Part shown: positions 1 through 64,000 of the stretch, one piece after another | Numbering within the stretch: position 1 is the stretch's first letter | Layout of the letters: each line of letters opens with the position of its first letter | Assembly: GCF_002218065.1 (NCBI RefSeq) | Contig: NZ_BDUB01000001.1 | Location: 2,116,711 to 2,180,710, forward strand | Direction of reading: 5' to 3' | Length of the DNA stretch: 64,000 bases | Origin: Nodularia sp. NIES-3585 | GTDB taxonomy: Bacteria; Cyanobacteriota; Cyanobacteriia; Cyanobacteriales; Nostocaceae | The notes under the pieces: generated by a model | Told to the model about the DNA's origin: nothing | The model's input: the letters and a program-made list of their open reading frames with translations, nothing else | The model's database searches: none | Position numbers and translations under genes: made by a program

Positions 1-222
1 GGTAGGTTATCTGGGTTTAGTTATCGGGAAATTATTAAAATTATCAAAAAATTTGGTTTTGTTTTTTATCGTCAAGCCGCAGGAAGTCACGAAATCTGGT
101 TTAACCCGGAAACTAATCTTTATACTACCATTCCTAATCATTCTGGTGATATGCCAGAAGGCACATTACGCTAAATTTTGAAGCAAGCTGGAATTAAACC
201 CGATGACTTTCTTGAAGGTTAA
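1..222 (+). pseudogene. HicA-like mRNA interferase toxin, 5' end outside window, broken by in-frame stop
   Basis: Frame 1 reads through from the window edge as a HicA/YcfA-type small toxin. It shows the pattern GSHEIWFNPE, then TTIPNHSGDMPEGTLR, then after a TAA at 172-174 the same frame continues as ILKQAGIKPDDFLEG before a second stop at 220-222. HicA proteins normally run through this point with the LR-x-IL-KQAGI motif, so the first TAA replaces one sense codon inside the conserved C-terminal helix. HicA toxins are dsRBD-fold ribonucleases that cleave mRNA and are neutralised by HicB; the catalytic His would be the one in GSHEIW. No hicB antitoxin follows downstream. The 5' end is not visible. 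The best reading is an inactivated toxin remnant; a sequencing error at one base is the alternative. Confidence 0.7.
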
Positions 223-435
223 ATTCTCTTCAATTAATTACATATTTATATATGCTTTAAATAAACAATTAAGTAAGCTGAAATTTTCGGTTATTCCGGC
301 ATTTTTATGGTAACTATGGGAATCTAGTAACTTTTAATGATAAATTACAGATTCTTTCATAATATCGTCTCGTAAAAATTGCCGAACCAAATCTTTTTCA
401 AACAGCAAACCTGCAATATAAAGTCAAAAATCTTG

Positions 436-3117
436 TTATACTGCACCTTGACGAATCATTTCAAATCCATATACATAAATATCCGCAAATTTATAGCGTT
501 GATCTTTGTCGCGGAATTGAATAATACCGATTTCACTTAAAAAAGAAGTAAACTCTTCAAAGTCTGCTATATCTTGTGCTGATTTTTGCCATATACTATG
601 TAATTCTTCTTTAGGCAAAAGGGCTGATTTCTGCTTGAGAGAGTCAAAAAATTTAATTAAATGACTATATTCATTTTTGATTTCATCACATCTTTTCTCA
701 GATGCTTTTTTCAATCCAATTTCTAAGGATTTACTGCGTAATAAACGATCTATTGGTGTTTGAATTGATGATTTTACTTGATAGCTTAATTCTTGTTCTT
801 TTGCACCTGTTAATAAGATACTTAAACTACGAGGAAAAGTAGTACCACTAGAATCAGTTAATCTTTCATAAACCCATCTGGATACATATTTAGCTTTGTT
901 CCCTGTTCTGCGACGACTTCCCCAAAGTAATTCTAAAGCTTTATCAATTGCATCTTCAGGAGTTTGATCAATCGCATCTTCAGCAATGGGAGAAAATCTA
1001 TTTACCAAATCCTTAAAATCTGGGGATTGTATTGATTGACGCAAAGCTAATCTTAAAAAGTCAACCCTAGTCCATTGTAAAATAATATCGCGTCCAGTAA
1101 AATGACTTTTATTGTCAAAAATTAAACGATTCCATATATCTTCTCTCAAGAAAATCTTAAATCTAATTTCTGTTAATCTATTTGCATCACAAGATTGAAC
1201 TAATTGAAATAATCCAGATAATGCTGATTGTCTTACTTCTCCTGCTTCAGGAAAATCTTCATCTAAATCATCATAAAGAAACCAGATTTTCTGAGATTTA
1301 TTTTTGGTGTCTTCATGAATAATAATGTTAATGGCATCATTAACTATTTCACTTAGTATAGAATTAGTAGATAATTCTAACAAAACTTGATTGTACTCAG
1401 ATTGCCATTTTCCTTTAGGTAAATTATTGATAATATTTTTCAGTTCACTAAATTTTTCTTTTTCACCTTTCCTATTTTTAGGAAAATTACATAAATTTTC
1501 CTGATGACATCTAAGGAGTAAATAAGCTCTCCAGAAAGCCTCCCATGTGCCACCCTGTTGCTGTAAATTTTCATGAATAAATTGGAATTGTCCACGAGTC
1601 GGACGACTTTCCTGATATCTACCATGTGCAGACAAAAATACAGTATTATCTAATCTACCACGAGCTAGTTTTTGAGCATCACTTTTATATTTGAGAAAAA
1701 GCCAATATAGAGCAGTTTTACCTGTTCCTTTTCTACCTCTAATTAAACAAGTTGCATGATCTAAAAATTTCTCAAAATCATTGGTACGCTGGAATAGGAG
1801 GGTGAAATCTTGTTTTTTATCTGTATCCGCAGCATTTACTTCAGGAAATTGCAAGCTTTTGATAATTTTCCAGCGTGTTTCTGAATTAGTTAAAATATTT
1901 GTTCTTTCAATTTCGTCAGTTTCTTCATCAATTAAATTGACAATTTTATTATAGTAATCTAGTAAAGCTCTTACAGGGTAATTATCAGCTAACGCAATAG
2001 GTTGAAGATAGGGAATTACTAAAGGTTCTGGTATTTCTAATTGATCATTATCATCTATTTCAGATTCTTCATCTGTGACTATTTTTATTTCATCTACAAA
2101 AGATTTATAAATTTCGTTTACCTTATCAAGTTTGCTAACATCAGGAACAGGAGAAAAAACAAAATTAATTGATAGATTTTTTAGGGTATTTAGTGAGCGC
2201 AATAATAATTTTATTCCTTGTTTATTTTGTTCATTAGGAAAAAGAAAAATAATTGCTTCATCAGCAGCTTGAATTAATGATAAAGCTCCCCATTGATTAA
2301 TTCCCGTTCTCGAATCAATTAAAATAACATCAGGTTCTAATTGGTCGTAAATTTCCCGCTTGAAAACGGACCAAAGATTTTGATTCCCATCAATAACAGT
2401 ATTAGCATGAAGATCATCAACCTTAGCAATATAATCAAGACTAAGACAACCAGCAGGAACAACAAATAATCTTCCTTTAGCGTTTGGTATTCTCACTTCA
2501 CCAAATATTTCAGTAATGGAAATACTCGCTTTTATTCCTTCTGGTAAATAGGAACGTTCATAAAAATAATCAACAATTCCATATTTTGGTTGTGGTTGCA
2601 GGTTAAATGCTGTACTTAAACCAGGTGCTTCTAAATCTAAATCTACAGCTACAACTTTACGTCCTCGCATTGCTAAAATCCAAGCAACATGAGTCAATGC
2701 TGTAGTGCGTCCTACTCCTCCTTTAAAGGAATAGAATGTCACTGTCCTGGGTAAACTAAGTTCGCGCTGGGGTACAGGTGATTGATTTTGCGGGTTTGCT
2801 GCTTGAATAGCTAAATCTTGCCAAGTATGTATTGACGCTGCATCAAAATCCTGTGGACGGGAAAGATTCAGTGATTCAGCTTCTTGAAGTGTATATAGAG
2901 AGAGGAAACCAGGAGATAAATGAGGAACTTGTGATTTAAGTAAATTATAAATTTGTTCTTTGCGTTGAGGAATAGATAAATTAATAAAAAGATCGCTTAT
3001 AATTGTCAAATTTAATAAGCCTGATGTAGAAAAAGTTACATCAGCCCACTCTTGCCAATTCTGTATATACTGGTTTTCAATCTGCTTTTTTAGCAAGACC
3101 TGCCAATTTTCCTGCAT
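436..3117 (-). CDS. Tandem P-loop ATPase: ParA/MinD-like domain fused to a second AAA/STAND-like ATPase domain
   Basis: This 893-residue protein has two nucleotide-binding modules. Residues 1-120 form an N-terminal region of unknown fold. A SIMIBI-class ParA/MinD-like domain follows, with the deviant Walker A KGGVGRTT at 132-139, VDLDLEAPGL at about 158-166 and a later VILIDSRTG strand near 264. Residues 430-720 hold a second P-loop domain with Walker A GRKGTGKT (461-468) and Walker B IWFLYDDLDED (611-621). The C-terminus is helical. The gene lies 12 bp behind a HEPN-like gene, and its start is preceded by a very strong Shine-Dalgarno sequence (GAGGTGATC), so the two are almost certainly cotranscribed. 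It is visibly more AT-rich than the adjacent groEL, which suits horizontal acquisition. Fused regulatory NTPases next to HEPN proteins are typical of biological conflict systems; that role is inferred. No membrane segments are evident. Confidence 0.75.
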   Translation of the reverse strand: MQENWQVLLKKQIENQYIQNWQEWADVTFSTSGLLNLTIISDLFINLSIPQRKEQIYNLLKSQVPHLSPGFLSLYTLQEAESLNLSRPQDFDAASIHTWQDLAIQAANPQNQSPVPQRELSLPRTVTFYSFKGGVGRTTALTHVAWILAMRGRKVVAVDLDLEAPGLSTAFNLQPQPKYGIVDYFYERSYLPEGIKASISITEIFGEVRIPNAKGRLFVVPAGCLSLDYIAKVDDLHANTVIDGNQNLWSVFKREIYDQLEPDVILIDSRTGINQWGALSLIQAADEAIIFLFPNEQNKQGIKLLLRSLNTLKNLSINFVFSPVPDVSKLDKVNEIYKSFVDEIKIVTDEESEIDDNDQLEIPEPLVIPYLQPIALADNYPVRALLDYYNKIVNLIDEETDEIERTNILTNSETRWKIIKSLQFPEVNAADTDKKQDFTLLFQRTNDFEKFLDHATCLIRGRKGTGKTALYWLFLKYKSDAQKLARGRLDNTVFLSAHGRYQESRPTRGQFQFIHENLQQQGGTWEAFWRAYLLLRCHQENLCNFPKNRKGEKEKFSELKNIINNLPKGKWQSEYNQVLLELSTNSILSEIVNDAINIIIHEDTKNKSQKIWFLYDDLDEDFPEAGEVRQSALSGLFQLVQSCDANRLTEIRFKIFLREDIWNRLIFDNKSHFTGRDIILQWTRVDFLRLALRQSIQSPDFKDLVNRFSPIAEDAIDQTPEDAIDKALELLWGSRRRTGNKAKYVSRWVYERLTDSSGTTFPRSLSILLTGAKEQELSYQVKSSIQTPIDRLLRSKSLEIGLKKASEKRCDEIKNEYSHLIKFFDSLKQKSALLPKEELHSIWQKSAQDIADFEEFTSFLSEIGIIQFRDKDQRYKFADIYVYGFEMIRQGAV

Positions 3118-3129
3118 TTGATCACCTCT

Positions 3130-3561
3130 TTAAAGTGTATCGATTTGGTTCAGTAACCACTGTCTGAGATTCTGATATGCATCGAACCAATGTTCATAAC
3201 TTTCATCATCAGGCTCACGGCCAGAATAGCGCATATCTATAAAATGTTGGCTCATTGGATTCTCAACTGTGTTGAGCCATTCCATAACATCTGGAAACCT
3301 TTCTATTCTAGATCGAAGCCGATTATGTCGTCTCAAAGCCGCATCGTATTTGTGTCCCGGATTCTTGATTGTATGTCCAGGATTATTAGAATTTGTTTTC
3401 CATTCCCGACTCGCATCCCTTGGTAAATTAGCAAGAATCATTGCTTTTAGTAAGCACTCGATGGTTACACCACCAAAGTGCATAGCCCCAACCTTTCTTA
3501 CAGGGTGTAGTGTTTCAGTATCAATATGGCGCTCAAGAAAAGCTGCTTGGTAATCTTCCAT
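3130..3561 (-). CDS. HEPN-like small helical protein, partner of the downstream dual ATPase
   Basis: This 143-residue, mostly helical protein has the layout of HEPN-superfamily proteins: a first helix pair around HFGGVTIECLLKAMIL (residues 28-43), a middle segment with GHKYDAALRRH (69-79), and a last helix pair after FIDMRYSG (107-114) ending in W..AYQNLRQWLL. HEPN proteins are often RNases or nucleotide-binding partners in toxin-antitoxin and defence modules. The canonical RX4-6H nuclease motif is absent: Arg111 is followed by His only at 124. It may therefore be a non-catalytic or divergent HEPN. It is first in a two-gene unit, with 12 bp to the ATPase gene. No strong ribosome binding site is seen before its ATG. 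Function is unknown; a toxin or regulatory subunit is the favoured inference. Confidence 0.6.
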   Translation of the reverse strand: MEDYQAAFLERHIDTETLHPVRKVGAMHFGGVTIECLLKAMILANLPRDASREWKTNSNNPGHTIKNPGHKYDAALRRHNRLRSRIERFPDVMEWLNTVENPMSQHFIDMRYSGREPDDESYEHWFDAYQNLRQWLLNQIDTL

Positions 3562-3677
3562 ACTTATTAAACTTAAAATTGAAGCTTGATTAGTATATTA
3601 TTAAACCAGCATTTTTTAACCTTCAATCATCTCCAAGCGATTATCCACGGCTGGAGCGCCTTCTCTTTGCATGACAC

Positions 3678-3709
3678 AAAAAAACAGCCACCTCCATCAG
3701 GAAGCAGCT
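3678..3709 (-). terminator. Rho-independent terminator of the groES-groEL operon
   Basis: Read on the minus strand, just after the groEL stop, the arms AGCTGCTTCC and GGAGGTGGCT pair around a TGAT loop (10 bp including G-U pairs) and are followed by a run of seven T. The position about 30 bp beyond the groEL stop fits an intrinsic terminator that also insulates the operon from the accessory genes beyond. Confidence 0.75.
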
Positions 3710-3737
3710 ATTTTTCAATTTATGTGACTACAGAGTA

Positions 3738-5387
<1,650 letters not shown>

Positions 5388-5538
5388 TCAGGGAGTAAGT
5401 CAAACAATTTTGGATTTTAGATTTGCGATTTTAGATTGATGATTTAGATTTATGAACAAGCATAGCGGCCTTGCTCAAACCAAAAAAACAATTCGATGAT
5501 CTCAAATCTAAAACTGGTACGGTCAATCAGATTTGGAA

Positions 5539-5566
5539 TTGGGCGTTGGGTGTTGGGCGTTGGGCG
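5539..5566. repeat. Heptamer short tandem repeat (4 x TTGGGYG) between groES and groEL
   Basis: Four consecutive 7-bp units read TTGGGCG, TTGGGTG, TTGGGCG, TTGGGCG inside the groES-groEL spacer. Heptameric short tandem repeats of this kind are common in heterocystous cyanobacteria. It lies within the transcribed operon, so copy number could affect the bicistronic mRNA; that is inference. Confidence 0.8.
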
Positions 5567-5600
5567 TTTTTCTTCCCCACTCCCTACTCACCATTCCCCA

Positions 5601-5912
5601 TTACATAACGACTGCTAAGATGTCTTTTTCTGAAAGCAGTACGTATTCTTCTGTGCCGAGCTTGATGTCGGTGCCAGCGTACTTGGAGTACAGCACTTTA
5701 TCGCCGGTTTTGATGTCTAATTCTTGACGGGTACCGTCATCGTTACGCTTGCCAGGGCCAAGAGCGACTACTTCGCCGACTTGGGGTTTTTCCTGGGCAT
5801 TATCGGGTAAAAACAGTCCACCTGCGGTTTTTTCTTCGGGGGCGCTCACTTTTACGAAAACGCGATCGCCTAGGGGTTTAACTGTGGAAACGCTTAAAGT
5901 TACAGCTGCCAT
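5601..5912 (-). CDS. groES: Co-chaperonin GroES
   Basis: This 103-residue protein has the Cpn10 pattern: [34 protein letters not shown], with the mobile loop around residues 26-40, then [12 protein letters not shown] and [13 protein letters not shown]. Seven copies form the lid of the GroEL chamber. It is first in the groES-groEL operon, with the CIRCE operator 28 bp before its ATG, so expression should be repressed by HrcA and induced by heat. The length is normal for cyanobacteria. Confidence 0.98.
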
Positions 5913-5939
5913 AAATATTTATTTTCTTTTCTCTTAGAG

Positions 5940-5966
5940 TTAGCACTCTCAACTCCTGAGTGCTAA
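5940..5966 (-). promoter_or_regulatory. CIRCE operator (HrcA binding site) of groESL
   Basis: A perfect 9-9-9 inverted repeat: TTAGCACTC (5940-5948), a 9-bp spacer, and GAGTGCTAA (5958-5966), immediately upstream of groES. This is the consensus CIRCE element bound by the heat-shock repressor HrcA, so the operon is predicted to be derepressed on heat shock. Confidence 0.95.
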
Positions 5967-6168
5967 TCTACCCAAAATCAGCATAGGATGGCAATGATTA
6001 CTTGAGTACGGGTTACCGCACTAGGCGATCGCTGAACTACTTAAGTACAAATACTCAAATATTTTGATCTATCGGGTTTTGCTCGGTAAGTTACGAATAT
6101 TCTTTTATCGCTAAATTTATTTGCAAAGCTGGGAAATTGTTATAGAACTGTAATCAGGGTGCCGCTCG

Positions 6169-6671
6169 ATGAGTAAGATTACAGTGATCCAGTGCCGCCG
6201 TCAAATCCCTAAAACCACTCAATCTCTAGACGACAAAACCTTAAGTAATTGTGTAGAAACTTTAGAACTGGCAAAAATTCAGCGACACATTTTGATCTTT
6301 GTTGACGAGACAGTTGCTAACTTCTGTGCAAAACAAGTTAGTCTGGGATCTTGGGAATACCTAAAAAAACGGCCAATTCAAGAATTAAAACTTGATCAGC
6401 CCCAAGACAGTTTCCCTTTTGCATCGTTAGGACTAAAGCCAATTGCTTGCGAGTTTGTGGTTCTAGACCGATAATGGTGTTCTACCCAGATGGTGCCTGG
6501 TTTTGCTTGGCAATACCAGCAATTATTGAGCAAATCATCCCAGAACACTTGATAGGCATCATGATGGTGGAAGAATATGCATTTTTAACCCATCTTTTGC
6601 CGCAAATTTCCCTACTTGCTTGTAAACCTTTGATAAAGGCTGAACATCCGCAGGATATGATAAAGCAGTAA
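6169..6671 (+). pseudogene. Thioredoxin-like [2Fe-2S] ferredoxin domain protein, frameshifted
   Basis: Two overlapping frames together give one ferredoxin-like protein. From ATG 6169 the first frame reads ...RHILIFVDETVANFC then SLGSWEYLKKR, the front half of the cyanobacterial (2Fe-2S) thioredoxin-fold ferredoxin family. The conserved back half, VRTKANCLRVCGSRPIMVFY then PDGAWF and EQIIPEHLIG, is in the frame that ends at 6671. The shift lies at about 6395-6425. The first cluster cysteine expected in the front half (family pattern C..Q....CC) is also missing, with Val at its place. Combined frameshift and ligand loss argue for a decayed gene, not a sequencing error. Intact relatives bind a [2Fe-2S] cluster for electron transfer. 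Confidence 0.7.
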
Positions 6672-6913
6672 GCATCTGAAAGCGCGGGTTGTTTTGAAGT
6701 TAGGGTCATCTTGAGCCAATACGTACCTCATGAATCGGAAAGATGATATTTAATCAGTGTTTTTTCACCCGCCCCTTTCAAATCGATATATAATAGCGCA
6801 TTATAAATACTACTGCTCTACGTATCCGTACCGGAAGTTTGCCAATGAGCTGGAAGTCTCATAGAAAGTGTTCACCACTTTTGAGACTTCGAGACAGCAA
6901 AGGCAAGTTAAGT

Positions 6914-6955
6914 AGGAGAAAGGACAACATCTCAATGATCCACGATAAAGGATAA
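6914..6955 (+). other. Possible six-codon leader ORF with its own ribosome binding site
   Basis: AGGAGAAAGG at 6914-6923 is followed by ATG at 6935, encoding MIHDKG and stopping at 6953-6955, 3 bp before the earliest start of the response regulator. An AAAGGA at about 6947-6952 could then serve that gene. Reinitiation or translational coupling is possible, but such a short ORF may be chance. Confidence 0.25.
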
Positions 6956-6958
6956 CCA

Positions 6959-7648
6959 TTGAAGACCTTGATGGACCGAAGCGCGACAAGTGCCACTGCT
7001 ATGAAAGAACCCAGCATGAAAGATCATAAAAGACTGCTACTGATTGATGATGACCCTAACCTCATCTTGCTGGTGAAGGATTACCTGGAATTCAGAGGCT
7101 ATGAAGTCAACACTGCCGAAAATGGACGAGAAGCTCTGGAAATTCTTGAACAAGATATTCCAGACATGATCATCTGTGACGTAATGATGCCGGAAATGGA
7201 CGGATATACTTTTGTAGAACAAGTCCGACAAAATGAACGCACCGGCTGGATTCCCGTACTTTTCCTATCAGCAAAAGGACAAAGTGCAGACCGAGTTAAA
7301 GGTCTGAATAAAGGGGCTGACGTATATATGGTTAAGCCCTTTGAACCAGAAGAACTCGTAGCACAAGTAGAATCTTCATTGAAGCAAACTACTCGTTGGA
7401 AAGAACACCAAGCCAAAGGAGGAGAAAACGGTTCTCGTATTCAGGTTCCCTTTGATGTCCAGTTAACTCCCACAGAACTGAAAGTAGTACAGTTTGTGGC
7501 TAGAGGTTTAGCTAACAGGGAAATTGCTGAAGAATTAAACGTAAGTCAGCGTACAGTTGAAAGCCATGTGTCCAATATGTTGGGTAAAACCAACCTCCAC
7601 AACCGCACCGAACTAGCGCGTTGGGCGATTGAAAATCAAATGGCTTAA
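6959..7648 (+). CDS. NarL/FixJ-type response regulator (REC + LuxR HTH)
   Basis: This 229-residue regulator has an N-terminal receiver domain with the acidic pair DDD at about 30-32, phosphoacceptor Asp74 in IICDVMMPEMDG and Lys126 in MVKPFEP. A C-terminal LuxR/GerE DNA-binding domain follows (LTPTELKVVQFVARGLANREIAEELNVSQRTVESHVSNMLGK as successive segments). It should bind DNA as a dimer after phosphorylation by an unidentified histidine kinase; none is adjacent. The start is uncertain: TTG 6959 follows an AAAGGA at good spacing, while ATGs at 6971, 7001 and 7016 would shorten the N-terminus without touching the receiver domain. It is monocistronic, between a broken ferredoxin gene and a repeat region. 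Confidence 0.9.
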   Translation: MKTLMDRSATSATAMKEPSMKDHKRLLLIDDDPNLILLVKDYLEFRGYEVNTAENGREALEILEQDIPDMIICDVMMPEMDGYTFVEQVRQNERTGWIPVLFLSAKGQSADRVKGLNKGADVYMVKPFEPEELVAQVESSLKQTTRWKEHQAKGGENGSRIQVPFDVQLTPTELKVVQFVARGLANREIAEELNVSQRTVESHVSNMLGKTNLHNRTELARWAIENQMA

Positions 7649-7739
7649 ATCCTGGGCTAATTTCTGAAGTTCAGAGTTTTGAGTTAGAACACAATAGCCC
7701 AAAACTCAAGCTGGTTATGGCATTTTGACTTCAGTTTGA

Positions 7740-7815
7740 AAGTTAATAAATTATGAATTGTGAAGCTAAATTTGGATTTTTTTAATTCAAACTTCATAAT
7801 TCATAATTCATCATA
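7740..7815. repeat. Degenerate ATAATTC-type repeat with inverted symmetry
   Basis: After the response regulator the sequence has ATTATGAATTGTGAAG and, 35 bp on, CTTCATAATTCATAATTC, which form an imperfect hairpin made of short ATAATTC-like units. Similar 'attcgtaattcgtaatt' runs occur at about 17350-17375. This looks like an intergenic tandem repeat, possibly also acting as transcript end. Confidence 0.5.
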
Positions 7816-7900
7816 CAGTCCTCAACTGCGATGTTCCAACCCGGATATCACCTAAAATTATCACTACATCACCCCACGCAAATCTCCCATCTGGGCAACT

Positions 7901-8032
7901 GCAAATAACCGTAGTGGCGTGGCAAGGCTAAAATGTTGCAATAGATTTTTGAGAAAATTGAGATAAATCAATGTTTTCTGCTTTATTCTTAATGCACTAT
8001 TTTAAGCTTGTCACGCCACTACGGTTATTTGC
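7901..8032. mobile_element. MITE-like element with 33-bp terminal inverted repeats
   Basis: Positions 7901-7933 begin GCAAATAACCGTAGTGGCGT, and 8000-8032 is its inverse complement with about three mismatches, ending ACGGTTATTTGC. The outer 21 bp are identical. The 66-bp interior has no ORF. Long near-perfect terminal repeats around a short non-coding core are the hallmark of a miniature inverted-repeat transposable element. No clear target duplication is seen at the edges. Confidence 0.7.
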
Positions 8033-8063
8033 TGCTTTTTTTGACCTGACTAAGTAAATAGTT

Positions 8064-8357
8064 TCAAGTAGCTAAAACATACGGTTTAATACTTTCTCGA
8101 ATCGCTTTACCGTTTGTTTGTTCAGCTACCTTAAGTTCATAATTCTTTTGAAGATTCATCCAAAGTTCAGCACCAGTGCCAAAATAATAACCTAACCTTA
8201 AAGCTGTATCGGCTGTTATCCCTCTTTGTCCATTAATGATTTCAGTGATTCTATTTTTTGGGACATTGAGTTTACCAGCTAATTCACTAGCAGTTATGCC
8301 CAGTTGATTAATTTCATCAGCCAGAATTTCTCCAGGGTGAATAGGTGGACGTGCCAT
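8064..8357 (-). CDS. higA: HigA-type antitoxin (XRE helix-turn-helix)
   Basis: This 97-residue protein has the HigA/VapI pattern: MARPPIHPGEILADEINQLG, then a helix-turn-helix around ITASELAGKLNVPKNRITEI and INGQRGITADTALRLGYYFG. HigA binds and neutralises the HigB ribonuclease and represses the operon. It sits 11 bp downstream of the toxin reading frame on the same strand, the usual toxin-first order of higBA. The gene is intact although the toxin gene is frameshifted, so it may persist as an orphan antitoxin or regulator. Confidence 0.9.
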   Translation of the reverse strand: MARPPIHPGEILADEINQLGITASELAGKLNVPKNRITEIINGQRGITADTALRLGYYFGTGAELWMNLQKNYELKVAEQTNGKAIRESIKPYVLAT

Positions 8358-8368
8358 ATAATTCTCCT

Positions 8369-8667
8369 TTAGTGATAATCTACGATTTCAATGTTGAAGG
8401 GTGTAGGAGAATCATCAGGCCAATTAAAACAAATTCGCCATTTATTATTGATTCGTATACTATATTGACCCTTTCTGTCTCCTGATAAAGCTTCAAAACG
8501 ATTACTTGGCAATTGCATTAATGCTTCCTTGTTAGGGGCAGCTTCTAAAATGTCTAGACGTTTATACGCCTGCCTTTCAAAAGCCATTCCTCCTTAACCC
8601 TTTCTCCGTTTGCAAAGTCTTCCGTCCTTCTATCGCGATATTTAGGGTGTTCATCTGACGGAGACAT
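8369..8667 (-). pseudogene. higB: HigB-type (RelE/ParE-fold) toxin with frameshift near its N-terminus
   Basis: The frame from ATG 8587 to 8369 gives 72 residues: FERQAYKRLDILEAAPNKEA, then LPSNRFEALSGDRKGQYSIR and NKWRICFNWPDD and IEIVDYH, the conserved body of HigB but lacking the first ~25 residues. Those are found in another frame, from ATG 8667: MSPSDEHPKYRDRRTEDFAN then GERVKE. Joining the frames at about 8586-8592 gives roughly 97 residues, the normal HigB length. The ATG at 8587 touches its only candidate Shine-Dalgarno sequence (AAGGAGGA), which is too close for normal use. The toxin, an mRNA-cleaving RNase, is therefore probably inactivated, although translational frameshifting cannot be excluded. 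Confidence 0.7.
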
Positions 8668-8795
8668 ATCAAAACCAACAGCACAGCAATAAAAAGAAAC
8701 CAGAGTTATGGGTTACGTAACTTGTAACTCATACAATCATAGTAAGGGATAAATCTTTGTTTCGCTGCACAAACTTAGCCTAGCCTTTTATTTGG

Positions 8796-8875
8796 GTAGG
8801 GTGCGTTATGGACTTTATTCTTAACGCACCGATAATATAGAATGGTGCGTTGCGCTAGGCGACAACACACCCTAC
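8796..8875. repeat. GTAGGGTG(T/C)GTT inverted-repeat element, copy 1
   Basis: The segment opens GTAGGGTGCGTTATGG and closes CGACAACACACCCTAC, giving imperfect terminal inverted repeats of about 12 bp with internal AACGCACC/GGTGCGTT arms. Related copies lie at 27971, 30349 and 30503. It is a non-coding dispersed repeat in the 340-bp gap between higB and asnS. Confidence 0.65.
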
Positions 8876-8948
8876 AAAACATAATTTTGACTTACGGAAT
8901 CATTTGTGTGTACACCGTAGCCTTGCAGGGGAGAGGAATGGAAGCGGG

Positions 8949-8974
8949 GTTTTCCAGATTCCGTGAAAAGTCAG
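8949..8974. repeat. Short copy of the TTCCAGATNCCGTGAAAAGTC repeat
   Basis: Twenty-six bases here match 34319-34344 with one clear mismatch (core CCGTGAAAAGTCAG). The second site is one arm of an inverted-repeat element, so this is likely a solo arm or remnant. It lies between the repeat at 8796 and asnS; nothing else is seen in this gap. Confidence 0.5.
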
Positions 8975-9007
8975 GACAATCCCCGACAAGACTACAATGC
9001 TATATGA

Positions 9008-10399
9008 CTAAAACTCGGCGCTTTGGGGTGTGCGGGGGAAGGGTATAACATCGCGGATATTCGCCATACCTGTCATAAATTGCACGAGTCTTTCAAAACC
9101 TAAGCCGAAGCCAGCATGGGGAACAGTTCCATAACGGCGTAAATCCATATACCACCACAAATCTTCTGGTTGCATTCCTTGGGCTAAAATGCGGCGTTCT
9201 AAAACGTCTAGGCGTTCTTCTCTCTGGGAACCGCCAATAATTTCGCCTATTTTAGGTGCAAGAATATCCATGGCGCGCACGGTTTTTTCATCTTCGTTCA
9301 CACGCATATAAAAGGCTTTGATTTGGGCGGGATAATCTGTAACAATTACAGGTTTTTTAAACAGTTGTTCTGCTAAATAGCGTTCGTGTTCTGATTGTAA
9401 ATCTAAGCCCCAACTAACTGGATATTCAAATTTAACATCAGCTTTTTCTAATAGTTTGACTGCTTCTGTATAAGTTAAGCGCTCAAATTCATTATTAATA
9501 ATATTATCGGCTGTTTCTAAGACTGTTTTATCAATGCGCTGGTTGAAAAATTCCATGTCTTCTGGGCATTTTTCTAAAACATATTTAAAAACGTGTTTGA
9601 GAAATGCTTCGGCTAAATCCATATTCCCTTCTAGGTCACAAAATGCCATTTCTGGCTCGACCATCCAAAATTCGGCGAGGTGGCGCGAGGTGTTAGAATT
9701 CTCTGCACGGAAGGTCGGGGCGAAGGTGTAAACGTTAGAAAAAGCCATAGCCATGACTTCTGCTTCTAACTGTCCACTAACTGTTAAATATGTGGGTTTA
9801 CCAAAAAAGTCTTGTGTGTAATCTATGGCTTGACTTTCTGTGCGGGGAATGTTTTTTAAATCCAAGCTGGTAACGCTGAATAGTTCTCCTGCGCCTTCGC
9901 AGTCGTTAGCTGTAATGATGGGTGTATGTACCCATAAAAAGCCTCTTTGTTGGAAAAATTCGTGAATGGCCGCAGAACAGGCGTTTCTGACGCGGAAAAC
10001 TGCACCAAAAGAATTAGTGCGCGATCGCAAGTGTCCAATTGTGCGTAAAAATTCAAAGGAGTGGCGTTTCTTTTGCAGAGGATAAGTTTCGGGATCAGCC
10101 TCTCCGTAAACCTTCACGGCTTGGGCTTGTAATTCAATGCGCTGTCCCTTACCTTGAGAAGCTACCAGTACCCCACTGACTTCTACAGCCGCACCTGTAT
10201 TCAGTTTTTTGATGATTTCTTCGTAGTCTGGCAAATCCTGATTGATGACAGCTTGCAAATTAGCTAGCGATGAACCGTCGTTGATTTCTATAAAAGCAAA
10301 TCCTTTTAACTCGCGTTTCGTTCTTACCCAGCCTTGAACGATGAGAGAATCATCAGGTTCACCACTCCGCAAGACTTCGGCAATTCGTCGGTTTAACAT
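9008..10399 (-). CDS. asnS: Asparaginyl-tRNA synthetase
   Basis: A class IIb aminoacyl-tRNA synthetase that charges tRNA-Asn. It has an N-terminal OB-fold anticodon-binding domain ([20 protein letters not shown]), motif 2 around [21 protein letters not shown] and motif 3 [15 protein letters not shown] near the C-terminus. The start is placed at ATG 10399 ([15 protein letters not shown]), matching the usual family N-terminus; the in-frame ATG at 10423 would add eight untypical residues. The protein is then 463 residues, normal length. It is monocistronic, and carriage of AsnRS means Asn-tRNA need not come only from transamidation. Confidence 0.96.
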
Positions 10400-10483
10400 A
10401 TTATATAAATGGTATTTTGTCAAGTAAGATAAGACAGATATTAAATAATATTAACATTTAACTTAATCCTGCCAAGATTGGGA

Positions 10484-10852
10484 TTAGCCAGCACAGGATT
10501 TTAATATCCAGCCTATGATAACGCCCATACCACCAAAGCGAACGGCTTGCCAGAAAGGTTTTTTTAGACTACGCCAAGAAAATAACTGGCTTTCTAAGTT
10601 AATTTCTAGGGCTTCTAAATTCTGTTTAATCTGCTGTAATTCCGCTTTGATTTCTGGTGTCTGGTGTTTATTTTGTTGCAATTCGTGGCGATGCTGTTGC
10701 CATTGTGCCTTTTTTTGGCGATCGCTCTGAACTTGATTGTAACGTTCCTTTAAGGCGACAAGCGATCGCTCCACATCCTCTAGTTCTTGCTCAAAATCCG
10801 GTTCCTGACTTTCCCCTGACGGCTGTGATTGTTTAGGCGGCTTCATTTTCAA
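10484..10852 (-). CDS. Small coiled-coil protein with C-terminal membrane anchor
   Basis: This 122-residue protein is hydrophilic, Gln/Glu/Lys-rich and strongly predicted coiled coil over residues 18-90 (DVERSLVALKERYNQVQ, then repeated EL..IKQNLEALE). A short hydrophobic C-terminal segment follows (FGGMGVIIGWILKSC). It looks like a conserved cyanobacterial hypothetical protein; no catalytic motif is visible. The C-tail could anchor it in a membrane with the coiled coil facing the cytosol. It lies divergently from the next gene. Confidence 0.65.
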   Translation of the reverse strand: MKMKPPKQSQPSGESQEPDFEQELEDVERSLVALKERYNQVQSDRQKKAQWQQHRHELQQNKHQTPEIKAELQQIKQNLEALEINLESQLFSWRSLKKPFWQAVRFGGMGVIIGWILKSCAG

Positions 10853-10923
10853 GTAGTAAACTATGATTAAATGCTAGTCAATACTCAAAATTCTAACTTT
10901 TCTTATACTCACCAATTAAAATC

Positions 10924-11220
10924 ATGTCTCAATCTACCCAGCTTCCTAAAACGAGCCAACTCAATGAAGTTAGCACCTTAGAACTAGCCCAAGCCCTGAT
11001 GGAAAGGCTCAGTATATCACCTAACGATTGGCATCGCCTCAAGTCTAACCGCAATTCTCGCGCTAGTGAACAAGCCGCCGCAGCTGTTTTGTATCTGGTT
11101 CAAAATCAGCCACAAGAAGCCATAGTTAGATTAGAACAAGCCGTTGGTTGGCTAGATAAGTCAATTTCCGCGCCTCCCTGTGAAAGTCATGGGAATAAGG
11201 GAGTAGGGAGTAGGGAGTAG
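10924..11220 (+). CDS. Small conserved cyanobacterial protein whose C-terminus runs into a heptamer repeat
   Basis: This 98-residue helical protein contains LELAQALMERLSISPNDWHR, then SEQAAAAVLYLVQNQPQEAI and RLEQAVGWLDKSIS, which resembles a helical-repeat or degenerate TPR fold. No function is recognised. Its last residues (GNKGVGSRE) are encoded by a GGGAGTA-type tandem repeat that begins at about 11197, so the original C-terminus probably ended near residue 85-90 and was replaced when the repeat arrived. It is transcribed divergently from the coiled-coil gene, 71 bp away. Confidence 0.65.
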   Translation: MSQSTQLPKTSQLNEVSTLELAQALMERLSISPNDWHRLKSNRNSRASEQAAAAVLYLVQNQPQEAIVRLEQAVGWLDKSISAPPCESHGNKGVGSRE

Positions 11221-11251
11221 AAGCAGGGGAGCAGGGAGCAGGGAGCAGGGG
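11197..11251. repeat. Heptamer short tandem repeat (GGGAGTA then GGGAGCA units)
   Basis: About three GGGAGTA units are followed by variant GGGAGCA units. The repeat overlaps the end of the preceding coding region and supplies its stop codon (TAG in GGGAGTAG). Related arrays occur at 40975 and 57893. Confidence 0.8.
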
Positions 11252-11434
11252 GAAAGGAATTTCTCAATCCTAGTTCCCGGTTCCGCACAACTTAAATAAA
11301 CCAACCATTCCCAGTCAATCAAAAGCCTATAGTTTAAGTTTTTTGACTTTTGACTTTTGTAAAGCCCTAGCGGGCATAGCTGCGCTTACCGCGTAGCGTG
11401 CCGGAGGCTCCCTTTTGACTTCCGCCTTGCGGCC

Positions 11435-11884
11435 TTAGCGTCTCAAAGACAAACGGGGGCGATTTGCCATTTCTTTACAAAGCCTCAATTCTGTACCTTT
11501 GCGATTCCACTCTACTTGGTCAAAAATTTGGTGTAGAAGACATAAACCACGACCATTCTCTGACTCATCGGGTGGTAAATAATCGGTTGGTTCTTCATCA
11601 TTAGTAGATGCGGGAATAAAACCTTGTCCTTGGTCTGATATTACCCACCAATACTGATTATCTATTAAGGAAAACCGGACTACAACTGTTTTACTAGGAT
11701 CAAGATTATTACCGTGTTTGGCTGCATTGACTAAGGCTTCTTGGAGTCCTAGCCTGAGTTCTGCTTGGAGTTTGGCGGGAATTTCCGCCAACAGTAAATC
11801 TAAAATTGGGCATAGATAAAGAGTTGAGGCGAAACTAATCGTACCCCAATTACGTCCAACTGGACGGAGGGAAATGGTAATCAC
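11435..11884 (-). CDS. RsbW-like anti-sigma-factor-type ATP-binding protein
   Basis: This 149-residue protein has a GHKL (HATPase) fold. The N box reads LGLQEALVNAAKHGNNLDP (about 45-63), the G1 box SDQGQGF and the G2 box NGRGLCLLHQIFD. No transmembrane or histidine phosphoacceptor domain is present, so it is a stand-alone serine kinase-type switch protein like RsbW/SpoIIAB, which phosphorylate an anti-anti-sigma factor. No partner STAS gene is adjacent. The ATG at 11884 sits in a normal position before the domain. Confidence 0.85.
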   Translation of the reverse strand: MITISLRPVGRNWGTISFASTLYLCPILDLLLAEIPAKLQAELRLGLQEALVNAAKHGNNLDPSKTVVVRFSLIDNQYWWVISDQGQGFIPASTNDEEPTDYLPPDESENGRGLCLLHQIFDQVEWNRKGTELRLCKEMANRPRLSLRR

Positions 11885-12270
11885 TAGAGAAACCCCGTAG
11901 CTTTCAGTTAGCTAGACATCAGTTTGCTAATACAGGCACCCTGATAAAAATGGAGGTGGTCATGCTGCCTTCAAACTTGCGTCTTGAGATACTAAATTTT
12001 GAAAATGCTAGGGAGCATTAACTCTATTTATCAGGTGAGATTGCTGATACATAAAACGGCTATAAAAGAACTGCTAATGCAATTAGCAACTAAAAGCGCT
12101 GTAAGTTTTTGGCAAGAGAATCAGAGGATGCTCTTGGACTTGGAATTGCCAGTTTTTGTTTTAGACAATCTTATTCATGTTGTTTAGAGCTGATGCAACT
12201 TTAATCTTTGTCACAAAATCGTTTTTATTTTGACGTTAATTCAATTTTAGCATTCTTAGTATGCACTAGA
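11885..12270. other. Intergenic gap between the RsbW-like gene and rlmD
   Basis: This 386-bp gap holds the upstream region of the RsbW-like gene. An open 62-codon frame from a TTG at 11999 to 12187 has no recognisable similarity and no clear ribosome binding site, so it is not called. No convincing terminator was found. Confidence 0.5.
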
Positions 12271-13659
12271 CTACGAATTTGAATTTTGAGGACTCCTCTC
12301 TAAATGCGATCGCACTAGAAAGGCGACAGTTTCCACATGGGCTGTTTGAGGAAAGAAATCAGCAGGTTGCACCCGTGTAATCGTATATTGCCCATCTTGG
12401 CACAATAATTTGAGATCGCGGGCAAGAGTGGCTACTTTACAGCTGACGTAAACGATGCGTGAAGGTTTCGATTGCAATAAAGAATCGATCACAGCGCGAT
12501 CGCATCCTTTCCTCGGCGGGTCGAGTAAGACCACATCAGGTATTGTTCCCATTTCTGGCAGCAAATTCTCTACTGCTCCTACTTGAAATGTGACATTATT
12601 AATTCCATTGTGTTCGGCATTCAAAATTGCCTGCTGTACAGCTTCAGGTTGTAATTCTATGCCTATGGCTTGGCGGACTTGTTTGGCTAAAGGCAAAGTT
12701 AAAGTCCCAATACCACAATATGCATCAACTAGCAACTCTTCTCCTTGAAGATTGAGTTCGGATTGAATTACGTGTAATAGTGCTTCTGCTGCTTCTGTAT
12801 AAACCTGGAAAAAGGTATCTGGAAGGACTTGAAATTCTAAATCAGCGAATTTTTCTCGCAGGTAGGGAACGCCAGCAATGCAACGAGTTTGAGAACCAAA
12901 AATAGCATTTGTGCGATCGCTATTGCGATTTAACGATACACCCATCAATAGGGGATAGCGCTTGAACCATTCCTGCGCTTGCTGTTCAATTCCTGGTAAA
13001 TTCCAATCCTTGACGACCAAAGTCAACAACATTTCCCCAGTCCGCCGTCCAATGCGTAAACCCAGATGGCGGATTTGTCCTTGGTGTTTGCGTTCATCGT
13101 AAATTCGCCAACCGCGCTGTTGGATGTCTTGTTTAACTTCAGCCAGTAAAGGATTTAAGCGTGGATCTTGAACAGGACATTGATTTAAATTCACTAATTG
13201 ATGGCTACCTTTTTGGTAGTAACCCGCTTGTACTTGACCTGTGGCGGAAATTCCCAGAGGATAAGTAGATTTATTGCGATAGCCCAAAGGTGTAGCCGTC
13301 GTCAGCATAGCATCTACTGGGGGATTGACAAAACCGCCAATACGTTGTAGAGCTTGGATAACTTGATTATGCTTTGCTAAAAGCTGATATTCATAATCAA
13401 TATGTTGCCACTGACAACCACCACACTTATCAGCCACAATGCAACTAGGTCGCACCCGATGAGGAGAGGCTTCTAATAGCTCATGCAGTTTGCCGTGAGC
13501 ATATTTAGGTTTAACGTGTACCAAGCGTACTATAGCGCGATCGCCTGGAACAGTATCAGGAACAAAAACCACCTGTTCCTCAAAGCGTCCCACACCTTCA
13601 CCTGTATTACTCAGGTCTGCGATCGCAATTTCAATCAAATCACCCTGTTGTTTAGTCAT
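12271..13659 (-). CDS. rlmD: 23S rRNA (uracil-C5)-methyltransferase, RlmD/RumA family
   Basis: This 462-residue protein has an N-terminal TRAM domain (IEIAIADLSNTGEGVGR), a [4Fe-4S] cluster motif with cysteines in CIVADKCGGCQWQH, and a C-terminal SAM-dependent methyltransferase domain (LLVDAYCGIGTLTLPLA; VVLLDPPRKGCD). The catalytic nucleophile is the Cys of VYVSCKVATLARDL. The family forms 5-methyluridine in 23S rRNA (U1939 in E. coli); the exact target here is inferred. Several GCGATCGC octamers lie within the gene. It is monocistronic. Confidence 0.93.
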   Translation of the reverse strand: MTKQQGDLIEIAIADLSNTGEGVGRFEEQVVFVPDTVPGDRAIVRLVHVKPKYAHGKLHELLEASPHRVRPSCIVADKCGGCQWQHIDYEYQLLAKHNQVIQALQRIGGFVNPPVDAMLTTATPLGYRNKSTYPLGISATGQVQAGYYQKGSHQLVNLNQCPVQDPRLNPLLAEVKQDIQQRGWRIYDERKHQGQIRHLGLRIGRRTGEMLLTLVVKDWNLPGIEQQAQEWFKRYPLLMGVSLNRNSDRTNAIFGSQTRCIAGVPYLREKFADLEFQVLPDTFFQVYTEAAEALLHVIQSELNLQGEELLVDAYCGIGTLTLPLAKQVRQAIGIELQPEAVQQAILNAEHNGINNVTFQVGAVENLLPEMGTIPDVVLLDPPRKGCDRAVIDSLLQSKPSRIVYVSCKVATLARDLKLLCQDGQYTITRVQPADFFPQTAHVETVAFLVRSHLERSPQNSNS

Positions 13660-13676
13660 TAGTTATTAGTCAATCA

Positions 13677-13766
13677 ATTTTAGATTTTAGATTTTGGATT
13701 AGACTGCAATCTAAAATCGCAAATCCAAAATCCAAAATTCTTTGCTCCCCACTCCCCACTCCCCAT
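13677..13766. repeat. Short repeats (TTTTAGA/TTTGGAT and CCCCACT units) between rlmD and apcD
   Basis: The segment begins TTTTAGATTTTAGATTTTGG and contains its near-inverse CCAAAATCCAAAAT, followed by CTCCCCACTCCCCACTCCCC. These are heptamer-type intergenic repeats. The first part can form a hairpin around AGACTGCAATCT. Confidence 0.6.
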
Positions 13767-13843
13767 ATTTGTAATTTTCCTTTCTTTGTGTACCTCCAAC
13801 TCGCTAAACTAGCAAATAATATTTCGTGTGATTGCATATAGTT

Positions 13844-14329
13844 ATGACCGTCATTAGCCAAGTTATTCTCAAAGCCGACGACCAACTGCGTTATCCCAGC
13901 AGTGGCGAACTCAAAAGCATCAAAGAATATTTGCAAACCGGAGTACAACGGACACGCATTGCTGCGACCTTAGCTGAGAACGAAAAAAAGATTGTTCAAG
14001 AAGCCACCAAAAAGCTTTGGCAAAAACGTCCTGACTTTATCGCCCCCGGCGGTAATGCTTACGGTGAACGTCAACGTTCCCTATGTATCCGTGACTTTGG
14101 CTGGTACTTGCGCCTCATTACCTATGGCGTACTCGCTGGCGACAAAGATCCAATTGAAAAAATTGGTTTAATTGGCGTGCGAGAAATGTACAATTCGTTA
14201 GGTGTTCCTGTCCCAGGCATGGTAGAAGCTATCACTGCCTTAAAAACAGCTTCCCTAGACTTACTAAGTGCAGAAGATGCAGCCGAAGCAGCACCCTACT
14301 TTGATTACATCATTCAAGCGATGTCCTAA
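13844..14329 (+). CDS. apcD: Allophycocyanin alpha-B chain (terminal emitter)
   Basis: A phycobiliprotein of 161 residues from ATG 13844 ([20 protein letters not shown]). Chromophore-binding Cys81 is in [58 protein letters not shown] and the acidic tail [16 protein letters not shown] distinguish it from the main ApcA subunit and match ApcD. ApcD sits in the phycobilisome core and passes energy to chlorophyll, with a preference for photosystem I in cyanobacteria. The in-frame TTG at 13832 would add four residues and is unlikely. It is separate from any apcABC operon. Confidence 0.93.
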
Positions 14330-14516
14330 TCAAACGGGTGTTCGTTCTAGGATTGTAATTTCAATCTACTCAAGTTAATTAGACCCATAAGATTCATCAT
14401 TTGATCATAACCTCCCCATATTTGGTAATAGCTTTGGCAAAATCTCTGTCAGGTTATTAACCAGATGTGGGGAAATTTTAACTGATCGTGGTGAATCATA
14501 AAGTAGTTAATTGGAG

Positions 14517-14700
14517 TAACGAACCGCAAAGTACGCAAAGGACACAAAGAAAGAAAGAAATTAGATTAAGACAGTGTTGATTGCTGAAAATCCTCATGCA
14601 ATAGGGTGTATACGGGCTAACGCCCCACAGGGCTTTAAGTGTCATACCATTTCCTTCTTTCTCTCTCCATCTTTGTGTACTTTGTGTCCTTTGCCGTATG
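14517..14700. repeat. Inverted-repeat element with GCAAAGGACACAAAG arms
   Basis: In the 504-bp gap between apcD and purL, the left arm at 14525-14560 (CGCAAAGTACGCAAAGGACA...) and the right arm at 14651-14694 (inverse of GCAAAGGACACAAAGTACAC...) form imperfect inverted repeats, with AGAAAG-rich inner ends. The interior has no ORF. It is a probable dispersed non-autonomous repeat. The rest of the gap shows no gene. Confidence 0.55.
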
Positions 14701-14833
14701 CGCTTCGTGCACGCTACGCGAACGTTCCTCTTCAAAAAATATCAAAAAAAGTATCAACTGCATAACAAGAACTGCACATATAGGGTAACTAAATCGATAC
14801 AATAATTCTCTGTACTCTTGGTGCATTATTTCC

Positions 14834-17215
14834 ATGACCGCCACATCCTCTACTCCCTTTTCCCCGCAAGAAATCGCCGCCGAAGGTTTAAAACCAGAAG
14901 AATATGCAGAAATTGTCAAACGCTTAGGGCGACATCCCAACAAAGCTGAACTGGGAATGTTTGGGGTGATGTGGTCTGAACATTGCTGTTACAAAAATTC
15001 CCGCCCGTTACTCAAACAATTTCCCACCACAGGCCCCCGCATCTTAGTTGGCCCTGGTGAAAATGCTGGGGTTGTAGACTTAGGCGATGGACGACAATTA
15101 GCATTTAAAATTGAATCTCATAACCACCCCTCAGCCGTTGAACCTTTCCAAGGCGCAGCTACAGGTGTGGGCGGTATTCTGAGAGATATATTTACAATGG
15201 GGGCGCGTCCCATTGCTTTATTAAATTCTTTACGTTTCGGTGATTTAAACGACCCCAAAACCCAAAGATTGTTTACAGGTGTTGTCGCGGGAATCTCCCA
15301 TTATGGTAATTGCGTTGGGGTTCCCACTGTCGGCGGTGAAGTCTACTTTGATAAAGCTTACTCTGGTAATCCTTTAGTCAACGTGATGGCGCTGGGATTG
15401 ATGGAAACGCCAGAAATTGTCAAATCGGGGGCTTCTGGATGCGGTAATCCGGTGCTGTATGTTGGTTCTACCACTGGACGCGATGGTATGGGAGGGGCAA
15501 GTTTTGCTAGTGCGGAATTAAGTGAACAGTCACTAGATAACCGTCCCGCCGTGCAAGTAGGCGACCCGTTTATAGAAAAATCTTTAATTGAAGCTTGTTT
15601 AGAAGCGTTTAAAACTGGTGCAGTTGTCGCCGCCCAAGATATGGGTGCTGCTGGTATCACCTGTTCAACATCAGAGATGGCGGCTAAAGGTGGTGTGGGG
15701 ATTGAATTCGATTTAGATAAGATTCCTGTGCGGGAACTGGGAATGGTTCCCTATGAATACCTGCTTTCGGAATCTCAGGAAAGAATGTTGTTTGTTGCCC
15801 ATAAGGGGCGGGAACAAGAACTAATTGATATTTTTGAACGTTGGGGACTTCATGCTGTAGTTGCCGGTACGGTGATTGCTGAACCCATTGTGCGGATTTT
15901 ATTCCGGGGTGAAGTAGCAGCAGAAATTCCGGCTGAGGCTTTGGCGGAAAATACCCCTCTTTATCAACGGGAATTGTTGGCGGAACCACCAGAATATGCC
16001 CGTGAAGCTTGGAAATGGTCGCCTGATTCTTTACCGAGTTGCACAACGTCTGGGATTGAAATTCAAGGAAAACTGCAATCTTGGGATGATATTCTGTTAA
16101 CTTTGCTCGATACGCCGACAATCGCTTCTAAAAGTTGGGTCTATCGTCAGTATGACCATCAAGTTCAGAATAACACTGTGATTTTACCAGGTGGTGCTGA
16201 TGCGGCTGTGGTGCGCTTACGTCCCCTGGAAAAAAATCAAAATGAAACGTCAGAGCCTAAAAGTTTTACATCAGGGGTGGCGGCGACTGTAGACTGCAAT
16301 CCTCGTTATGTTTATCTTGACCCTTATGAGGGTGCTAAGGCAGTGGTGGCTGAAGCGGCTCGCAATCTTAGCTGTGTGGGTGCTGAACCTTTAGCGGTGA
16401 CGGATAATCTCAATTTTGGTAGTCCAGAAAAACCCATTGGTTATTGGCAATTAGCTGAGGCTTGTCGGGGTTTGTCTGAAGGTTGTCTGGAATTGGCTAC
16501 ACCAGTTACAGGGGGGAATGTCTCTCTTTACAATGAAACTTTTGATTCTGAAGGTAATCCCCAACCTATTTATCCGACTCCGGTTGTGGGGATGGTGGGA
16601 TTGATTCCCGATTTAAGCAAAATTTGTGGTCAAGGTTGGCAAGCCCCAGGTGATTTAATTTATCTGTTGGGTTTACCTCTGACATCCTCCATTAGTTTGG
16701 GTGCATCTGAGTATTTAGCCACTATCCACAACACTGTAGCTGGTAAGCCTCCACGGGTAGATTTTGATTTAGAACGTCGGGTGCAGCAAGTTTGCCGTGA
16801 CGGTATTCGTGCGGGTTGGATACGTTCAGCTCATGATTCTGCGGAGGGGGGAGTAGCTGTTGCTTTGGCTGAATCTTGCCTTTCTGGGAAGTTAGGGGCG
16901 GAAATTCAAATAGTAATTTCTGAAAATCAGTTAAATCGCCTGGATGAAGTGCTGTTTGGTGAGGGTGGGGCGAGAATTTTAGTTTCTGTTACATCATCAG
17001 AACAGAAAAGTTGGGAATCTTACTTACAGGAGCATTTGGGAGAAAGTTGGCAAAAACTGGGTATGGTGGGGAATTCAGGCAGTTCTGAAGCAGGTTTGGC
17101 AATTTTAAATTCTGATAACCAAACCTTAATCAAAGTTAGTATGGAACAAATGAGCGATCGCTATTTCTACTCAATCTCTAACCGTCTTGCTAACCCAACA
17201 AATACTCCCAATTAA
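14834..17215 (+). CDS. purL: Phosphoribosylformylglycinamidine synthase subunit PurL
   Basis: Small-type PurL of 793 residues, which converts FGAR, ATP and glutamine-derived ammonia to FGAM in purine synthesis, working with separate PurQ and PurS. The conserved start of the catalytic domain is seen ([20 protein letters not shown]), followed by the first ATP-binding half ([20 protein letters not shown] and [16 protein letters not shown]) and a second AIRS-like half ([39 protein letters not shown]). There is no C-terminal glutaminase domain, as expected for this type. It is followed 279 bp later by purF. Confidence 0.97.
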
Positions 17216-17494
17216 TTTTTCCCATCCCCCATACCAGGATAATTAACGTGTGTGAGCATAATTACGGTAATGTTTTAATAGATGGTTAACGATTCGTTAA
17301 GATTTTAGCAACTATCCAGCGACATAATCCCAGTGACCAAATAATTACCAATTCGTAGTTCGTAATTCGTAATTAATTTAAGACCGGAATGTATAAGCAC
17401 TCACTCAATTTATTGATGGGGTAGCAATTGCGACTTACAAATTATCAATTACGGATTATTCTGACTTGACACTCAAACCAGGAGCAAAGCTAGC

Positions 17495-19015
17495 ATGATT
17501 CCCATCCATTCCGTCACTATGGCTTCATCAGGCAAGCTATCGGATGAATACCCCAATCAGGAGACAAACCCAATTAATAGTCCTGAACATCAACCAGACA
17601 AGCCAGAAGAAGCTTGTGGTGTTTTTGGCATTTATGCACCAGAAGCAGATGTTGCCAAAATGACCTACTTTGGATTGTATGCCCTCCAACATCGGGGTCA
17701 AGAATCAGCTGGGATTGCGACGTTTGAGGGTGCAAAAGTACACCTGCATAAAGACATGGGTTTGGTGTCTCAAGTCTTTAATGAATCCATTTTGGAGCAT
17801 TTGCCGGGAAATCTCGCTATTGGTCACACTCGTTACTCCACCACTGGTTCCAGCCGCAAAGATAATGCCCAGCCTGCGGTGGTGGAAACTCGACTAGGTT
17901 CATTAGCCCTAGCACATAATGGTAATTTAGTCAATACTTTACAATTACGCGAAGAGTTAGTGGAGACCAAAGTTAGTTTAGTCACCACCACAGACTCAGA
18001 AATGATTGCCTTTGCGATCGCCGAAGCTGTCAACGCTGGTGCAGATTGGCTAGAAGGATCTATTCAAGCATTTCATCGTTGTCAAGGCGCTTTTAGTTTA
18101 GTAATTGGCACTCCTGTCGGCGTGATGGGTGTTCGCGACTCCAATGGTATTCGCCCCTTAGTAATTGGAACTTTACCTGGGAATCCACTTCGTTACGTCT
18201 TGGCTTCGGAAACTTGTGGTTTAGATATCATTGGAGCCGAATACTTACGAGATGTAGAACCAGGCGAGTTAGTTTGGATCACTGAAGCAGGTTTGGCTTC
18301 CTACCATTGGAGTCAAAAACCTGAGCGCAAGTTGTGTATCTTTGAGATGATTTACTTTGCTCGTCCTGATAGCATCATGCACAACGAAAGTTTGTACACC
18401 TATCGCATGAGATTAGGGCGACGCATAGCAGCAGAATCGGCTGTGGATGCTGATATTGTTTTTGGTGTTCCTGATTCGGGAATCCCAGCGGCTATTGGCT
18501 TTTCCCAAGCATCTGGTGTACCCTACGCCGAAGGATTGATTAAAAATCGCTATGTGGGGCGCACTTTTATTCAGCCCACACAATCGATGCGCGAAACTGG
18601 GATTCGGATGAAACTCAATCCCCTCAAAGATGTGCTGGTGGGTAAACGCGTGATTATTGTGGATGATTCCATTGTTCGGGGTACAACCAGCCGCAAACTG
18701 GTTAAAGCCTTGCGTGAAGCTGGTGCAACAGAAGTACATATGCGAATTTCTTCTCCCCCAGTTACACATCCTTGTTTTTACGGTATCGATACCGATAACC
18801 AGGATCAGTTAATTGCTGCTACCAAGTCTGTGGCAGAAATTGCCGAGCAGTTGGGAGTAGATAGCCTTGCTTATCTAAGTTGGGAAGGAATGCTAGAAGC
18901 AACGCAGGAAGATACTAATAGTTTCTGTTCAGCTTGCTTTACTGGGGATTATCCTGTAACTATTCCTGAGCAAGTCAAGCGTTCTAAGCTGATTTTGGAA
19001 AAAGTCGTGGTTTAG
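17495..19015 (+). CDS. purF: Amidophosphoribosyltransferase
   Basis: This 506-residue enzyme makes 5-phosphoribosylamine from PRPP and glutamine, the first committed purine step. A propeptide of about 40 residues precedes Cys41 (EEACGVFGIYAP), the expected mature N-terminal nucleophile of the class II glutaminase domain. ALQHRGQESAGIATF and GHTRYSTTG follow. The phosphoribosyltransferase domain carries the PRPP loop VIIVDDSIVRGTTSRKLV. An upstream ribosome binding sequence CCAGGAGC precedes ATG 17495; a second ATG lies at 17519. It shares pathway and orientation with purL. Confidence 0.97.
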   Translation: MIPIHSVTMASSGKLSDEYPNQETNPINSPEHQPDKPEEACGVFGIYAPEADVAKMTYFGLYALQHRGQESAGIATFEGAKVHLHKDMGLVSQVFNESILEHLPGNLAIGHTRYSTTGSSRKDNAQPAVVETRLGSLALAHNGNLVNTLQLREELVETKVSLVTTTDSEMIAFAIAEAVNAGADWLEGSIQAFHRCQGAFSLVIGTPVGVMGVRDSNGIRPLVIGTLPGNPLRYVLASETCGLDIIGAEYLRDVEPGELVWITEAGLASYHWSQKPERKLCIFEMIYFARPDSIMHNESLYTYRMRLGRRIAAESAVDADIVFGVPDSGIPAAIGFSQASGVPYAEGLIKNRYVGRTFIQPTQSMRETGIRMKLNPLKDVLVGKRVIIVDDSIVRGTTSRKLVKALREAGATEVHMRISSPPVTHPCFYGIDTDNQDQLIAATKSVAEIAEQLGVDSLAYLSWEGMLEATQEDTNSFCSACFTGDYPVTIPEQVKRSKLILEKVVV

Positions 19016-19043
19016 AGAAAACCTCACCCCAACCCTCTCCTTA

Positions 19044-19169
19044 CTAAGGAGAGGGAGCAAGAGTCTTGTTTCTGTCTAATTGTTCTAACTTACCTTCTCT
19101 CAATAGCCGCGCGGTTTCTTCTAACCAGAGATTAAAGTCAGTTTCGTAAAGGGTCTTTACAGTAAACAT
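19044..19169 (-). pseudogene. Truncated DUF29 gene fragment
   Basis: From ATG 19169 the minus strand encodes MFTVKTLYETDFNLWLEETA, then RLLREGKLEQLD, matching the first ~32 residues of DUF29 proteins including the YETDxxxW signature of the neighbouring intact gene. It then runs into a generic palindromic intergenic repeat (CTCTCCTTA-cTAAGGAGAG) and stops after 41 codons. It is probably the stub of a tandem duplicate. Confidence 0.7.
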
Positions 19170-19232
19170 CTTGTAAATTCTCCTAAAGTTGAAAATATGC
19201 AGCTTTGCTCCTATCTCGTCAATTCATAAAAA

Positions 19233-19685
19233 TTAGGGATAAAAATCAATATCGAAAATTTCACTTTGGGAAAAAGGGCAACTTTCAGGAAAGGTACTCA
19301 GAGATAATTGAGTTTCTTTAATGGCTGATTTTCTAGCCATTTGATAACATTTATTAAATACTGTAGCTAAATAAATTTTTTCTAAACTAGGGCTATCTTC
19401 AAAGATGAATAACAGTTGACGACGTTGTTCATCTATAGTCGATAACCAACTATTAGATTGATTTCCGGATTTATATTTCCATTTGAGTAAGTGCATTAGT
19501 AAAATGATTAACCGATTTTGTAGTTCTCGTTTATCACTTTTACCCATTGCTTCGATTTCTTCAATGAGATGCACTAAGTCTAATTGATTAAATTCTTGGT
19601 TGCGTAAATGCTGTAAGGTTGTGTCTATCCATTGTTGATAATCGGTTTCATAGAGTGTAGCTTTTGCCTCTGCTTTCATAATCAA
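19233..19685 (-). CDS. DUF29 family protein
   Basis: This 150-residue protein has the DUF29 pattern: LYETDYQQWIDTTLQHLRNQ, then LDLVHLIEEIEAMGKSDKRE and LQNRLIILLMHLLKWKYKSG, with a C-terminal FPESCPFSQSEIFDIDFYP. DUF29 proteins are numerous in cyanobacteria and of unknown function. A truncated DUF29 copy lies 63 bp downstream. It is intact, of normal length and transcribed alone. Confidence 0.9.
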   Translation of the reverse strand: MIMKAEAKATLYETDYQQWIDTTLQHLRNQEFNQLDLVHLIEEIEAMGKSDKRELQNRLIILLMHLLKWKYKSGNQSNSWLSTIDEQRRQLLFIFEDSPSLEKIYLATVFNKCYQMARKSAIKETQLSLSTFPESCPFSQSEIFDIDFYP

Positions 19686-19774
19686 TTCCTCTCTACAAAA
19701 GGCTACGCCAACATGAAAACTAGTATGAATCTATTTTAAGCTACAAATATGGCGATGTCTTGATTTCGTAGCTT

Positions 19775-20056
19775 TCAGGTATGCTGCATAAACTCAACTT
19801 TGGGTAATAAAGGATCTGTTACAACTCCTACGCCGCTAAAACCCCAACGCTTGAGCAAGTTTCCCAACTGTGTACCGGGAATAGATTCTACAGCGAAGCG
19901 GTTAGCTAATTCACCGGCATGGGTGTTGAGATAGCTTAAAGCATCAAAGTTTTCCCGAAACAGCAATAAATAACCAGAAGTTTCAGGATTGGGATGGGCT
20001 AGGAGATAACGACCGTCAGCTTGCGATCGCACTATATAATAAATTTCAGTAAACAT
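19775..20056 (-). CDS. Conserved cyanobacterial hypothetical protein
   Basis: This 93-residue soluble protein begins MFTEIYYIVRSQADGRYLLA and contains FRENFDALSYLNTHAGELAN then GTQLGNLLKRWGFSGVGVV. No motif with a known function is recognised. It lies 50 bp downstream of the ABC permease on the same strand and may be cotranscribed with it. The 3' half of the gap to the permease repeats part of its own N-terminal coding sequence (ATAATAAATTTCAG...AAACAT at 20037-20056 and again at about 20081-20100). Confidence 0.7.
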   Translation of the reverse strand: MFTEIYYIVRSQADGRYLLAHPNPETSGYLLLFRENFDALSYLNTHAGELANRFAVESIPGTQLGNLLKRWGFSGVGVVTDPLLPKVEFMQHT

Positions 20057-20106
20057 AGTATCGGGAATTGATTCCTAATATAATAAATTTCAGAAAACAT
20101 ACTCAA

Positions 20107-21147
20107 TTAAGAATCCAAACGAATCCGGGGATCGGCTACTTTTAATAGCAAGTCTGCCAGTAAATTGCCTATATTCAGCAATACGGCACTCATTACGAGG
20201 CTGGCCATAACTAAATATTGGTCTTTTGCCATTACCGCCTGTAAAGTCAATCTGCCTAAACCAGGCCAGTTAAAGAATTGTTCAGCAATAAATGCACCAC
20301 CTAATAAACCCGCTAATTCAAAGCCTAATATCGTAATTAAGGGATTTATCGCATTGCGGAGGGCGTGAAGGTAAATCACCCGATTTTCCGGCAGTCCCTT
20401 GGCACGAGCCGTTTGGATATAATCTTGACGCAGAACATCCAACAATTCACCACGAGTAATTCTTTGCAAACCAGCAAAGCTAGTAATACTTAAGGCAATC
20501 GTGGGTAAAATCATGTGCCAGCCGACATCAATAATTTTACCAAACCAGGAGAAATCAGCATGATTGATGCTAGTCATCCCACCCACCGGGAATAAAGGTG
20601 AGGTGATTTGAGCAAATATCAGCAGAACTAAGGCTGTGATGAAACTGGGAAATCCTTGTCCTGTGTAGCTAATCACCTGTAAAATCCGGTCAGTAGCTTG
20701 ATTTTGTTTCACAGCCGCCAGAATGCCAAAGGGAATTGCGATCGCCCAGGTGCAAAATAAGGAAGCGATCGCTAAAAGTAAAGTTGCTGGTATCCGTTCC
20801 CACAACAAAGAAGCTACTGAACGTTGGTAAACAAAACTCGTGCCGAAATCTCCGTATCTAAAAATTCGCCATAACCATAGCCCAAACTGTTCTGGCCAAG
20901 ATTTATTCAGACCAAACTGTTCCCTTAATTCCTCAATTCGTTCTGGCGAAATTGTCGGATTTTGCCGCAGGGTATCTACATAATCCCCCGGAGACAGTTT
21001 CATGATAAAAAACGACAGCGCCGTTGCCAATAACAAGGTGAACAGTGCTTGGAATATCCGTTTCACCACATAAAAAAATGTTTCGTTCGTGACTAGCCCG
21101 ATTAGCCAATCTCGACCTGTCTCCAAGGAAATTTTCGTAGAAGTCAT
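20107..21147 (-). CDS. ABC transporter permease, DppB/OppB type
   Basis: This 346-residue inner-membrane permease of the dipeptide/oligopeptide/nickel family has an N-terminal hydrophobic helix, the family motif LSPGDYVDTLRQNPTISPER, FGTSFVYQRSVASLLWERIP, and the EAA coupling loop GELLDVLRQDYIQTARAKGL-PENRVIYLHALRNA, with about six membrane segments. It would need a DppC-type partner, ATPases and a binding protein, none of which is in the window. Such isolated permease genes occur in cyanobacteria whose transporter genes are scattered. The substrate cannot be told from sequence. Confidence 0.92.
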   Translation of the reverse strand: MTSTKISLETGRDWLIGLVTNETFFYVVKRIFQALFTLLLATALSFFIMKLSPGDYVDTLRQNPTISPERIEELREQFGLNKSWPEQFGLWLWRIFRYGDFGTSFVYQRSVASLLWERIPATLLLAIASLFCTWAIAIPFGILAAVKQNQATDRILQVISYTGQGFPSFITALVLLIFAQITSPLFPVGGMTSINHADFSWFGKIIDVGWHMILPTIALSITSFAGLQRITRGELLDVLRQDYIQTARAKGLPENRVIYLHALRNAINPLITILGFELAGLLGGAFIAEQFFNWPGLGRLTLQAVMAKDQYLVMASLVMSAVLLNIGNLLADLLLKVADPRIRLDS

Positions 21148-21154
21148 AGCAGTT

Positions 21155-21190
21155 TAGTCATTAGTCATTGGTCATTAGTCATTAGTCATT
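21155..21190. repeat. Heptamer short tandem repeat (TAGTCAT/TGGTCAT units)
   Basis: Five consecutive units of the GTCATTA/GTCATTG heptamer lie directly upstream of the permease gene. The same heptamer family occurs at 21904-21933 in inverse orientation and again at 55510-55570. Confidence 0.8.
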
Positions 21191-21323
21191 TGCTCAAGGT
21201 AATCAGCTAAAACACATCTACTTTGCTCCCATCAGATTGAGTAAATATCTTGTGGGATGGGCATCTTGTCCGTCTTCATGATGCAAGTTAAATGAGGAAC
21301 AGCCGAAAACAAAGCACGCCTGA

Positions 21324-21842
21324 CTAGTATTCAATTAAAGAAATAATCGGCACATCTGGTAAATTTTTCCGTCCTTGTAAATCCCGTAGCTCGATGATAA
21401 ACCCAAACCCTACAAGTTCGCAGCCAAACTTCTGCGCCAACTTTGCTGTTGCACTGGCTGTACCACCTGTAGCAATCAAATCATCCACGATTAAAACCCG
21501 GCTGTCTGGATGCAAAGCGTCTTGATGCATTTCCAAACAGTCTGTACCATACTCTAATTCATATTCAATTGCGTGAACTGGTGCTGGTAATTTCCCCCGT
21601 TTCCGAACAGGAATAAAACCCGCGCCTAATTTGTAAGCTAAAGGAGGTCCAAAAATGAACCCACGAGACTCCATACCCACAACATAATCTGGCTTGAATC
21701 CAGAATCAATACATTTTTCAGTAAAAAAGTCAATAGTGTAGCGTAATCCCTCTGGATCACGCAGTAAAGTAGTTATATCCCGAAATAAAATTCCGGGTTT
21801 GGGAAAATCTGGTATATCACGAATTAGAGACTTTAAATCCAT
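21324..21842 (-). CDS. apt: Adenine phosphoribosyltransferase
   Basis: This 172-residue purine-salvage enzyme converts adenine and PRPP to AMP. The family N-terminus [20 protein letters not shown] is seen with the PRPP-binding loop [20 protein letters not shown] and the adenine-site region [16 protein letters not shown]. The start is set at ATG 21842; the 20 residues upstream in frame (from 21902) are encoded by low-complexity intergenic sequence and are not conserved. It is transcribed alone. Confidence 0.96.
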
Positions 21843-21902
21843 AAGATAAGTTATGAGGGTGTAGGGAGCAGGGAAAAACGGTGGAGGGGAGAAGATAATC
21901 AC

Positions 21903-22242
21903 TTACCAATGACTAATGACCAATGACCATTACCTGAGAAATCCTACACTATAATGTCATACGCTGGGGATTAAGGCTCTAATTGAACAATCCATTGACT
22001 ATACCTAAAATCTACACCAATCTAAAGATAAGCTTGTATTTACAACACACAGAAGGTAAAAAGATGCTTTGAGAATTTAAATTTAAGTATACGTAACCAT
22101 TGGAGTCGAACAAGTAATTAATGTACATACTAAGTAGTATTACTACTGCCATAGGTCTTATTTTCTTGTTTAACTACCTATCTTAAATGAGTTTTACTAG
22201 TTTTATTTAGTCTGTTTAGAACTGCACAAGGTATTTTATAGA
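21903..22242. other. Intergenic gap between apt and the DUF3038 gene
   Basis: It starts with a heptamer repeat (ACCAATGACTAATGACCAAT family, 21904-21933), the inverse of the one at 21155. The rest is AT-rich and should hold divergent promoters for apt and the DUF3038-DUF4335 pair. No ORF or RNA gene was recognised. Confidence 0.5.
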
Positions 22243-22890
22243 ATGAATGTCTCAGCCAGCTTAAAGCCATTGAATAGTCCAACTCCCCCATCATTGCCGA
22301 TGATTCTGGATACTTTACCAGACCCTGCGATGCCTACGGCAAGCTTCTCTAACGCAGCACAGGGTTGTCCCGCTAGAACCCGGCTGCAAGTTGATCTAAT
22401 TTTACTGGCGATTGAAGCTTTAGAACTCGGTGGTTCTGAAGCTATTCTGGCTTTTGCTGACGAGTTGGAACTGAAAGGAATTATTAAACACCGGGTAAAT
22501 TTATGGCGAATGCGTAGCTCTAACCCTATGCGACGAGCGCATATCCGCCGCCCCTTAACTATCATGGAGGCAAAAGCTTTAGTAGTAATTGCTAGCTACA
22601 TAGCGAGGCGTTTAACCGTTGTGATTCGCCAAATGTTGATGACATATCAGCAAATGAGTGATAAGCAGATCCCTTTGGCTCAAAATTTGCGGCTATCAAA
22701 TTATCTAGAGCGATTTCGAGTCCATTTCAAAAGTCGGATGAATTCCCGACGTTCTAGTGTAATTGCATTAAGTTCTGATGAAAAATTAGATGAGCTAGCA
22801 ATGAATTTGTTGGGACAATTACTATTTTGTACTGGCACAGCTGGAATGCAGCGCTTCTGGATTAGTCTTTTTGACGGTGAAGTAGAATGA
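22243..22890 (+). CDS. DUF3038 domain protein
   Basis: This 215-residue cytosolic protein of the cyanobacterial DUF3038 family has a core from about residue 45 (RTRLQVDLILLAIEALELGG, then LELKGIIKHRVNLWRMRSSN). A helical C-terminal half ends LLFCTGTAGMQRFWISLFDG. Function is unknown. Its stop overlaps the start of the DUF4335 gene by 4 bp (ATGA), indicating translational coupling, and the two families are habitual neighbours, so they probably act together. The first 40 residues are Pro/Ser-rich and likely disordered. Confidence 0.88.
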   Translation: MNVSASLKPLNSPTPPSLPMILDTLPDPAMPTASFSNAAQGCPARTRLQVDLILLAIEALELGGSEAILAFADELELKGIIKHRVNLWRMRSSNPMRRAHIRRPLTIMEAKALVVIASYIARRLTVVIRQMLMTYQQMSDKQIPLAQNLRLSNYLERFRVHFKSRMNSRRSSVIALSSDEKLDELAMNLLGQLLFCTGTAGMQRFWISLFDGEVE

Positions 22891-23996
22891 ATATACAACG
22901 TAAATACAGTTTACCTAATTGTACGCTGCTATTGGAGGGTTTAAGTGATGCCGCCAAAGCTGCACACTACCAAGAAATGCGACCAGAATTATCAATATTG
23001 GTCAATGCCGAATGCCATGTATCTGGTTATAATCAGCCTCTAGTGGGAGGGCGGGAATTTTTTGAAAGCTTAGTGAGGGCTGTGAGTGGCTATGCTCAAG
23101 AATTTTTGAGTAATGTGTCCAACCCACAAGCGCACAATCAAGATTCGGAATTAGTAGAGTTACAAAAAATTGACACTAACCGACACAGGTTAATTGTGCA
23201 TTCGGAAATAGCTTCAGGCGGTTTTGAGTCTGATCCTAACTATAATCAACTGCCAATTCAAATGGAATTGAACACGGTGCAGTTATTTGATCTAGTGGAA
23301 GCTGTGGATCAGTTTTTTGCCGACACCCAAACCCTACCAGAGTTATCACTAGAATTACAGCCGGTTGCTAGACGTTACGGTGGTACTAGTCAAGCCTTAC
23401 TCAAACAGGCATTACCAGCAGGGATAGGAGTTTCAACTGTAGCAGTTGCCGCGATCGCTTTTAGCTTAATCCCAGCCCCAGAAGTCCGCCCACCAGAGCC
23501 AAAGATAGACGAAGAAATTACCTCTACAGCACCTAGCACCAATTCTGCTGCACCAAAGACAACAACGCCCCCAGATATAGAGACTTCCGCACCAACTCCC
23601 ATAAATGTGGCGATTCCTACTCCTACAGCCGAAACAGCACCCAGAATTACAGATTTAGAAGCCCTCTTAAATACAGTTACAGAGATTACTGATCGAGAGC
23701 AACTACGTGTTCTGAATAGCCTAGTTTATGAAAAAATTAATCCAGCCTGGAGTGGTCGAACAGGATTAACCCAGGATTTAGTCTATCGCGTGGGTGTAAC
23801 TGCCGATGCTGCGATCGTTGGTTACAAAGCAGTGAATGAAGGAGCGAATCAAGGCATAGAATTAACTCCTCTGCCTAACCTCCTATATAATCCTGCTAGT
23901 CGTTCCCCCATTGCCAATGAACCAATAGCCCAATTTAAAGTAGTGTTTACTGTCAACGGTGTCTTGCAAGTTAGCCCTTGGTGGGGATATCAGTAA
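22887..23996 (+). CDS. DUF4335 domain protein, probable membrane-anchored
   Basis: This 369-residue protein has an N-terminal DUF4335 domain (MNIQRKYSLPNCTLLLEGLS to about 170). A single hydrophobic segment follows (PAGIGVSTVAVAAIAFSLIP, about 174-193), then a Pro/Thr-rich linker and a C-terminal globular region of about 120 residues (VYEKINPAWSGRTGLTQDL to the end). It is coupled to the DUF3038 gene by ATGA overlap. No catalytic motif is visible. A periplasmic or lumenal C-terminal domain with a cytosolic DUF4335 head is the likely topology. Confidence 0.88.
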   Translation: MNIQRKYSLPNCTLLLEGLSDAAKAAHYQEMRPELSILVNAECHVSGYNQPLVGGREFFESLVRAVSGYAQEFLSNVSNPQAHNQDSELVELQKIDTNRHRLIVHSEIASGGFESDPNYNQLPIQMELNTVQLFDLVEAVDQFFADTQTLPELSLELQPVARRYGGTSQALLKQALPAGIGVSTVAVAAIAFSLIPAPEVRPPEPKIDEEITSTAPSTNSAAPKTTTPPDIETSAPTPINVAIPTPTAETAPRITDLEALLNTVTEITDREQLRVLNSLVYEKINPAWSGRTGLTQDLVYRVGVTADAAIVGYKAVNEGANQGIELTPLPNLLYNPASRSPIANEPIAQFKVVFTVNGVLQVSPWWGYQ

Positions 23997-24085
23997 TGTC
24001 GTCATGGGGAATGGAGACTGGGGATTGGGTACTAGGAAGTTTTTTCTCCCCCGCTTCCCGCACCCTGCACCCTGCATCCTGCTCC

Positions 24086-26356
24086 CTATCTGGCAACTTG
24101 TCTCATATAATTGCCCCACAATTGAGCTGCTTGACCGCTGCTACCGGATGTGGGGGAATTATTATCATTACCTAGCCAAATGCCAGTTACAAGCCGCCGA
24201 CTGGGAATAGAGCCAATGAACCATAGGTCAACGTTTTTATCAGTTGTGCCGGTTTTACCACCTTCTCCCAGCCCAATAGCGGCAGCACGACCAGTACCGC
24301 TAGTTACAGCTTGGCGCATCATCCGGGTAATTTCGTCTGCTACACCTGTGGGTAAAACTCGCTGATTGGCATTGCGATTTTGGTCAAAGGAATAAACAAC
24401 ACGGCAGGTTGTTAAGTCATCACGATTCTGACAATCACTACTGTCTAGAATCCGGCTAATTGCATGGGGTGGATTCCAGACACCACGATTAGTAATTGCC
24501 CCAAAAGCGCCAGTCATTTCTAACACATTGACTACACTTTGACCCAGTACTAAGCCAGGAACTGCTTCGAGCGATGACTTTACTCCTAAACGCTTGGCTG
24601 TGGATACCACTCTATCTAGCCCTACTTCTCTAGCAATTCGCAGAGCAATAGGATTTTCCGATAGGGCAAACCCAGTGGTCATATTTAAGGAATTGCCAGC
24701 ACCACTTCTACAGGCTCTGTAAGTAAAGCCTTGCCAAGGCATCGCAGCGCAGGAATAACTTTTGGAGGCTGGTATCCCTCTATCAAGCGCCGCAGCAAAA
24801 GCGAAAACTTTGAAAGTCGAACCTGGTTGTCTTTGGGCTTGGACAGCACGGTTAAACTGGCTTTGTCTATAATCAGTCCCGCCTACCATAGACAAAATAC
24901 TACCAGTGCTAGTGTCCAGGGTAACGATCGCGCCTTGAGAAAAACGAAAGGTTGATCCAGCGTTGTTGACTGAATTACGCAATGCTGTTTCTGCTTGAGT
25001 TTGTATTCCTGGATCTAGCCTAGTTTCAATGATGTAATTACCCTCTCTTGCCGCTCCCGCCCCCAAAATTGATTCCAGTTCCTGGAAAACATAACTGTAA
25101 AAGTAAGGAGCAATAGTACTAGCTTGCTGTTCGCAAACTTTGGGGCTAATTTGAACTGTTGAGCGCCTAGCTCGATTGGCTTCCTCTTCTGAGATTTTGC
25201 CTAAGTCCAACATTCGCCTAATGACGCGATTACGATATTCAGATGCTTCTAGGCGATTTGGGCTATCTCCACAAAAATTGAACGCGTTGGGCGCAGGTAA
25301 AATTCCCACCAATGTGGCAGCTTCCGACAGAGTTAATTCCTTCGCTGGCTTCTCAAAGTAATAACGAGCCGCATCCTCAAAGCCGGATGTATCAACCCCT
25401 AAAAAGACTCGATTTAAGTAAGTCAGCAAGATTTGATCTTTACTGTAAAAAGTTTCGAGCTTAAAGGCGACGACAGCCTCTCGCAGTTTGCGTCCCAAGG
25501 AGTCCTGAGCGCCCACATAATCCCGAAATAGACTCCGGGCTACTTGCTGGGTAACGGTGCTGGCTCCCTGCTGCACACCTCCACTGCGAGTATTGACCAG
25601 CACGGCTCGCAAAATCCCCAACGGATCAACGCCAAAGTGCCAATTGTAACGACTATCTTCTGAGGACACCACGGCTGCGGCCAAGTAGGGGCCAAAGTCA
25701 TCCAAGCGCTGCATATCTACGTGGGAGGTACTCCGAGGCTCACGCAGGGGAGTGGAGCCATCACGGGCATAAATGACGATGGGAGCGCTAGTAGCAGTGG
25801 GTAGAGGTCGCACAGAAAATTTTAGCCATTCCACGCCGATGACTAACCCCACCAAGGCGCTGATTCCACCAATACCGAAAGCAGTCCAAGTTGCCGCTTT
25901 AATATGTAATGGTGGTGGATCGACATATTGCAGACGCACCGAAGCCGCAAGTTCTGGTGGACCTAAAGTAAAAATATCACCGTGACGCAGTTCTAAGGTA
26001 TTAACGCGGCGTTTCCCACGATAAATACCGTTAGTGGAATTTTCATCTTTGATCACAAAAACAGGGGTACGTTGAGCCGAATCCCGCGACAGTGATAGGT
26101 GGATTTGGCTCACAACTGGGTTGCGAATGACTATATCACAGGATTTGGAGCTACGACCGAGGATGTAGCGATCGCCTAACAACGGATAGACTTCGGCTTT
26201 ATCCGCCCCCGCATCCTGCACCCATATCTCTGGTACTTTGGCATTAGGCTTGAGTGCCAACTTAGAAAAGTCAACCCTCGCTTGAATTGTCTGTACGGCT
26301 TGAGTCAGTTGACCAAGTAAAGTTTGTGGCTTGTGAGGAGGTTGGGGGGAACTCAT
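24086..26356 (-). CDS. Class A penicillin-binding protein with N-terminal FHA domain
   Basis: This 756-residue bifunctional peptidoglycan synthase has, in order: a cytosolic FHA domain (YILGRSSKSCDIVIRNPVVS, about 80-150), one membrane helix (about 160-180), and a GT51 glycosyltransferase (SSEDSRYNWHFGVDPLG; GASTVTQQVARSLF). A transpeptidase follows with the active-site serine in STFK, SEN as second motif and KTGTT as third. The fusion of an FHA phosphothreonine-binding head to PBP1 is typical of cyanobacteria and suggests control by a Ser/Thr kinase. All catalytic motifs are present. A rhythmic low-complexity stretch lies between it and the convergent DUF4335 gene. Confidence 0.95.
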   Translation of the reverse strand: MSSPQPPHKPQTLLGQLTQAVQTIQARVDFSKLALKPNAKVPEIWVQDAGADKAEVYPLLGDRYILGRSSKSCDIVIRNPVVSQIHLSLSRDSAQRTPVFVIKDENSTNGIYRGKRRVNTLELRHGDIFTLGPPELAASVRLQYVDPPPLHIKAATWTAFGIGGISALVGLVIGVEWLKFSVRPLPTATSAPIVIYARDGSTPLREPRSTSHVDMQRLDDFGPYLAAAVVSSEDSRYNWHFGVDPLGILRAVLVNTRSGGVQQGASTVTQQVARSLFRDYVGAQDSLGRKLREAVVAFKLETFYSKDQILLTYLNRVFLGVDTSGFEDAARYYFEKPAKELTLSEAATLVGILPAPNAFNFCGDSPNRLEASEYRNRVIRRMLDLGKISEEEANRARRSTVQISPKVCEQQASTIAPYFYSYVFQELESILGAGAAREGNYIIETRLDPGIQTQAETALRNSVNNAGSTFRFSQGAIVTLDTSTGSILSMVGGTDYRQSQFNRAVQAQRQPGSTFKVFAFAAALDRGIPASKSYSCAAMPWQGFTYRACRSGAGNSLNMTTGFALSENPIALRIAREVGLDRVVSTAKRLGVKSSLEAVPGLVLGQSVVNVLEMTGAFGAITNRGVWNPPHAISRILDSSDCQNRDDLTTCRVVYSFDQNRNANQRVLPTGVADEITRMMRQAVTSGTGRAAAIGLGEGGKTGTTDKNVDLWFIGSIPSRRLVTGIWLGNDNNSPTSGSSGQAAQLWGNYMRQVAR

Positions 26357-26793
26357 CGGCTATTTACATCACAATTGTTGGCAAAAAATTAGGAAATGGC
26401 AATCTGGATACAGATATTCCACCATTTTACTCATAAGCCAAACCAGAAATTGGCTATACGGAATTCTTTCCGTTTCAATCTTACACCAAGATAATATGCA
26501 CTCAGAAAACGTACCCTATTGAGTTTGTAACTTTTGCATTGATCTAAAAATTGGTTGATATAGTTTTTTATACAGTTTTAATTGATTTTTTTGATAAAAC
26601 TATAAGGGTTAATACTATTGTTTTGGTGTTCCTAAAAACCAACTATGAATTTAGGGTCAATCTAAAGTTTACACGAGAAAATTCATATATATCTTATCTG
26701 TAATTTATACATCCTCATTTGGGCAGATTTTCTCAAATTAGTTGTTTGATTTAATTGGCGGAGTGTTCTGTTTCCGTTGAGGTTAATTTCAGA
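26357..26793. other. Divergent upstream region between PBP1 and the small exported protein
   Basis: This 437-bp AT-rich gap shows no ORF with a credible start. It must contain divergent promoters for the two flanking genes. TTGATTTTTTTGATAAAACT-like T/A runs are present but no operator or riboswitch was recognised. Confidence 0.5.
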
Positions 26794-27189
26794 ATGAAGG
26801 GAAAATATCTGACCATGATTGGTACAGCTTTAATCTTGGCTCTTACTACCAATGTTGCTGTTGCCGAATCGAGTAAATCCCCTGTTACCGAATCCGATAG
26901 TTTATCAATGAATGCGCCCACGGAAATCAAGCTCTCACCCGCAGCTATGGAAATTCTTTGTGAGCGATCGCCTCTTAATTCCCGTTGTCCCGGAGGTACA
27001 GCACTCATACCTTCTACTTCTGATCCTATTTCAGTACCACTCTTTGATGGTAACACCACAATTGACAACACAACTACGCCAGAAACTTTGATGCCGGAAG
27101 AATCTGACCTGAATAGTAGCCCAACTCCAGTACCAGAAACTTTGATGCAGAATGAATTGGACTTTCAAAGCGCACCCAACCCCAAATAA
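26794..27189 (+). CDS. Small exported protein of unknown function
   Basis: From ATG 26794 the product is 131 residues with a clear Sec signal peptide (MKGKYLTMIGTALILALTTN, then VAVAES with a likely AVA cleavage site). The mature part is low in complexity, with two cysteines (EILCERSPLNSRCPGG) that may form a disulphide and a C-terminal duplicated PETLMPEESDL / PETLMQNELDF motif about 21 residues apart. The in-frame TTG at 26755 would put charged residues before the signal and is rejected. No function is recognised. Confidence 0.65.
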   Translation: MKGKYLTMIGTALILALTTNVAVAESSKSPVTESDSLSMNAPTEIKLSPAAMEILCERSPLNSRCPGGTALIPSTSDPISVPLFDGNTTIDNTTTPETLMPEESDLNSSPTPVPETLMQNELDFQSAPNPK

Positions 27190-27337
27190 ATTAGCAAAAT
27201 ACAAGATTCGCAAAACTCTAACTACTTGTAGTTAAAATCTAGGGATAAATTTCATTGTAATAATCCCATGACTGTAAAATTGGGCTATGTTCATGCTCAA
27301 ACAAAATTCATGGGATTATTCAGACTTAAAATTAGCT

Positions 27338-27808
27338 TCATTTCTCACTAGAACTTGGTGTTTTTTGGAAAGAGGCAATTAATAGACAAACAATACCAAT
27401 ACTAATAAATGAATCTGCCAAATTAAATACAGCAAAATTAATCAAGCGAAAATCGATGAAATCAACAACATAGCCTAAAACAAAGCGATCAATACCATTG
27501 CCCAAGGCTCCACCTAAAATTAAACCATAGCCTAACTGATCCCAATGATTTAACTCCTGACCAAACCATGCCAATGCTATCAATACCAAACTCACACCTA
27601 GCGATAGCCAGCGTAACCACTCTACTTTACCGCTGAATAGACTAAAAGCTGCACCAGTATTAGTCACATAGGTCAGATGAAATATATTAGGTAGAATTGG
27701 TAGTGTCTGTCCCAAGCTAAAGGTCTGCACTACCCAGTATTTTGTCAATTGGTCTAAGAAAAAAGCGATGAAGGCAGCAATCCAAAACAGATGATTTTTT
27801 AAACGCAT
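27338..27808 (-). CDS. lspA: Lipoprotein signal peptidase (signal peptidase II)
   Basis: A 156-residue membrane aspartyl protease, from ATG 27808 (MRLKNHLFWIAAFIAFFLDQ), that removes prolipoprotein signal peptides. Four hydrophobic segments are seen, with DQLTKYWV, the catalytic Asp motifs GNGIDRFVLGYVVDF and NLADSFISIG. The upstream in-frame ATG at 27847 adds 13 residues from repeat sequence and is rejected. bioY lies upstream on the same strand but is separated by a repeat-laden 545-bp gap. Confidence 0.95.
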   Translation of the reverse strand: MRLKNHLFWIAAFIAFFLDQLTKYWVVQTFSLGQTLPILPNIFHLTYVTNTGAAFSLFSGKVEWLRWLSLGVSLVLIALAWFGQELNHWDQLGYGLILGGALGNGIDRFVLGYVVDFIDFRLINFAVFNLADSFISIGIVCLLIASFQKTPSSSEK

Positions 27809-27970
27809 GAAACTAGAGAGTAGGGAGTGTAAAGCGGGGAATGACAACTATTACAGATCTGCATAAATAACGAGACATCCCATTGAAAAAATTATAATAA
27901 ATACAGAATAAAACCATAACTAAAATAGGTTAGCAGAAATATTGATCACTATGTAAAGATAAATAAAGTG

Positions 27971-28026
27971 TAGGGTGTGTTGTCGCACAGTGCAACGCAC
28001 CTTCAACAATTCCAGGCGCTACGGGT
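27971..28026. repeat. GTAGGGTG(T/C)GTT repeat, partial copy 2
   Basis: Begins GTAGGGTGTGTTGTCGCACA and continues with GTGCAACGCACC, the same sequence as the left part of the copy at 30503. The right terminus is not clear (ends near GCGCTACGGG). Part of the repeat cluster between lspA and bioY. Confidence 0.6.
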
Positions 28027-28053
28027 AAGTTATATTTCTTCATCATATACATT

Positions 28054-28144
28054 AGACATCTGGTGAAAATTAAATATGCCTTTACTAGAAACCTTGTAGA
28101 GATGTTCAATGGAACGTTTCTACATTCTTTTCCAGCAGATGTCT
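28054..28144. repeat. Nested palindromic element centred on TGTAGAGATGTTC...GAACGTTTCTACA
   Basis: The inner palindrome at 28095-28124 has arms TGTAGAGATGTTC and GAACGTTTCTACA around AATG. Outer arms AGACATCTGG (28054) and CCAGCAGATGTCT (about 28132) also pair. A related GTGTAGAGACG hairpin lies at 53241, so the inner part belongs to a dispersed family. Confidence 0.65.
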
Positions 28145-28163
28145 ATTGATTTTTTTCACCTTC

Positions 28164-28316
28164 TTAGGGAACACTAAAAAATTACTTACCCAAAAATTGT
28201 AGTCGGGGAAAGCGATCGCGTAACCCACCATAAATTTCAGGGATAGTAGTGGGTTACGGACTATCCGTCCTAACCCACCCTACAAATTGGGGATTTTATT
28301 CCTTGGAAGTCCCTTA
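28164..28316. mobile_element. MITE-like element, copy A (about 153 bp)
   Basis: Bounded by TTAGGGAACAC on the left and GAAGTCCCTTA on the right, which are imperfect inverse complements (core TTAGGGA/TCCCTTA). The interior reads GTAACCCACCATAAATTTCA, then GGGTTACGGAC and CCTACAAATTGGGGATTTTA. The inverse complement of 33098-33249 matches over the whole length, apart from scattered substitutions. There is no ORF. A fragment of the same core recurs at 46763. Confidence 0.75.
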
Positions 28317-28353
28317 TCTACCCCACCCACAGGAGATGGGGTTTTACGCGTGA

Positions 28354-28977
28354 TCAATAAAACATTAAATGACGTAATATATATGCTATTACGGTAACAG
28401 CACACACTACAGCTAGTTGACCGGGTAGTGCAAACCAAGAATATCTGAGAATTGCTTGCATTAGAGCCAAGTTTTCTGTGCCTTTCCACTGCAAAAGATA
28501 ACTGATAGTCAAATAAGTAACACCGCAGAGGTGGACAGTTAACAAGCCAGATATACAGCTAAAAGCCAGGTTTTCTAACCTGGGTCTAGTTTTAAAGGCT
28601 AAAGTTCCACAAATCCACGCTCCAGGAATAAAGCCTAGTAGATAGCCAAACTGAGATAGCTTAACATAACCAATACCGCCACCATCAGCAAATACAGGTA
28701 GCAAAGTTAAACCCATGACTAAATAGGCGATTTGCGATAGTGCGCCAGCATTTTTACCTCCTAAACAACCTACCAACAGCACTGCACCAACTTGACAGGT
28801 GACACCTAGAGAAAAAGTCTGAATTCCCTGCTGACTCCAACTCCAAGGCAATGCTACACCATAAGCTTCTAGGAAGGTACCGCCCATTGTTAAGAGCAAG
28901 CCTACCATAGACCATAGTAATTGAACGGTTCCCACATTTCCAACACTTTCAGCCATTTTACTTTTACAAATGCTCAA
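28354..28977 (-). CDS. bioY: Biotin transporter substrate-binding protein BioY
   Basis: This 207-residue integral membrane protein of the ECF S-component family has about six hydrophobic segments and BioY-type motifs (GQ-like SLGVTCQVGAVLLVGCLGGK, then GALSQIAYLVMGLTLLPVFA, GGGIGYVKLSQFGYLLGFIP). It binds biotin and may work alone or with an ECF energising module encoded elsewhere. The start may be ATG 28977 or the in-frame ATG 28956 (MAESVGNVG). In cyanobacteria bioY is often next to lspA; here the repeat elements at 27971-28316 separate them, which looks secondary. Confidence 0.88.
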   Translation of the reverse strand: MSICKSKMAESVGNVGTVQLLWSMVGLLLTMGGTFLEAYGVALPWSWSQQGIQTFSLGVTCQVGAVLLVGCLGGKNAGALSQIAYLVMGLTLLPVFADGGGIGYVKLSQFGYLLGFIPGAWICGTLAFKTRPRLENLAFSCISGLLTVHLCGVTYLTISYLLQWKGTENLALMQAILRYSWFALPGQLAVVCAVTVIAYILRHLMFY

Positions 28978-29219
28978 ACAATGTTTAAAAAAATTAGTAT
29001 CTGTGTTTGAGGTTATATTTTGAGCATTTGTTTATACAGATTGCTCATACTACACTAATGCCCATTTTTCATTATGACTTCTGATAGCTTGCATGGCGAG
29101 TGGGGAAAAGCCTTTTTATGTTGTGCTGAGGTTTTAACCCGGATTTCTCACAAATGAGAAAAAACGCTGAGGTTAGCCAAATTGAGGACAGTTTAAGTGA
29201 AGCCGACTTAACTGAATCA

Positions 29220-29576
29220 TTAACATGATTTGATTTGACTCCTTGTGCTGCCAACATTGCTATTAGATAAGGCATTCCACAAGCTAGCCATTGCACCACC
29301 TGCTACCCCAAACGCATAGCCTACGCCCAAATTTTCTAACATTTGAGCCATAGCTGCGCTCGCCGAAGGCATCGCATCAGCAACCGAGAGCTTGGCAGTT
29401 TCATTGAGTAAAAAAGGTTGAATTTCCGTTTTTTGCTCTAATTTCTCCAACTGATGGGAACCGTTTGAAGAAGATTCTACATAGTTGTTTGGTGGTAATT
29501 CCTTGTATAGCTCAGTAGAAGTATCATTGTTGATAAATATTGCCCCTGCTCTATTTTTCAAGTTTTTCCACATCAT
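29220..29576 (-). pseudogene. N-terminal fragment of a thiamine-pyrophosphate-dependent enzyme
   Basis: A 118-codon frame. Residues 1-60 look like a linker. Then SASAAMAQMLENLGVGYAFG, VAGGAMASLWNALSNS match the start of the TPP_enzyme_N domain of acetolactate synthase-like proteins. The match stops abruptly at residue 106 and the frame ends ten codons later with no downstream continuation in any minus-strand frame that I could recognise. Full-length relatives have more than 500 residues with the TPP-binding domain at the C-terminus, so this is a truncated remnant. Nostocales carry such genes in secondary-metabolite clusters, but no such cluster is present here. Confidence 0.65.
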
Positions 29577-30348
29577 TGAAAATAATTAAGCTATATTTGC
29601 AATCAAAAATCTTTTGATGAGATTACCAAAATTTCCGTTACTATATTAGCTAAATGGGAAAACTAAGTTTTTCTGACCCTGAAGTGAAACTCATAAATTT
29701 CTCGATTTAACCTTCTCCTATAAGGATCTCAATAAAAAACTATTTCTCTATTTACAAAAAATCATTAAGAGTCAATTTTGTGACGTTTTTTAATACATAA
29801 GGGCTAATTTAATTCTATTACTTTAGATTGATGAATAACTATAAGGTATGTATTTATTCTTAATGATCGTGTTTTTTATAACAAATAATCTGGAGTTAAA
29901 TTATTTTTATTTGGCGAGATATATTTCTTATGGCAGATGACTGACTAAGTTAGAATATAGTTAAATCTTTAACAACACATAAGAGATTAAGAAAAATTAT
30001 AAATTTCAGTTTATGAACTATGAGTCATGAATTATTTTCGTCAAAATTACTCTTTATGCACTGTACAAATAAAATATTTTATGAATTAATCAAATTAAGT
30101 CATTTCAGATTTATCAGATATATCCTTAGCTCGATTTTGTGCAAAATTAAGCACTCGATTTCTTTATCTGGCAAAAATCCTGGTTTTTTGGCAAATACTT
30201 TTTCTAGGTCACACAGTATCGATGAAATTAAAAAAGTAAACCCACTGTACTGTATAGGTTTCAGCGATACCAATCTCGTGGCAAAAAAATGGATAAGTTC
30301 GAGCTTAGATGAAGACTATAGGACTCATATTTGATTTATGAAACACAC

Positions 30349-30410
30349 GTAGTGTAACGCACCAAGACCTGGAAGACGGTGCGTTAGGCTAAAGCCATAA
30401 CACACCCTAC
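30349..30410. repeat. GTAGGGTG(T/C)GTT inverted-repeat element, copy 3
   Basis: Starts GTAGTGTAACGCACC and ends CATAACACACCCTAC, with internal GGTGCGTT. Same family as the copies at 8796 and 30503. Confidence 0.6.
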
Positions 30411-30502
30411 ATATACTTAGATTTTTTCAATAATCAAATCGCATTCCTATATAAATACTAAGTAAGTCCTATAATATTCAAGCTATGTTAAAAACTTTCA
30501 AT

Positions 30503-30579
30503 GTAGGGTGTGTTGTCGCGCAGCGCAACGCACCGTCAAAACTCCGGCTTCAGTGTCAACAGGGCATCACACACCCTAG
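30503..30579. repeat. GTAGGGTG(T/C)GTT inverted-repeat element, copy 4
   Basis: Starts GTAGGGTGTGTTGTCGCGCA and ends CATCACACACCCTAG, giving terminal inverted repeats. Nearly identical in its left 35 bp to the partial copy at 27971. Confidence 0.65.
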
Positions 30580-31100
30580 CAACAATTTATATTTCTTGAT
30601 GTACATTGAATTTTTCTCGCCGACTTAATTATGCAGTTTATTTTAAATATCAATCCTCCTATAAAAATTAAACGTTTATGTTTAAAACTTTTCCAAGAAT
30701 AAATTACTTACCTTGTTTTGTGAGGTAGCCACTCCCGCATAAATGTTAAATTTAAGTAATATTGCATTTATGACTTAGGCTGTTATATTGCAAAATCAGC
30801 GAATTATTGAAAAATCCGTTATTTTTATCCTAATATCAGAGATCAATTTTTAAAACAAAATTTAAATCTCTATAATCAACTAGTTAAAATACTGACCTAA
30901 TCACAGAAGCCAGCTAATTATTAAACTTAATTAATCGGAATTTAATTTGATTGATCAATAGCCCCGGACAAAAATATCCATGTTTTAAATTAATTTATGT
31001 TAATTTATTATTAAGAAATTCACAATCAATTGTAGGTATCTCTAATGTTTAGTTTATTTATGGCTCTAGTGCTGAGTTATGATAAGGAGAGAATCAAGTC

Positions 31101-33101
31101 ATGAAGTCTAATGAAAATACATTAGTTTTCTCCAATTCTCAATGGAAGCTACCGCCAGAAATAGATTTAAAATTTGCTTATTTCCTGATCAATGAAGCTG
31201 TAGATGTCGCTTTCTGCTTAGGAGAAAATGAGCAGTTTATTTATGTCAATGATGCCACTTGCCAAATAACTGAGTATTCTCGTGAGGAATTACTTTCCAT
31301 GAGACTGCATGATATAGATATAGAATTTTGTCTACATAATTGGTCAAATATCAAATCACAAAATTCTTCTGCCTTTAAATCTCGCTATCGCGCCAAGGGA
31401 GGGCGAATATTTTTAGTAGAAATATCTATAATCTATGTAGAAAATCAAGGTAAAAAGTTTGGTTGTGCTGTTGTGCGAGACAAAAGTGATGAAATTATAG
31501 AGTTGAGTGTACAAACATGGATGGATGAATTGAAAAATGCCAAAAATTATTTTCAACAGGTTTCGCAACTAAGTACAAAAGAAGTAGAACTAGGAATATC
31601 CCTGTCCATATTTAATTCTACTCTTGAATCTACTGCTGTCGGCATTGTTGCAATTAACTTTGAGGGGGAAATTCTGAGTTTAAATCAGAAGTTTATCGAT
31701 ATGTGGCAAATTCCACAACTCTTGACATTATCCCAAAAATGTCCTCAATGTAAAAGTTTTTTTGAGAATCAAGTTAAAGATCCAGAAGCATTTTCTCGGC
31801 TGATTTGGGAAGTTTCTAGCGAATCCGATTTCGAGAGCTACTATATTTTGGATTTGAAGGATGGCAGGACATTTGCACACTACTCTAAACCTCACTATCT
31901 AGCTGATAAAATTGTCGGTAGAGTTTGGACTGTTTGGGATATTACGGAATCCCAAAAAACCGAAGCAGCACTTAAACTTAATGAATCTAGATTCCGAACT
32001 TTAGCAGAAACAACAGAGGCGAACATTTTCCTAATTCAAGGAACACATTTGTGCTATATAAATCCTGCGGTAGAAAAACTCACTGGCTACAAAAAAGAGG
32101 AACTGCTAAAGGATTTTGACCTTCACCGACTAATCAAGAGTAAAGAACCCAGGCAGGTACGCCACCAAAATCCCGCAGCGAACCTGGAATACCAGGAAAT
32201 GAATCTGCTGACAAAAGACGGAACAGAACGCTGGCTAGCTTGCGCGGTTGCCAAGCTTGATGGAATGCTGGATTTCGGAGGAAAACCAGTGGAACTGATT
32301 ACAGGCATTGATATTACAGATTACAAAAATGTCGAATCAGACCTGAATTTAGCTTTAGCACAAGCAAAACAACTCAGCGAACTCAGGGCGCGGTTTCTGG
32401 CTATGGTCTGTCATCAATTTCGGACTCCATTGAATATTGTTTCATTCTCTAATAGCTTACTTAAACAACAAGTAGATAAACACACACAGCAGAAAATACA
32501 ACCATTAATCGAACATATTGAAAAAGCCATCGAACAAATCAGCCAGATGTTAGATGATACTTTGTTCTTTGCTAAAGCAGAAACAGCCAAAATAAGTTTT
32601 GAACCTGAACCGATTGATTTAATCGAGTTCTGCAATAATTTAGTGGCACAAATGGACATGAGCATGAGCCAAAAATCAATCGAGTTTGTTAGTCAATTCG
32701 ACTACCTAACAGCCTATGTTGATGCCAAATTACTAGAGCCTATTTTGAAAAATTTGCTCGAAAATGCTATTAAATATTCTCCTTCTAACCTGAGTGTTGA
32801 TTTTATGCTAGCTTGCGAAAATGGTCAGTTAATTTTCCAGGTCAAAGACCAGGGAATTGGTATTCCACTCACAGACCAACAGAGCTTATTTGAACCATTT
32901 TATCGGGGGAGTAATATCAAAAATATACCCGGTACTGGACTAGGGTTATCGATTATCAAAACCCTTGTAGATTTACATGGCGGTCAAGTTGTGCTGGAAA
33001 GTGAGGTAGGTGTAGGCACTACCTTTACTGTGATGCTGCCATTAATTAAAAGAGAATTTCTCCTGGACGAGAAATCAGTGTTGAATGAACATAGTTGTTA
33101 G
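31101..33101 (+). CDS. PAS-domain sensor histidine kinase
   Basis: This 666-residue soluble kinase has three PAS-like modules (about 25-135, 170-290 and 300-415; the third is followed by a PAC-like GGKPVELITGIDITDYK). A short coiled linker leads to a HisKA domain with phosphoacceptor His438 in MVCHQFRTPLNIVSFS. The HATPase domain has an N box ENAIKYSPSN near 555, G1 DQGIGIP and G2 GTGLGLSIIK. There is no membrane segment, so it senses an internal signal. The pattern CPQCKSFF in the second PAS could bind metal, which is speculative. Its TAG stop lies inside the terminal repeat of MITE copy B. The response regulator 230 bp downstream is the obvious partner. AAGGAG precedes the ATG. Confidence 0.93.
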   Translation: MKSNENTLVFSNSQWKLPPEIDLKFAYFLINEAVDVAFCLGENEQFIYVNDATCQITEYSREELLSMRLHDIDIEFCLHNWSNIKSQNSSAFKSRYRAKGGRIFLVEISIIYVENQGKKFGCAVVRDKSDEIIELSVQTWMDELKNAKNYFQQVSQLSTKEVELGISLSIFNSTLESTAVGIVAINFEGEILSLNQKFIDMWQIPQLLTLSQKCPQCKSFFENQVKDPEAFSRLIWEVSSESDFESYYILDLKDGRTFAHYSKPHYLADKIVGRVWTVWDITESQKTEAALKLNESRFRTLAETTEANIFLIQGTHLCYINPAVEKLTGYKKEELLKDFDLHRLIKSKEPRQVRHQNPAANLEYQEMNLLTKDGTERWLACAVAKLDGMLDFGGKPVELITGIDITDYKNVESDLNLALAQAKQLSELRARFLAMVCHQFRTPLNIVSFSNSLLKQQVDKHTQQKIQPLIEHIEKAIEQISQMLDDTLFFAKAETAKISFEPEPIDLIEFCNNLVAQMDMSMSQKSIEFVSQFDYLTAYVDAKLLEPILKNLLENAIKYSPSNLSVDFMLACENGQLIFQVKDQGIGIPLTDQQSLFEPFYRGSNIKNIPGTGLGLSIIKTLVDLHGGQVVLESEVGVGTTFTVMLPLIKREFLLDEKSVLNEHSC

Positions 33102-33249
33102 GGACTTCCAAGGAATAAAATCCCCAATTTGTAGGGTGGTTTAGGATGATAGTCCGTAACCCACTAATATCCCTGAAATTTATGGTGGATTAGGCGCTCG
33201 CTTTCCCCGAATACAATTTTTGGGTAATTAATTTTCTGGTGTTCCCTTA
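33098..33249. mobile_element. MITE-like element, copy B (about 152 bp, inverted relative to copy A)
   Basis: Bounded by TTAGGGACTTCC and GGTGTTCCCTTA. Its inverse complement matches 28164-28316 nearly end to end (shared blocks include CCATAAATTTCAGGGATA and GGGGATTTTATTCCTTGGAA). The left terminal repeat supplies the TAG stop codon of the upstream histidine kinase, so insertion occurred at, or redefined, the gene end. No ORF inside. Confidence 0.75.
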
Positions 33250-33330
33250 ATTAAGCAATTAATATTTATAACTCCGGAAAATCCTAGATTAATCTCGTCC
33301 CTTTCCTGCCACAATTTAGGGTGCTAAAAT

Positions 33331-34176
33331 ATGAAATACGAATCACCAAAAAAAATTTTGGTAATTGAAGATGATACTGTTACCCGCAATCTTTATGTAA
33401 AGGGTCTTCAAGCTAAAGGTTTTGATATTATCAGTGCTGAAAATGGCTCTGCTGGACTCCAACAAGCACAAGAGCATATACCTGATTTAGTGGTTTGTGA
33501 TATTACAATGCCTGATCTAGATGGTTATGGTGTTCTGACAATGCTTCGTCAAGATCCTGTTACAGCAATTATTCCCTTTATTTTTATTACTGGTAGCTCC
33601 ACTAGAGGATTTGTTCGCAGAGGGATGGAATTAGGTGCAGATGACTATGTTACTAAACCCTCTACAGTAGATGAATTGCTCAGAGCCATTACTACACAGT
33701 TGCAAAGACAAGCTATGCTCCGAAGCTGGTGCGCTACTAAATTTCAGGAAGCTCAAAAATCAGCCTCGGCAGATAAAACCTCAGCTTTCAATCAACCTAA
33801 TTCAATATTTCCGTGTATTCCCCAATTAAAAAAAGTTTTTGATTTTATCGAAGCTCATTATCACGAAGGAATTACACTGTGTGATGTGGCTGAAGCAGTT
33901 GGTTACTCACCTGCTTATTTAACTAACCAAGTAGGGAAGCAAACAGGAGAAACTATCAACAGTTGGATTGTTAAACGCCGGATGGAAGGGGCGCGTTTTT
34001 TACTGCAAAATGACCACCAAACAGTAGAGCAAATAGCCAGAGCATTGGGTTATCAAGATGTTTCCCATTTTTCCCGCCAGTTTCGTCAACATCATGGTTT
34101 ACCTCCCCATGCTTGGCGCAAAGAACATCAGGTTGGTTATTACAAAGTCAAAGTCAGTAGTCACGAAATGAATTGA
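33331..34176 (+). CDS. Response regulator with AraC-type DNA-binding domain
   Basis: This 281-residue protein has an N-terminal receiver domain with EDD near 13-15, phosphoacceptor Asp57 (LVVCDITMPDLDGYG) and Lys109 (YVTKPST). A linker leads to a C-terminal AraC/XylS double helix-turn-helix (about 170-275: ITLCDVAEAVGYSPAYLTNQ, then TVEQIARALGYQDVSHFSRQ, FRQHHGLPPHAWR). AraC-type outputs on receivers are much rarer than OmpR or NarL types. It is probably phosphorylated by the adjacent PAS kinase; target genes are unknown. The gene starts 81 bp after MITE copy B, which separates it from the kinase. Confidence 0.93.
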   Translation: MKYESPKKILVIEDDTVTRNLYVKGLQAKGFDIISAENGSAGLQQAQEHIPDLVVCDITMPDLDGYGVLTMLRQDPVTAIIPFIFITGSSTRGFVRRGMELGADDYVTKPSTVDELLRAITTQLQRQAMLRSWCATKFQEAQKSASADKTSAFNQPNSIFPCIPQLKKVFDFIEAHYHEGITLCDVAEAVGYSPAYLTNQVGKQTGETINSWIVKRRMEGARFLLQNDHQTVEQIARALGYQDVSHFSRQFRQHHGLPPHAWRKEHQVGYYKVKVSSHEMN

Positions 34177-34182
34177 ACCTCC

Positions 34183-34350
34183 CATGACTCTGACTTTTCA
34201 CGGGAAGTCCTCAAACCGCGAAACAACGTGACTTTTTCCACAGGCTAATTATCAATAGCTCTAAGTTAATGAAAATAACTAACGTAAAAATGATGGTTTG
34301 AGAAAAGCTCAAAATGGCGTTTTCCAGATGCCGTGAAAAGTCAGCCCATG
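34183..34350. repeat. Inverted-repeat element with CTGACTTTTCACGG arms
   Basis: The left arm (34183-34203, containing CTGACTTTTCACGG) and right arm (34331-34350, CCGTGAAAAGTCAGCCCATG) are inverse complements apart from a 2-bp difference. A 26-bp match to the right arm region occurs at 8949. The 127-bp interior is non-coding. Probable MITE or insertion-sequence remnant. Confidence 0.55.
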
Positions 34351-34430
34351 ACTAGAATTCACGAGTGTGCGGCTTGCAGTCATCAATAAATTTCCCACAT
34401 ATTCTTTTGAAAAAGGAGAAAACTTGACAA

Positions 34431-34466
34431 TCTCCCGCCACATCTGACAACTTGGCGGGAGATTTT
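34431..34466 (+). terminator. Strong hairpin followed by T-run
   Basis: TCTCCCGCCA (34431-34440) and TGGCGGGAGA (34453-34462) are perfect inverse complements around a 12-nt loop, followed by TTTT. It is a likely intrinsic terminator, about 255 bp after the AraC-type regulator, and it would protect the pst promoter from upstream read-through. Confidence 0.65.
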
Positions 34467-34593
34467 CGCTGCCTAGCAACCTACTTATTGGTGATTTCAC
34501 CACCGATTTTTACAAAAAATATGTATAAATTTTTTTGATAAATAAAATCTGAATGTAACAAATTGATCAAAAAAGCCTATTTTTTTTGACTTT

Positions 34594-34623
34594 GTTAACC
34601 TTTTGTTTACCTTGAAGTGTATC
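34594..34623 (+). promoter_or_regulatory. Pho box upstream of the pst operon
   Basis: GTTAACCT (34594-34601), GTTTACCT (34605-34612) and AGTGTATC (34616-34623) are three 8-bp direct repeats at 11-bp spacing, the cyanobacterial PhoB/SphR binding pattern (consensus close to PyTTAAPyPyT). The third repeat is weaker. It predicts induction of pstSCAB on phosphate starvation by the SphS-SphR system. Confidence 0.75.
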
Positions 34624-35048
34624 TTCTGGAGGTATTCTTATTCACTGTACATAAATAAATTCACGAAGAATTTACAGTAATGCTTGTGTCACAGAGCAAG
34701 CCTCAGACATTCCCGGTGGTACTGCTACATCTGTAGACTTTGGTGCCTGTGATTTTGCCATGACCAAAAGAGGCAGGGGAGTTCTTAGCAGGGGGCAAGG
34801 GGGAAGGATTCAGGATTTTACCTGCCAACAGGGAACAGAGCAACTAAATTTATTTATGAACATTAGAAAAAAATTATTTCGAGATGCGAAGCACGAGAAA
34901 TAATTTGTCCTTATTTCAAGCCCCTAAATTTATTTATGGGGTTCTGCCCTGCCCCCCGCCCCCTGCCCCTTTTCCTCTTGTTTGACCGATAAAGCAAGGT
35001 CTTTTTGATCTGAATCCGTAGTCCTTTCGCAAAGTGAACATATTTTTC

Positions 35049-36155
35049 ATGGTTCTCAATCGCAAAGTCCTTTTAGCAATCGCCTCTCTACCAATGATGT
35101 TGGTAGCAACAGCCTGTGCGCCTAGCCCAGATGCTGGTAATGATGCTAGCCCAGCTGGTCAGAACGTTAGTGGTAGTGGGCAGAAGGTAACCATTAGTGG
35201 GGCTGGGGCAAGCTTCCCTGCACCTCTTTTTCAACGATGGTTTGATGCCTACAATCGCCAAGTTGACTCCAATGTTCAGGTGAGCTATCAGTCCATAGGA
35301 AGTGGGGCAGGTTTGGAGCAGTACATCAAAGGCACAGTAGACTTTGGAGCCAGTGAAGCACCCATTACTGACTCCGCAGATAGGCTAAAGTCCTTCAAAA
35401 CAGCTTACAATTACGATCCGATCCAAGTTCCCATGACTGGAGGCTTTTTATCTTTCTCCTACAACTTACCAGGAGTTAACGATCAAGAACTCAGACTCTC
35501 TCGCACAACTTACTGTGGTATCGTAACGGGTAAAATTACTCGATGGAATGATCCAGCGATCGCAGCTGATAACCCCGGTTTAAAAATTCCCGACTTAGGT
35601 GTTACCTTTGCCCACCGGTCTGATGGCAGTGGTACCACCTTTGTATTCACCAACCACATTCAAACTGTCTGCCCAGACTGGAAGTCTGGCGCGGGAACTT
35701 CCGTAGAGTGGCCTGTGGGCATTGGCGGTCAAGGTAACGAGGGCGTAGCCGCCACGATTCAGCAGAATGAAGGAGCCATTGGTTATTTATCCTATGCTTA
35801 TGCTGCTCTTAACGACATTGACTCAGCCCGGATTGAAAACAAAGCCGGAACCTTTATCGCCCCATCCCCAGAAGCAGCAGGCAATGCTCTACTAGATCAA
35901 CCAGTACCAGAAGATTTCGCCCTTTTAGTCCCCGACCCCGCAGGTAAGGATTCCTACCCCATAGTCGGTCTAGCTTGGGTGATGATTTATCGAAATTATG
36001 AAGACGATGCCAAATGGCAAGCTATGCGTAAGGTCTTTGAATGGTCTTTAGGCCCAGAAGGCAGGAAAATCGCAGAAGAACTTCTTTATGTCCCCATTCC
36101 TGATGCTTTAGCAGAACGGATTAAAAAGCAGTTTGATACCGTGAACGCCAAGTAA
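35049..36155 (+). CDS. pstS: Phosphate ABC transporter substrate-binding lipoprotein
   Basis: A periplasmic phosphate-binding protein of 368 residues from ATG 35049. It has a lipoprotein signal (MVLNRKVLLAIASLPMMLVA, then TAC with the lipidated Cys) and a Ser/Gly-rich linker. PstS phosphate-site motifs follow: SGAGASFPAPLFQRWFDAYN, SIGSGAGLEQYIKGTVDFGA and HRSDGSGTTFVFTNHI. GTG 35034 is an in-frame alternative that adds five residues. It is first in pstS-pstC-pstA-pstB-pstB, downstream of a Pho box. Confidence 0.95.
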   Translation: MVLNRKVLLAIASLPMMLVATACAPSPDAGNDASPAGQNVSGSGQKVTISGAGASFPAPLFQRWFDAYNRQVDSNVQVSYQSIGSGAGLEQYIKGTVDFGASEAPITDSADRLKSFKTAYNYDPIQVPMTGGFLSFSYNLPGVNDQELRLSRTTYCGIVTGKITRWNDPAIAADNPGLKIPDLGVTFAHRSDGSGTTFVFTNHIQTVCPDWKSGAGTSVEWPVGIGGQGNEGVAATIQQNEGAIGYLSYAYAALNDIDSARIENKAGTFIAPSPEAAGNALLDQPVPEDFALLVPDPAGKDSYPIVGLAWVMIYRNYEDDAKWQAMRKVFEWSLGPEGRKIAEELLYVPIPDALAERIKKQFDTVNAK

Positions 36156-36265
36156 GGATATGAGATTATTGGGAGTGTCCTTGATTATCAAACACTCCCA
36201 AAATTTATCCAGGACACCTGAGTTAGGACATGACCACATAACAATATTATGAAGGGGAAAACGTC

Positions 36266-37231
36266 ATGACATCGGCTGATCCATCTACTCGATTAACCGA
36301 TCATAGCCTGGAAAAGCAAACCAGTCCGGCTAGAGTTCTCGATGTCGGTTTTTGGGGACTAACTCTGCTACTAGCCATTAGTGCCGGCGCAGTTTTACTC
36401 TGGGTGATCGTCCAGACGGCTATAGCAGCTACACCAGCCATTCAAGAATTTGGTCTCGGTTTTTTATGGGGTACAACCTGGAACCCTGTCACCAACGTCT
36501 ATGGGGTACTGCCTCAGATATATGGAACCATAGTCACCGCCTTTATTGCCCTGTTAATTGCAATTCCTCTGGGCATCGGAGTAGCCATATTTTTAACCGA
36601 AGGATTTGCGCCTAATTGGGTGACAACTCCCATTGCCTTTGCCATTGAGCTAATCGTTGCTATTCCCAGTGTGGTTTTAGGGATTTGGGGTATCTTCGTC
36701 CTCATTCCAGCTATTAAACCTGTTTTCAGCTTTCTCAATACTTACTTGGGCTGGATTCCTATTTTTAGTGGCAATGCGGCTCCAGGCAATAGCATCTTAA
36801 TTGTGGGCTTGGTATTGGCAATTATGATTGTGCCTATTATTATCTCTATTACCCGTAGCACCTTTGAAGTCCTACCCCCATATCTCCGCAATGGTTCTTT
36901 AGCTTTAGGCGCAACTCGTTGGGAAACAATTCTGAGAGTATTAATTCCCGCTGGTTTATCGGGCATTGTTAGTTCCGTGATGTTGGCTATGGGTCGAGCA
37001 ATGGGGGAAACTATGGTCGCCGCCATGCTAATTGGTAACGCCAACCGCATTAATATTTCATGGCTTCGTCCCGGATCGACGATTACAGGTTTAATTGCCT
37101 CCCAATTCGGAGAAGCCGGACGCACCCAAGTTGCCGCTCTGATGTACGCTGGTGTAGTACTAATGATCTTGTCGCTGGTGGTGAACATTTTAGCTGAAAT
37201 TATTATTCGTCGATTCCAGAATGTCGAGTAA
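36266..37231 (+). CDS. pstC: Phosphate ABC transporter permease PstC
   Basis: This 321-residue inner-membrane permease has six predicted hydrophobic segments and the conserved binding-protein-dependent coupling loop (LALGATRWETILRVLIPAGL). It also shows the PstC signature AMGRAMGETMVAAMLIGNA. With PstA it forms the phosphate channel, powered by PstB. It follows pstS by 110 bp; AAGGGGAAAA precedes the ATG. Intact and normal length. Confidence 0.96.
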   Translation: MTSADPSTRLTDHSLEKQTSPARVLDVGFWGLTLLLAISAGAVLLWVIVQTAIAATPAIQEFGLGFLWGTTWNPVTNVYGVLPQIYGTIVTAFIALLIAIPLGIGVAIFLTEGFAPNWVTTPIAFAIELIVAIPSVVLGIWGIFVLIPAIKPVFSFLNTYLGWIPIFSGNAAPGNSILIVGLVLAIMIVPIIISITRSTFEVLPPYLRNGSLALGATRWETILRVLIPAGLSGIVSSVMLAMGRAMGETMVAAMLIGNANRINISWLRPGSTITGLIASQFGEAGRTQVAALMYAGVVLMILSLVVNILAEIIIRRFQNVE

Positions 37232-37298
37232 AGTTTGCGGCTGTTTCCTCAGCTGTTATTAAAAGTAGATGCACAATTAAATTTACGAAATATCAATT

Positions 37299-38204
37299 AT
37301 GGCTAATTCAGGTAATCAGCCTTCCTTTGTGGATCAGGGCAATGATTTCGATATCAGTGACAAGACTATGGCTCCCCATCGCCGGCTCACTGGACAGGTG
37401 TTGACGATTTTAACTATGGTCTTTGCCGCAGCAGTAGTTATGCCTCTACTTTGGGTTCTGGTGAGCGTCTTTCAAAAGGGTGTTAGTTCTCTGGTATTTC
37501 CAGATATTTTTACTAAGCTTCCTCCTCCTCCTGGTTTATCTGATGGGGGCTTTGGTCATGCCATTGTTGGGACTTTAATGACTCTGGGAGTTGGTACACT
37601 GATCTCAGTTCCCTTTGGTATAATTGCTGCCATTTACTTGGCTGAGTTTGGTCGGGGAACTAAGTTGGCTTACTTTGTGAAATTTTCCTGCAATGTCCTC
37701 ACTGGGGTTCCGGCTATTCTGTGTGGCTTATTTGCTTATTCCATTGTAGTTACGCCTTTAGGGTCGTTTTCGGCTTTTTCCGGTGGGGTAGCCTTGGCTG
37801 TGTTAATGCTACCTATTATTATTCGGTCTACGGAAGAGGCTTTGTTGCTAGTGCCGAATGAGTTGCGTTTGGCATCAACTGGTCTTGGTGCGACCAGATT
37901 TGAAACCGTTGTCCAGATTGTGTTACCAGCGGCTGTGACTTCAATTGTTACAGGTGTCGTTTTATCCGTTGCGCGCGCATCTGGGGAAGCGGCTCCCTTG
38001 CTGTTCACCTCCTTTAACAATAATTTCTGGGCGACAAATATTTGGGAACCTGTGGCAACTCTGCCAGTGTTGATTTACTTTTTCTCAATTCTTCCCTATA
38101 AGGCTTCTCAGAGTTTAGCTTGGGCAGCAGCCTTGGTATTATTGGCAATTGTGCTGTTGTTTAGTATTGCGGCTCGGTACTTCAGTCGGCGGAAGACGTT
38201 TTAG
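37299..38204 (+). CDS. pstA: Phosphate ABC transporter permease PstA
   Basis: The second permease subunit, 301 residues with six hydrophobic segments. It has the PstA signature around GVPAILCGLFAYSIVVTPLG, the coupling loop GLGATRFETVVQIVLPAAVT and SVARASGEAAPLLFTSFNNN. It pairs with PstC. The start is 67 bp after pstC. Full length for the family. Confidence 0.96.
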   Translation: MANSGNQPSFVDQGNDFDISDKTMAPHRRLTGQVLTILTMVFAAAVVMPLLWVLVSVFQKGVSSLVFPDIFTKLPPPPGLSDGGFGHAIVGTLMTLGVGTLISVPFGIIAAIYLAEFGRGTKLAYFVKFSCNVLTGVPAILCGLFAYSIVVTPLGSFSAFSGGVALAVLMLPIIIRSTEEALLLVPNELRLASTGLGATRFETVVQIVLPAAVTSIVTGVVLSVARASGEAAPLLFTSFNNNFWATNIWEPVATLPVLIYFFSILPYKASQSLAWAAALVLLAIVLLFSIAARYFSRRKTF

Positions 38205-38271
38205 GATCAGGAAATTTGCATTAATTGTGGTGCGAAAAACTTATCCAGGTTCTATTTAAATTGGAGATATC

Positions 38272-39081
38272 ATGGAACAAAAAATGACTAGTGCCACAGT
38301 GGATACCAAGCACATTTTTCAAGTCAATAATCTATCGGTGTACTATGGCGGTGCGATCGCGCTTCGGGATGTGACAATGGATATCCTCAAGGATAAAATT
38401 ACCGCTTTCATTGGTCCTTCAGGTTGTGGTAAAAGCACACTTCTACGTTGCTTCAATCGGACTAATGACTTGATTCCGGGTGCATCTGTGAAGGGGCAAT
38501 TAACTTACAGAGGCCAAAACTTTTATGCGGCTGGGGTTGACCCAGTGGTAGTACGTCGTCGGGTTGGTATGGTGTTTCAGCAGCCTAACCCTTTCCCGAA
38601 GACGATTTATGACAATGTAGCCTATGGCTTACGGGTGAATGGCATTAAAGACAACATGGATGAAATTGTCGAAAATTCCCTCCGCCGTGCAGCCCTTTGG
38701 GATGAAGTGAAAGACAATCTCCAGAAGTTGGGGACTTCCCTTTCCGGGGGACAACAGCAGCGTCTGTGTATTGCCCGCGCGATTGCGATTCAGCCGGATG
38801 TGATTCTAATGGATGAGCCTTGCTCCGCCCTCGACCCCGTTTCAACTTTGCGGGTTGAGGAGTTGATGGTTGATCTCAAGAAGCAATACACGATTGTGAT
38901 TGTTACCCATAATATGCAGCAAGCTTCTAGGGTGGCGGATTATACGGCTTTCTTTAATGCTGAAGCTATGGAAGGAGGTAAGCGGGTAGGTTATCTAGTA
39001 GAGGTAGATACCACCGATACGATTTTTTCCAATCCCCAAAATGACAGCACTCGCGATTATATAAGTGGTCGTTTTGGCTAA
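38272..39081 (+). CDS. pstB: Phosphate ABC transporter ATPase PstB, first copy
   Basis: This 269-residue ABC ATPase has Walker [18 protein letters not shown]-loop [15 protein letters not shown], signature [16 protein letters not shown], Walker [14 protein letters not shown] and the H-loop VTHNMQQ. It energises PstCA. ATG 38284 is an alternative start. A closely related second PstB follows; the two share every motif, but this one has an Ala/Met insert near the C-terminus ([16 protein letters not shown]). Confidence 0.95.
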
Positions 39082-39228
39082 GGCTAGAGAGAGATGTTTA
39101 CTAGGATAGCGCTCGAAAGTAACATCGAGCCTGGCCTCATTTCCCAGGGAAACTAGCCACAAGGCTTAGTGAAAGTATACCCAAAGTAAGTTCTCTATCG
39201 TGAAATTTAACACTACACTATATAAACT

Positions 39229-40032
39229 ATGGCTACTTACACTAGTACATTGAATGACACTGAGACTGCTTTACGGACAGAAAATCTAAATGTTTACTAC
39301 GGCAATTTCTTAGCTTTGCAGAATATTTGGTTAGACATCCCCAAAAATCAGGTGACTTCGTTTATTGGTCCTTCTGGCTGTGGTAAAAGTACATTGTTGC
39401 GATGCTATAACCGTCTGAATGACGTGATTAATTCGTTTCGTGCCGAAGGTAAGGTTTATTTTTACAATCAAAATTTGTATGCACCAAATATTGATCCTGT
39501 AGCGGTGCGCCGCAAAATTGGGATGGTATTTCAAAAACCAAACCCGTTTCCGAAATCAATTTATGACAATATTACTTTTGGAGCCAAAATTAACGGTTAT
39601 AAAGGTAATTTAGATGAATTGGTAGAAACAAGTCTGCGACAAGCTGCTTTGTGGGATGAAGTTAAAGATAAACTGCGGCAAAGTGGTGCGTCTTTATCTG
39701 GAGGACAACAGCAACGCCTGTGTATTGCTAGAGCGATCGCAGTACAACCAGAAATTATACTCATGGATGAACCTTGTTCTGCCCTAGACCCCATTTCGAC
39801 TTTGCGGGTGGAAGAACTAATTCACGATCTGAAAGAGAAATATACTATCGTCATCGTTACCCACAATATGCAACAAGCTGCACGAGTGTCTGATAAGACA
39901 GCATTCTTCAACGTGAAGCTTTCTGAAGGTGGACGCAGTGGTTATCTCGTTGAATTTAATGCCACAGAATTGATTTTTAATGATCCTCAGCAAGAAGATA
40001 CTCGTGATTATGTCAGTGGCAGATTTGGTTGA
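39229..40032 (+). CDS. pstB: Phosphate ABC transporter ATPase PstB, second copy
   Basis: This 267-residue PstB paralogue has Walker [18 protein letters not shown]-loop [15 protein letters not shown], signature [16 protein letters not shown], Walker [14 protein letters not shown] and VTHNMQQ. It lies 147 bp after the first copy on the same strand at the end of the operon. Tandem pstB genes are known in filamentous cyanobacteria. The two may be interchangeable or tune the transporter to different conditions; sequence cannot decide. The spacer is large enough for separate control. Confidence 0.95.
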
Positions 40033-40184
40033 TCTAACAGATTGATCACTGTTTTCACCAAATTATCAACGCCGAGGAAGCCCCTGGATTTATCCGTGGG
40101 AATGCGTTACTGCCCACCCTAGAAAAGTTTGAAGGTGGGAATTTTTTTGGCACTATACCACAGGTAAACAATTGGTATTAGAGG

Positions 40185-40300
40185 ATGTTCACAAAGCCCT
40201 GGCGACTAGAAGTCGCGGCTATACAAACCAGCCCTTACGCTTCATACTTGTGTCCTAGCGTACAGCCTGCGGCATTCAGAGGCGCTATTATATTCGCCCC
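40185..40300. repeat. Dispersed 'GCGACTAGAAGTCGCGGCTA' repeat, copy 1
   Basis: The stretch CCCTGGCGACTAGAAGTCGC GGCTATACAAACC, then CCAGCCCTTACGC and CAGCCTGCGGCATTCAGAGG, resembles the left arm of the longer element at 56555-56740. It contains the self-complementary GCGACT/AGTCGC. No ORF. This is the 275-bp gap after the pst operon. Confidence 0.5.
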
Positions 40301-40307
40301 ATACTTT

Positions 40308-40517
40308 TCAAATAACCTCTGATCTATTTTGTTTCCGGCGACGCTTTACAGGGTTCATCCAGACTTCTAAGAAGGAGAAAAATTGAGAGAACACCAAGGT
40401 GAGAACCAAGTAAACCAGAAAGATAGCAGGTTGTGCCAAACCTTTCGCTAAGTGTTGACCCGGAGGGACGCATTTTTGCTCGTCCTCGTTTGGTTTATGA
40501 AGAAATTTTCCTGCCAT
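40308..40517 (-). CDS. Small membrane protein of unknown function
   Basis: From ATG 40517 a 69-residue product begins MAGKFLHKPNEDEQKCVPPG and has one hydrophobic helix (PAIFLVYLVLTLVFSQFFSF), then a strongly basic tail (NPVKRRRKQNRSEVI) expected on the cytosolic side. The open frame reaches back to 40583, but those residues derive from repeat-like sequence. No family is recognised. The composition (charged ends around a single helix) suggests a real gene, with moderate certainty. Confidence 0.45.
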   Translation of the reverse strand: MAGKFLHKPNEDEQKCVPPGQHLAKGLAQPAIFLVYLVLTLVFSQFFSFLEVWMNPVKRRRKQNRSEVI

Positions 40518-40712
40518 ACTCTGGTTAAAAATACTTGAGCATCGTTGCTGAGTAATGGGTAACGGGTTTCCCCAATTACTCATTACCCATTTTCTCTTAA
40601 CCCTATGAGCTTTTGCGGACTACCGATGATTGATAATACCATCGGAAAAGCCCAGAAAAAGCGCTTATACAGTAGTGATAAATCTCGCAGGTGGCTTTTT
40701 CTAACTAGGGAA

Positions 40713-40886
40713 TTATGATTCGGTTTCCTCTTCTTCAGTGCTGGGATAGACAAAGGTAGAACGTCCAGTCAAAATTGACTTGCCGAGAGAAAGAGCCTTT
40801 TGAGCTTCCACAACAGCTTTATGTCTCCAGGTGGCTCGACGTTTATCTCGTTTGGATTTGGATGTTTTCTTTTTAGGGACAGCCAT
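40713..40886 (-). CDS. rpmF: Ribosomal protein L32
   Basis: A 57-residue 50S subunit protein: [20 protein letters not shown], then [20 protein letters not shown]. The start is at ATG 40886; the frame from 40913 adds nine unconserved residues. It is the Cys-less cyanobacterial type with no zinc ribbon. It is monocistronic, with no plsX/fab gene beside it. Confidence 0.95.
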
Positions 40887-40974
40887 AGTAGCGGATATCG
40901 CAATTCTTGACAACCTTCCTATTCTAAGCCATCAATTCAATTTTATAGCTTGTCCGTGGGATTGAGAAATTCCT

Positions 40975-41020
40975 CCCTCCCTACTCCCCACTCCCTACTC
41001 CCTACTCCCTACTTCCTACT
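40975..41020. repeat. Heptamer short tandem repeat (CTCCCTA/CTCCCCA units)
   Basis: About six heptamer units lie at the end of the next minus-strand gene and supply its TAG stop. Same family as the arrays at 11197 and 57893. Confidence 0.8.
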
Positions 41021-41519
41021 CGGCGGTTGGGGTAATGGTCGGGGCGGGTTGAATGGCATTGGAAATTGCTGGTTGTGTATCAAATAAGAGGAGCGATCGC
41101 GCTGTTTTGAAGTAAGTTGTCCAACGTCGGGGGTCGGGGCGGGTGCGCCATTGCTGGCGACTAACTTCTAAAGCCAAAACCGGGGCGATCGCGCCATAAC
41201 TTTCTACCGTAACTATCACTGAAACATCTGTAGCTAATATATCCTGGTCAAAGCTACGTTGAGCAGCAGCCCTAGAAACCGCTTCGGCTCTCCTGAGTAT
41301 GGTTTCATAGCTTTCATCTGCCATGCGCTGAATATTTAAGTCAACTCTAGCGGTATAAGCGCGAACTACTTGGGGTGCGATCGCTTCTGTTAATATCCAC
41401 AAAGAAACCGGCGAAAAAAGTAAAACAATTAACGGAAAGATCCGGATCTTTTTGGCAATTTGGCCAATAAATGGAAAGAAGATGATCAATGATCGTTGAT
41501 GAGCAATACTCCTGGTCAT
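41016..41519 (-). CDS. Conserved cyanobacterial exported or membrane-anchored protein
   Basis: A 167-residue protein with an N-terminal hydrophobic segment (IFPLIVLLFSPVSLWILTEA, about 28-47), either an uncleaved anchor or a signal peptide. A soluble domain follows (VDLNIQRMADESYETILRRA, then DVSVIVTVESYGAIAPVLAL). It is not assigned to a named family. The last residues (PTITPTAE) and stop run into a heptamer repeat, so the C-terminus may vary between strains. It is divergent from the caspase-like gene. Confidence 0.7.
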   Translation of the reverse strand: MTRSIAHQRSLIIFFPFIGQIAKKIRIFPLIVLLFSPVSLWILTEAIAPQVVRAYTARVDLNIQRMADESYETILRRAEAVSRAAAQRSFDQDILATDVSVIVTVESYGAIAPVLALEVSRQQWRTRPDPRRWTTYFKTARSLLLFDTQPAISNAIQPAPTITPTAE

Positions 41520-41718
41520 AACCTGATAACTCCTTAGTGATGAATTGTAATTGGAATTTTATTCAGCATGATTATCTAAGTTTACTGTAATAAAAACTGC
41601 TTATAATTCAGTAACTCGATAATATTCTTCGCAGACGATAAGACATAGGTTAGCTTTGTTTTTTCAGCAAAGCCAAGCGCAATTTTAGGCAAGAAAACAA
41701 CAACCTACAAAGAGCGGG

Positions 41719-43683
41719 ATGGCAAATTACTGGGCGGTCACAATTGGCATCAATCAATATCAATTATTTCAACCTTTACGTTGCGCTCAAGCAGATGCCG
41801 AGGTGCTAAATAATTTTTTGGTTCAAGAAGGAGGTTTGCTACAGGAACGCTGTCTGTTGATGACAGCTTCTTCCCCTCCCATTGGGGATAGATCGACTTA
41901 TCCCACTAAGCAAAATATTTTGGTGTTGCTGGAGGATTTGACAGCAACTTGTTGGCAACCACAAGACCATCTCTGGTTATTCTTTAGCGGTTATGGGGTG
42001 AGTTACAAAGGCAAAGATTACTTAATGCCTGTGGAAGGAAACCCAGAATTAGTAGAAGAGACTGGCATCGAAGTGCGATCGCTAATGCAAAGTCTACAAT
42101 TGGCGGGAATTAATACACTCCTACTGCTTGATATCAACCGTGCTTTTGGCACACAAGCAGATAGTCCTGTGGGGACAGAAACCATAGAACTTGCCAAAGA
42201 ACTACAAATTGCCGCCATTCTTTCTTGCCAATCTGAGCAATTTTCCCATGAAAGTAGCGAATTAGGTCATGGATTCTTCACAGCCGCATTATTAGAGGCT
42301 TTGCGTTCTCGTAATGCCAGTAACTTGACTGACCTAAATAGCTATTTAAGTATTCTCACCCCAGAATTATGTCAACATTACTGGCGACCTACACAAAACC
42401 CTGTCACGATATTTCCATCTCACCCACAAGCAATATTGCCCCCGTTTGAAGTCCAAAGCCACAAGGAAGTAGCTCCCAGCACCATAGAACCCAGTGGAAC
42501 CGGCCCACTGATTTTTCCAGACGACACATTTGCTGTTGCACTTACAGCGCCTTCTATTGGCGCAATCATCCCTAACAATTTAGGCAAGAAGCAGAACGCG
42601 AGTATCTGGGGAGAAATCCCAGGTGTGGAAACTACCCTGGGTGGTAAATCTCCATCAGTGAATCTGTCAAACTTCATCCCAACCATAGGCAAGTTAGAAG
42701 AACAACAACTCTCTAGCTCGGCTCAAGAAGATTACCTCAACCAAGAAAACACGCTCAATAGGCAAATAGCTACATCGGGGAGATTTATCCCTAATGCGCC
42801 TCAACCTGATGTTTCTCGTGGGAATGGAAATAAGACAGACAACCCATTGTGGAAACAGTTTTTGTTTTGGGGTGGCGGCAGTATGTTGATAGTAGCTTTA
42901 ATTACTATAGTTGTTCTCCGCAATCAGGCGATATTTTTGCAAGTCCAAGAAATACCACCCGCATCACCCACTACTGCTATCCCAGAGGCAAATACTGACT
43001 CTGCCTCCGAGACAGCGCCAATTATTCCTCCAGATATAAGCCAATCTAGCGCTCAAATCGCTGCTAATTCTGAGTCTCAAAAGCGGAATCAAGCAGTCTT
43101 AGACCTAGCGAAAATGTCTCTGAGAGAAACTCAAGCTAGCGATCTCAACTTAGCGATCGCCACTGCTAGTAAAATTCAACCAGGTGAACCACTCTACGAA
43201 CAAGCTCAGGACAATATTAAAATTTGGAGTCGCATGATTCTAGATTTAGCAGAGGGACGTGCCAAGCAAAAAGAATATACAAATGCCATTGCTGCGGCGC
43301 AATTAATTTCCCCAGGTCAAGACCTTTATCCTCAAGCACAAGCCGCAATTAGCCAATGGCGGTTAGAATTCCAGCAATATGTAGGTAATACAACTGTTTT
43401 AGATGCAGCTCAGTCCTTAATCCGACCCGGACAAGCATCAACATATAATCGTGCCATTGAAGTCGCCAGAAGAGTACCACCGGGTCAACCAGGATTTGAT
43501 AGCGCCCAACAATCGATGAATGAATGGAGTGAAAAGATTTTGGAACTGGCTAAAAGTCGAGCCGATCAAGGCAATATCATCGCAGCAATTGAAACAGCTA
43601 CTTTAGTCCCAGAGGTGACAGCAGTTTACGAAGACGCTCAAGAAGCTATCCAAAAATGGCAAGCCAGAAACACTAAAAATTAA
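41719..43683 (+). CDS. Caspase-fold (orthocaspase-like) pseudo-peptidase with C-terminal membrane anchor and repeats
   Basis: A 654-residue protein. Residues 1-240 form a peptidase C14 (p20-like) domain: MANYWAVTIGINQYQLFQPL, then DHLWLFFSGYGVSYKGKDYL and TLLLLDINRAFG. The catalytic His of the FSGHG motif is Tyr92 and the catalytic Cys of the LLDxC motif is Asn140, so proteolysis is very unlikely. A low-complexity linker, a single membrane segment (about 381-402) and a region of roughly three 60-70-residue repeats follow (QPGEPLYEQAQDNIKIW, SPGQDLYPQAQAAISQW, PPGQPGFDSAQQSMNEW). Cyanobacterial caspase homologues with substituted dyads are known; their role is probably scaffolding or regulatory. 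The repeats may bind partners. All reading frames are intact. Confidence 0.88.
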   Translation: MANYWAVTIGINQYQLFQPLRCAQADAEVLNNFLVQEGGLLQERCLLMTASSPPIGDRSTYPTKQNILVLLEDLTATCWQPQDHLWLFFSGYGVSYKGKDYLMPVEGNPELVEETGIEVRSLMQSLQLAGINTLLLLDINRAFGTQADSPVGTETIELAKELQIAAILSCQSEQFSHESSELGHGFFTAALLEALRSRNASNLTDLNSYLSILTPELCQHYWRPTQNPVTIFPSHPQAILPPFEVQSHKEVAPSTIEPSGTGPLIFPDDTFAVALTAPSIGAIIPNNLGKKQNASIWGEIPGVETTLGGKSPSVNLSNFIPTIGKLEEQQLSSSAQEDYLNQENTLNRQIATSGRFIPNAPQPDVSRGNGNKTDNPLWKQFLFWGGGSMLIVALITIVVLRNQAIFLQVQEIPPASPTTAIPEANTDSASETAPIIPPDISQSSAQIAANSESQKRNQAVLDLAKMSLRETQASDLNLAIATASKIQPGEPLYEQAQDNIKIWSRMILDLAEGRAKQKEYTNAIAAAQLISPGQDLYPQAQAAISQWRLEFQQYVGNTTVLDAAQSLIRPGQASTYNRAIEVARRVPPGQPGFDSAQQSMNEWSEKILELAKSRADQGNIIAAIETATLVPEVTAVYEDAQEAIQKWQARNTKN

Positions 43684-43752
43684 AAAAATTAGGAGTTAAT
43701 CATTAACTCCTAACTCTCTTATACAGACGCGATTCATCACGTCTGGTCAGTA

Positions 43753-44130
43753 TTAGCAGTATGGTGATACATCTTCACCACATTCATCAGCAAGGTAGCA
43801 CAGCGCTCGGAAGCGTAAACCAACCACTTCTTCAAATAAGGGATTGAGTTTACACATAGGCGGAATGTGAAACAGTGTTTTTCCCAATAATTTGACATCG
43901 CGCTCAAAGGGACATTGAGCAGGAATCATTTTGCACAAACGGTGCGCTAGTTTACGATTATTAATTTGAATATTTTCTATCCTCTGCCGCAGGGGTTGGA
44001 GAAGATCACCGTTAGACTGAGGAGCCGAAGGGTGTAGCTGAGTTACAGGAGCTTGACTAGTCTCTGTTTGATTAATCGATACCCAGCTTGCCAGAAAAAA
44101 CCTTTTTGTGGTATTGTCAAATACCTTCAT
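43753..44130 (-). CDS. Mo-dependent nitrogenase C-terminal family protein
   Basis: This 125-residue protein has a C-terminal ~85 residues matching the 'Mo-dependent nitrogenase C-terminal' family of cyanobacteria (LRQRIENIQINNRKLAHRLC, then KMIPAQCPFERDVKLLGKTL, FHIPPMCKLNPLFEEVVGLR). The cysteines (CKMIPAQC, MCKLNP, CYLADECGE) are conserved-looking and could bind metal. Despite the family name it is not a nitrogenase subunit, and its function is unknown. The first 40 residues are variable. Intact. Confidence 0.85.
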   Translation of the reverse strand: MKVFDNTTKRFFLASWVSINQTETSQAPVTQLHPSAPQSNGDLLQPLRQRIENIQINNRKLAHRLCKMIPAQCPFERDVKLLGKTLFHIPPMCKLNPLFEEVVGLRFRALCYLADECGEDVSPYC

Positions 44131-44545
44131 GATTAAGCCTCTTTATTAAATGAGGGTATTCATCGTTCTGATGAATGTATACAAAGTGGCAGTTACCTTT
44201 ACCGGAAGAATCGTTTCCTGACTGAGTTACAATAGGTATTACAGTAGCCACTTGTGTCAGAATCCAATTTATTACTACATCAAGTTAATCGCAATTTTCG
44301 CAGTATCGGTAGTGTAATAATCTAATCTTATTCATAACTTCACATACTTTAAATTTTACTAAAGTCATCTGTCATTGGACAGGTTCCTATGTAATCGTTA
44401 CACAATTTAATATAACAAAATTCTATAGATATTGTGAGTAAATATAAATATCATAAATGCAAATATTAGTTGTAATGGCTGAATCTTCGAGGATTTCAGC
44501 GACCTGTGTTCAGATATCGGGTTTTGCAATGACTGGGAAAAGAAT
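44131..44545. other. 415-bp AT-rich upstream region
   Basis: Upstream of the minus-strand Mo-nitrogenase-C gene. No ORF, strong hairpin or known riboswitch was recognised. It should contain that gene's promoter. Confidence 0.5.
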
Positions 44546-44680
44546 GTGATTATCCAGCAAGTTGCAGTTTATGCCGTATTGGGGCTAACTTATCTGGGTT
44601 TGGCTTTAGGTTATGTCCCTGGGTTACGGATGAACCGAAGTTTCTTAAACAAAACGGTTATGAAGTCTATATTCACCTGA
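44546..44680 (+). pseudogene. N-terminal fragment of an ArsB/SLC13-type anion permease
   Basis: A frame from GTG 44546 reads MIIQQVAVYAVLGLTYLGLA, LGYVPGLRMNRSFLNKTV and stops after 44 residues. The block AVLGLTYLGLALGYVPGLRM is the characteristic first membrane segment and loop of cyanobacterial SLC13/ArsB-like permeases (normally about 400 residues). The rest of the gene is absent; the next 60 bp are unrelated. This is a deletion remnant facing the rhodanese gene. Confidence 0.65.
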
Positions 44681-44745
44681 GTTAACCCACTGAGTTACTA
44701 AAAAAACTATAGTAACTAGGTGAGAAAAAACATTATTTTGGTGCA

Positions 44746-45273
44746 TTACCTGGAGGCGATCGCCTCTCCTGCGGTTTTCCAAGCTACAAAGCTAGGCGGA
44801 AAACCATGTACATTCTCGTAGTTCAACAAATGCAAAGTCATTACCCCCATTGCGGAGCGATAACCAGAGGAGCAGTACAGCACCACAGGGCGATCGCGCG
44901 GAATCTGATTTAGATTGTGTGACAGGGTTCGCAGGGGAATGTTAATGGCGTTAGGTATATGTCCAGAGCGATACTCAGAGGCTTCGCGCACATCTACCAA
45001 CACGGTTTGATGGTTCTTTAAAAAGCTTTTCAATTCTTCGACATTGGGAATTGTGTAATAGCCTGCTGGAATCGAGGTGAGAAAGCTATCAACTCCCGAT
45101 TTTAAATTAGTTTCAGGCAGAATTTGCATCCTTTCGGAAGATATCAATTCAGTCTCCGTGAAGGTTGCTGCTATAGTCGGATTTTGCCCAATACCAACCA
45201 AGAGGCAAAACCAGATCGCAAATCCCAGTAATATGCTCTGAACTTGTTTCTTAAACATCATATAATTTCGCAA
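44746..45273 (-). CDS. Exported rhodanese-domain protein
   Basis: A 175-residue protein with an N-terminal signal segment (VQSILLGFAIWFCLLVGIGQ, then IAAT) and a single rhodanese domain (LKSFLKNHQTVLVDVREASE, then RSGHIPNAINIPLRTL). The active-site loop is VVLYCSSGYRSAM with the persulphide-forming Cys. It probably acts in the periplasm or lumen on sulphur or redox chemistry. It sits in a group of exported or redox genes (DUF3122, DsbA-like), 60 bp downstream of the DUF3122 gene on the same strand, so cotranscription is likely. Confidence 0.92.
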   Translation of the reverse strand: MRNYMMFKKQVQSILLGFAIWFCLLVGIGQNPTIAATFTETELISSERMQILPETNLKSGVDSFLTSIPAGYYTIPNVEELKSFLKNHQTVLVDVREASEYRSGHIPNAINIPLRTLSHNLNQIPRDRPVVLYCSSGYRSAMGVMTLHLLNYENVHGFPPSFVAWKTAGEAIASR

Positions 45274-45333
45274 TTGTTAGGAAGCAAGTCAATTAATTAT
45301 GGCGAATCGGCCGAGGGGTTAATTAACAGAGAA

Positions 45334-45867
45334 TCAATCAGCAGAAAATGTTTGCCACTCTTGGACTGCTGTGGAAGGGATTTGCAACTCGACCGTAGAT
45401 CCAGTTAGCATCGGCAATGTTAACTGAAGGGGGATTTCAGCCTGCAACTGTGGTAGGACAGGCTTAATGTCATATTCTCCAACATTTGCTGGGGTTGGTG
45501 TGTCCGAAGAAATTTCGCTAGAAATATCCTTAGCAGTGAGAGTTTTTCCCATAGATGTTGTTAGAGTCAGTGGTTGACTGTGATCTATTTCCACGACACC
45601 AGGAAAGCCCACGAGCCGCAGAGAGATCATATTACTCCCATTGGGATAGATGCGATTGAAGGCGATCGCCTGCCAGGAATTTCCGTTCTGATCCCGCAGA
45701 TTTTGCCGGGATTGGTAGAGCATCTGCCCTGGGGATTCTTCGATTTGCGTCACAGTAGCAAAAGCGGGTAATGGACTGCAAACAACCAGTGAAATACAGA
45801 TCCAAGCAGCTAACAGCCAGCGCATCGGGCTGATTTTAGACCCGTTAAAGCAGATACAGTTGATCAT
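45334..45867 (-). CDS. DUF3122 family exported protein
   Basis: A 177-residue cyanobacterial protein with a signal peptide (MRWLLAAWICISLVVCSPLP, AFA cleavage; probable start at ATG 45825 or 45867). A DUF3122 core follows: GQMLYQSRQNLRDQNGNSWQ, then AIAFNRIYPNGSNMISLRLV, GFPGVVEIDHSQPL. Function is unknown. It is first in a likely two-gene unit with the rhodanese gene. A GGAGG-type ribosome site (AGGAGGAC) precedes ATG 45867, which supports the longer start. Confidence 0.85.
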   Translation of the reverse strand: MINCICFNGSKISPMRWLLAAWICISLVVCSPLPAFATVTQIEESPGQMLYQSRQNLRDQNGNSWQAIAFNRIYPNGSNMISLRLVGFPGVVEIDHSQPLTLTTSMGKTLTAKDISSEISSDTPTPANVGEYDIKPVLPQLQAEIPLQLTLPMLTGSTVELQIPSTAVQEWQTFSAD

Positions 45868-46002
45868 AAAGTCCTCCTAAAGTTAATGCCACCTAAGAAA
45901 AATAGATGTGTAGCAGCTGAAAATTCCTTGCAGTTTTAGAGTAAAAATTCAGATTTTAATCCTAATTGTTTTGGCGTATTATCTGGAGGCGATCACTCAT
46001 TC

Positions 46003-46680
46003 CTAACACCAAGATTGTTCCCCCGGAGGATTGTGTAGTAACTCCCGGATATTGGCTTCCATAACTCGGTAGCCGACATTACCATTGAGTCTCTGCCGTC
46101 CTTCATTAAAAATCAGGGTAGGGCTGACTGTAACCATAAGCTCTTTGACTAATTCAAAATCCTTAGATAGTTGAGCATAAGCCTCACCACTATCGATTTG
46201 AGCTTGGATAGCCGCAATTGGGAGTTTTAACTCTTCCGCAATTTCAAATTGCACCTTACGCTCAGAAACGTTTGCCAGTTGGGTAAAAAACGCTTCTCGA
46301 AATGCCTTAGTTGCTTGTTCAAATACCTGTTGTTCTGGTTCTACCAAACCCTTAGCTTCTACTAATTGAATGGCATGGAGAAATAAATGACAAGATGTGG
46401 ATGAAGCTGGTGTCACCTTAGTCCAAATATCAGGATGAAGGTTGATGTGATCGAACTTTTTAGCAACCCCCTGAACATGATCACTGTATCCTTGCAATCC
46501 CCCTCGATCTCGCCATCGGTTCTCCAGCTTTTCACGAGCAGCACCAAAGACGGGGACAAAGTGGTGTTCTATGGCAATCTTGTCTTGAAAGGTTGTTTTC
46601 AACTCATCTAAACGGATTTGAGCAATATAAGCCCAAACGCAGAGAATATCGGAAAAGTAAAAAATCCGAATCGGTTCCAT
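46003..46680 (-). CDS. DsbA-family (FrnE/2-hydroxychromene isomerase-like) thioredoxin-fold protein
   Basis: A 225-residue cytosolic protein beginning MEPIRIFYFSDILCVWAYIA, with a single Cys at the position of the DsbA active site (SDILCVW), so it cannot form the CxxC disulphide. The helical insert and late cis-Pro loop (MVTVSPTLIFNEGRQRLNG) fit the DsbA/kappa-GST superfamily. It may be a glutathione-dependent isomerase or reductase; the substrate is unknown. The sequence around its stop (TTTTGGCGTATTATCTGGAG) closely resembles that at the rhodanese stop. Confidence 0.82.
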   Translation of the reverse strand: MEPIRIFYFSDILCVWAYIAQIRLDELKTTFQDKIAIEHHFVPVFGAAREKLENRWRDRGGLQGYSDHVQGVAKKFDHINLHPDIWTKVTPASSTSCHLFLHAIQLVEAKGLVEPEQQVFEQATKAFREAFFTQLANVSERKVQFEIAEELKLPIAAIQAQIDSGEAYAQLSKDFELVKELMVTVSPTLIFNEGRQRLNGNVGYRVMEANIRELLHNPPGEQSWC

Positions 46681-46762
46681 ATAGTAAAAGTCACAACTAA
46701 ATCATTGATAAAAGCCAAAAACCCCGATTTATTAAAGAAACCAGGGTGATAGATTCTATTCG

Positions 46763-46800
46763 TAGGGTGGGTTAGGACGACAGTCCGTAACCCACCACAA
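46763..46800. repeat. Fragment of the 152-bp MITE core
   Basis: GTAGGGTGGGTTAGGACGAC, then AGTCCGTAACCCACCAC matches the core of the elements at 28164 and 33098 (GGGTTACGGAC / GTCCTAACCCACCCTAC). It forms its own hairpin and lies just beyond the rnj stop, where it could act as a transcript end. Confidence 0.6.
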
Positions 46801-46819
46801 ACTTAACTCAGCACCTTGA

Positions 46820-48592
46820 TTAAGATGCTACTTGCGCTGTTGTACGAGTCCGCCGTCTTCTACCATCGGAAACTTTCGCCGGGGGTTCTTCAGCAATTTG
46901 CATCAACAAAGTCACAGTTGGTTGACACTGCAATTCTCGGCGGATGGAACGTTGCAATTCCCGCTCTAAAGTCCCTTGCAATCCACCCCAGTCTACTTCT
47001 GATTTTTCGCCTTCACGAATTTGGGCAAATTCTGACCAACGGACACTGAGCATTTCTTCCATACGCTGTTGTACCCATTTTTGCACAAGCGATCGCTCTA
47101 CATTGGTAACTACACCGCGCAGATGAGTTTCGACTTTAGCCATCAATTGACCATTCCAATCAATAGCAGCAGCGATAGTAACAATGCCTTCTTCTGACAT
47201 CCGTTGTCGTTCTTCCAAGACATTGGCGCTGACCATACCAGAACTTGTAGTATCCACCAGTTCGATGCCAGATGCGACTTTACCAGCAACACGGATAGAT
47301 TCTTCAGTTAGTTCTACGATGTTACCATTTTCGATAATCACCATATTTTCGGCAGGAATACCCATACTTTGAGCCGTTTGGGAGTGCTTCACTAGCATTC
47401 GATGTTCACCGTGAAATGGCACAAAGAACTTGGGACGAGTTAAGGCAATCATCAATTTTTGATCTTCCTGACAGCCGTGACCAGAAACGTGAATTCCTTT
47501 GTCTTTTCCATAGACCACGTTTGCCCCTTGAATCATCAATTTATCGATGGTGTTAACCACAGCGATAGTATTGCCAGGAATCGGGTTTGCAGAGAATAAT
47601 ACGGTATCTCCTGGGCGAATTTTGATTTGGGAGTGTTCTTTGTTGGCAATCCGGGTCATGGCTGCCATTGTCTCACCCTGAGAGCCAGTAGTCAGAATCA
47701 GTACCTTTTCATCTGGCATATTCCGGACTGCGTGCAATGGATGAAAGATACTATCATCACACTTGATGTAACCCAGATTGCGGGCATGAGCAATCAAATT
47801 TAGCATCGAACGACCCACAACCGACACCGCGCGGTTATGCTTCTGCGCCAACTGCAAAATCATGTTGATGCGATGCACACTGGAAGAAAAGGTGGTGACA
47901 AATAAGCGCCCGGTGGCTTTACCAAATTCCCGGTCGAGGTTGGGGAAAACGGAACGTTCTGAGGGGGTAAATCCTGGTACTTCGGCGTTAGTTGAATCAC
48001 TCAACAAGCACAGTACTCCTCGTTCACCGTGTTCTGCTAATCTTTGTAAGTCGTATTGTTCGCCGTCTACAGGTGTATGGTCAATTTTAAAGTCTCCTGT
48101 GTGGATGACTACACCTAGAGGTGTATGAATAGCCACGGTAAAGCTATCAGCAATGGAGTGAGTGTTGCGGATAAATTCTGCAAAGAAATGTTGACCAATG
48201 CGGACTACATCACGGGGTTTAACTGATCTTAACTCGGTGCGATCGCGTACTCCTGCTTCTTCCAATTTACCCTCTAGCATGGCCATTGCCAGTCTGGGTC
48301 CATGAATTACAGGAATGTCAAATTGCTTGAGGTGAAAAGCGATACCGCCGATATGGTCTTCATGACCGTGGGTGACGATCATGCCTTTAATTTTATGGCG
48401 ATTTTCCCGGAGATAGGTTGTATCTGGCAGGACAATATTTACCCCCAGCATTCCTTTGGTGGGAAAGGCTAATCCCGCATCAAGAAGAACAATTTCGTCT
48501 TCGTACTCAAAAACACAGGTATTTTTGCCAATCTCGTGCAAACCGCCCAATGGAATAATTTTGAGGGCAGATTTAGTTTCGTTATTTACCAT
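46820..48592 (-). CDS. rnj: Ribonuclease J
   Basis: A 590-residue metallo-beta-lactamase/beta-CASP ribonuclease for mRNA decay and rRNA maturation. The metal site is HGHEDH in GMIVTHGHEDHIGG, with further motifs TGDFKIDHTPVDG, SDSTNAEVPGFTPSE and the beta-CASP HVSGHG. The start is set at ATG 48592 (MVNNETKSALKIIPLGG), preceded by AAGGA at proper spacing; ATG 48637 is in frame but poorly placed. The tail is basic and disordered. It is downstream of asd and dapA on the same strand, an arrangement seen in many cyanobacteria. Confidence 0.95.
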   Translation of the reverse strand: MVNNETKSALKIIPLGGLHEIGKNTCVFEYEDEIVLLDAGLAFPTKGMLGVNIVLPDTTYLRENRHKIKGMIVTHGHEDHIGGIAFHLKQFDIPVIHGPRLAMAMLEGKLEEAGVRDRTELRSVKPRDVVRIGQHFFAEFIRNTHSIADSFTVAIHTPLGVVIHTGDFKIDHTPVDGEQYDLQRLAEHGERGVLCLLSDSTNAEVPGFTPSERSVFPNLDREFGKATGRLFVTTFSSSVHRINMILQLAQKHNRAVSVVGRSMLNLIAHARNLGYIKCDDSIFHPLHAVRNMPDEKVLILTTGSQGETMAAMTRIANKEHSQIKIRPGDTVLFSANPIPGNTIAVVNTIDKLMIQGANVVYGKDKGIHVSGHGCQEDQKLMIALTRPKFFVPFHGEHRMLVKHSQTAQSMGIPAENMVIIENGNIVELTEESIRVAGKVASGIELVDTTSSGMVSANVLEERQRMSEEGIVTIAAAIDWNGQLMAKVETHLRGVVTNVERSLVQKWVQQRMEEMLSVRWSEFAQIREGEKSEVDWGGLQGTLERELQRSIRRELQCQPTVTLLMQIAEEPPAKVSDGRRRRTRTTAQVAS

Positions 48593-48928
48593 TTTGTCCT
48601 TGGATGGTTGTTGGTTTTTCAGCTTTAATAAATTCAAATTTACCTATCTTGTTATGATTGTTATGACCGAAAATACTAACTTTCTATTTGAAAGTAGCTA
48701 AATTGTAATTGAGATTTTGACTTTTGACTTTAATCAAACGATTTCACATATATAACTCTTCTCATATTCATCATATACAGAATTATTTTATCTGTGTACA
48801 TCTGTGTTTATTTGTAATTCCTTAAATCCCATACTTTACTCAACTACAAAGCATAGAAATGTCAACTTTAAACTCGTTAAAATTACTCTCATTCTTGATA
48901 TACATCTTTAGCAACCACAAGTTACTAT
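48593..48928. other. Gap between rnj and dapA
   Basis: This 336-bp AT-rich spacer sits within the asd-dapA-rnj cluster. No ORF or hairpin of note was seen. Its length suggests that rnj has its own promoter here rather than relying only on read-through. Confidence 0.5.
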
Positions 48929-49813
48929 CTAAATTAAATCAAGTTTATCCAATACCGCCTTTAACTTATCGCTCACATCTGAGTCAGCTTCGCATAGCGG
49001 TAAACGAGTACAACCTACCTCCCAACCTTGAAGTTTCAGTGCTTGTTTAACTGGAATGGGATTTGTAGTTAAAAATAAAGCTTTAAACAACGGAAATAGT
49101 TGTAAATGAATTTCGCTCGCAGTTTCGATTTTTCCCGCACTAAAAGCTTGAATCATCTGCTGTAGTTGATTGCCTACCAGATGAGAAGCTACGCTCACAA
49201 CCCCTGTTGCCCCAATTGCTAACAAGGGCAAGGTTAAGGAATCATCTCCAGAGTAAATCTGAAATTCTTTAGGTGTCAAGCGGCGAATTTCACTCGCTTG
49301 GTCTAAATTTCCAGTCGCTTCTTTGATGCCAACAATATTGTTAATTTCCGCCAACCGGGCAACAGTCTCTGGACTGAGGTTTTGTCCGGTACGCCCAGGA
49401 ACATTGTATAACATTAATGGTAGTTCTGGACAAGCTTCGGCGATCGCTTGAAAGTGCTGGTACAGACCTGCTTGTGGCGGTTTGTTGTAATAGGGTACAA
49501 CTTGTAATGAACCATGTACTCCTATTGTAGCAGCTTTTTGGGTCGCGGCGATCGCTTCTTTGGTGGAATTTGAACCACATCCGGCAATCACCTTGGCTTT
49601 TCCAGCCACGGCTTGCAATACTTCCACAAACAACTGGTATTCTTCGTCCCAACTGAGGGTAGGGGATTCACCTGTTGTCCCACATATTACTAATGTATCT
49701 GTACCGTTGTTAGCTAGATGTGCTGCTAGTTCTGCCGCTACATCATAGTTAACACTACCGTCTGCTTTAAACGGTGTAATCATAGCGGTTAAAACTCTGC
49801 CAAATTCTCCCAC
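48929..49813 (-). CDS. dapA: 4-hydroxy-tetrahydrodipicolinate synthase
   Basis: This 294-residue class I aldolase condenses aspartate semialdehyde and pyruvate for lysine and peptidoglycan diaminopimelate. The Schiff-base Lys is in [16 protein letters not shown], the proton-relay Tyr in [15 protein letters not shown], and [14 protein letters not shown] is the substrate loop. It lies 152 bp after asd, the enzyme that makes its substrate. Full length. Confidence 0.97.
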
Positions 49814-49965
49814 CCTGTTTTCACTCCTAATTAGCCTCTGGGTTTTTAATATCTCGGTGGTTTTCTATTTTAATAACCTATTGAACCATTTGTTTCAAGG
49901 GTATTTTACACATATTGATTTTTATATCTCTTCCTAGTGGAAAATACCTGAAATCTCATTTGTGA

Positions 49966-51015
49966 TTATTTCTCACTAGAAACGTATGCTTTTGCTGGTT
50001 TGAGTAGATTTTTTTCTACCAATAACTCAGCAATTTGTACTGCATTCAGTGCCGCACCTTTACGGATTTGGTCACCAGAAAGCCAAAGTTCTAAGCCGCA
50101 GGGATGAGAAATATCTTGACGAATCCTCCCCACTAGAACTGCGTCTTGACCAGTGGCTTCAATGGGCATGGGAAAGTGATTGTTTTCCCAATCTTCGATT
50201 AATTTTACTCCAGGTGAGCGACTTAAAATCTCTCTAGCGGCATCGGCACTAAAGGGATTGGTAAATTCTAGATTAATGGCTTCTGAATGGGCGCGAAGTA
50301 CGGGAACCCGTATACAAGTAGCAGTAATTCTAATTTTTTGGTCACTAAAAATTTTGCGGGTTTCGTTGACCATTTTCATTTCTTCTTCACAGTAACCCAA
50401 ATCGTTTAAGGGTGAGTTATGTGGGAATAAGTTAAACGCTAAGGGGTAAGGCAAGACTTCGGCTACTGGTTGCTGTCCTTCTAAAATAGCGCTGGCTTGG
50501 GTTTTGACTTCTGCCATTGCTTTGGCACCAGCCCCACTCGCTGATTGATAGGTGGAAACTACAATGCGTTGTATTGGACTGATCTGATGCAAAGGCCAAA
50601 TTGCCACGCTCATCAAAATTGTGGTGCAGTTGGGGTTGGCAATAATACCTTTGTGACTAGCAGCAGCTAAGGGATTCACCTCTGGTACGACTAAGGGAAC
50701 TTCCGGGTTCATCCGAAAGGCACTGGAATTATCTATTACCACTGCACCTTTTTCTACGGCAACGGCTGCCCAAGTTTTAGATGTGGAACCGCCAGCACTA
50801 GCTAGGACTAAATCCACATTTTCTAGGGTGCGATCGCTTACCAATTCTACTGGTAAATCTTCGCCTTTAAACCGGAGCGATCGCCCTACACTTTTTGCTG
50901 ATGCCAATAGTTTCAACTCTGCCACCGGAAAATTACGGCTCTCTAGTAATTCCAGTAACTCTGTGCCAACGGCACCAGTGGCTCCCAAAATAGCAACACG
51001 ATAGGATTTTGACAA
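49966..51015 (-). CDS. asd: Aspartate-semialdehyde dehydrogenase
   Basis: An NADPH-dependent enzyme of about 349 residues supplying the lysine, threonine and methionine branches. It shows SYRVAILGATGAVGTELLEL (nucleotide site), the active-site Cys in NPNCTTILMS and the phosphate-binding segment SAFRMNPEVPLVVPEVN. The start chosen is TTG 51015 (SKSYRVAIL), because AAGGAG lies 8 bp before it and family members begin at this point; the longer frame to a GTG at 51060 adds 15 untypical residues. It is first in asd-dapA-rnj. Confidence 0.95.
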   Translation of the reverse strand: MSKSYRVAILGATGAVGTELLELLESRNFPVAELKLLASAKSVGRSLRFKGEDLPVELVSDRTLENVDLVLASAGGSTSKTWAAVAVEKGAVVIDNSSAFRMNPEVPLVVPEVNPLAAASHKGIIANPNCTTILMSVAIWPLHQISPIQRIVVSTYQSASGAGAKAMAEVKTQASAILEGQQPVAEVLPYPLAFNLFPHNSPLNDLGYCEEEMKMVNETRKIFSDQKIRITATCIRVPVLRAHSEAINLEFTNPFSADAAREILSRSPGVKLIEDWENNHFPMPIEATGQDAVLVGRIRQDISHPCGLELWLSGDQIRKGAALNAVQIAELLVEKNLLKPAKAYVSSEK

Positions 51016-51774
51016 ACTGGTTTTCTCCTTCAAAAGGTGATGTGTAATTTTCTCAACCACTTACAATTAATTTATACTTACTTGTTCTCAATAGCGATCG
51101 CAGATTTTTAATAAAATTTTTTTTAATTCTACGCGACTTTTCTGAATATAGTACTTTTATTTTCTAGCTTACATTAAGTTAAACAATGTTGAATTTGACT
51201 ACTATTGCTGCTAATAGTGTTCCACAAAATTTATAAAAATATACAATCTTATTATACAACAACCTCAGTTCCGGAGAAACAATAGAGTAAATAAACTTAA
51301 AACATAGTGTAATTGTGGAAGTTTTCCACCCAATAAATGTCTAGCTGCTCAAGTCCTTGCCAATCAGGATGAATGTACTATGATGCAGATGGACTGTAAT
51401 CAGGACAGTCAAAAGTAGTCACCCAAGGCAGACAGACCCAACAGTTCCACATTTTATAACAGAAGATACTTCTTGAGAACCAGGATATCACGGTGTTCTA
51501 CCTTTAAATTGAGTAAATATGGATTGCTTAAGTTATTGTAATAACTGCGAGTTTCCATCAGGCAAAGTTATTGCGGTTAATTGTCAAGGGCTTTGCTATT
51601 GACGGTAAACTGGATATCTACTAAAGGCACTTATCCATATAATATTGGATTTTGACAGATAACTTGTGGGTCCCTCCCATTCCCAAACCAAGAGAAATCA
51701 ACCCACAGAAGCGGTAAATCGCGTCTTGTGCGTACTTGGAGCCAAAAAACCAGAAATAAATATAGAGACGAAGC
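51016..51774. other. Long divergent region between asd and tig
   Basis: About 760 bp, AT-rich near asd. Contains a small hairpin (TGTGGGT at about 51665 with ACCCACA at about 51701) within the probable tig leader. No ORF with a credible start and no known RNA family were recognised. Divergent promoters for asd and tig must lie here. Confidence 0.5.
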
Positions 51775-53196
51775 ATGAAAGTTACCCAGGAAAAACTTCC
51801 CGCCAGCCAAATTGGTCTGGAAATCGAGATTACGCCAGAAATTACCCAGAAAACTTACGAACAGGTAATTAAAAACTTAGCTAGTACTACAACTATTCCT
51901 GGGTTTCGTAAAGGCAAGGTACCTCGGCCGATATTACTACAGCGCCTTGGCGTAAGTCGAATCAAAGCAGCAGCGCTGGAAGAAATAGTTCAAGATGGCG
52001 TAGAAACAGCACTCAAACAAGAAGAAATTCCGGCAATTGGGCAACCAAGACTGCGGACTTCCTTTGAGGAATTGATTAGTAATTATGAACCAGGAAAACC
52101 CCTGACTTTTTTAGCGGCTGTAGATGTACAACCAGAAATCAATCTGGTGCAGTACACAGGTTTATCAGCCCAAGCCGAGGAAATCAAACACGACACGAAT
52201 CAAGTTGATGAAGTCCTAGAAAAGGAAAGACAAGAATTAGCGACGTTGATTCCCGTAGAAGGACGTGCAGCCCAAATTGGTGATGTCGCCGTAGTTGATT
52301 TTAAAGGTGTGCTGGCAAAAGGTGAAGGCGAAGACGAAACAGCCGAGCCAAAACCAATTCCTGGCGCTGAAGCCACAGATTTTCAACTAGAATTGCAAGA
52401 AGATAAATTTATTCCCGGCTTTGTATCTGGCATGGTGGGAATGAATCCTGAAGAAACTAGAGAAATTCCGGCTCAGTTCCCAGATCCTTATGCTAACGAA
52501 GAGTTAGCTGGAAAAGCCGCAATTTTCACAGTCACACTCAAAGAAATCAAAGAAAAAGAACTACCAGAATTGAACGATGACTTCGCTCAGGAAGTTAGCG
52601 ATTTTGATACTTTGGATGAACTACGGGCTTCTTTAGCAGAACGGCATCAAAAAGAGGCTGAGGCAAAAACCAAGTCGAACCAACAAGAAGCTTTGTTAGC
52701 AGAACTGCTGAAGTACGTAGAAGTTGATTTACCAGAAACCTTAATTGACAGAGAAATAGACGCAATGCTGAACCAAACAGCGATGCGGCTTTCTCAGCAA
52801 GGATTGGACGTGAATAAGTTGTTTACTCAAGATATTATTCCTCAATTGCGGGAGCGATCGCGCGATGAGGCCATTGAACGCCTCAAACGCTCTTTGGGAT
52901 TACTCGAAGTGAGTAAACGCGAGTCCATCGAAGTCACACCTGAAGAAGTTCAAACCAAAGTTGCCGAATTAATGGAGCAGTACGCAGATCAAGACATTGA
53001 CGCTAATAGAATGCGCTCAGTGGTAGAAAACGAACTGTTAACCGAAAAAATCATCGATTGGCTACTAGAACATTCATCAGTCGAACTTGTCCCCGAAGGT
53101 TCTCTGACTCCCGCAGAAGAAACAGCAGACGAATTAGAGACTACTGAACCTCAGACCGAGGAACAAAGCGCCGCCGCTAGTACAGAATCAATATAA
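51775..53196 (+). CDS. tig: Trigger factor
   Basis: A ribosome-associated chaperone and peptidyl-prolyl isomerase of 473 residues. The N-terminal ribosome-binding domain has GFRKGKVPRPILLQRLG (signature loop). A PPIase domain (GDVAVVDFKGVLAKGEGEDE to about 260) is followed by a helical C-terminal chaperone domain and an acidic Thr/Glu-rich tail (EETADELETTEPQTEEQSAA). It is followed by clpP and clpX in the same direction, the classic protein-quality-control cluster. Confidence 0.97.
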   Translation: MKVTQEKLPASQIGLEIEITPEITQKTYEQVIKNLASTTTIPGFRKGKVPRPILLQRLGVSRIKAAALEEIVQDGVETALKQEEIPAIGQPRLRTSFEELISNYEPGKPLTFLAAVDVQPEINLVQYTGLSAQAEEIKHDTNQVDEVLEKERQELATLIPVEGRAAQIGDVAVVDFKGVLAKGEGEDETAEPKPIPGAEATDFQLELQEDKFIPGFVSGMVGMNPEETREIPAQFPDPYANEELAGKAAIFTVTLKEIKEKELPELNDDFAQEVSDFDTLDELRASLAERHQKEAEAKTKSNQQEALLAELLKYVEVDLPETLIDREIDAMLNQTAMRLSQQGLDVNKLFTQDIIPQLRERSRDEAIERLKRSLGLLEVSKRESIEVTPEEVQTKVAELMEQYADQDIDANRMRSVVENELLTEKIIDWLLEHSSVELVPEGSLTPAEETADELETTEPQTEEQSAAASTESI

Positions 53197-53240
53197 TCTG
53201 ACTGATTGCTGAGTAAAAAATTTTCCGACTCGGCACTTGT

Positions 53241-53272
53241 GTGTAGAGACGTGGTTGATCCCGTCTCTACAC
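53241..53272. terminator. Palindromic hairpin between tig and clpP
   Basis: GTGTAGAGACG (53241-53251) and CGTCTCTACAC (53262-53272) are perfect inverse complements around a 10-nt loop, followed by CAAATTTT. It may end tig transcripts. The same core occurs at 28095, so it is also a dispersed repeat type. Confidence 0.6.
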
Positions 53273-53467
53273 CAAATTTTAATGAAATATTTCAGCAATC
53301 TGGAATAAATTAGGCATCTGCGATCGCTTTAGCTTGACCTGCCTTACCGACAGCCGTACATATAAGGCATAATGGTTAACAAATAGCTCAAATAAAATTG
53401 CCTCCGTGAACAAGGTAGCAATAAGTGCTACCAAACCTGTCCTAACTTAACTCTCAATTGTTCTTAT

Positions 53468-54166
53468 ATGCTTCTATCGCAGTCGGGAAATGACCCCATC
53501 AATAGTTTAAGTAGAATCAAATTTAGCTCCCACATCAACCAACCTACCAACATTGTCCCCATGGTAGTTGAGCAATCTGGCATGGGAGAAAGAGCTTTTG
53601 ACATTTACTCCCGCCTGCTGCGAGAGCGGATTATCTTTTTGGGTACTCCCATAGATGATGCTGTTGCCAATTCCATTGTGGCTCAATTGCTGTTCCTAGA
53701 CGCGGAAGACTCCGAAAAAGATATTCAAATATATATCAATTCTCCTGGCGGTTCCGTCTACGCAGGGATGGCAATCTATGATACAATGCAGCAAATCCGT
53801 CCTGATGTTGTTACCATATGTTTTGGATTAGCGGCAAGCATGGGAGCATTTTTGTTAGCAGCAGGTTCTGCTGGTAAACGGATGTCTCTACCTGACTCTC
53901 GCATCATGATTCACCAACCACTGGGTGGCGCTCAAGGTCAAGCTATTGATATTGAGATTCAAGCGAGAGAAATTCTGTATGTTAAGGCTAAGTTGAATCA
54001 GTTATTAGGCCATCATACTGGTCAACCCCTGGACAGACTTGAGGCAGATACAGAACGTGACTTTTTTATGTCCGCAGAAGAGGCAAAAAATTACGGTTTG
54101 ATTGATCAAGTCATCTCCAGACAAAATATTCCCACCGCAGGGGAAAACGTCACCATTCTGAAATAA
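53468..54166 (+). CDS. clpP: ATP-dependent Clp protease proteolytic subunit
   Basis: A 232-residue serine protease. The catalytic Ser is in [14 protein letters not shown], His in [14 protein letters not shown], and the Asp in the later helix (about [17 protein letters not shown]). Fourteen copies form the chamber fed by ClpX. The N-terminus is about 30 residues longer than the shortest family members ([20 protein letters not shown]), with alternative starts at [11 protein letters not shown]-type positions near residue 32. It lies 9 bp before clpX, hence translationally linked. Confidence 0.96.
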
Positions 54167-54175
54167 GAGGCTGGT

Positions 54176-55510
54176 ATGTCTAAGTACGACTCCCATTTAA
54201 AATGTTCCTTTTGTGGCAAGTCTCAAGAGCAGGTGCGTAAATTAATCGCAGGGCCGGGAGTCTACATCTGCGATGAATGCGTGGACTTGTGCAATGAAAT
54301 CCTAGATGAAGAGCTACTCGACACGAATACGGCTGCGTCACAACCAGCACCAAGGTCAGAACCACCTCAAAAACGTCGTGCGCGCTCTTCTAATCTCTCA
54401 TTTAACCAAATTCCCAAGCCCAGAGAGATTAAAAATTATCTGGACGAACACGTTATTGGTCAAGATGAAGCCAAGAAAGTATTGTCAGTAGCGGTTTATA
54501 ACCACTACAAGCGGCTAGCAGTCATTCAGTCGAAAGGCAAAAATGAGGCAGACGATGCTGTAGAATTGCAAAAGTCCAATATTTTGCTAATTGGCCCGAC
54601 TGGTTGCGGTAAAACCCTTTTGGCGCAAACCTTGGCCACAATCTTGGATGTACCCTTTGCTGTGGCCGATGCCACGACTCTGACAGAAGCAGGGTATGTC
54701 GGTGAAGATGTGGAAAATATCCTACTGCGACTTTTACAAGTGGCAGATTTGGATGTTGAGGAAGCCCAACGCGGAATTATCTACATTGACGAAATAGACA
54801 AAGTAGCTCGTAAGAGTGAAAACCCTTCGATTACACGCGATGTTTCCGGCGAAGGCGTGCAGCAAGCTTTGCTGAAAATGTTAGAAGGGACAATTGCGAA
54901 TGTCCCACCTCAAGGAGGACGTAAGCATCCTTATCAAGACTGTATTCAGATTGATACTAGTAATATTTTGTTTGTCTGTGGTGGTGCCTTTGTGGGTTTA
55001 GAGAAGGTAGTAGAGCAGAGAGCAGGCAAAAAGTCAATGGGTTTTGTACAGCCGGGAGATAATCAGTCTAAAGAGAAGCGGACTGCCCATACTCTCCGCT
55101 ATCTAGAACCAGATGACCTAGTGAAGTTTGGGATGATTCCCGAATTTATTGGCCGCGTACCAATGGTAGCGGTGGTTGATCCGTTGGATGAAGAAGCGCT
55201 GATGGCGATTTTGACCCAACCCCGCAGTGCTTTGGTGAAACAATACCAAAAGCTGCTAAATATGGATAATGTCGAATTAGATTTTAAACAGGATGCTTTG
55301 CGGGCGATCGCTCAAGAAGCATACCGTCGGAAAACAGGCGCTAGAGCATTGCGAGGCATTGTAGAAGAATTGATGCTTGATGTCATGTACGAATTACCAT
55401 CTCGTCAAGATGTCAGTCGCTGCATGGTTACCAAGGAAATGGTAGAGAAGCGTTCAACAGCTGAATTGATTGTGCATCCGTCTTCCCTACCTAAACCAGA
55501 ATCTGCTTAG
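54176..55510 (+). CDS. clpX: ATP-dependent Clp protease ATP-binding subunit ClpX
   Basis: A 444-residue AAA+ unfoldase. The N-terminal C4 zinc-binding domain has [14 protein letters not shown] and [10 protein letters not shown], then a linker. Walker A is [15 protein letters not shown] and Walker B IIYIDEID. Sensor and C-terminal small domains follow ([20 protein letters not shown]). It selects substrates for the ClpP encoded just upstream. Confidence 0.97.
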
Positions 55511-55618
55511 TAGTCATTAGTCATTGGTTATTGGTCATTGGTCATTAGTCATTGGTCATTAGTCATTGAGTTTTGACTTTTGAGTTTTGACTTTTGATTT
55601 TTGATTTTTGACTTTTGA
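55510..55618. repeat. Heptamer short tandem repeats (GTCATTA/GTCATTG, then TTTTGAC units)
   Basis: About 60 bp of GTCATTA/GTCATTG/GGTTATT heptamers follow directly on the clpX stop (TAG is part of the array), then about 50 bp of TTTTGACTTTTGAG-type units up to the next ATG. This is the longest such array in the window and fills the whole clpX-hydrolase spacer. Confidence 0.85.
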
Positions 55619-55621
55619 AAA

Positions 55622-56542
55622 ATGCCTTATATTTGTATCCGTGGTGTTGAGCATTATTATGAATGGGTAAAAAAACCATCTGGTTCTTTGGTGAAGCCAG
55701 TTATGGTTTTTATTCATGGTTGGGCTGGTTCAGCTAGATACTGGAAAAGTACGGCTGATGCTTTAGTAGACAAATTTGACTGTTTGCTTTACGATTTGCG
55801 GGGTTTTGGGCGTTCTCGTGGCCAGCCTAATATCGCCGAACCCAGTTCATCTGTTGTCGAGTCACAGTCTATAGCCGAAAAATCAGCAGCAATCAAAGAG
55901 TTAACCTATGAATTAGATGAGTATGCTGAGGATTTAGCCGCTTTGCTAGATGAACTGCAACTCCAACGCGTTTATATTAATGCTCATTCAATGGGTGCAT
56001 CTATTGCGACATTATTTATCAATAGTTATCCCCAACGAGTAGAACGAGGGATTTTAACTTGTAGCGGTATTTTTGAGTACGACGAAAAAGCCTTTACGGC
56101 TTTTCATAAATTTGGCGGGTACGTAGTCAAATTTCGTCCCAAGTGGTTAGGGAAAATACCGTTCGTTGATAGAATATTTATGGCGAGATTTTTGCATAGC
56201 CCTATTCCCAGTTCGGAACGTCAGGCTTTTTTGCAAGACTTTCTCGAAGCAGACTATGATGCAGCTTTGGGTACAATTTATACTTCAGTCAGTAAAGCGC
56301 AAGCGGAATTAATGCCCGACGAGTTTGCCAAGCTGACAGTCCCGACTTTGCTGGTGGCTGGTGAGTATGACCAGATTATTCCTGCCGAGATGGGTCGTCA
56401 GGCGGCTGCAAAGAGTGAAAATATTGAGTTTGCTATGATTCCCAATACATCGCATTTTCCCATGTTGGAAGATGCATCAACTTACCTGCATCTGGTGCGA
56501 GAGTTTTTGCAAGTTAATCCACCAGAACCACAAGCGGGTTAA
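55622..56542 (+). CDS. Alpha/beta-fold hydrolase
   Basis: A 306-residue hydrolase with oxyanion-hole motif HGWAGSARYW, nucleophile elbow AHSMGAS (Ser in GHSMG-like context), an acidic residue in LVAGEYDQIIPAEMG and catalytic His in NTSHFPMLEDAS. Membership is clear; the substrate is not. It has the same direction as clpX but is separated by 111 bp of tandem repeat, so its promoter may be disrupted or repeat-embedded. No signal peptide. Confidence 0.9.
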   Translation: MPYICIRGVEHYYEWVKKPSGSLVKPVMVFIHGWAGSARYWKSTADALVDKFDCLLYDLRGFGRSRGQPNIAEPSSSVVESQSIAEKSAAIKELTYELDEYAEDLAALLDELQLQRVYINAHSMGASIATLFINSYPQRVERGILTCSGIFEYDEKAFTAFHKFGGYVVKFRPKWLGKIPFVDRIFMARFLHSPIPSSERQAFLQDFLEADYDAALGTIYTSVSKAQAELMPDEFAKLTVPTLLVAGEYDQIIPAEMGRQAAAKSENIEFAMIPNTSHFPMLEDASTYLHLVREFLQVNPPEPQAG

Positions 56543-56554
56543 CACATATCTTGC

Positions 56555-56740
56555 ACGAAGCGACTGGAAGTCACGGCTACACAGGCGAAACCCGCCTACG
56601 CGGGTTGAAAACCTTAATTTTCTGTTAGTCCGCGCAGGCGGACTTCCCTCTGGGAAGCCGCTACGCGTCTTGTTTGTATAGCCGCGTTCGCCCTTGGCGT
56701 TGCGTTAGCAATATTCTAATCGCCAGGGCTAGGTGCAAGA
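56555..56740. repeat. Palindromic dispersed repeat, about 185 bp, with HIP-like and CCGC-rich arms
   Basis: Starts GAAGCGACTGGAAGTCACGG, includes GAAACCCGCCTACGCGGGTT (a hairpin) and CCGCGCAGGCGGACTTCCCT, and ends GTATAGCCGCG, TAATCGCCAGGGCTAGGTGC. The ends are imperfect inverse complements of each other and of the element at 40185. Typical Nostocales intergenic repeat with no ORF of its own. It occupies the convergent gap between the hydrolase and old yellow enzyme genes. Confidence 0.65.
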
Positions 56741-56757
56741 TGTGAGTTAACTTAATT

Positions 56758-57861
56758 TTACGCCTCTTCTAAAAAGGGATAGTCAGTGTAGCCCTGTTCT
56801 GTGCCGCCGTAAAAGGTACTGCGATCGTAGGGATTCAACGACGCATTCAGGGCAAAACGTTTCACAAGGTCAGGATTGGAAATATAGATGCGACCATAGG
56901 CAATTAGATTAGCTTCGCCCTTGGAGATGATTTGTTCGCCAATTTCACGGTTTAATCCGCCAGCGGCAATAATTTTACTGTTAAACAGGGGACGGAAAAA
57001 ACCAGAGGTGAGGTCGCTACTGAGATGTTCTAGGGTATCTTGGTTCGCATTGAGACGGGGTTCGATCAGGTGCAGGTAGGCTAAGTTAAATTTGTTGAGT
57101 TCCTGTACGACGTAGCTGAAGAGGGTCTTGGGGTCTGAGTCGCCCATGTCGTTAAAACTGCCGGAAGGAGATAATCGCAAACCAACGCGATCTCCACCCC
57201 AGACTTCAGTTACGGCTTCCAGAACTTCCATCAAAAAGCGCGATCGATTTTCTACTGAGCCGCCATAGGCATCGGTGCGGTGGTTGGTGCAGTCTTGCAA
57301 AAATTGATCAATCAGATAACCATTTGCGCCATGTACTTCAACGCCGTCAAAGCCTGCTTCGAGGGCATTTTTCGCACCTTGACGATATTGGTCAATCACG
57401 CTGGGGATTTCTTCGAGTTCAAGGGCGCGGGGCGCGACGTAGGGTTTCATGCCTTCGTAGGTTCCGACTTCTCCTGTTGGGGCGATCGCGCTAGGGGCAA
57501 CGGGTAATTCACCATTTGGCTGAAAATCAGGATGGGAAATGCGCCCAACGTGCCAGAGTTGCAGAAAAATGCGACCACCTTTGTCGTGAACCGCTTGGGT
57601 AACTTTTTTCCAGCCAGCAATCTGTTCAGCGGAATGGATGCCGGGGGTAGCGGGATAACCTTGTCCTTGGGGACAGACTTGGGTTGCTTCGGAAATAATC
57701 AGTCCAGCGGTTGCCCGTTGTGCATAGTAGGTGGCATGGAGTTCGTAGGGAACGTTGCCAGCCGCAGCACGACAGCGTGTTAAAGGAGCCATCACCAGAC
57801 GATTCGGCAAGGTGTAAGTACCGAGTTGTACAGGGGTTAATAATTGCAGCGTGTTATCCAT
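56758..57861 (-). CDS. Old yellow enzyme family alkene reductase
   Basis: A 367-residue FMN-dependent NAD(P)H reductase of the NemA/OYE class that reduces activated C=C bonds or nitro groups. It has PVQLGTYTLPNRLVMAPLTR, LWHVGRISHPDFQPNG (His ligand region), VEVHGANGYLIDQFLQDCTN and the C-terminal FYGGTEQGYTDYPFLEEA. Full length. The physiological substrate is unknown; roles in xenobiotic and oxidative stress are common. A GntR regulator lies 234 bp upstream on the same strand and might control it. Confidence 0.93.
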   Translation of the reverse strand: MDNTLQLLTPVQLGTYTLPNRLVMAPLTRCRAAAGNVPYELHATYYAQRATAGLIISEATQVCPQGQGYPATPGIHSAEQIAGWKKVTQAVHDKGGRIFLQLWHVGRISHPDFQPNGELPVAPSAIAPTGEVGTYEGMKPYVAPRALELEEIPSVIDQYRQGAKNALEAGFDGVEVHGANGYLIDQFLQDCTNHRTDAYGGSVENRSRFLMEVLEAVTEVWGGDRVGLRLSPSGSFNDMGDSDPKTLFSYVVQELNKFNLAYLHLIEPRLNANQDTLEHLSSDLTSGFFRPLFNSKIIAAGGLNREIGEQIISKGEANLIAYGRIYISNPDLVKRFALNASLNPYDRSTFYGGTEQGYTDYPFLEEA

Positions 57862-57892
57862 AAGTCTAACTGTAATCGTTTTTAAGTATAGC

Positions 57893-57936
57893 TGGGGAGT
57901 AGGGAGTAGGGAGTGGGGAGTGGGGAGTGGGGAGTC
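57893..57936. repeat. Heptamer short tandem repeat (GGGAGTA/GGGAGTG units)
   Basis: Six units of GGGAGTA or GGGAGTG lie just upstream of the old yellow enzyme gene. They may affect that promoter region. Confidence 0.8.
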
Positions 57937-58095
57937 GGTTAAAACCCGAGTGGTGTCTAAGTTTGATTATCCGTTTATGTCTTAACCTCCTTGGCGGTTG
58001 CTATACCTAGAATAATCTCATCAAATCCGCAGTAATCGCCCCATAGCGTCTGGTAAGAGAACTTTGATCTGGATAATTGATTTTTGGGGAATTAC

Positions 58096-59088
58096 CTAAC
58101 CCAAACCCAGTTCGCGTTTTAACAAATCAATCGACTTAGCCCCAATATAATTTTCCACTTTAATCAGTTTAGGGGGACGAATAATGTCTTCAAGTGATGC
58201 TTGTACTGCTGCGTGTACCGTGGGAAAACTGGCTTGATCGCTGATGATTATTTCCGCCCGTTTGGCGATCGCTTGCAGTTTGTACGCGTCTTTTGGTTGT
58301 GCAGTCATGATTAATAGTTCATCGCCTCGTAAACCATGAAGAATCACTTCTGCGGCACGGACAATTCCCGAACTGAGACTAACTATGCCGACACAATTTT
58401 GTTTGGGTAAGGTTTTTAGCAGTTCGAGTTCTTTGCTGTAGTCGTAGATATCTAGAGGAATTACACGTACAGATTTTGGGGCTGCGATCGCTTCCACATC
58501 ACTGATAAAATAACGGCTTGTAACCACCGTTGCCGAGTTAGTTTTATCTAGGACGGCTGTTAATTCTTCCATCGCTACGAGCTGTACAGGTATATTGAGA
58601 GAATGTTCTAACTCATACACCATCAATTCACCTGCACCCATGTCATGAGAGGGAACTGCAACTAGCACTTGGGCGCTACAACGTAAGCGCCAATCAATTT
58701 CACCTAAAAATAGCTCCCGTGCTTGATTGAGTGAATAGCCTTGAGAAAGCATCTCATCAAGTGCTTTTTGCACCAGTTTATAGGCATCTTCGGTTTGCTG
58801 TTTCACAACAGAGGATTGCACCTTGCCACCGCCTTCATGCCCTTGGGTACGCACATAAATTCCCGAACCAGCGAGACTTTCCACAAATCCGTCTTCTTCC
58901 AACTGGCGGTAAACTTTGCTAATGGTATTGCGGTGTAAACCTGTGTGCATGGCTAATGCCCGTGTGCTGGGCAATTTGTATCCAGGTGGATATTGTCGGC
59001 AAGCGATCGCAAACCGAATTTGATTAAATAGCTGGTTGGAAGCAGGAATTTCACTGTCTGGCTGAATACGGAATTGAATCATTACCAA
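58096..59088 (-). CDS. GntR-family transcriptional regulator
   Basis: A 330-residue regulator. The N-terminal GntR winged helix (QIRFAIACRQYPPGYKLPST, then RALAMHTGLHRNTISKVYRQ, LEEDGFVESLAGSGIYV, about 20-90) is followed by a 230-residue effector domain that is not the aminotransferase domain of MocR types. The ligand is unknown. It is monocistronic and divergent from the dienelactone hydrolase gene, which with the old yellow enzyme is a plausible target. Confidence 0.9.
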   Translation of the reverse strand: MVMIQFRIQPDSEIPASNQLFNQIRFAIACRQYPPGYKLPSTRALAMHTGLHRNTISKVYRQLEEDGFVESLAGSGIYVRTQGHEGGGKVQSSVVKQQTEDAYKLVQKALDEMLSQGYSLNQARELFLGEIDWRLRCSAQVLVAVPSHDMGAGELMVYELEHSLNIPVQLVAMEELTAVLDKTNSATVVTSRYFISDVEAIAAPKSVRVIPLDIYDYSKELELLKTLPKQNCVGIVSLSSGIVRAAEVILHGLRGDELLIMTAQPKDAYKLQAIAKRAEIIISDQASFPTVHAAVQASLEDIIRPPKLIKVENYIGAKSIDLLKRELGLG

Positions 59089-59291
59089 ACCTATTAATAT
59101 TAGTAGGGGCGAGTAACTAGGTGCATTTATGACATATTAGATATCTTATATACATATAGAATTTTTTAGGGAGAAATTTTCAATCTGCTGACTTTTGCTA
59201 ATTAATGACTTTGAGAGAAAATGGCTGGAATTACTGGCATATTTATATTAAATAATCACATACTGAATGAAACAGCATTGATAAAAATTTT

Positions 59292-60041
59292 ATGGCAAAG
59301 CAAATAATAGATACCACAAATGTGAAACTTTTGCAAGATAATCTCCAAATATCGGCTTATTTGGCACAACCACAAGCACCAGGTGCTTATCCGGGAGTTG
59401 TGGTATTACAGGAAATATTTGGTGTTAATCTACACATACGGGAAGTTACAGAACGAATTGCTCAACAAGGATATGTAGCGATCGCTCCGGCACTTTTTCA
59501 ACGTCAAGCCCCTGATTTTGAAACAGGCTACACCCCAGAAGATATGAAAATGGGTAGAGAATATGCTTGGCAGCAAACTCAAGCATCAGAGTTATTGAGT
59601 GATATTCAATCAGCCATCGACTATCTCAAGACTCTACCCCAGGTGAAACCAGATAGCTTTGGCTGTATTGGCTTTTGTTTTGGGGGTCATGTAGCATATT
59701 TAGCTGCCACCCTACCAGATATCAAAGCGACTGCTTCCTTCTACGGTGCTGGAATTACAGCACGCACACCAGGAGGTGGCGCACCCACTATCACCAGTAC
59801 CCCAGATATCAAAGGCACAATATATACTTTCTTTGGTATGGAAGATGAGTTTATCCCCGCCGAACAGGTAGATCAAATTGCCGCAGAATTAGAAAAATAC
59901 AAAATTTCTCATCGTGTGTTTCGCTACGATGGATCTGACCACGGATTTTTCTGTGACCATCGCGCCAGCTATAATCCTAAAGCCGCAGCTGATGCTTGGG
60001 AGCAGGTGAAACAACTTTTTGGCAGTGTGTTAGGAGCCTAG
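59292..60041 (+). CDS. Dienelactone hydrolase family protein
   Basis: A 249-residue alpha/beta hydrolase with a Cys nucleophile in GCIGFCFGGHVAYLAA, catalytic Asp near FFGMEDEFIPAEQ and His in DGSDHGFFCDHR. The fold and triad are those of carboxymethylenebutenolidase relatives; cyanobacterial members are of unknown substrate. It is divergent from the GntR regulator (203 bp between). Full length. Confidence 0.92.
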   Translation: MAKQIIDTTNVKLLQDNLQISAYLAQPQAPGAYPGVVVLQEIFGVNLHIREVTERIAQQGYVAIAPALFQRQAPDFETGYTPEDMKMGREYAWQQTQASELLSDIQSAIDYLKTLPQVKPDSFGCIGFCFGGHVAYLAATLPDIKATASFYGAGITARTPGGGAPTITSTPDIKGTIYTFFGMEDEFIPAEQVDQIAAELEKYKISHRVFRYDGSDHGFFCDHRASYNPKAAADAWEQVKQLFGSVLGA

Positions 60042-60305
60042 GACAGCAGGTTGGAAGTCAAAAATCTGAGACTCTATAGCCTTTTCATTGATTTCTTAGT
60101 GGTTGTCCTATTTACGCCGTGCTGTACTAAAGAAAAAATACTGCGAGGTTCCCAGATTGGGGACTATTCCAGCTATTTTAGGTGGTTCTGCCTACCAAAT
60201 AATCATGCCCTAATTACCTAACAATCCCACTAGGTGGGAATTTGTTAGGGGTTTAGTAAAACTCCAGTGGCATCACATCAAAATAATAATTTATCTTCAA
60301 TCGTC

Positions 60306-61208
60306 ATGAACTCCGAATCGAAACTTTCTCAACCTGCCAATTCGTCTTTTACGATGGACGATTTTGCCAAAGCATTAGAAGTACACGACTACCAGTTTCA
60401 AAAAGGGCAAGTTGTACGTGGGAAAGTATTTCAACTTGACCCTGATGGAGCCTATGTAGATATTGGTGGCAAGTCATCCGCTTTTCTCCCCCGTGATGAG
60501 GCTTCTTTGAGAGCAGTTACCGATTTATCGGAGGTGCTGCCATTGCAAGAGGAACTGGAGTTTTTGATTATCCGCGACCAGGATGCAGAAGGTCAAGTCA
60601 CCCTTTCGCGCAAGCAGTTGGAAATTCAGCAAGTCTGGGAACGACTGACCGAAATGAACGAAGGTGGACAGACGGTGCAAGTTAGAGTCACGGGTGTAAA
60701 TAAAGGTGGTGTTACCGTTGATTTGCTTTCCTTGAGAGGATTTATTCCGCGATCGCATTTAGCAGAGCGTGATAACTTAGAAGCACTTAAAGGTCAAAGT
60801 TTGACTGTCAGCTTTTTAGAAATTAATCGTAATACCAACAAACTGATACTTTCCCAGCGCTTGGCAACTCGTTCTAGCAGCTTCAGCCTATTAGAACTAA
60901 ATCAGCTAGTAGAAGGTAAAGTTACTGGCATTAAACCTTTTGGCATATTTGTGGATTTAGATGGTCTTAGTGCCTTGCTACATATTAAGCAAGTCAGCCA
61001 AAAATTCATTGAATCTCTGGAAAAAGTCTTTCAAATTGGTCAAACAATTAAAGCTGTAATTATTGACTTAGATGAAGGTAAAGGTCGCGTGGCTCTTTCT
61101 ACCAGAATTTTGGAAAACTTCCCTGGTGAAATGCTAGAGAATTTTGATGATGTCATGGCTTCAGCCGAGGCGCGTGCTAATCGAGCTAGTAATAAGGCTG
61201 CTGAATAA
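60306..61208 (+). CDS. S1-domain RNA-binding protein (30S ribosomal protein S1-like)
   Basis: A 300-residue protein with three S1 OB-fold domains: KGQVVRGKVFQLDPDGAYVD (about 40-105), GQTVQVRVTGVNKGGVTVDL (about 122-190) and NQLVEGKVTGIKPFGIFVDL (about 205-275). Cyanobacteria carry a three-domain S1 protein of this kind that binds mRNA. The start is set at ATG 60306 (MNSESKLSQPANSSFTMDDF); the GTG at 60267 adds 13 residues. It is monocistronic, with no signal of transfer. Confidence 0.92.
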   Translation: MNSESKLSQPANSSFTMDDFAKALEVHDYQFQKGQVVRGKVFQLDPDGAYVDIGGKSSAFLPRDEASLRAVTDLSEVLPLQEELEFLIIRDQDAEGQVTLSRKQLEIQQVWERLTEMNEGGQTVQVRVTGVNKGGVTVDLLSLRGFIPRSHLAERDNLEALKGQSLTVSFLEINRNTNKLILSQRLATRSSSFSLLELNQLVEGKVTGIKPFGIFVDLDGLSALLHIKQVSQKFIESLEKVFQIGQTIKAVIIDLDEGKGRVALSTRILENFPGEMLENFDDVMASAEARANRASNKAAE

Positions 61209-61403
61209 GTACAGAGTTTCACGCCAATTCTTTGCGCTTTTGCGTCTTGGCGTGAGACATTATCTTTTGACATTTAAGGCAACTGAGCTATTTTCAGCTT
61301 TAGTCAACTCTTGTAAGTGTTTGATTGTGAAAACAGTCTTATTTCTAGATCGAGAGTAAATTGGTGCTTAGATTTAAAATAATTAACAGCAAAATTAATT
61401 TCA

Positions 61404-61859
61404 ATGTGCAGCAATAATTCAAGTCCATTGCGGTTGCAAGTTTGGCGGTCTTGTCGTTGGAAAAAAGAATTTTTGGATACAAACAAAAATGATTTAGCAG
61501 ATGTTACAGCTTTCCAGGAATGTCTTTATTCTTGGGAACCTGTTGAACATCCTTTTGGTTCGATTACCAGCGGTGAGCAAACTCAGAGGCTAACAAAAGA
61601 ATTAATTGAAAATTTTTCTTTAGGAATAAAACCTGAAGAACGTGGAATTGAACAGTTCAAGAAAGTTATCCAAGTAATAGATGATATATTGTCTCACGAA
61701 AATGAATCAGCTTGGAGTGATTTAGAAGAGTTCGGACACTTGTCTAATTATGATAGTGTCAACCTTCGTCAACATCGACTTCTGGCTTTACGCCAGCATA
61801 TTCAGTGGGTATGCGATACGTTTGCTAATGTCCCAGATATCAGTATATCCCTTCGTTAA
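61404..61859 (+). CDS. Unrecognised 151-residue protein, first gene of a PIN operon
   Basis: No family is recognised. The N-terminal 45 residues are basic and Cys/Trp-containing (CSNNSSPLRLQVWRSCRWKK). The remainder is helical and acidic, with regularly spaced hydrophobics (RGIEQFKKVIQVIDDILSHE, then RQHRLLALRQHIQWVCDTF). It ends 11 bp before the PIN gene, and all three genes read in the same direction with tight spacing, so it should be the small subunit or regulator of that system. The operon is more AT-rich than the S1 gene before it. Confidence 0.6.
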   Translation: MCSNNSSPLRLQVWRSCRWKKEFLDTNKNDLADVTAFQECLYSWEPVEHPFGSITSGEQTQRLTKELIENFSLGIKPEERGIEQFKKVIQVIDDILSHENESAWSDLEEFGHLSNYDSVNLRQHRLLALRQHIQWVCDTFANVPDISISLR

Positions 61860-61870
61860 CATACAAGTAT

Positions 61871-63910
61871 ATGGAATTAAAATTGCTAAGTAAAGAAGAC
61901 GCACTCCAATATATTTCTCAAATAGGTAAACATGGAGAGCCTTTTGACATATTTCTCGGTGAAGATATTTGTTTTGGGCTTAATAAATGGGTAAAGGTTG
62001 GGATGATTACATTACAACCAGGAGGGCAAGCTTCAGCAATGGAAACCCAATATAATGAGTTTTATGCTGCTAAATTTGGTGGTTTTGAATGGCAGCTACC
62101 ATCTTCAGAAACGCTCAATCAAAATATTGCTGATATTCTTAATAATGATCAAAGCCTAGATAGAGTTAAGAAAGCTTTCCGAGAAGGATTACAGGACGTG
62201 CTTCGGAGGACTTTATTACTTTTACCTATTTTCGATGTCGAGACTATTTCCAAAATCCCTTTACAGAAACCGATCACAATCATTGCAGATACATCAGGTA
62301 TTCACCAAGGAGGGCTTGATTTTGTAAGTCGATTTCTTACACCTTGGGCAAGAATAAAAATACCCGCGATTGTTCATATGGAAATAATTAATCAGGTAGA
62401 TAGGTACTTTAGCACTCGTAGAGAAAGTCAAAAAAGGAATAAACCTGTTTCTGCGGCACTTCGAGAACATATTCTCAGCCAGGGTGGTCAAAGAACTTTG
62501 CTTCGGCTTGAACTACATTCAGATACAGAAATAGAACGTGGTGATTTAGGTGCTGATCCATTGAGGGGTATTGTGACACCTAGTAGTGATCCTGAAGATA
62601 GTAACCTTAAACTACAAGAGATTGTTAGAAGTTTTGCTGACCGTCTAATTTTAGAAACTGCACGACGTTTTCAAACCCAAGTTCGTCCAGATCATTCGCT
62701 TGCGCTTCTGACTAGTGATCAAGGTCTAGCTAGAATGACGATGGCTGAAGGAATGGATGTATTGTTTTTTGAATCTCGTTCTGTTCCTAAGTTCGATACT
62801 AGGAAACTGACTGGCGTTCTTTTTCATCCTTTCAGTCAAGAAATATATACAGTAGCACTAACGGATGTTCTTTGGGAATTAGCTGTATCTTTTGGATGCC
62901 TTCGCTTGCACAATTCCAATACTAATGAGTCATTAGAACTATGGGGAATGCCAAGTGGGGAATATTCATGGCAACCTATTCATATTAAAGATGATCTTCT
63001 TTGGGGAAAGTTTCACACTGAACCATCCTCCGCCACAACAGAGAATACCTCTGCTTCTTTATCAACTGATAGAGAAATCCCAAAAACTGATACAGTTTCT
63101 AGCCAAAATATAGAAATAATAGCTCAAGCCTATGCATTTAGTCCAGATCAAATGTTCTTGCTAATGAACATCTTAGTAAACAAGGGAGAGTTAACTAATC
63201 AAGAAGCTCAAGAGAAATTAGGTTTAACACATCAATCTCGTTATAATTTGTATAAAAATTTTCTCCATAGTGGTAGTTTTATTGAATTTAAAAACAACAA
63301 AATTGTGTGTACAGAATTACTTAAGTCTCTATGGCAAAGTTTACTGGATGAAGAGCATCTTAAAGTTTTATATTATTTGAAGAAAATACCATCATTTGAA
63401 TCATTATATAGGTATGTAAATCAAAGTAAGACTGTTGAATATAGCACATTACCAATTTCAAAGAAAGCAAAATCAACCTATGTTAAGCTCGGTGAGGCAG
63501 CTTGTGCTTGGTTGAATATACAAAACCAAAGAATTGTTGCCACTGATAACATACCTGAGTTAGCAGATTTTGCTAATTTAGCAGTAGAGGTTTATAAATC
63601 AATTCGTTCACAGGGAGACACAGAATGGATACTTACTGGACGTTGGTTAGAAGAATTAGCTATTCAATATGCTGTTCATCCAATATTAGCCAGAAAATTG
63701 GTGAAAGAAGCCCAAGACCAAAACTTAGTTAATGTCTATGCTGAAGGATCTACTCCAGATACTCGTTTTGAACAGCACGATTTGTGGATAATTAAGACAA
63801 GTGAAGGACTTCCCCACTTGGAAAGAGTTTATCTGTATCATGGAAATTTTATTATACCTGGGACATCTGCTGTACGTATTAAGCTAGAAGGAGTTAAAAA
63901 TGCCTCTTGA
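61871..63910 (+). CDS. PIN-domain nuclease-like protein with winged-helix-type C-terminal region
   Basis: A 679-residue protein. Residues 1-130 are an N-terminal region of unknown fold. Residues 135-300 form a PIN-type core with four acidic positions in order: Asp140 (TIIADTSGIHQGG), Glu171 (IVHMEIINQVD), Asp257 (FADRLILETARRF) and Asp283 (ALLTSDQGLARMTM), the arrangement of metal-dependent PIN RNases. The middle part (300-400) is beta-rich. The C-terminal half has a winged-helix-like stretch (LTNQEAQEKLGLTHQSRYNL) and more helices. It is far larger than VapC toxins (~130 residues). Its stop overlaps the next ATG by 11 bp. Function is unknown; RNA or DNA cleavage in a conflict system is inferred. 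Confidence 0.75.
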   Translation: MELKLLSKEDALQYISQIGKHGEPFDIFLGEDICFGLNKWVKVGMITLQPGGQASAMETQYNEFYAAKFGGFEWQLPSSETLNQNIADILNNDQSLDRVKKAFREGLQDVLRRTLLLLPIFDVETISKIPLQKPITIIADTSGIHQGGLDFVSRFLTPWARIKIPAIVHMEIINQVDRYFSTRRESQKRNKPVSAALREHILSQGGQRTLLRLELHSDTEIERGDLGADPLRGIVTPSSDPEDSNLKLQEIVRSFADRLILETARRFQTQVRPDHSLALLTSDQGLARMTMAEGMDVLFFESRSVPKFDTRKLTGVLFHPFSQEIYTVALTDVLWELAVSFGCLRLHNSNTNESLELWGMPSGEYSWQPIHIKDDLLWGKFHTEPSSATTENTSASLSTDREIPKTDTVSSQNIEIIAQAYAFSPDQMFLLMNILVNKGELTNQEAQEKLGLTHQSRYNLYKNFLHSGSFIEFKNNKIVCTELLKSLWQSLLDEEHLKVLYYLKKIPSFESLYRYVNQSKTVEYSTLPISKKAKSTYVKLGEAACAWLNIQNQRIVATDNIPELADFANLAVEVYKSIRSQGDTEWILTGRWLEELAIQYAVHPILARKLVKEAQDQNLVNVYAEGSTPDTRFEQHDLWIIKTSEGLPHLERVYLYHGNFIIPGTSAVRIKLEGVKNAS

Positions 63911-64000
63911 AAATCTATTTACAGATGAGGCGACTGCTAATTCACCAGATCAGCAAACAAAGTTGCTCTATCAAAAGTTTGGTGTATTGAGTAACCCTTT
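63900..64000 (+). CDS. Third gene of the PIN operon, truncated by window end
   Basis: From ATG 63900, overlapping the PIN gene stop by 11 bp and preceded by AAGGAG within that gene, the first 33 residues read MPLENLFTDEATANSPDQQT, KLLYQKFGVLSNPF. The FGVLSNPF run resembles the short N-terminal motif before the P-loop of some AAA-type ATPases (FG...NPF), but no catalytic motif is in view, so the ATPase assignment is only a guess. The tight overlap shows translational coupling to the PIN protein. Confidence 0.5.
   Translation, partial: MPLENLFTDEATANSPDQQTKLLYQKFGVLSNP

Follow-up and report, generated by a model that had tools for sequence, protein, structure and literature searches.

What might a large PIN-like protein be doing when it is encoded between two smaller genes beside a tRNA-Ser gene, in one member of a cyanobacterial genus and in none of its sequenced congeners surveyed here? 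The genes in question lie at the right edge of a 64,000-nucleotide stretch of the Nodularia sp. NIES-3585 genome (G000:C1:2116711-2180710; source genome 5.77 Mb), called the window below. They are listed here with their surroundings, and together they probably form an undescribed NTPase-plus-PIN defence system.

60267..61208, plus strand: left anchor, an S1-domain-like gene (313 aa); a core neighbour outside the operon
61208..61332, no strand: left edge of the variable segment, from blastn against the empty sites of G589, G020, G003, G002 and G536
61404..61859, plus strand: gene 1, 151 aa, without a recognised domain
61871..63910, plus strand: gene 2, 679 aa; N-terminal part without assignment, PIN-like region at about residues 130-305, helix-rich C-terminal region
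62222..62806, plus strand: PIN-like stretch of gene 2 as folded, 195 aa; from structure modelling with Foldseek and VIA-align searches
63900..64000 and on to would-be window position 65048, plus strand: gene 3, a 382-aa AAA+/P-loop ATPase, KAP and BrxC/D-like
65175-65261 (extended window numbering), strand opposite to the operon: tRNA-Ser(UGA), 126 bp past gene 3

The left anchor is a gene that we take to be S1-domain-like, and the gene beyond the tRNA is presumably phosphoesterase-like. Between the S1-like gene and the tRNA-Ser gene of this genome there is nothing but the three operon genes. ORF coordinates bear out the layout given in a preliminary description of the window, with a 151-residue protein, an 11-bp gap, a 679-residue protein and an 11-bp overlap with a third gene; that gene is indeed cut by the window end, and extension past 64000 gives 382 codons with a stop at 65048. 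The AT-richness reported there holds as a direction (GC of 0.362 for the operon against 0.417 for the window) and is modest in degree, as 6.6% of the 3645-bp stretches of the window are equally low.

Judged from its sequence, gene 3 can be firmly assigned to the AAA+/P-loop ATPases with intact Walker motifs. Walker A (G77-x-G-K-T81) and Walker B (D235-E236) are both present, with GxGKT and DE invariant in 12/12 sequences, and among Pfam families KAP_NTPase (PF07693) matches above its cutoff (24.5 bits against 20, E=1.9e-5), followed by AAA_16 and AAA_22 below theirs. KAP proteins typically carry a membrane-spanning insert; the assignment made here goes by family score and Walker motifs. The sole outside relatives of gene 3 that were found are haloarchaeal BrxC/D-type ATPases: tblastn against plasmids returned two haloarchaeal "BREX system ATP-binding domain-containing" proteins (E=2e-6 and 2e-5), the alignment covers some 300 residues at 24-25% identity, and hhalign gave 97.6% over 296 columns. 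The FG..NPF start remarked on earlier is present in gene 3, and the haloarchaeal ATPases likewise begin with FG..NPFP and contain a P-loop. These relatives themselves match Pfam BrxC_BrxD (PF10923) above cutoff; gene 3 has no match at E<=1 to that model or to NCBIfam BREX_BrxD, and it is therefore best called BrxC/D-like rather than BrxD. In three records read, the haloarchaeal ATPase genes adjoin tRNA-guanine transglycosylase genes, one record adding a helicase and a phospholipase-D-like gene, a pattern that we take to be that of Dpd islands. The available portion of PMC12839542 supports the Dpd naming for tRNA-guanine transglycosylase islands and assigns BrxC and BrxD to the ORC/Cdc6 group of AAA+ proteins, whose members are described as a mainstay of conflict systems in the accessible text of PMC10853773.

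These resemblances do not extend to the company that gene 3 keeps. BREX is unlike the operon in that the latter has three genes, with no PglZ, methyltransferase or helicase and no BrxD-model match in gene 3. The haloarchaeal islands are alike in arrangement, the ATPase gene overlapping or abutting the preceding gene in both, but no similarity links the protein partner of gene 3 to its haloarchaeal counterpart. Unlike Dpd, the locus examined has no tRNA-guanine transglycosylase (DpdA) between the S1-like gene and tRNA-Ser.

For gene 2, the assignment depends on several signals read together. The acids of a PIN fold are spread in strand-helix-helix-strand order, and a conserved acidic quartet with this spread is predicted in gene 2: Asp140, Glu171, Asp257 and Asp283, the set named in the preliminary description, are each identical in 12/12 aligned sequences and fall in or just after E135-138, H167-183, H248-271 and E278-281 of a low-confidence model. 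Invariance of this kind is weak evidence alone, with 40 of the 85 D/E residues of gene 2 being invariant. The best Pfam match is PIN_4 (PF13638), whose score lies below the cutoff (17.5 bits against 21.9, E=0.0053), so that gene 2 is not filed in PF13638 and is called only PIN-like. PIN_4 also matches five of 12 gene 2 homologues at E<=1 (best 0.0022), scores that are near noise because an unrelated family matches another region of gene 2 in 8/12 (best 0.023). AlphaFold models are poor, with pLDDT of 33.6 for the whole protein and 45.2 for the 195-residue region. Searched with the latter low-confidence model, Foldseek returned PIN domains rather than another fold in eight of its ten best rows (best E 0.026, none significant, and five of the eight from one human protein). 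VIA-align of the PIN-like region produced a mixed list of matches, and PDB sequence searches with gene 2 found no match. Profile-profile comparison of the gene 2 alignment (A5), made with shallow alignments, gave 0.9% against four PIN_4-type proteins and one weaker one and 0.5% against VapC-like proteins, the controls scoring 1.7% (gene 1) and 0.1% (a haloarchaeal protein). VapC-like against PIN_4, which served as positive control, failed too, at 0.4%, and alignments so shallow therefore cannot decide on PIN. Taken together, the weak but concordant signals from sequence and model and the acid motif make it very likely that the region is a PIN domain. The winged-helix-like C-terminus once proposed for gene 2 could not be established, that part being helix-rich in a low-confidence prediction only.

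Distribution of the operon is patchy within the family and tight within each carrier. It occurs in 13 of 217 family genomes, in 6/56 genera, and is absent from the four congeneric genomes; all three genes are complete in 13/13 carriers, and the survey of homologues found the trio never without its partners. A scan of genome contigs identified 11 relatives (10 Nostoc, Dolichospermum or Calothrix and one uncultured cyanobacterium) with identical gene order and strand, a gene 1/gene 2 gap of 12 bp and a gene 2/gene 3 overlap of 11 bp. The query consisted of short peptides of one sequence and reaches close relatives only, so more remote relatives may exist in other phyla. No further carriers came from the wider relatives searched (relatives set, 1/60; order sample, 1/291; gene 3 profile search, 1/148) or from the phylum sample, in which the 2/291 matches were the present genome and G521. 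The latter match lies within the ORF region of a copper-ATPase-like gene and is taken as a false positive. Mobile replicons were equally silent where searched: gene 2 had no match in plasmid, phage and viral collections, gene 3 none in phages and viral contigs, and gene 1 none in plasmids.

Selection and descent can be read from the same set. Mean column identity over 12 sequences is 78% for gene 1, 83% for gene 2 and 90% for gene 3, and dN/dS of about 0.10-0.33 for each gene (four relatives compared per gene) indicates coding genes kept by selection rather than chance ORFs; by this measure, all three genes are under purifying selection. Across the 13 genomes, gene 2 distances track those of the S1-like protein (Mantel Spearman 0.82, reached in 0/2000 permutations), with clear conflicts in individual pairs. 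The S1-like proteins of G597 and G638 are 0.01 apart and their gene 2 proteins 0.16, whereas G597 and G652, of another genus, are 0.09 apart in gene 2 and 0.14 in the S1-like protein. The general fit plus these conflicts argue that the operon is an old resident of the family, lost in places and to some extent exchanged across genera, and the distances thus show signs that the operon has at times moved between genera.

The place that the operon occupies is informative in its own right. It fills a slot whose right end is the 3' end of tRNA-Ser(UGA) and whose left anchor, upstream, is the S1-like gene; this gene is found in 213 of the 217 family genomes and the phosphoesterase-like gene in 212. 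A survey of the slot was based on the 130 genomes with both anchors among the matches listed, in which the anchors have the same arrangement within 60 kb in 40, lie on different contigs in 49 and are otherwise arranged in 41. The gap between anchors in the 40 is 316-536 bp in seven, 1.7-15.3 kb in 31 (a group to which the present genome and G004 belong) and about 49 kb in two, G001 and G598. Two of the four congeners (G002 and G003) have an empty slot, and a third, G004, carries in it a 786-aa NACHT protein with an NCH2 domain. Among the 13 carriers, nine have tRNA-Ser or the phosphoesterase-like gene directly after the operon, and in G675 the S1-like gene precedes it with another cargo in between, so that 10 keep it by one or both core anchors. 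In G650 and G652 the operon lies between genes resembling, as we take it, pyruvate kinase and mutS2, and in G647 it is on a contig too short to place.

Residence in such a slot raises the question of whether the operon could itself be part of a mobile element, with gene 3 as a TnsC/TniB-like targeting ATPase and the three genes serving integration beside tRNA-Ser. TniB is a transposition ATPase in a broad AAA+ group, and gene 3 resembles that group. Transposition ATPases are included in it according to the accessible text of PMC10853773. The boundaries have some appeal for this idea: aligned with the five empty sites by blastn, the locus becomes homologous again at 5167-5174 of L002 (numbered as window position minus 60000), which is 1-8 bp short of the tRNA 3' end, and on the left homology stops at 61208, 61275, 61280, 61320 or 61332 according to the relative. 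No exact direct repeat of at least 9 bp was found between the two ends of the variable segment, however; the three operon genes have the space from the S1-like gene to the tRNA to themselves, and unlike cargos use the same slot. A role in integration is accordingly very improbable.

Those other cargos point toward conflict. Besides three empty slots (L091-L093), 29 other filled ones (L062-L090) were read, and 20 proteins chosen by hand from the cargos were run against the PADLOC models. Of the 29, 20 contain a protein with a PADLOC match (E<=1e-5), either scanned itself or assigned by cluster membership; this is a raw count without a background rate, and it falls to 19/29 if one weak dynamin-like match is set aside. 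Counted per slot, the matches comprise ZorA/ZorB-like pairs (seven), NERD-UvrD helicase (six), NACHT (four), HerA (four) and PD-T4-4_A/AriA-like ATPase (two), with a C5 methyltransferase, an NsnA-like protein, a TPR protein and the weak dynamin-like protein in one slot each; the HerA and ABC models are promiscuous, and some PADLOC models stand for candidates only. The nine slots without a match or without a scanned protein are L062-L065 (none scanned), L068, L069, L071, L072 and L083. The expectation that homologues would sit among defence genes is thus supported by a location rich in such genes, although enrichment as such is not shown by a raw count, and this context, with the patchy occurrence in 13/217, favours the conflict or defence function that had been suggested.

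The same observations bear on a second possibility, that of a host operon for RNA or DNA processing or repair, which some Nostocaceae retained while the majority lost it. Divergence of gene 2 in step with a core gene, purifying selection, the very high conservation of gene 3 and the retention of the same core anchors, one or both, in 10/13 carriers would all suit such a function. It sits poorly with the presence in only 13/217 family genomes and in 0/4 congeners, with cross-genus exchange, and with slots that in relatives are empty or hold other genes, many of them defence-like. A housekeeping role of this kind appears quite unlikely.

Gene 1 brings a third possibility into view. It has no Pfam or NCBIfam family match at E<=1, none in PADLOC and no useful structure match, and it is a candidate adaptor, sensor or inhibitor. 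VapC toxins have about 130 aa and a cognate antitoxin, and the operon, like VapBC, combines a PIN-like nuclease with a small protein, whose gene immediately precedes that of the nuclease across the 11-bp gap. It could therefore be an enlarged toxin-antitoxin module with gene 2 as the PIN toxin, gene 1 as the antitoxin and gene 3 as a regulator of chaperone type, stabilising its locus rather than acting against phages. Consistent with this, conservation is lowest in gene 1, and genes that we presume to be VapC-like occur in 20/29 of the other filled slots. The difference from VapBC urged in the preliminary description nevertheless stands, both in size, 679 aa for gene 2, and in the AAA+ ATPase partner, a third gene conserved in 13/13 carriers; nor does gene 1 match any antitoxin family. 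A PIN system with experimental validation, DS-5, is likewise reported as likely not a toxin-antitoxin pair in the portion of PMC13092281 available. The toxin-antitoxin interpretation is rather unlikely on this balance, and by the membership criteria applied to its sequence the operon is not VapBC, BREX or Dpd.

HerA with DUF4297 is an example of an ATPase-nuclease defence pair. An "ATPase-nuclease dual-enzyme anti-phage defense complex" is the subject of PMC11291478. The operon follows the general plan of HerA-type pairs, an ATPase coupled to a nuclease, but HerA models gave no match to gene 3 and PADLOC models none to gene 2. NTP-dependent conflict systems of multicellular prokaryotes, as outlined in the excerpted text of PMC7159879, are alike in combining an AAA+ ATPase, a probable effector and a third protein, as does the operon in a relative of Nostoc; those outlined there are centred on MoxR-type AAA+ proteins with vWA partners or on GTPases, neither of which was matched in the operon. 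Functional precedents are DS-3 and DS-5, PIN-domain systems from DefensePredictor that protect against phage and need their catalytic residues, DS-5 being a two-gene system that needs both genes (PMC13092281, available portion). The likeness is in the PIN nuclease effector, demonstrated by mutation in their case; the difference is an AAA+ ATPase, of which the available text makes no mention for either, and the comparison with the operon is by description only.

Defence is the simplest reading of the locus because an NTPase-plus-nuclease operon lies in a slot of this kind, is patchy and sometimes exchanged, and is under selection. We consider it fairly likely that it is a chromosomal operon of Nostocaceae directed against invaders, most likely phages, residing beside tRNA-Ser and exchanged at times; it may work through a PIN nuclease licensed by an AAA+ protein. 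The gene 3 protein would assemble on sensing infection, perhaps on invader nucleic acid, and the assembled ATPase would license the gene 2 nuclease, whose C-terminal part could bind nucleic acid or the ATPase, while gene 1 might act as adaptor, sensor or restraint. Gene 2 would then cleave probably RNA, given a PIN_4/SMG6-type resemblance, and the outcome may be stalled phage growth or abortive infection. This order of sensing, AAA+ assembly, PIN licensing and RNA cleavage is inferred from the relatives and from the two PIN systems that need their catalytic residues.

A more ambitious proposal can be entertained tentatively, at somewhat less than even confidence: a self-contained and undescribed type of immunity in which a BrxC/D-like ATPase of the ORC/Cdc6 group controls a large PIN nuclease by way of a small, dedicated adaptor protein, by restriction of the invader or by shutdown through RNA cleavage, with no DNA-modification arm, and which spread through the tRNA-Ser slot among filamentous cyanobacteria. 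As ATPase-nuclease defence operons are a familiar theme, novelty appears to lie in the combination alone; the searches of PADLOC, Pfam, NCBIfam and the literature did not turn up this set of genes, and no paper on this operon or slot was found among the matches listed. PIN-based defence systems with experimental support are few in the literature searched (DS-3 and DS-5, as far as the available text goes), and the operon, if the defence reading is true, adds a compact NTPase-nuclease system.

The small tRNA-Ser(UGA) slot of Nostocaceae is useful in itself as a ready source of candidate defence cassettes, among them NACHT, NERD-UvrD, Zorya-like and HerA candidates and several unmatched proteins. 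The gap of about 49 kb in G001, the fourth congener, is set aside as a probable rearrangement, with ordinary chromosomal-looking genes in the 33 kb read. The NERD-UvrD helicase was considered as a fourth component of the operon and is better regarded as separate slot cargo: it is divergent and lies beside the operon in two of 13 carriers (G552 and G675), and the other 11 have short weak matches at most. Among 18 non-carriers searched, it is present at 75-77% identity in three (G006, G009 and G016), always adjoining either the S1-like gene or the phosphoesterase-like one, and more distant versions, at 30-34%, occur in two further non-carriers (G011 and G003).

The variable slot that holds the operon, between an S1-domain-like gene and tRNA-Ser(UGA), carries several other recurrent cargoes across related genomes. 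A NACHT protein of 786-793 aa recurs in a congener lacking the operon (G004), where the copy has an NCH2 domain, and in four further slots; in a PADLOC scan, the candidate model PDC-S60 matches this protein over its NTPase part only. A ZorA-like gene, a ZorB-like gene and a third, which we take to be protein-kinase-like, form a repeated cassette in 7 of 29 slots.

L046:1438-3798, NACHT protein (G004); further copies in L070, L075, L086 and L089
L076:2183-5566, ZorA-like/ZorB-like/protein-kinase-like cassette; also in six more slots

Three slots share a 480-aa protein that had no PADLOC match (single copy scanned) and may belong to another unknown system. Two others contain a 682-687 aa protein, presumably HNH-like at its start, paired with a 258-aa partner; a PADLOC scan of the large protein returned no match.

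L068:3560-5002, L071:3771-5213 and L072:1589-3031, 480-aa protein
L069:2141-4941 and L083:2332-5117, 682-687 aa protein with 258-aa partner

In two carriers the operon lies divergent to a NERD-UvrD-like helicase gene, which also occupies slots without the operon in other genomes.

L013:4153-6450 and L011:4765-7014, NERD-UvrD-like helicase beside the operon, divergent to it
L074, L077, L079, L080, L088 and L090, the same helicase without the operon

Farther afield, tRNA-guanine transglycosylase islands on haloarchaeal plasmids (L060, L061, L105) contain a BrxC/D-type ATPase gene overlapped by a gene for an unnamed protein; together, the two products may be an unrecognised component of these islands.

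Right of the operon, beyond the window end, the phosphoesterase-like gene is separated from the nadA-like gene by one of OrfB/TnpB type. In five of the six relatives showing both flanking genes, these two are spaced 86-150 bp apart; in L013 the distance is 783 bp. Downstream of the operon in carrier G675, an N6-methylase-like protein (family match E 1e-3, below cutoff) is encoded together with one of 153 aa; the two may form a restriction-modification pair.

L002:6496-7716 (would be 66496-67716 in window numbering, past its end), OrfB/TnpB-type gene
L011:12299-13776, 153-aa and N6-methylase-like proteins (G675)
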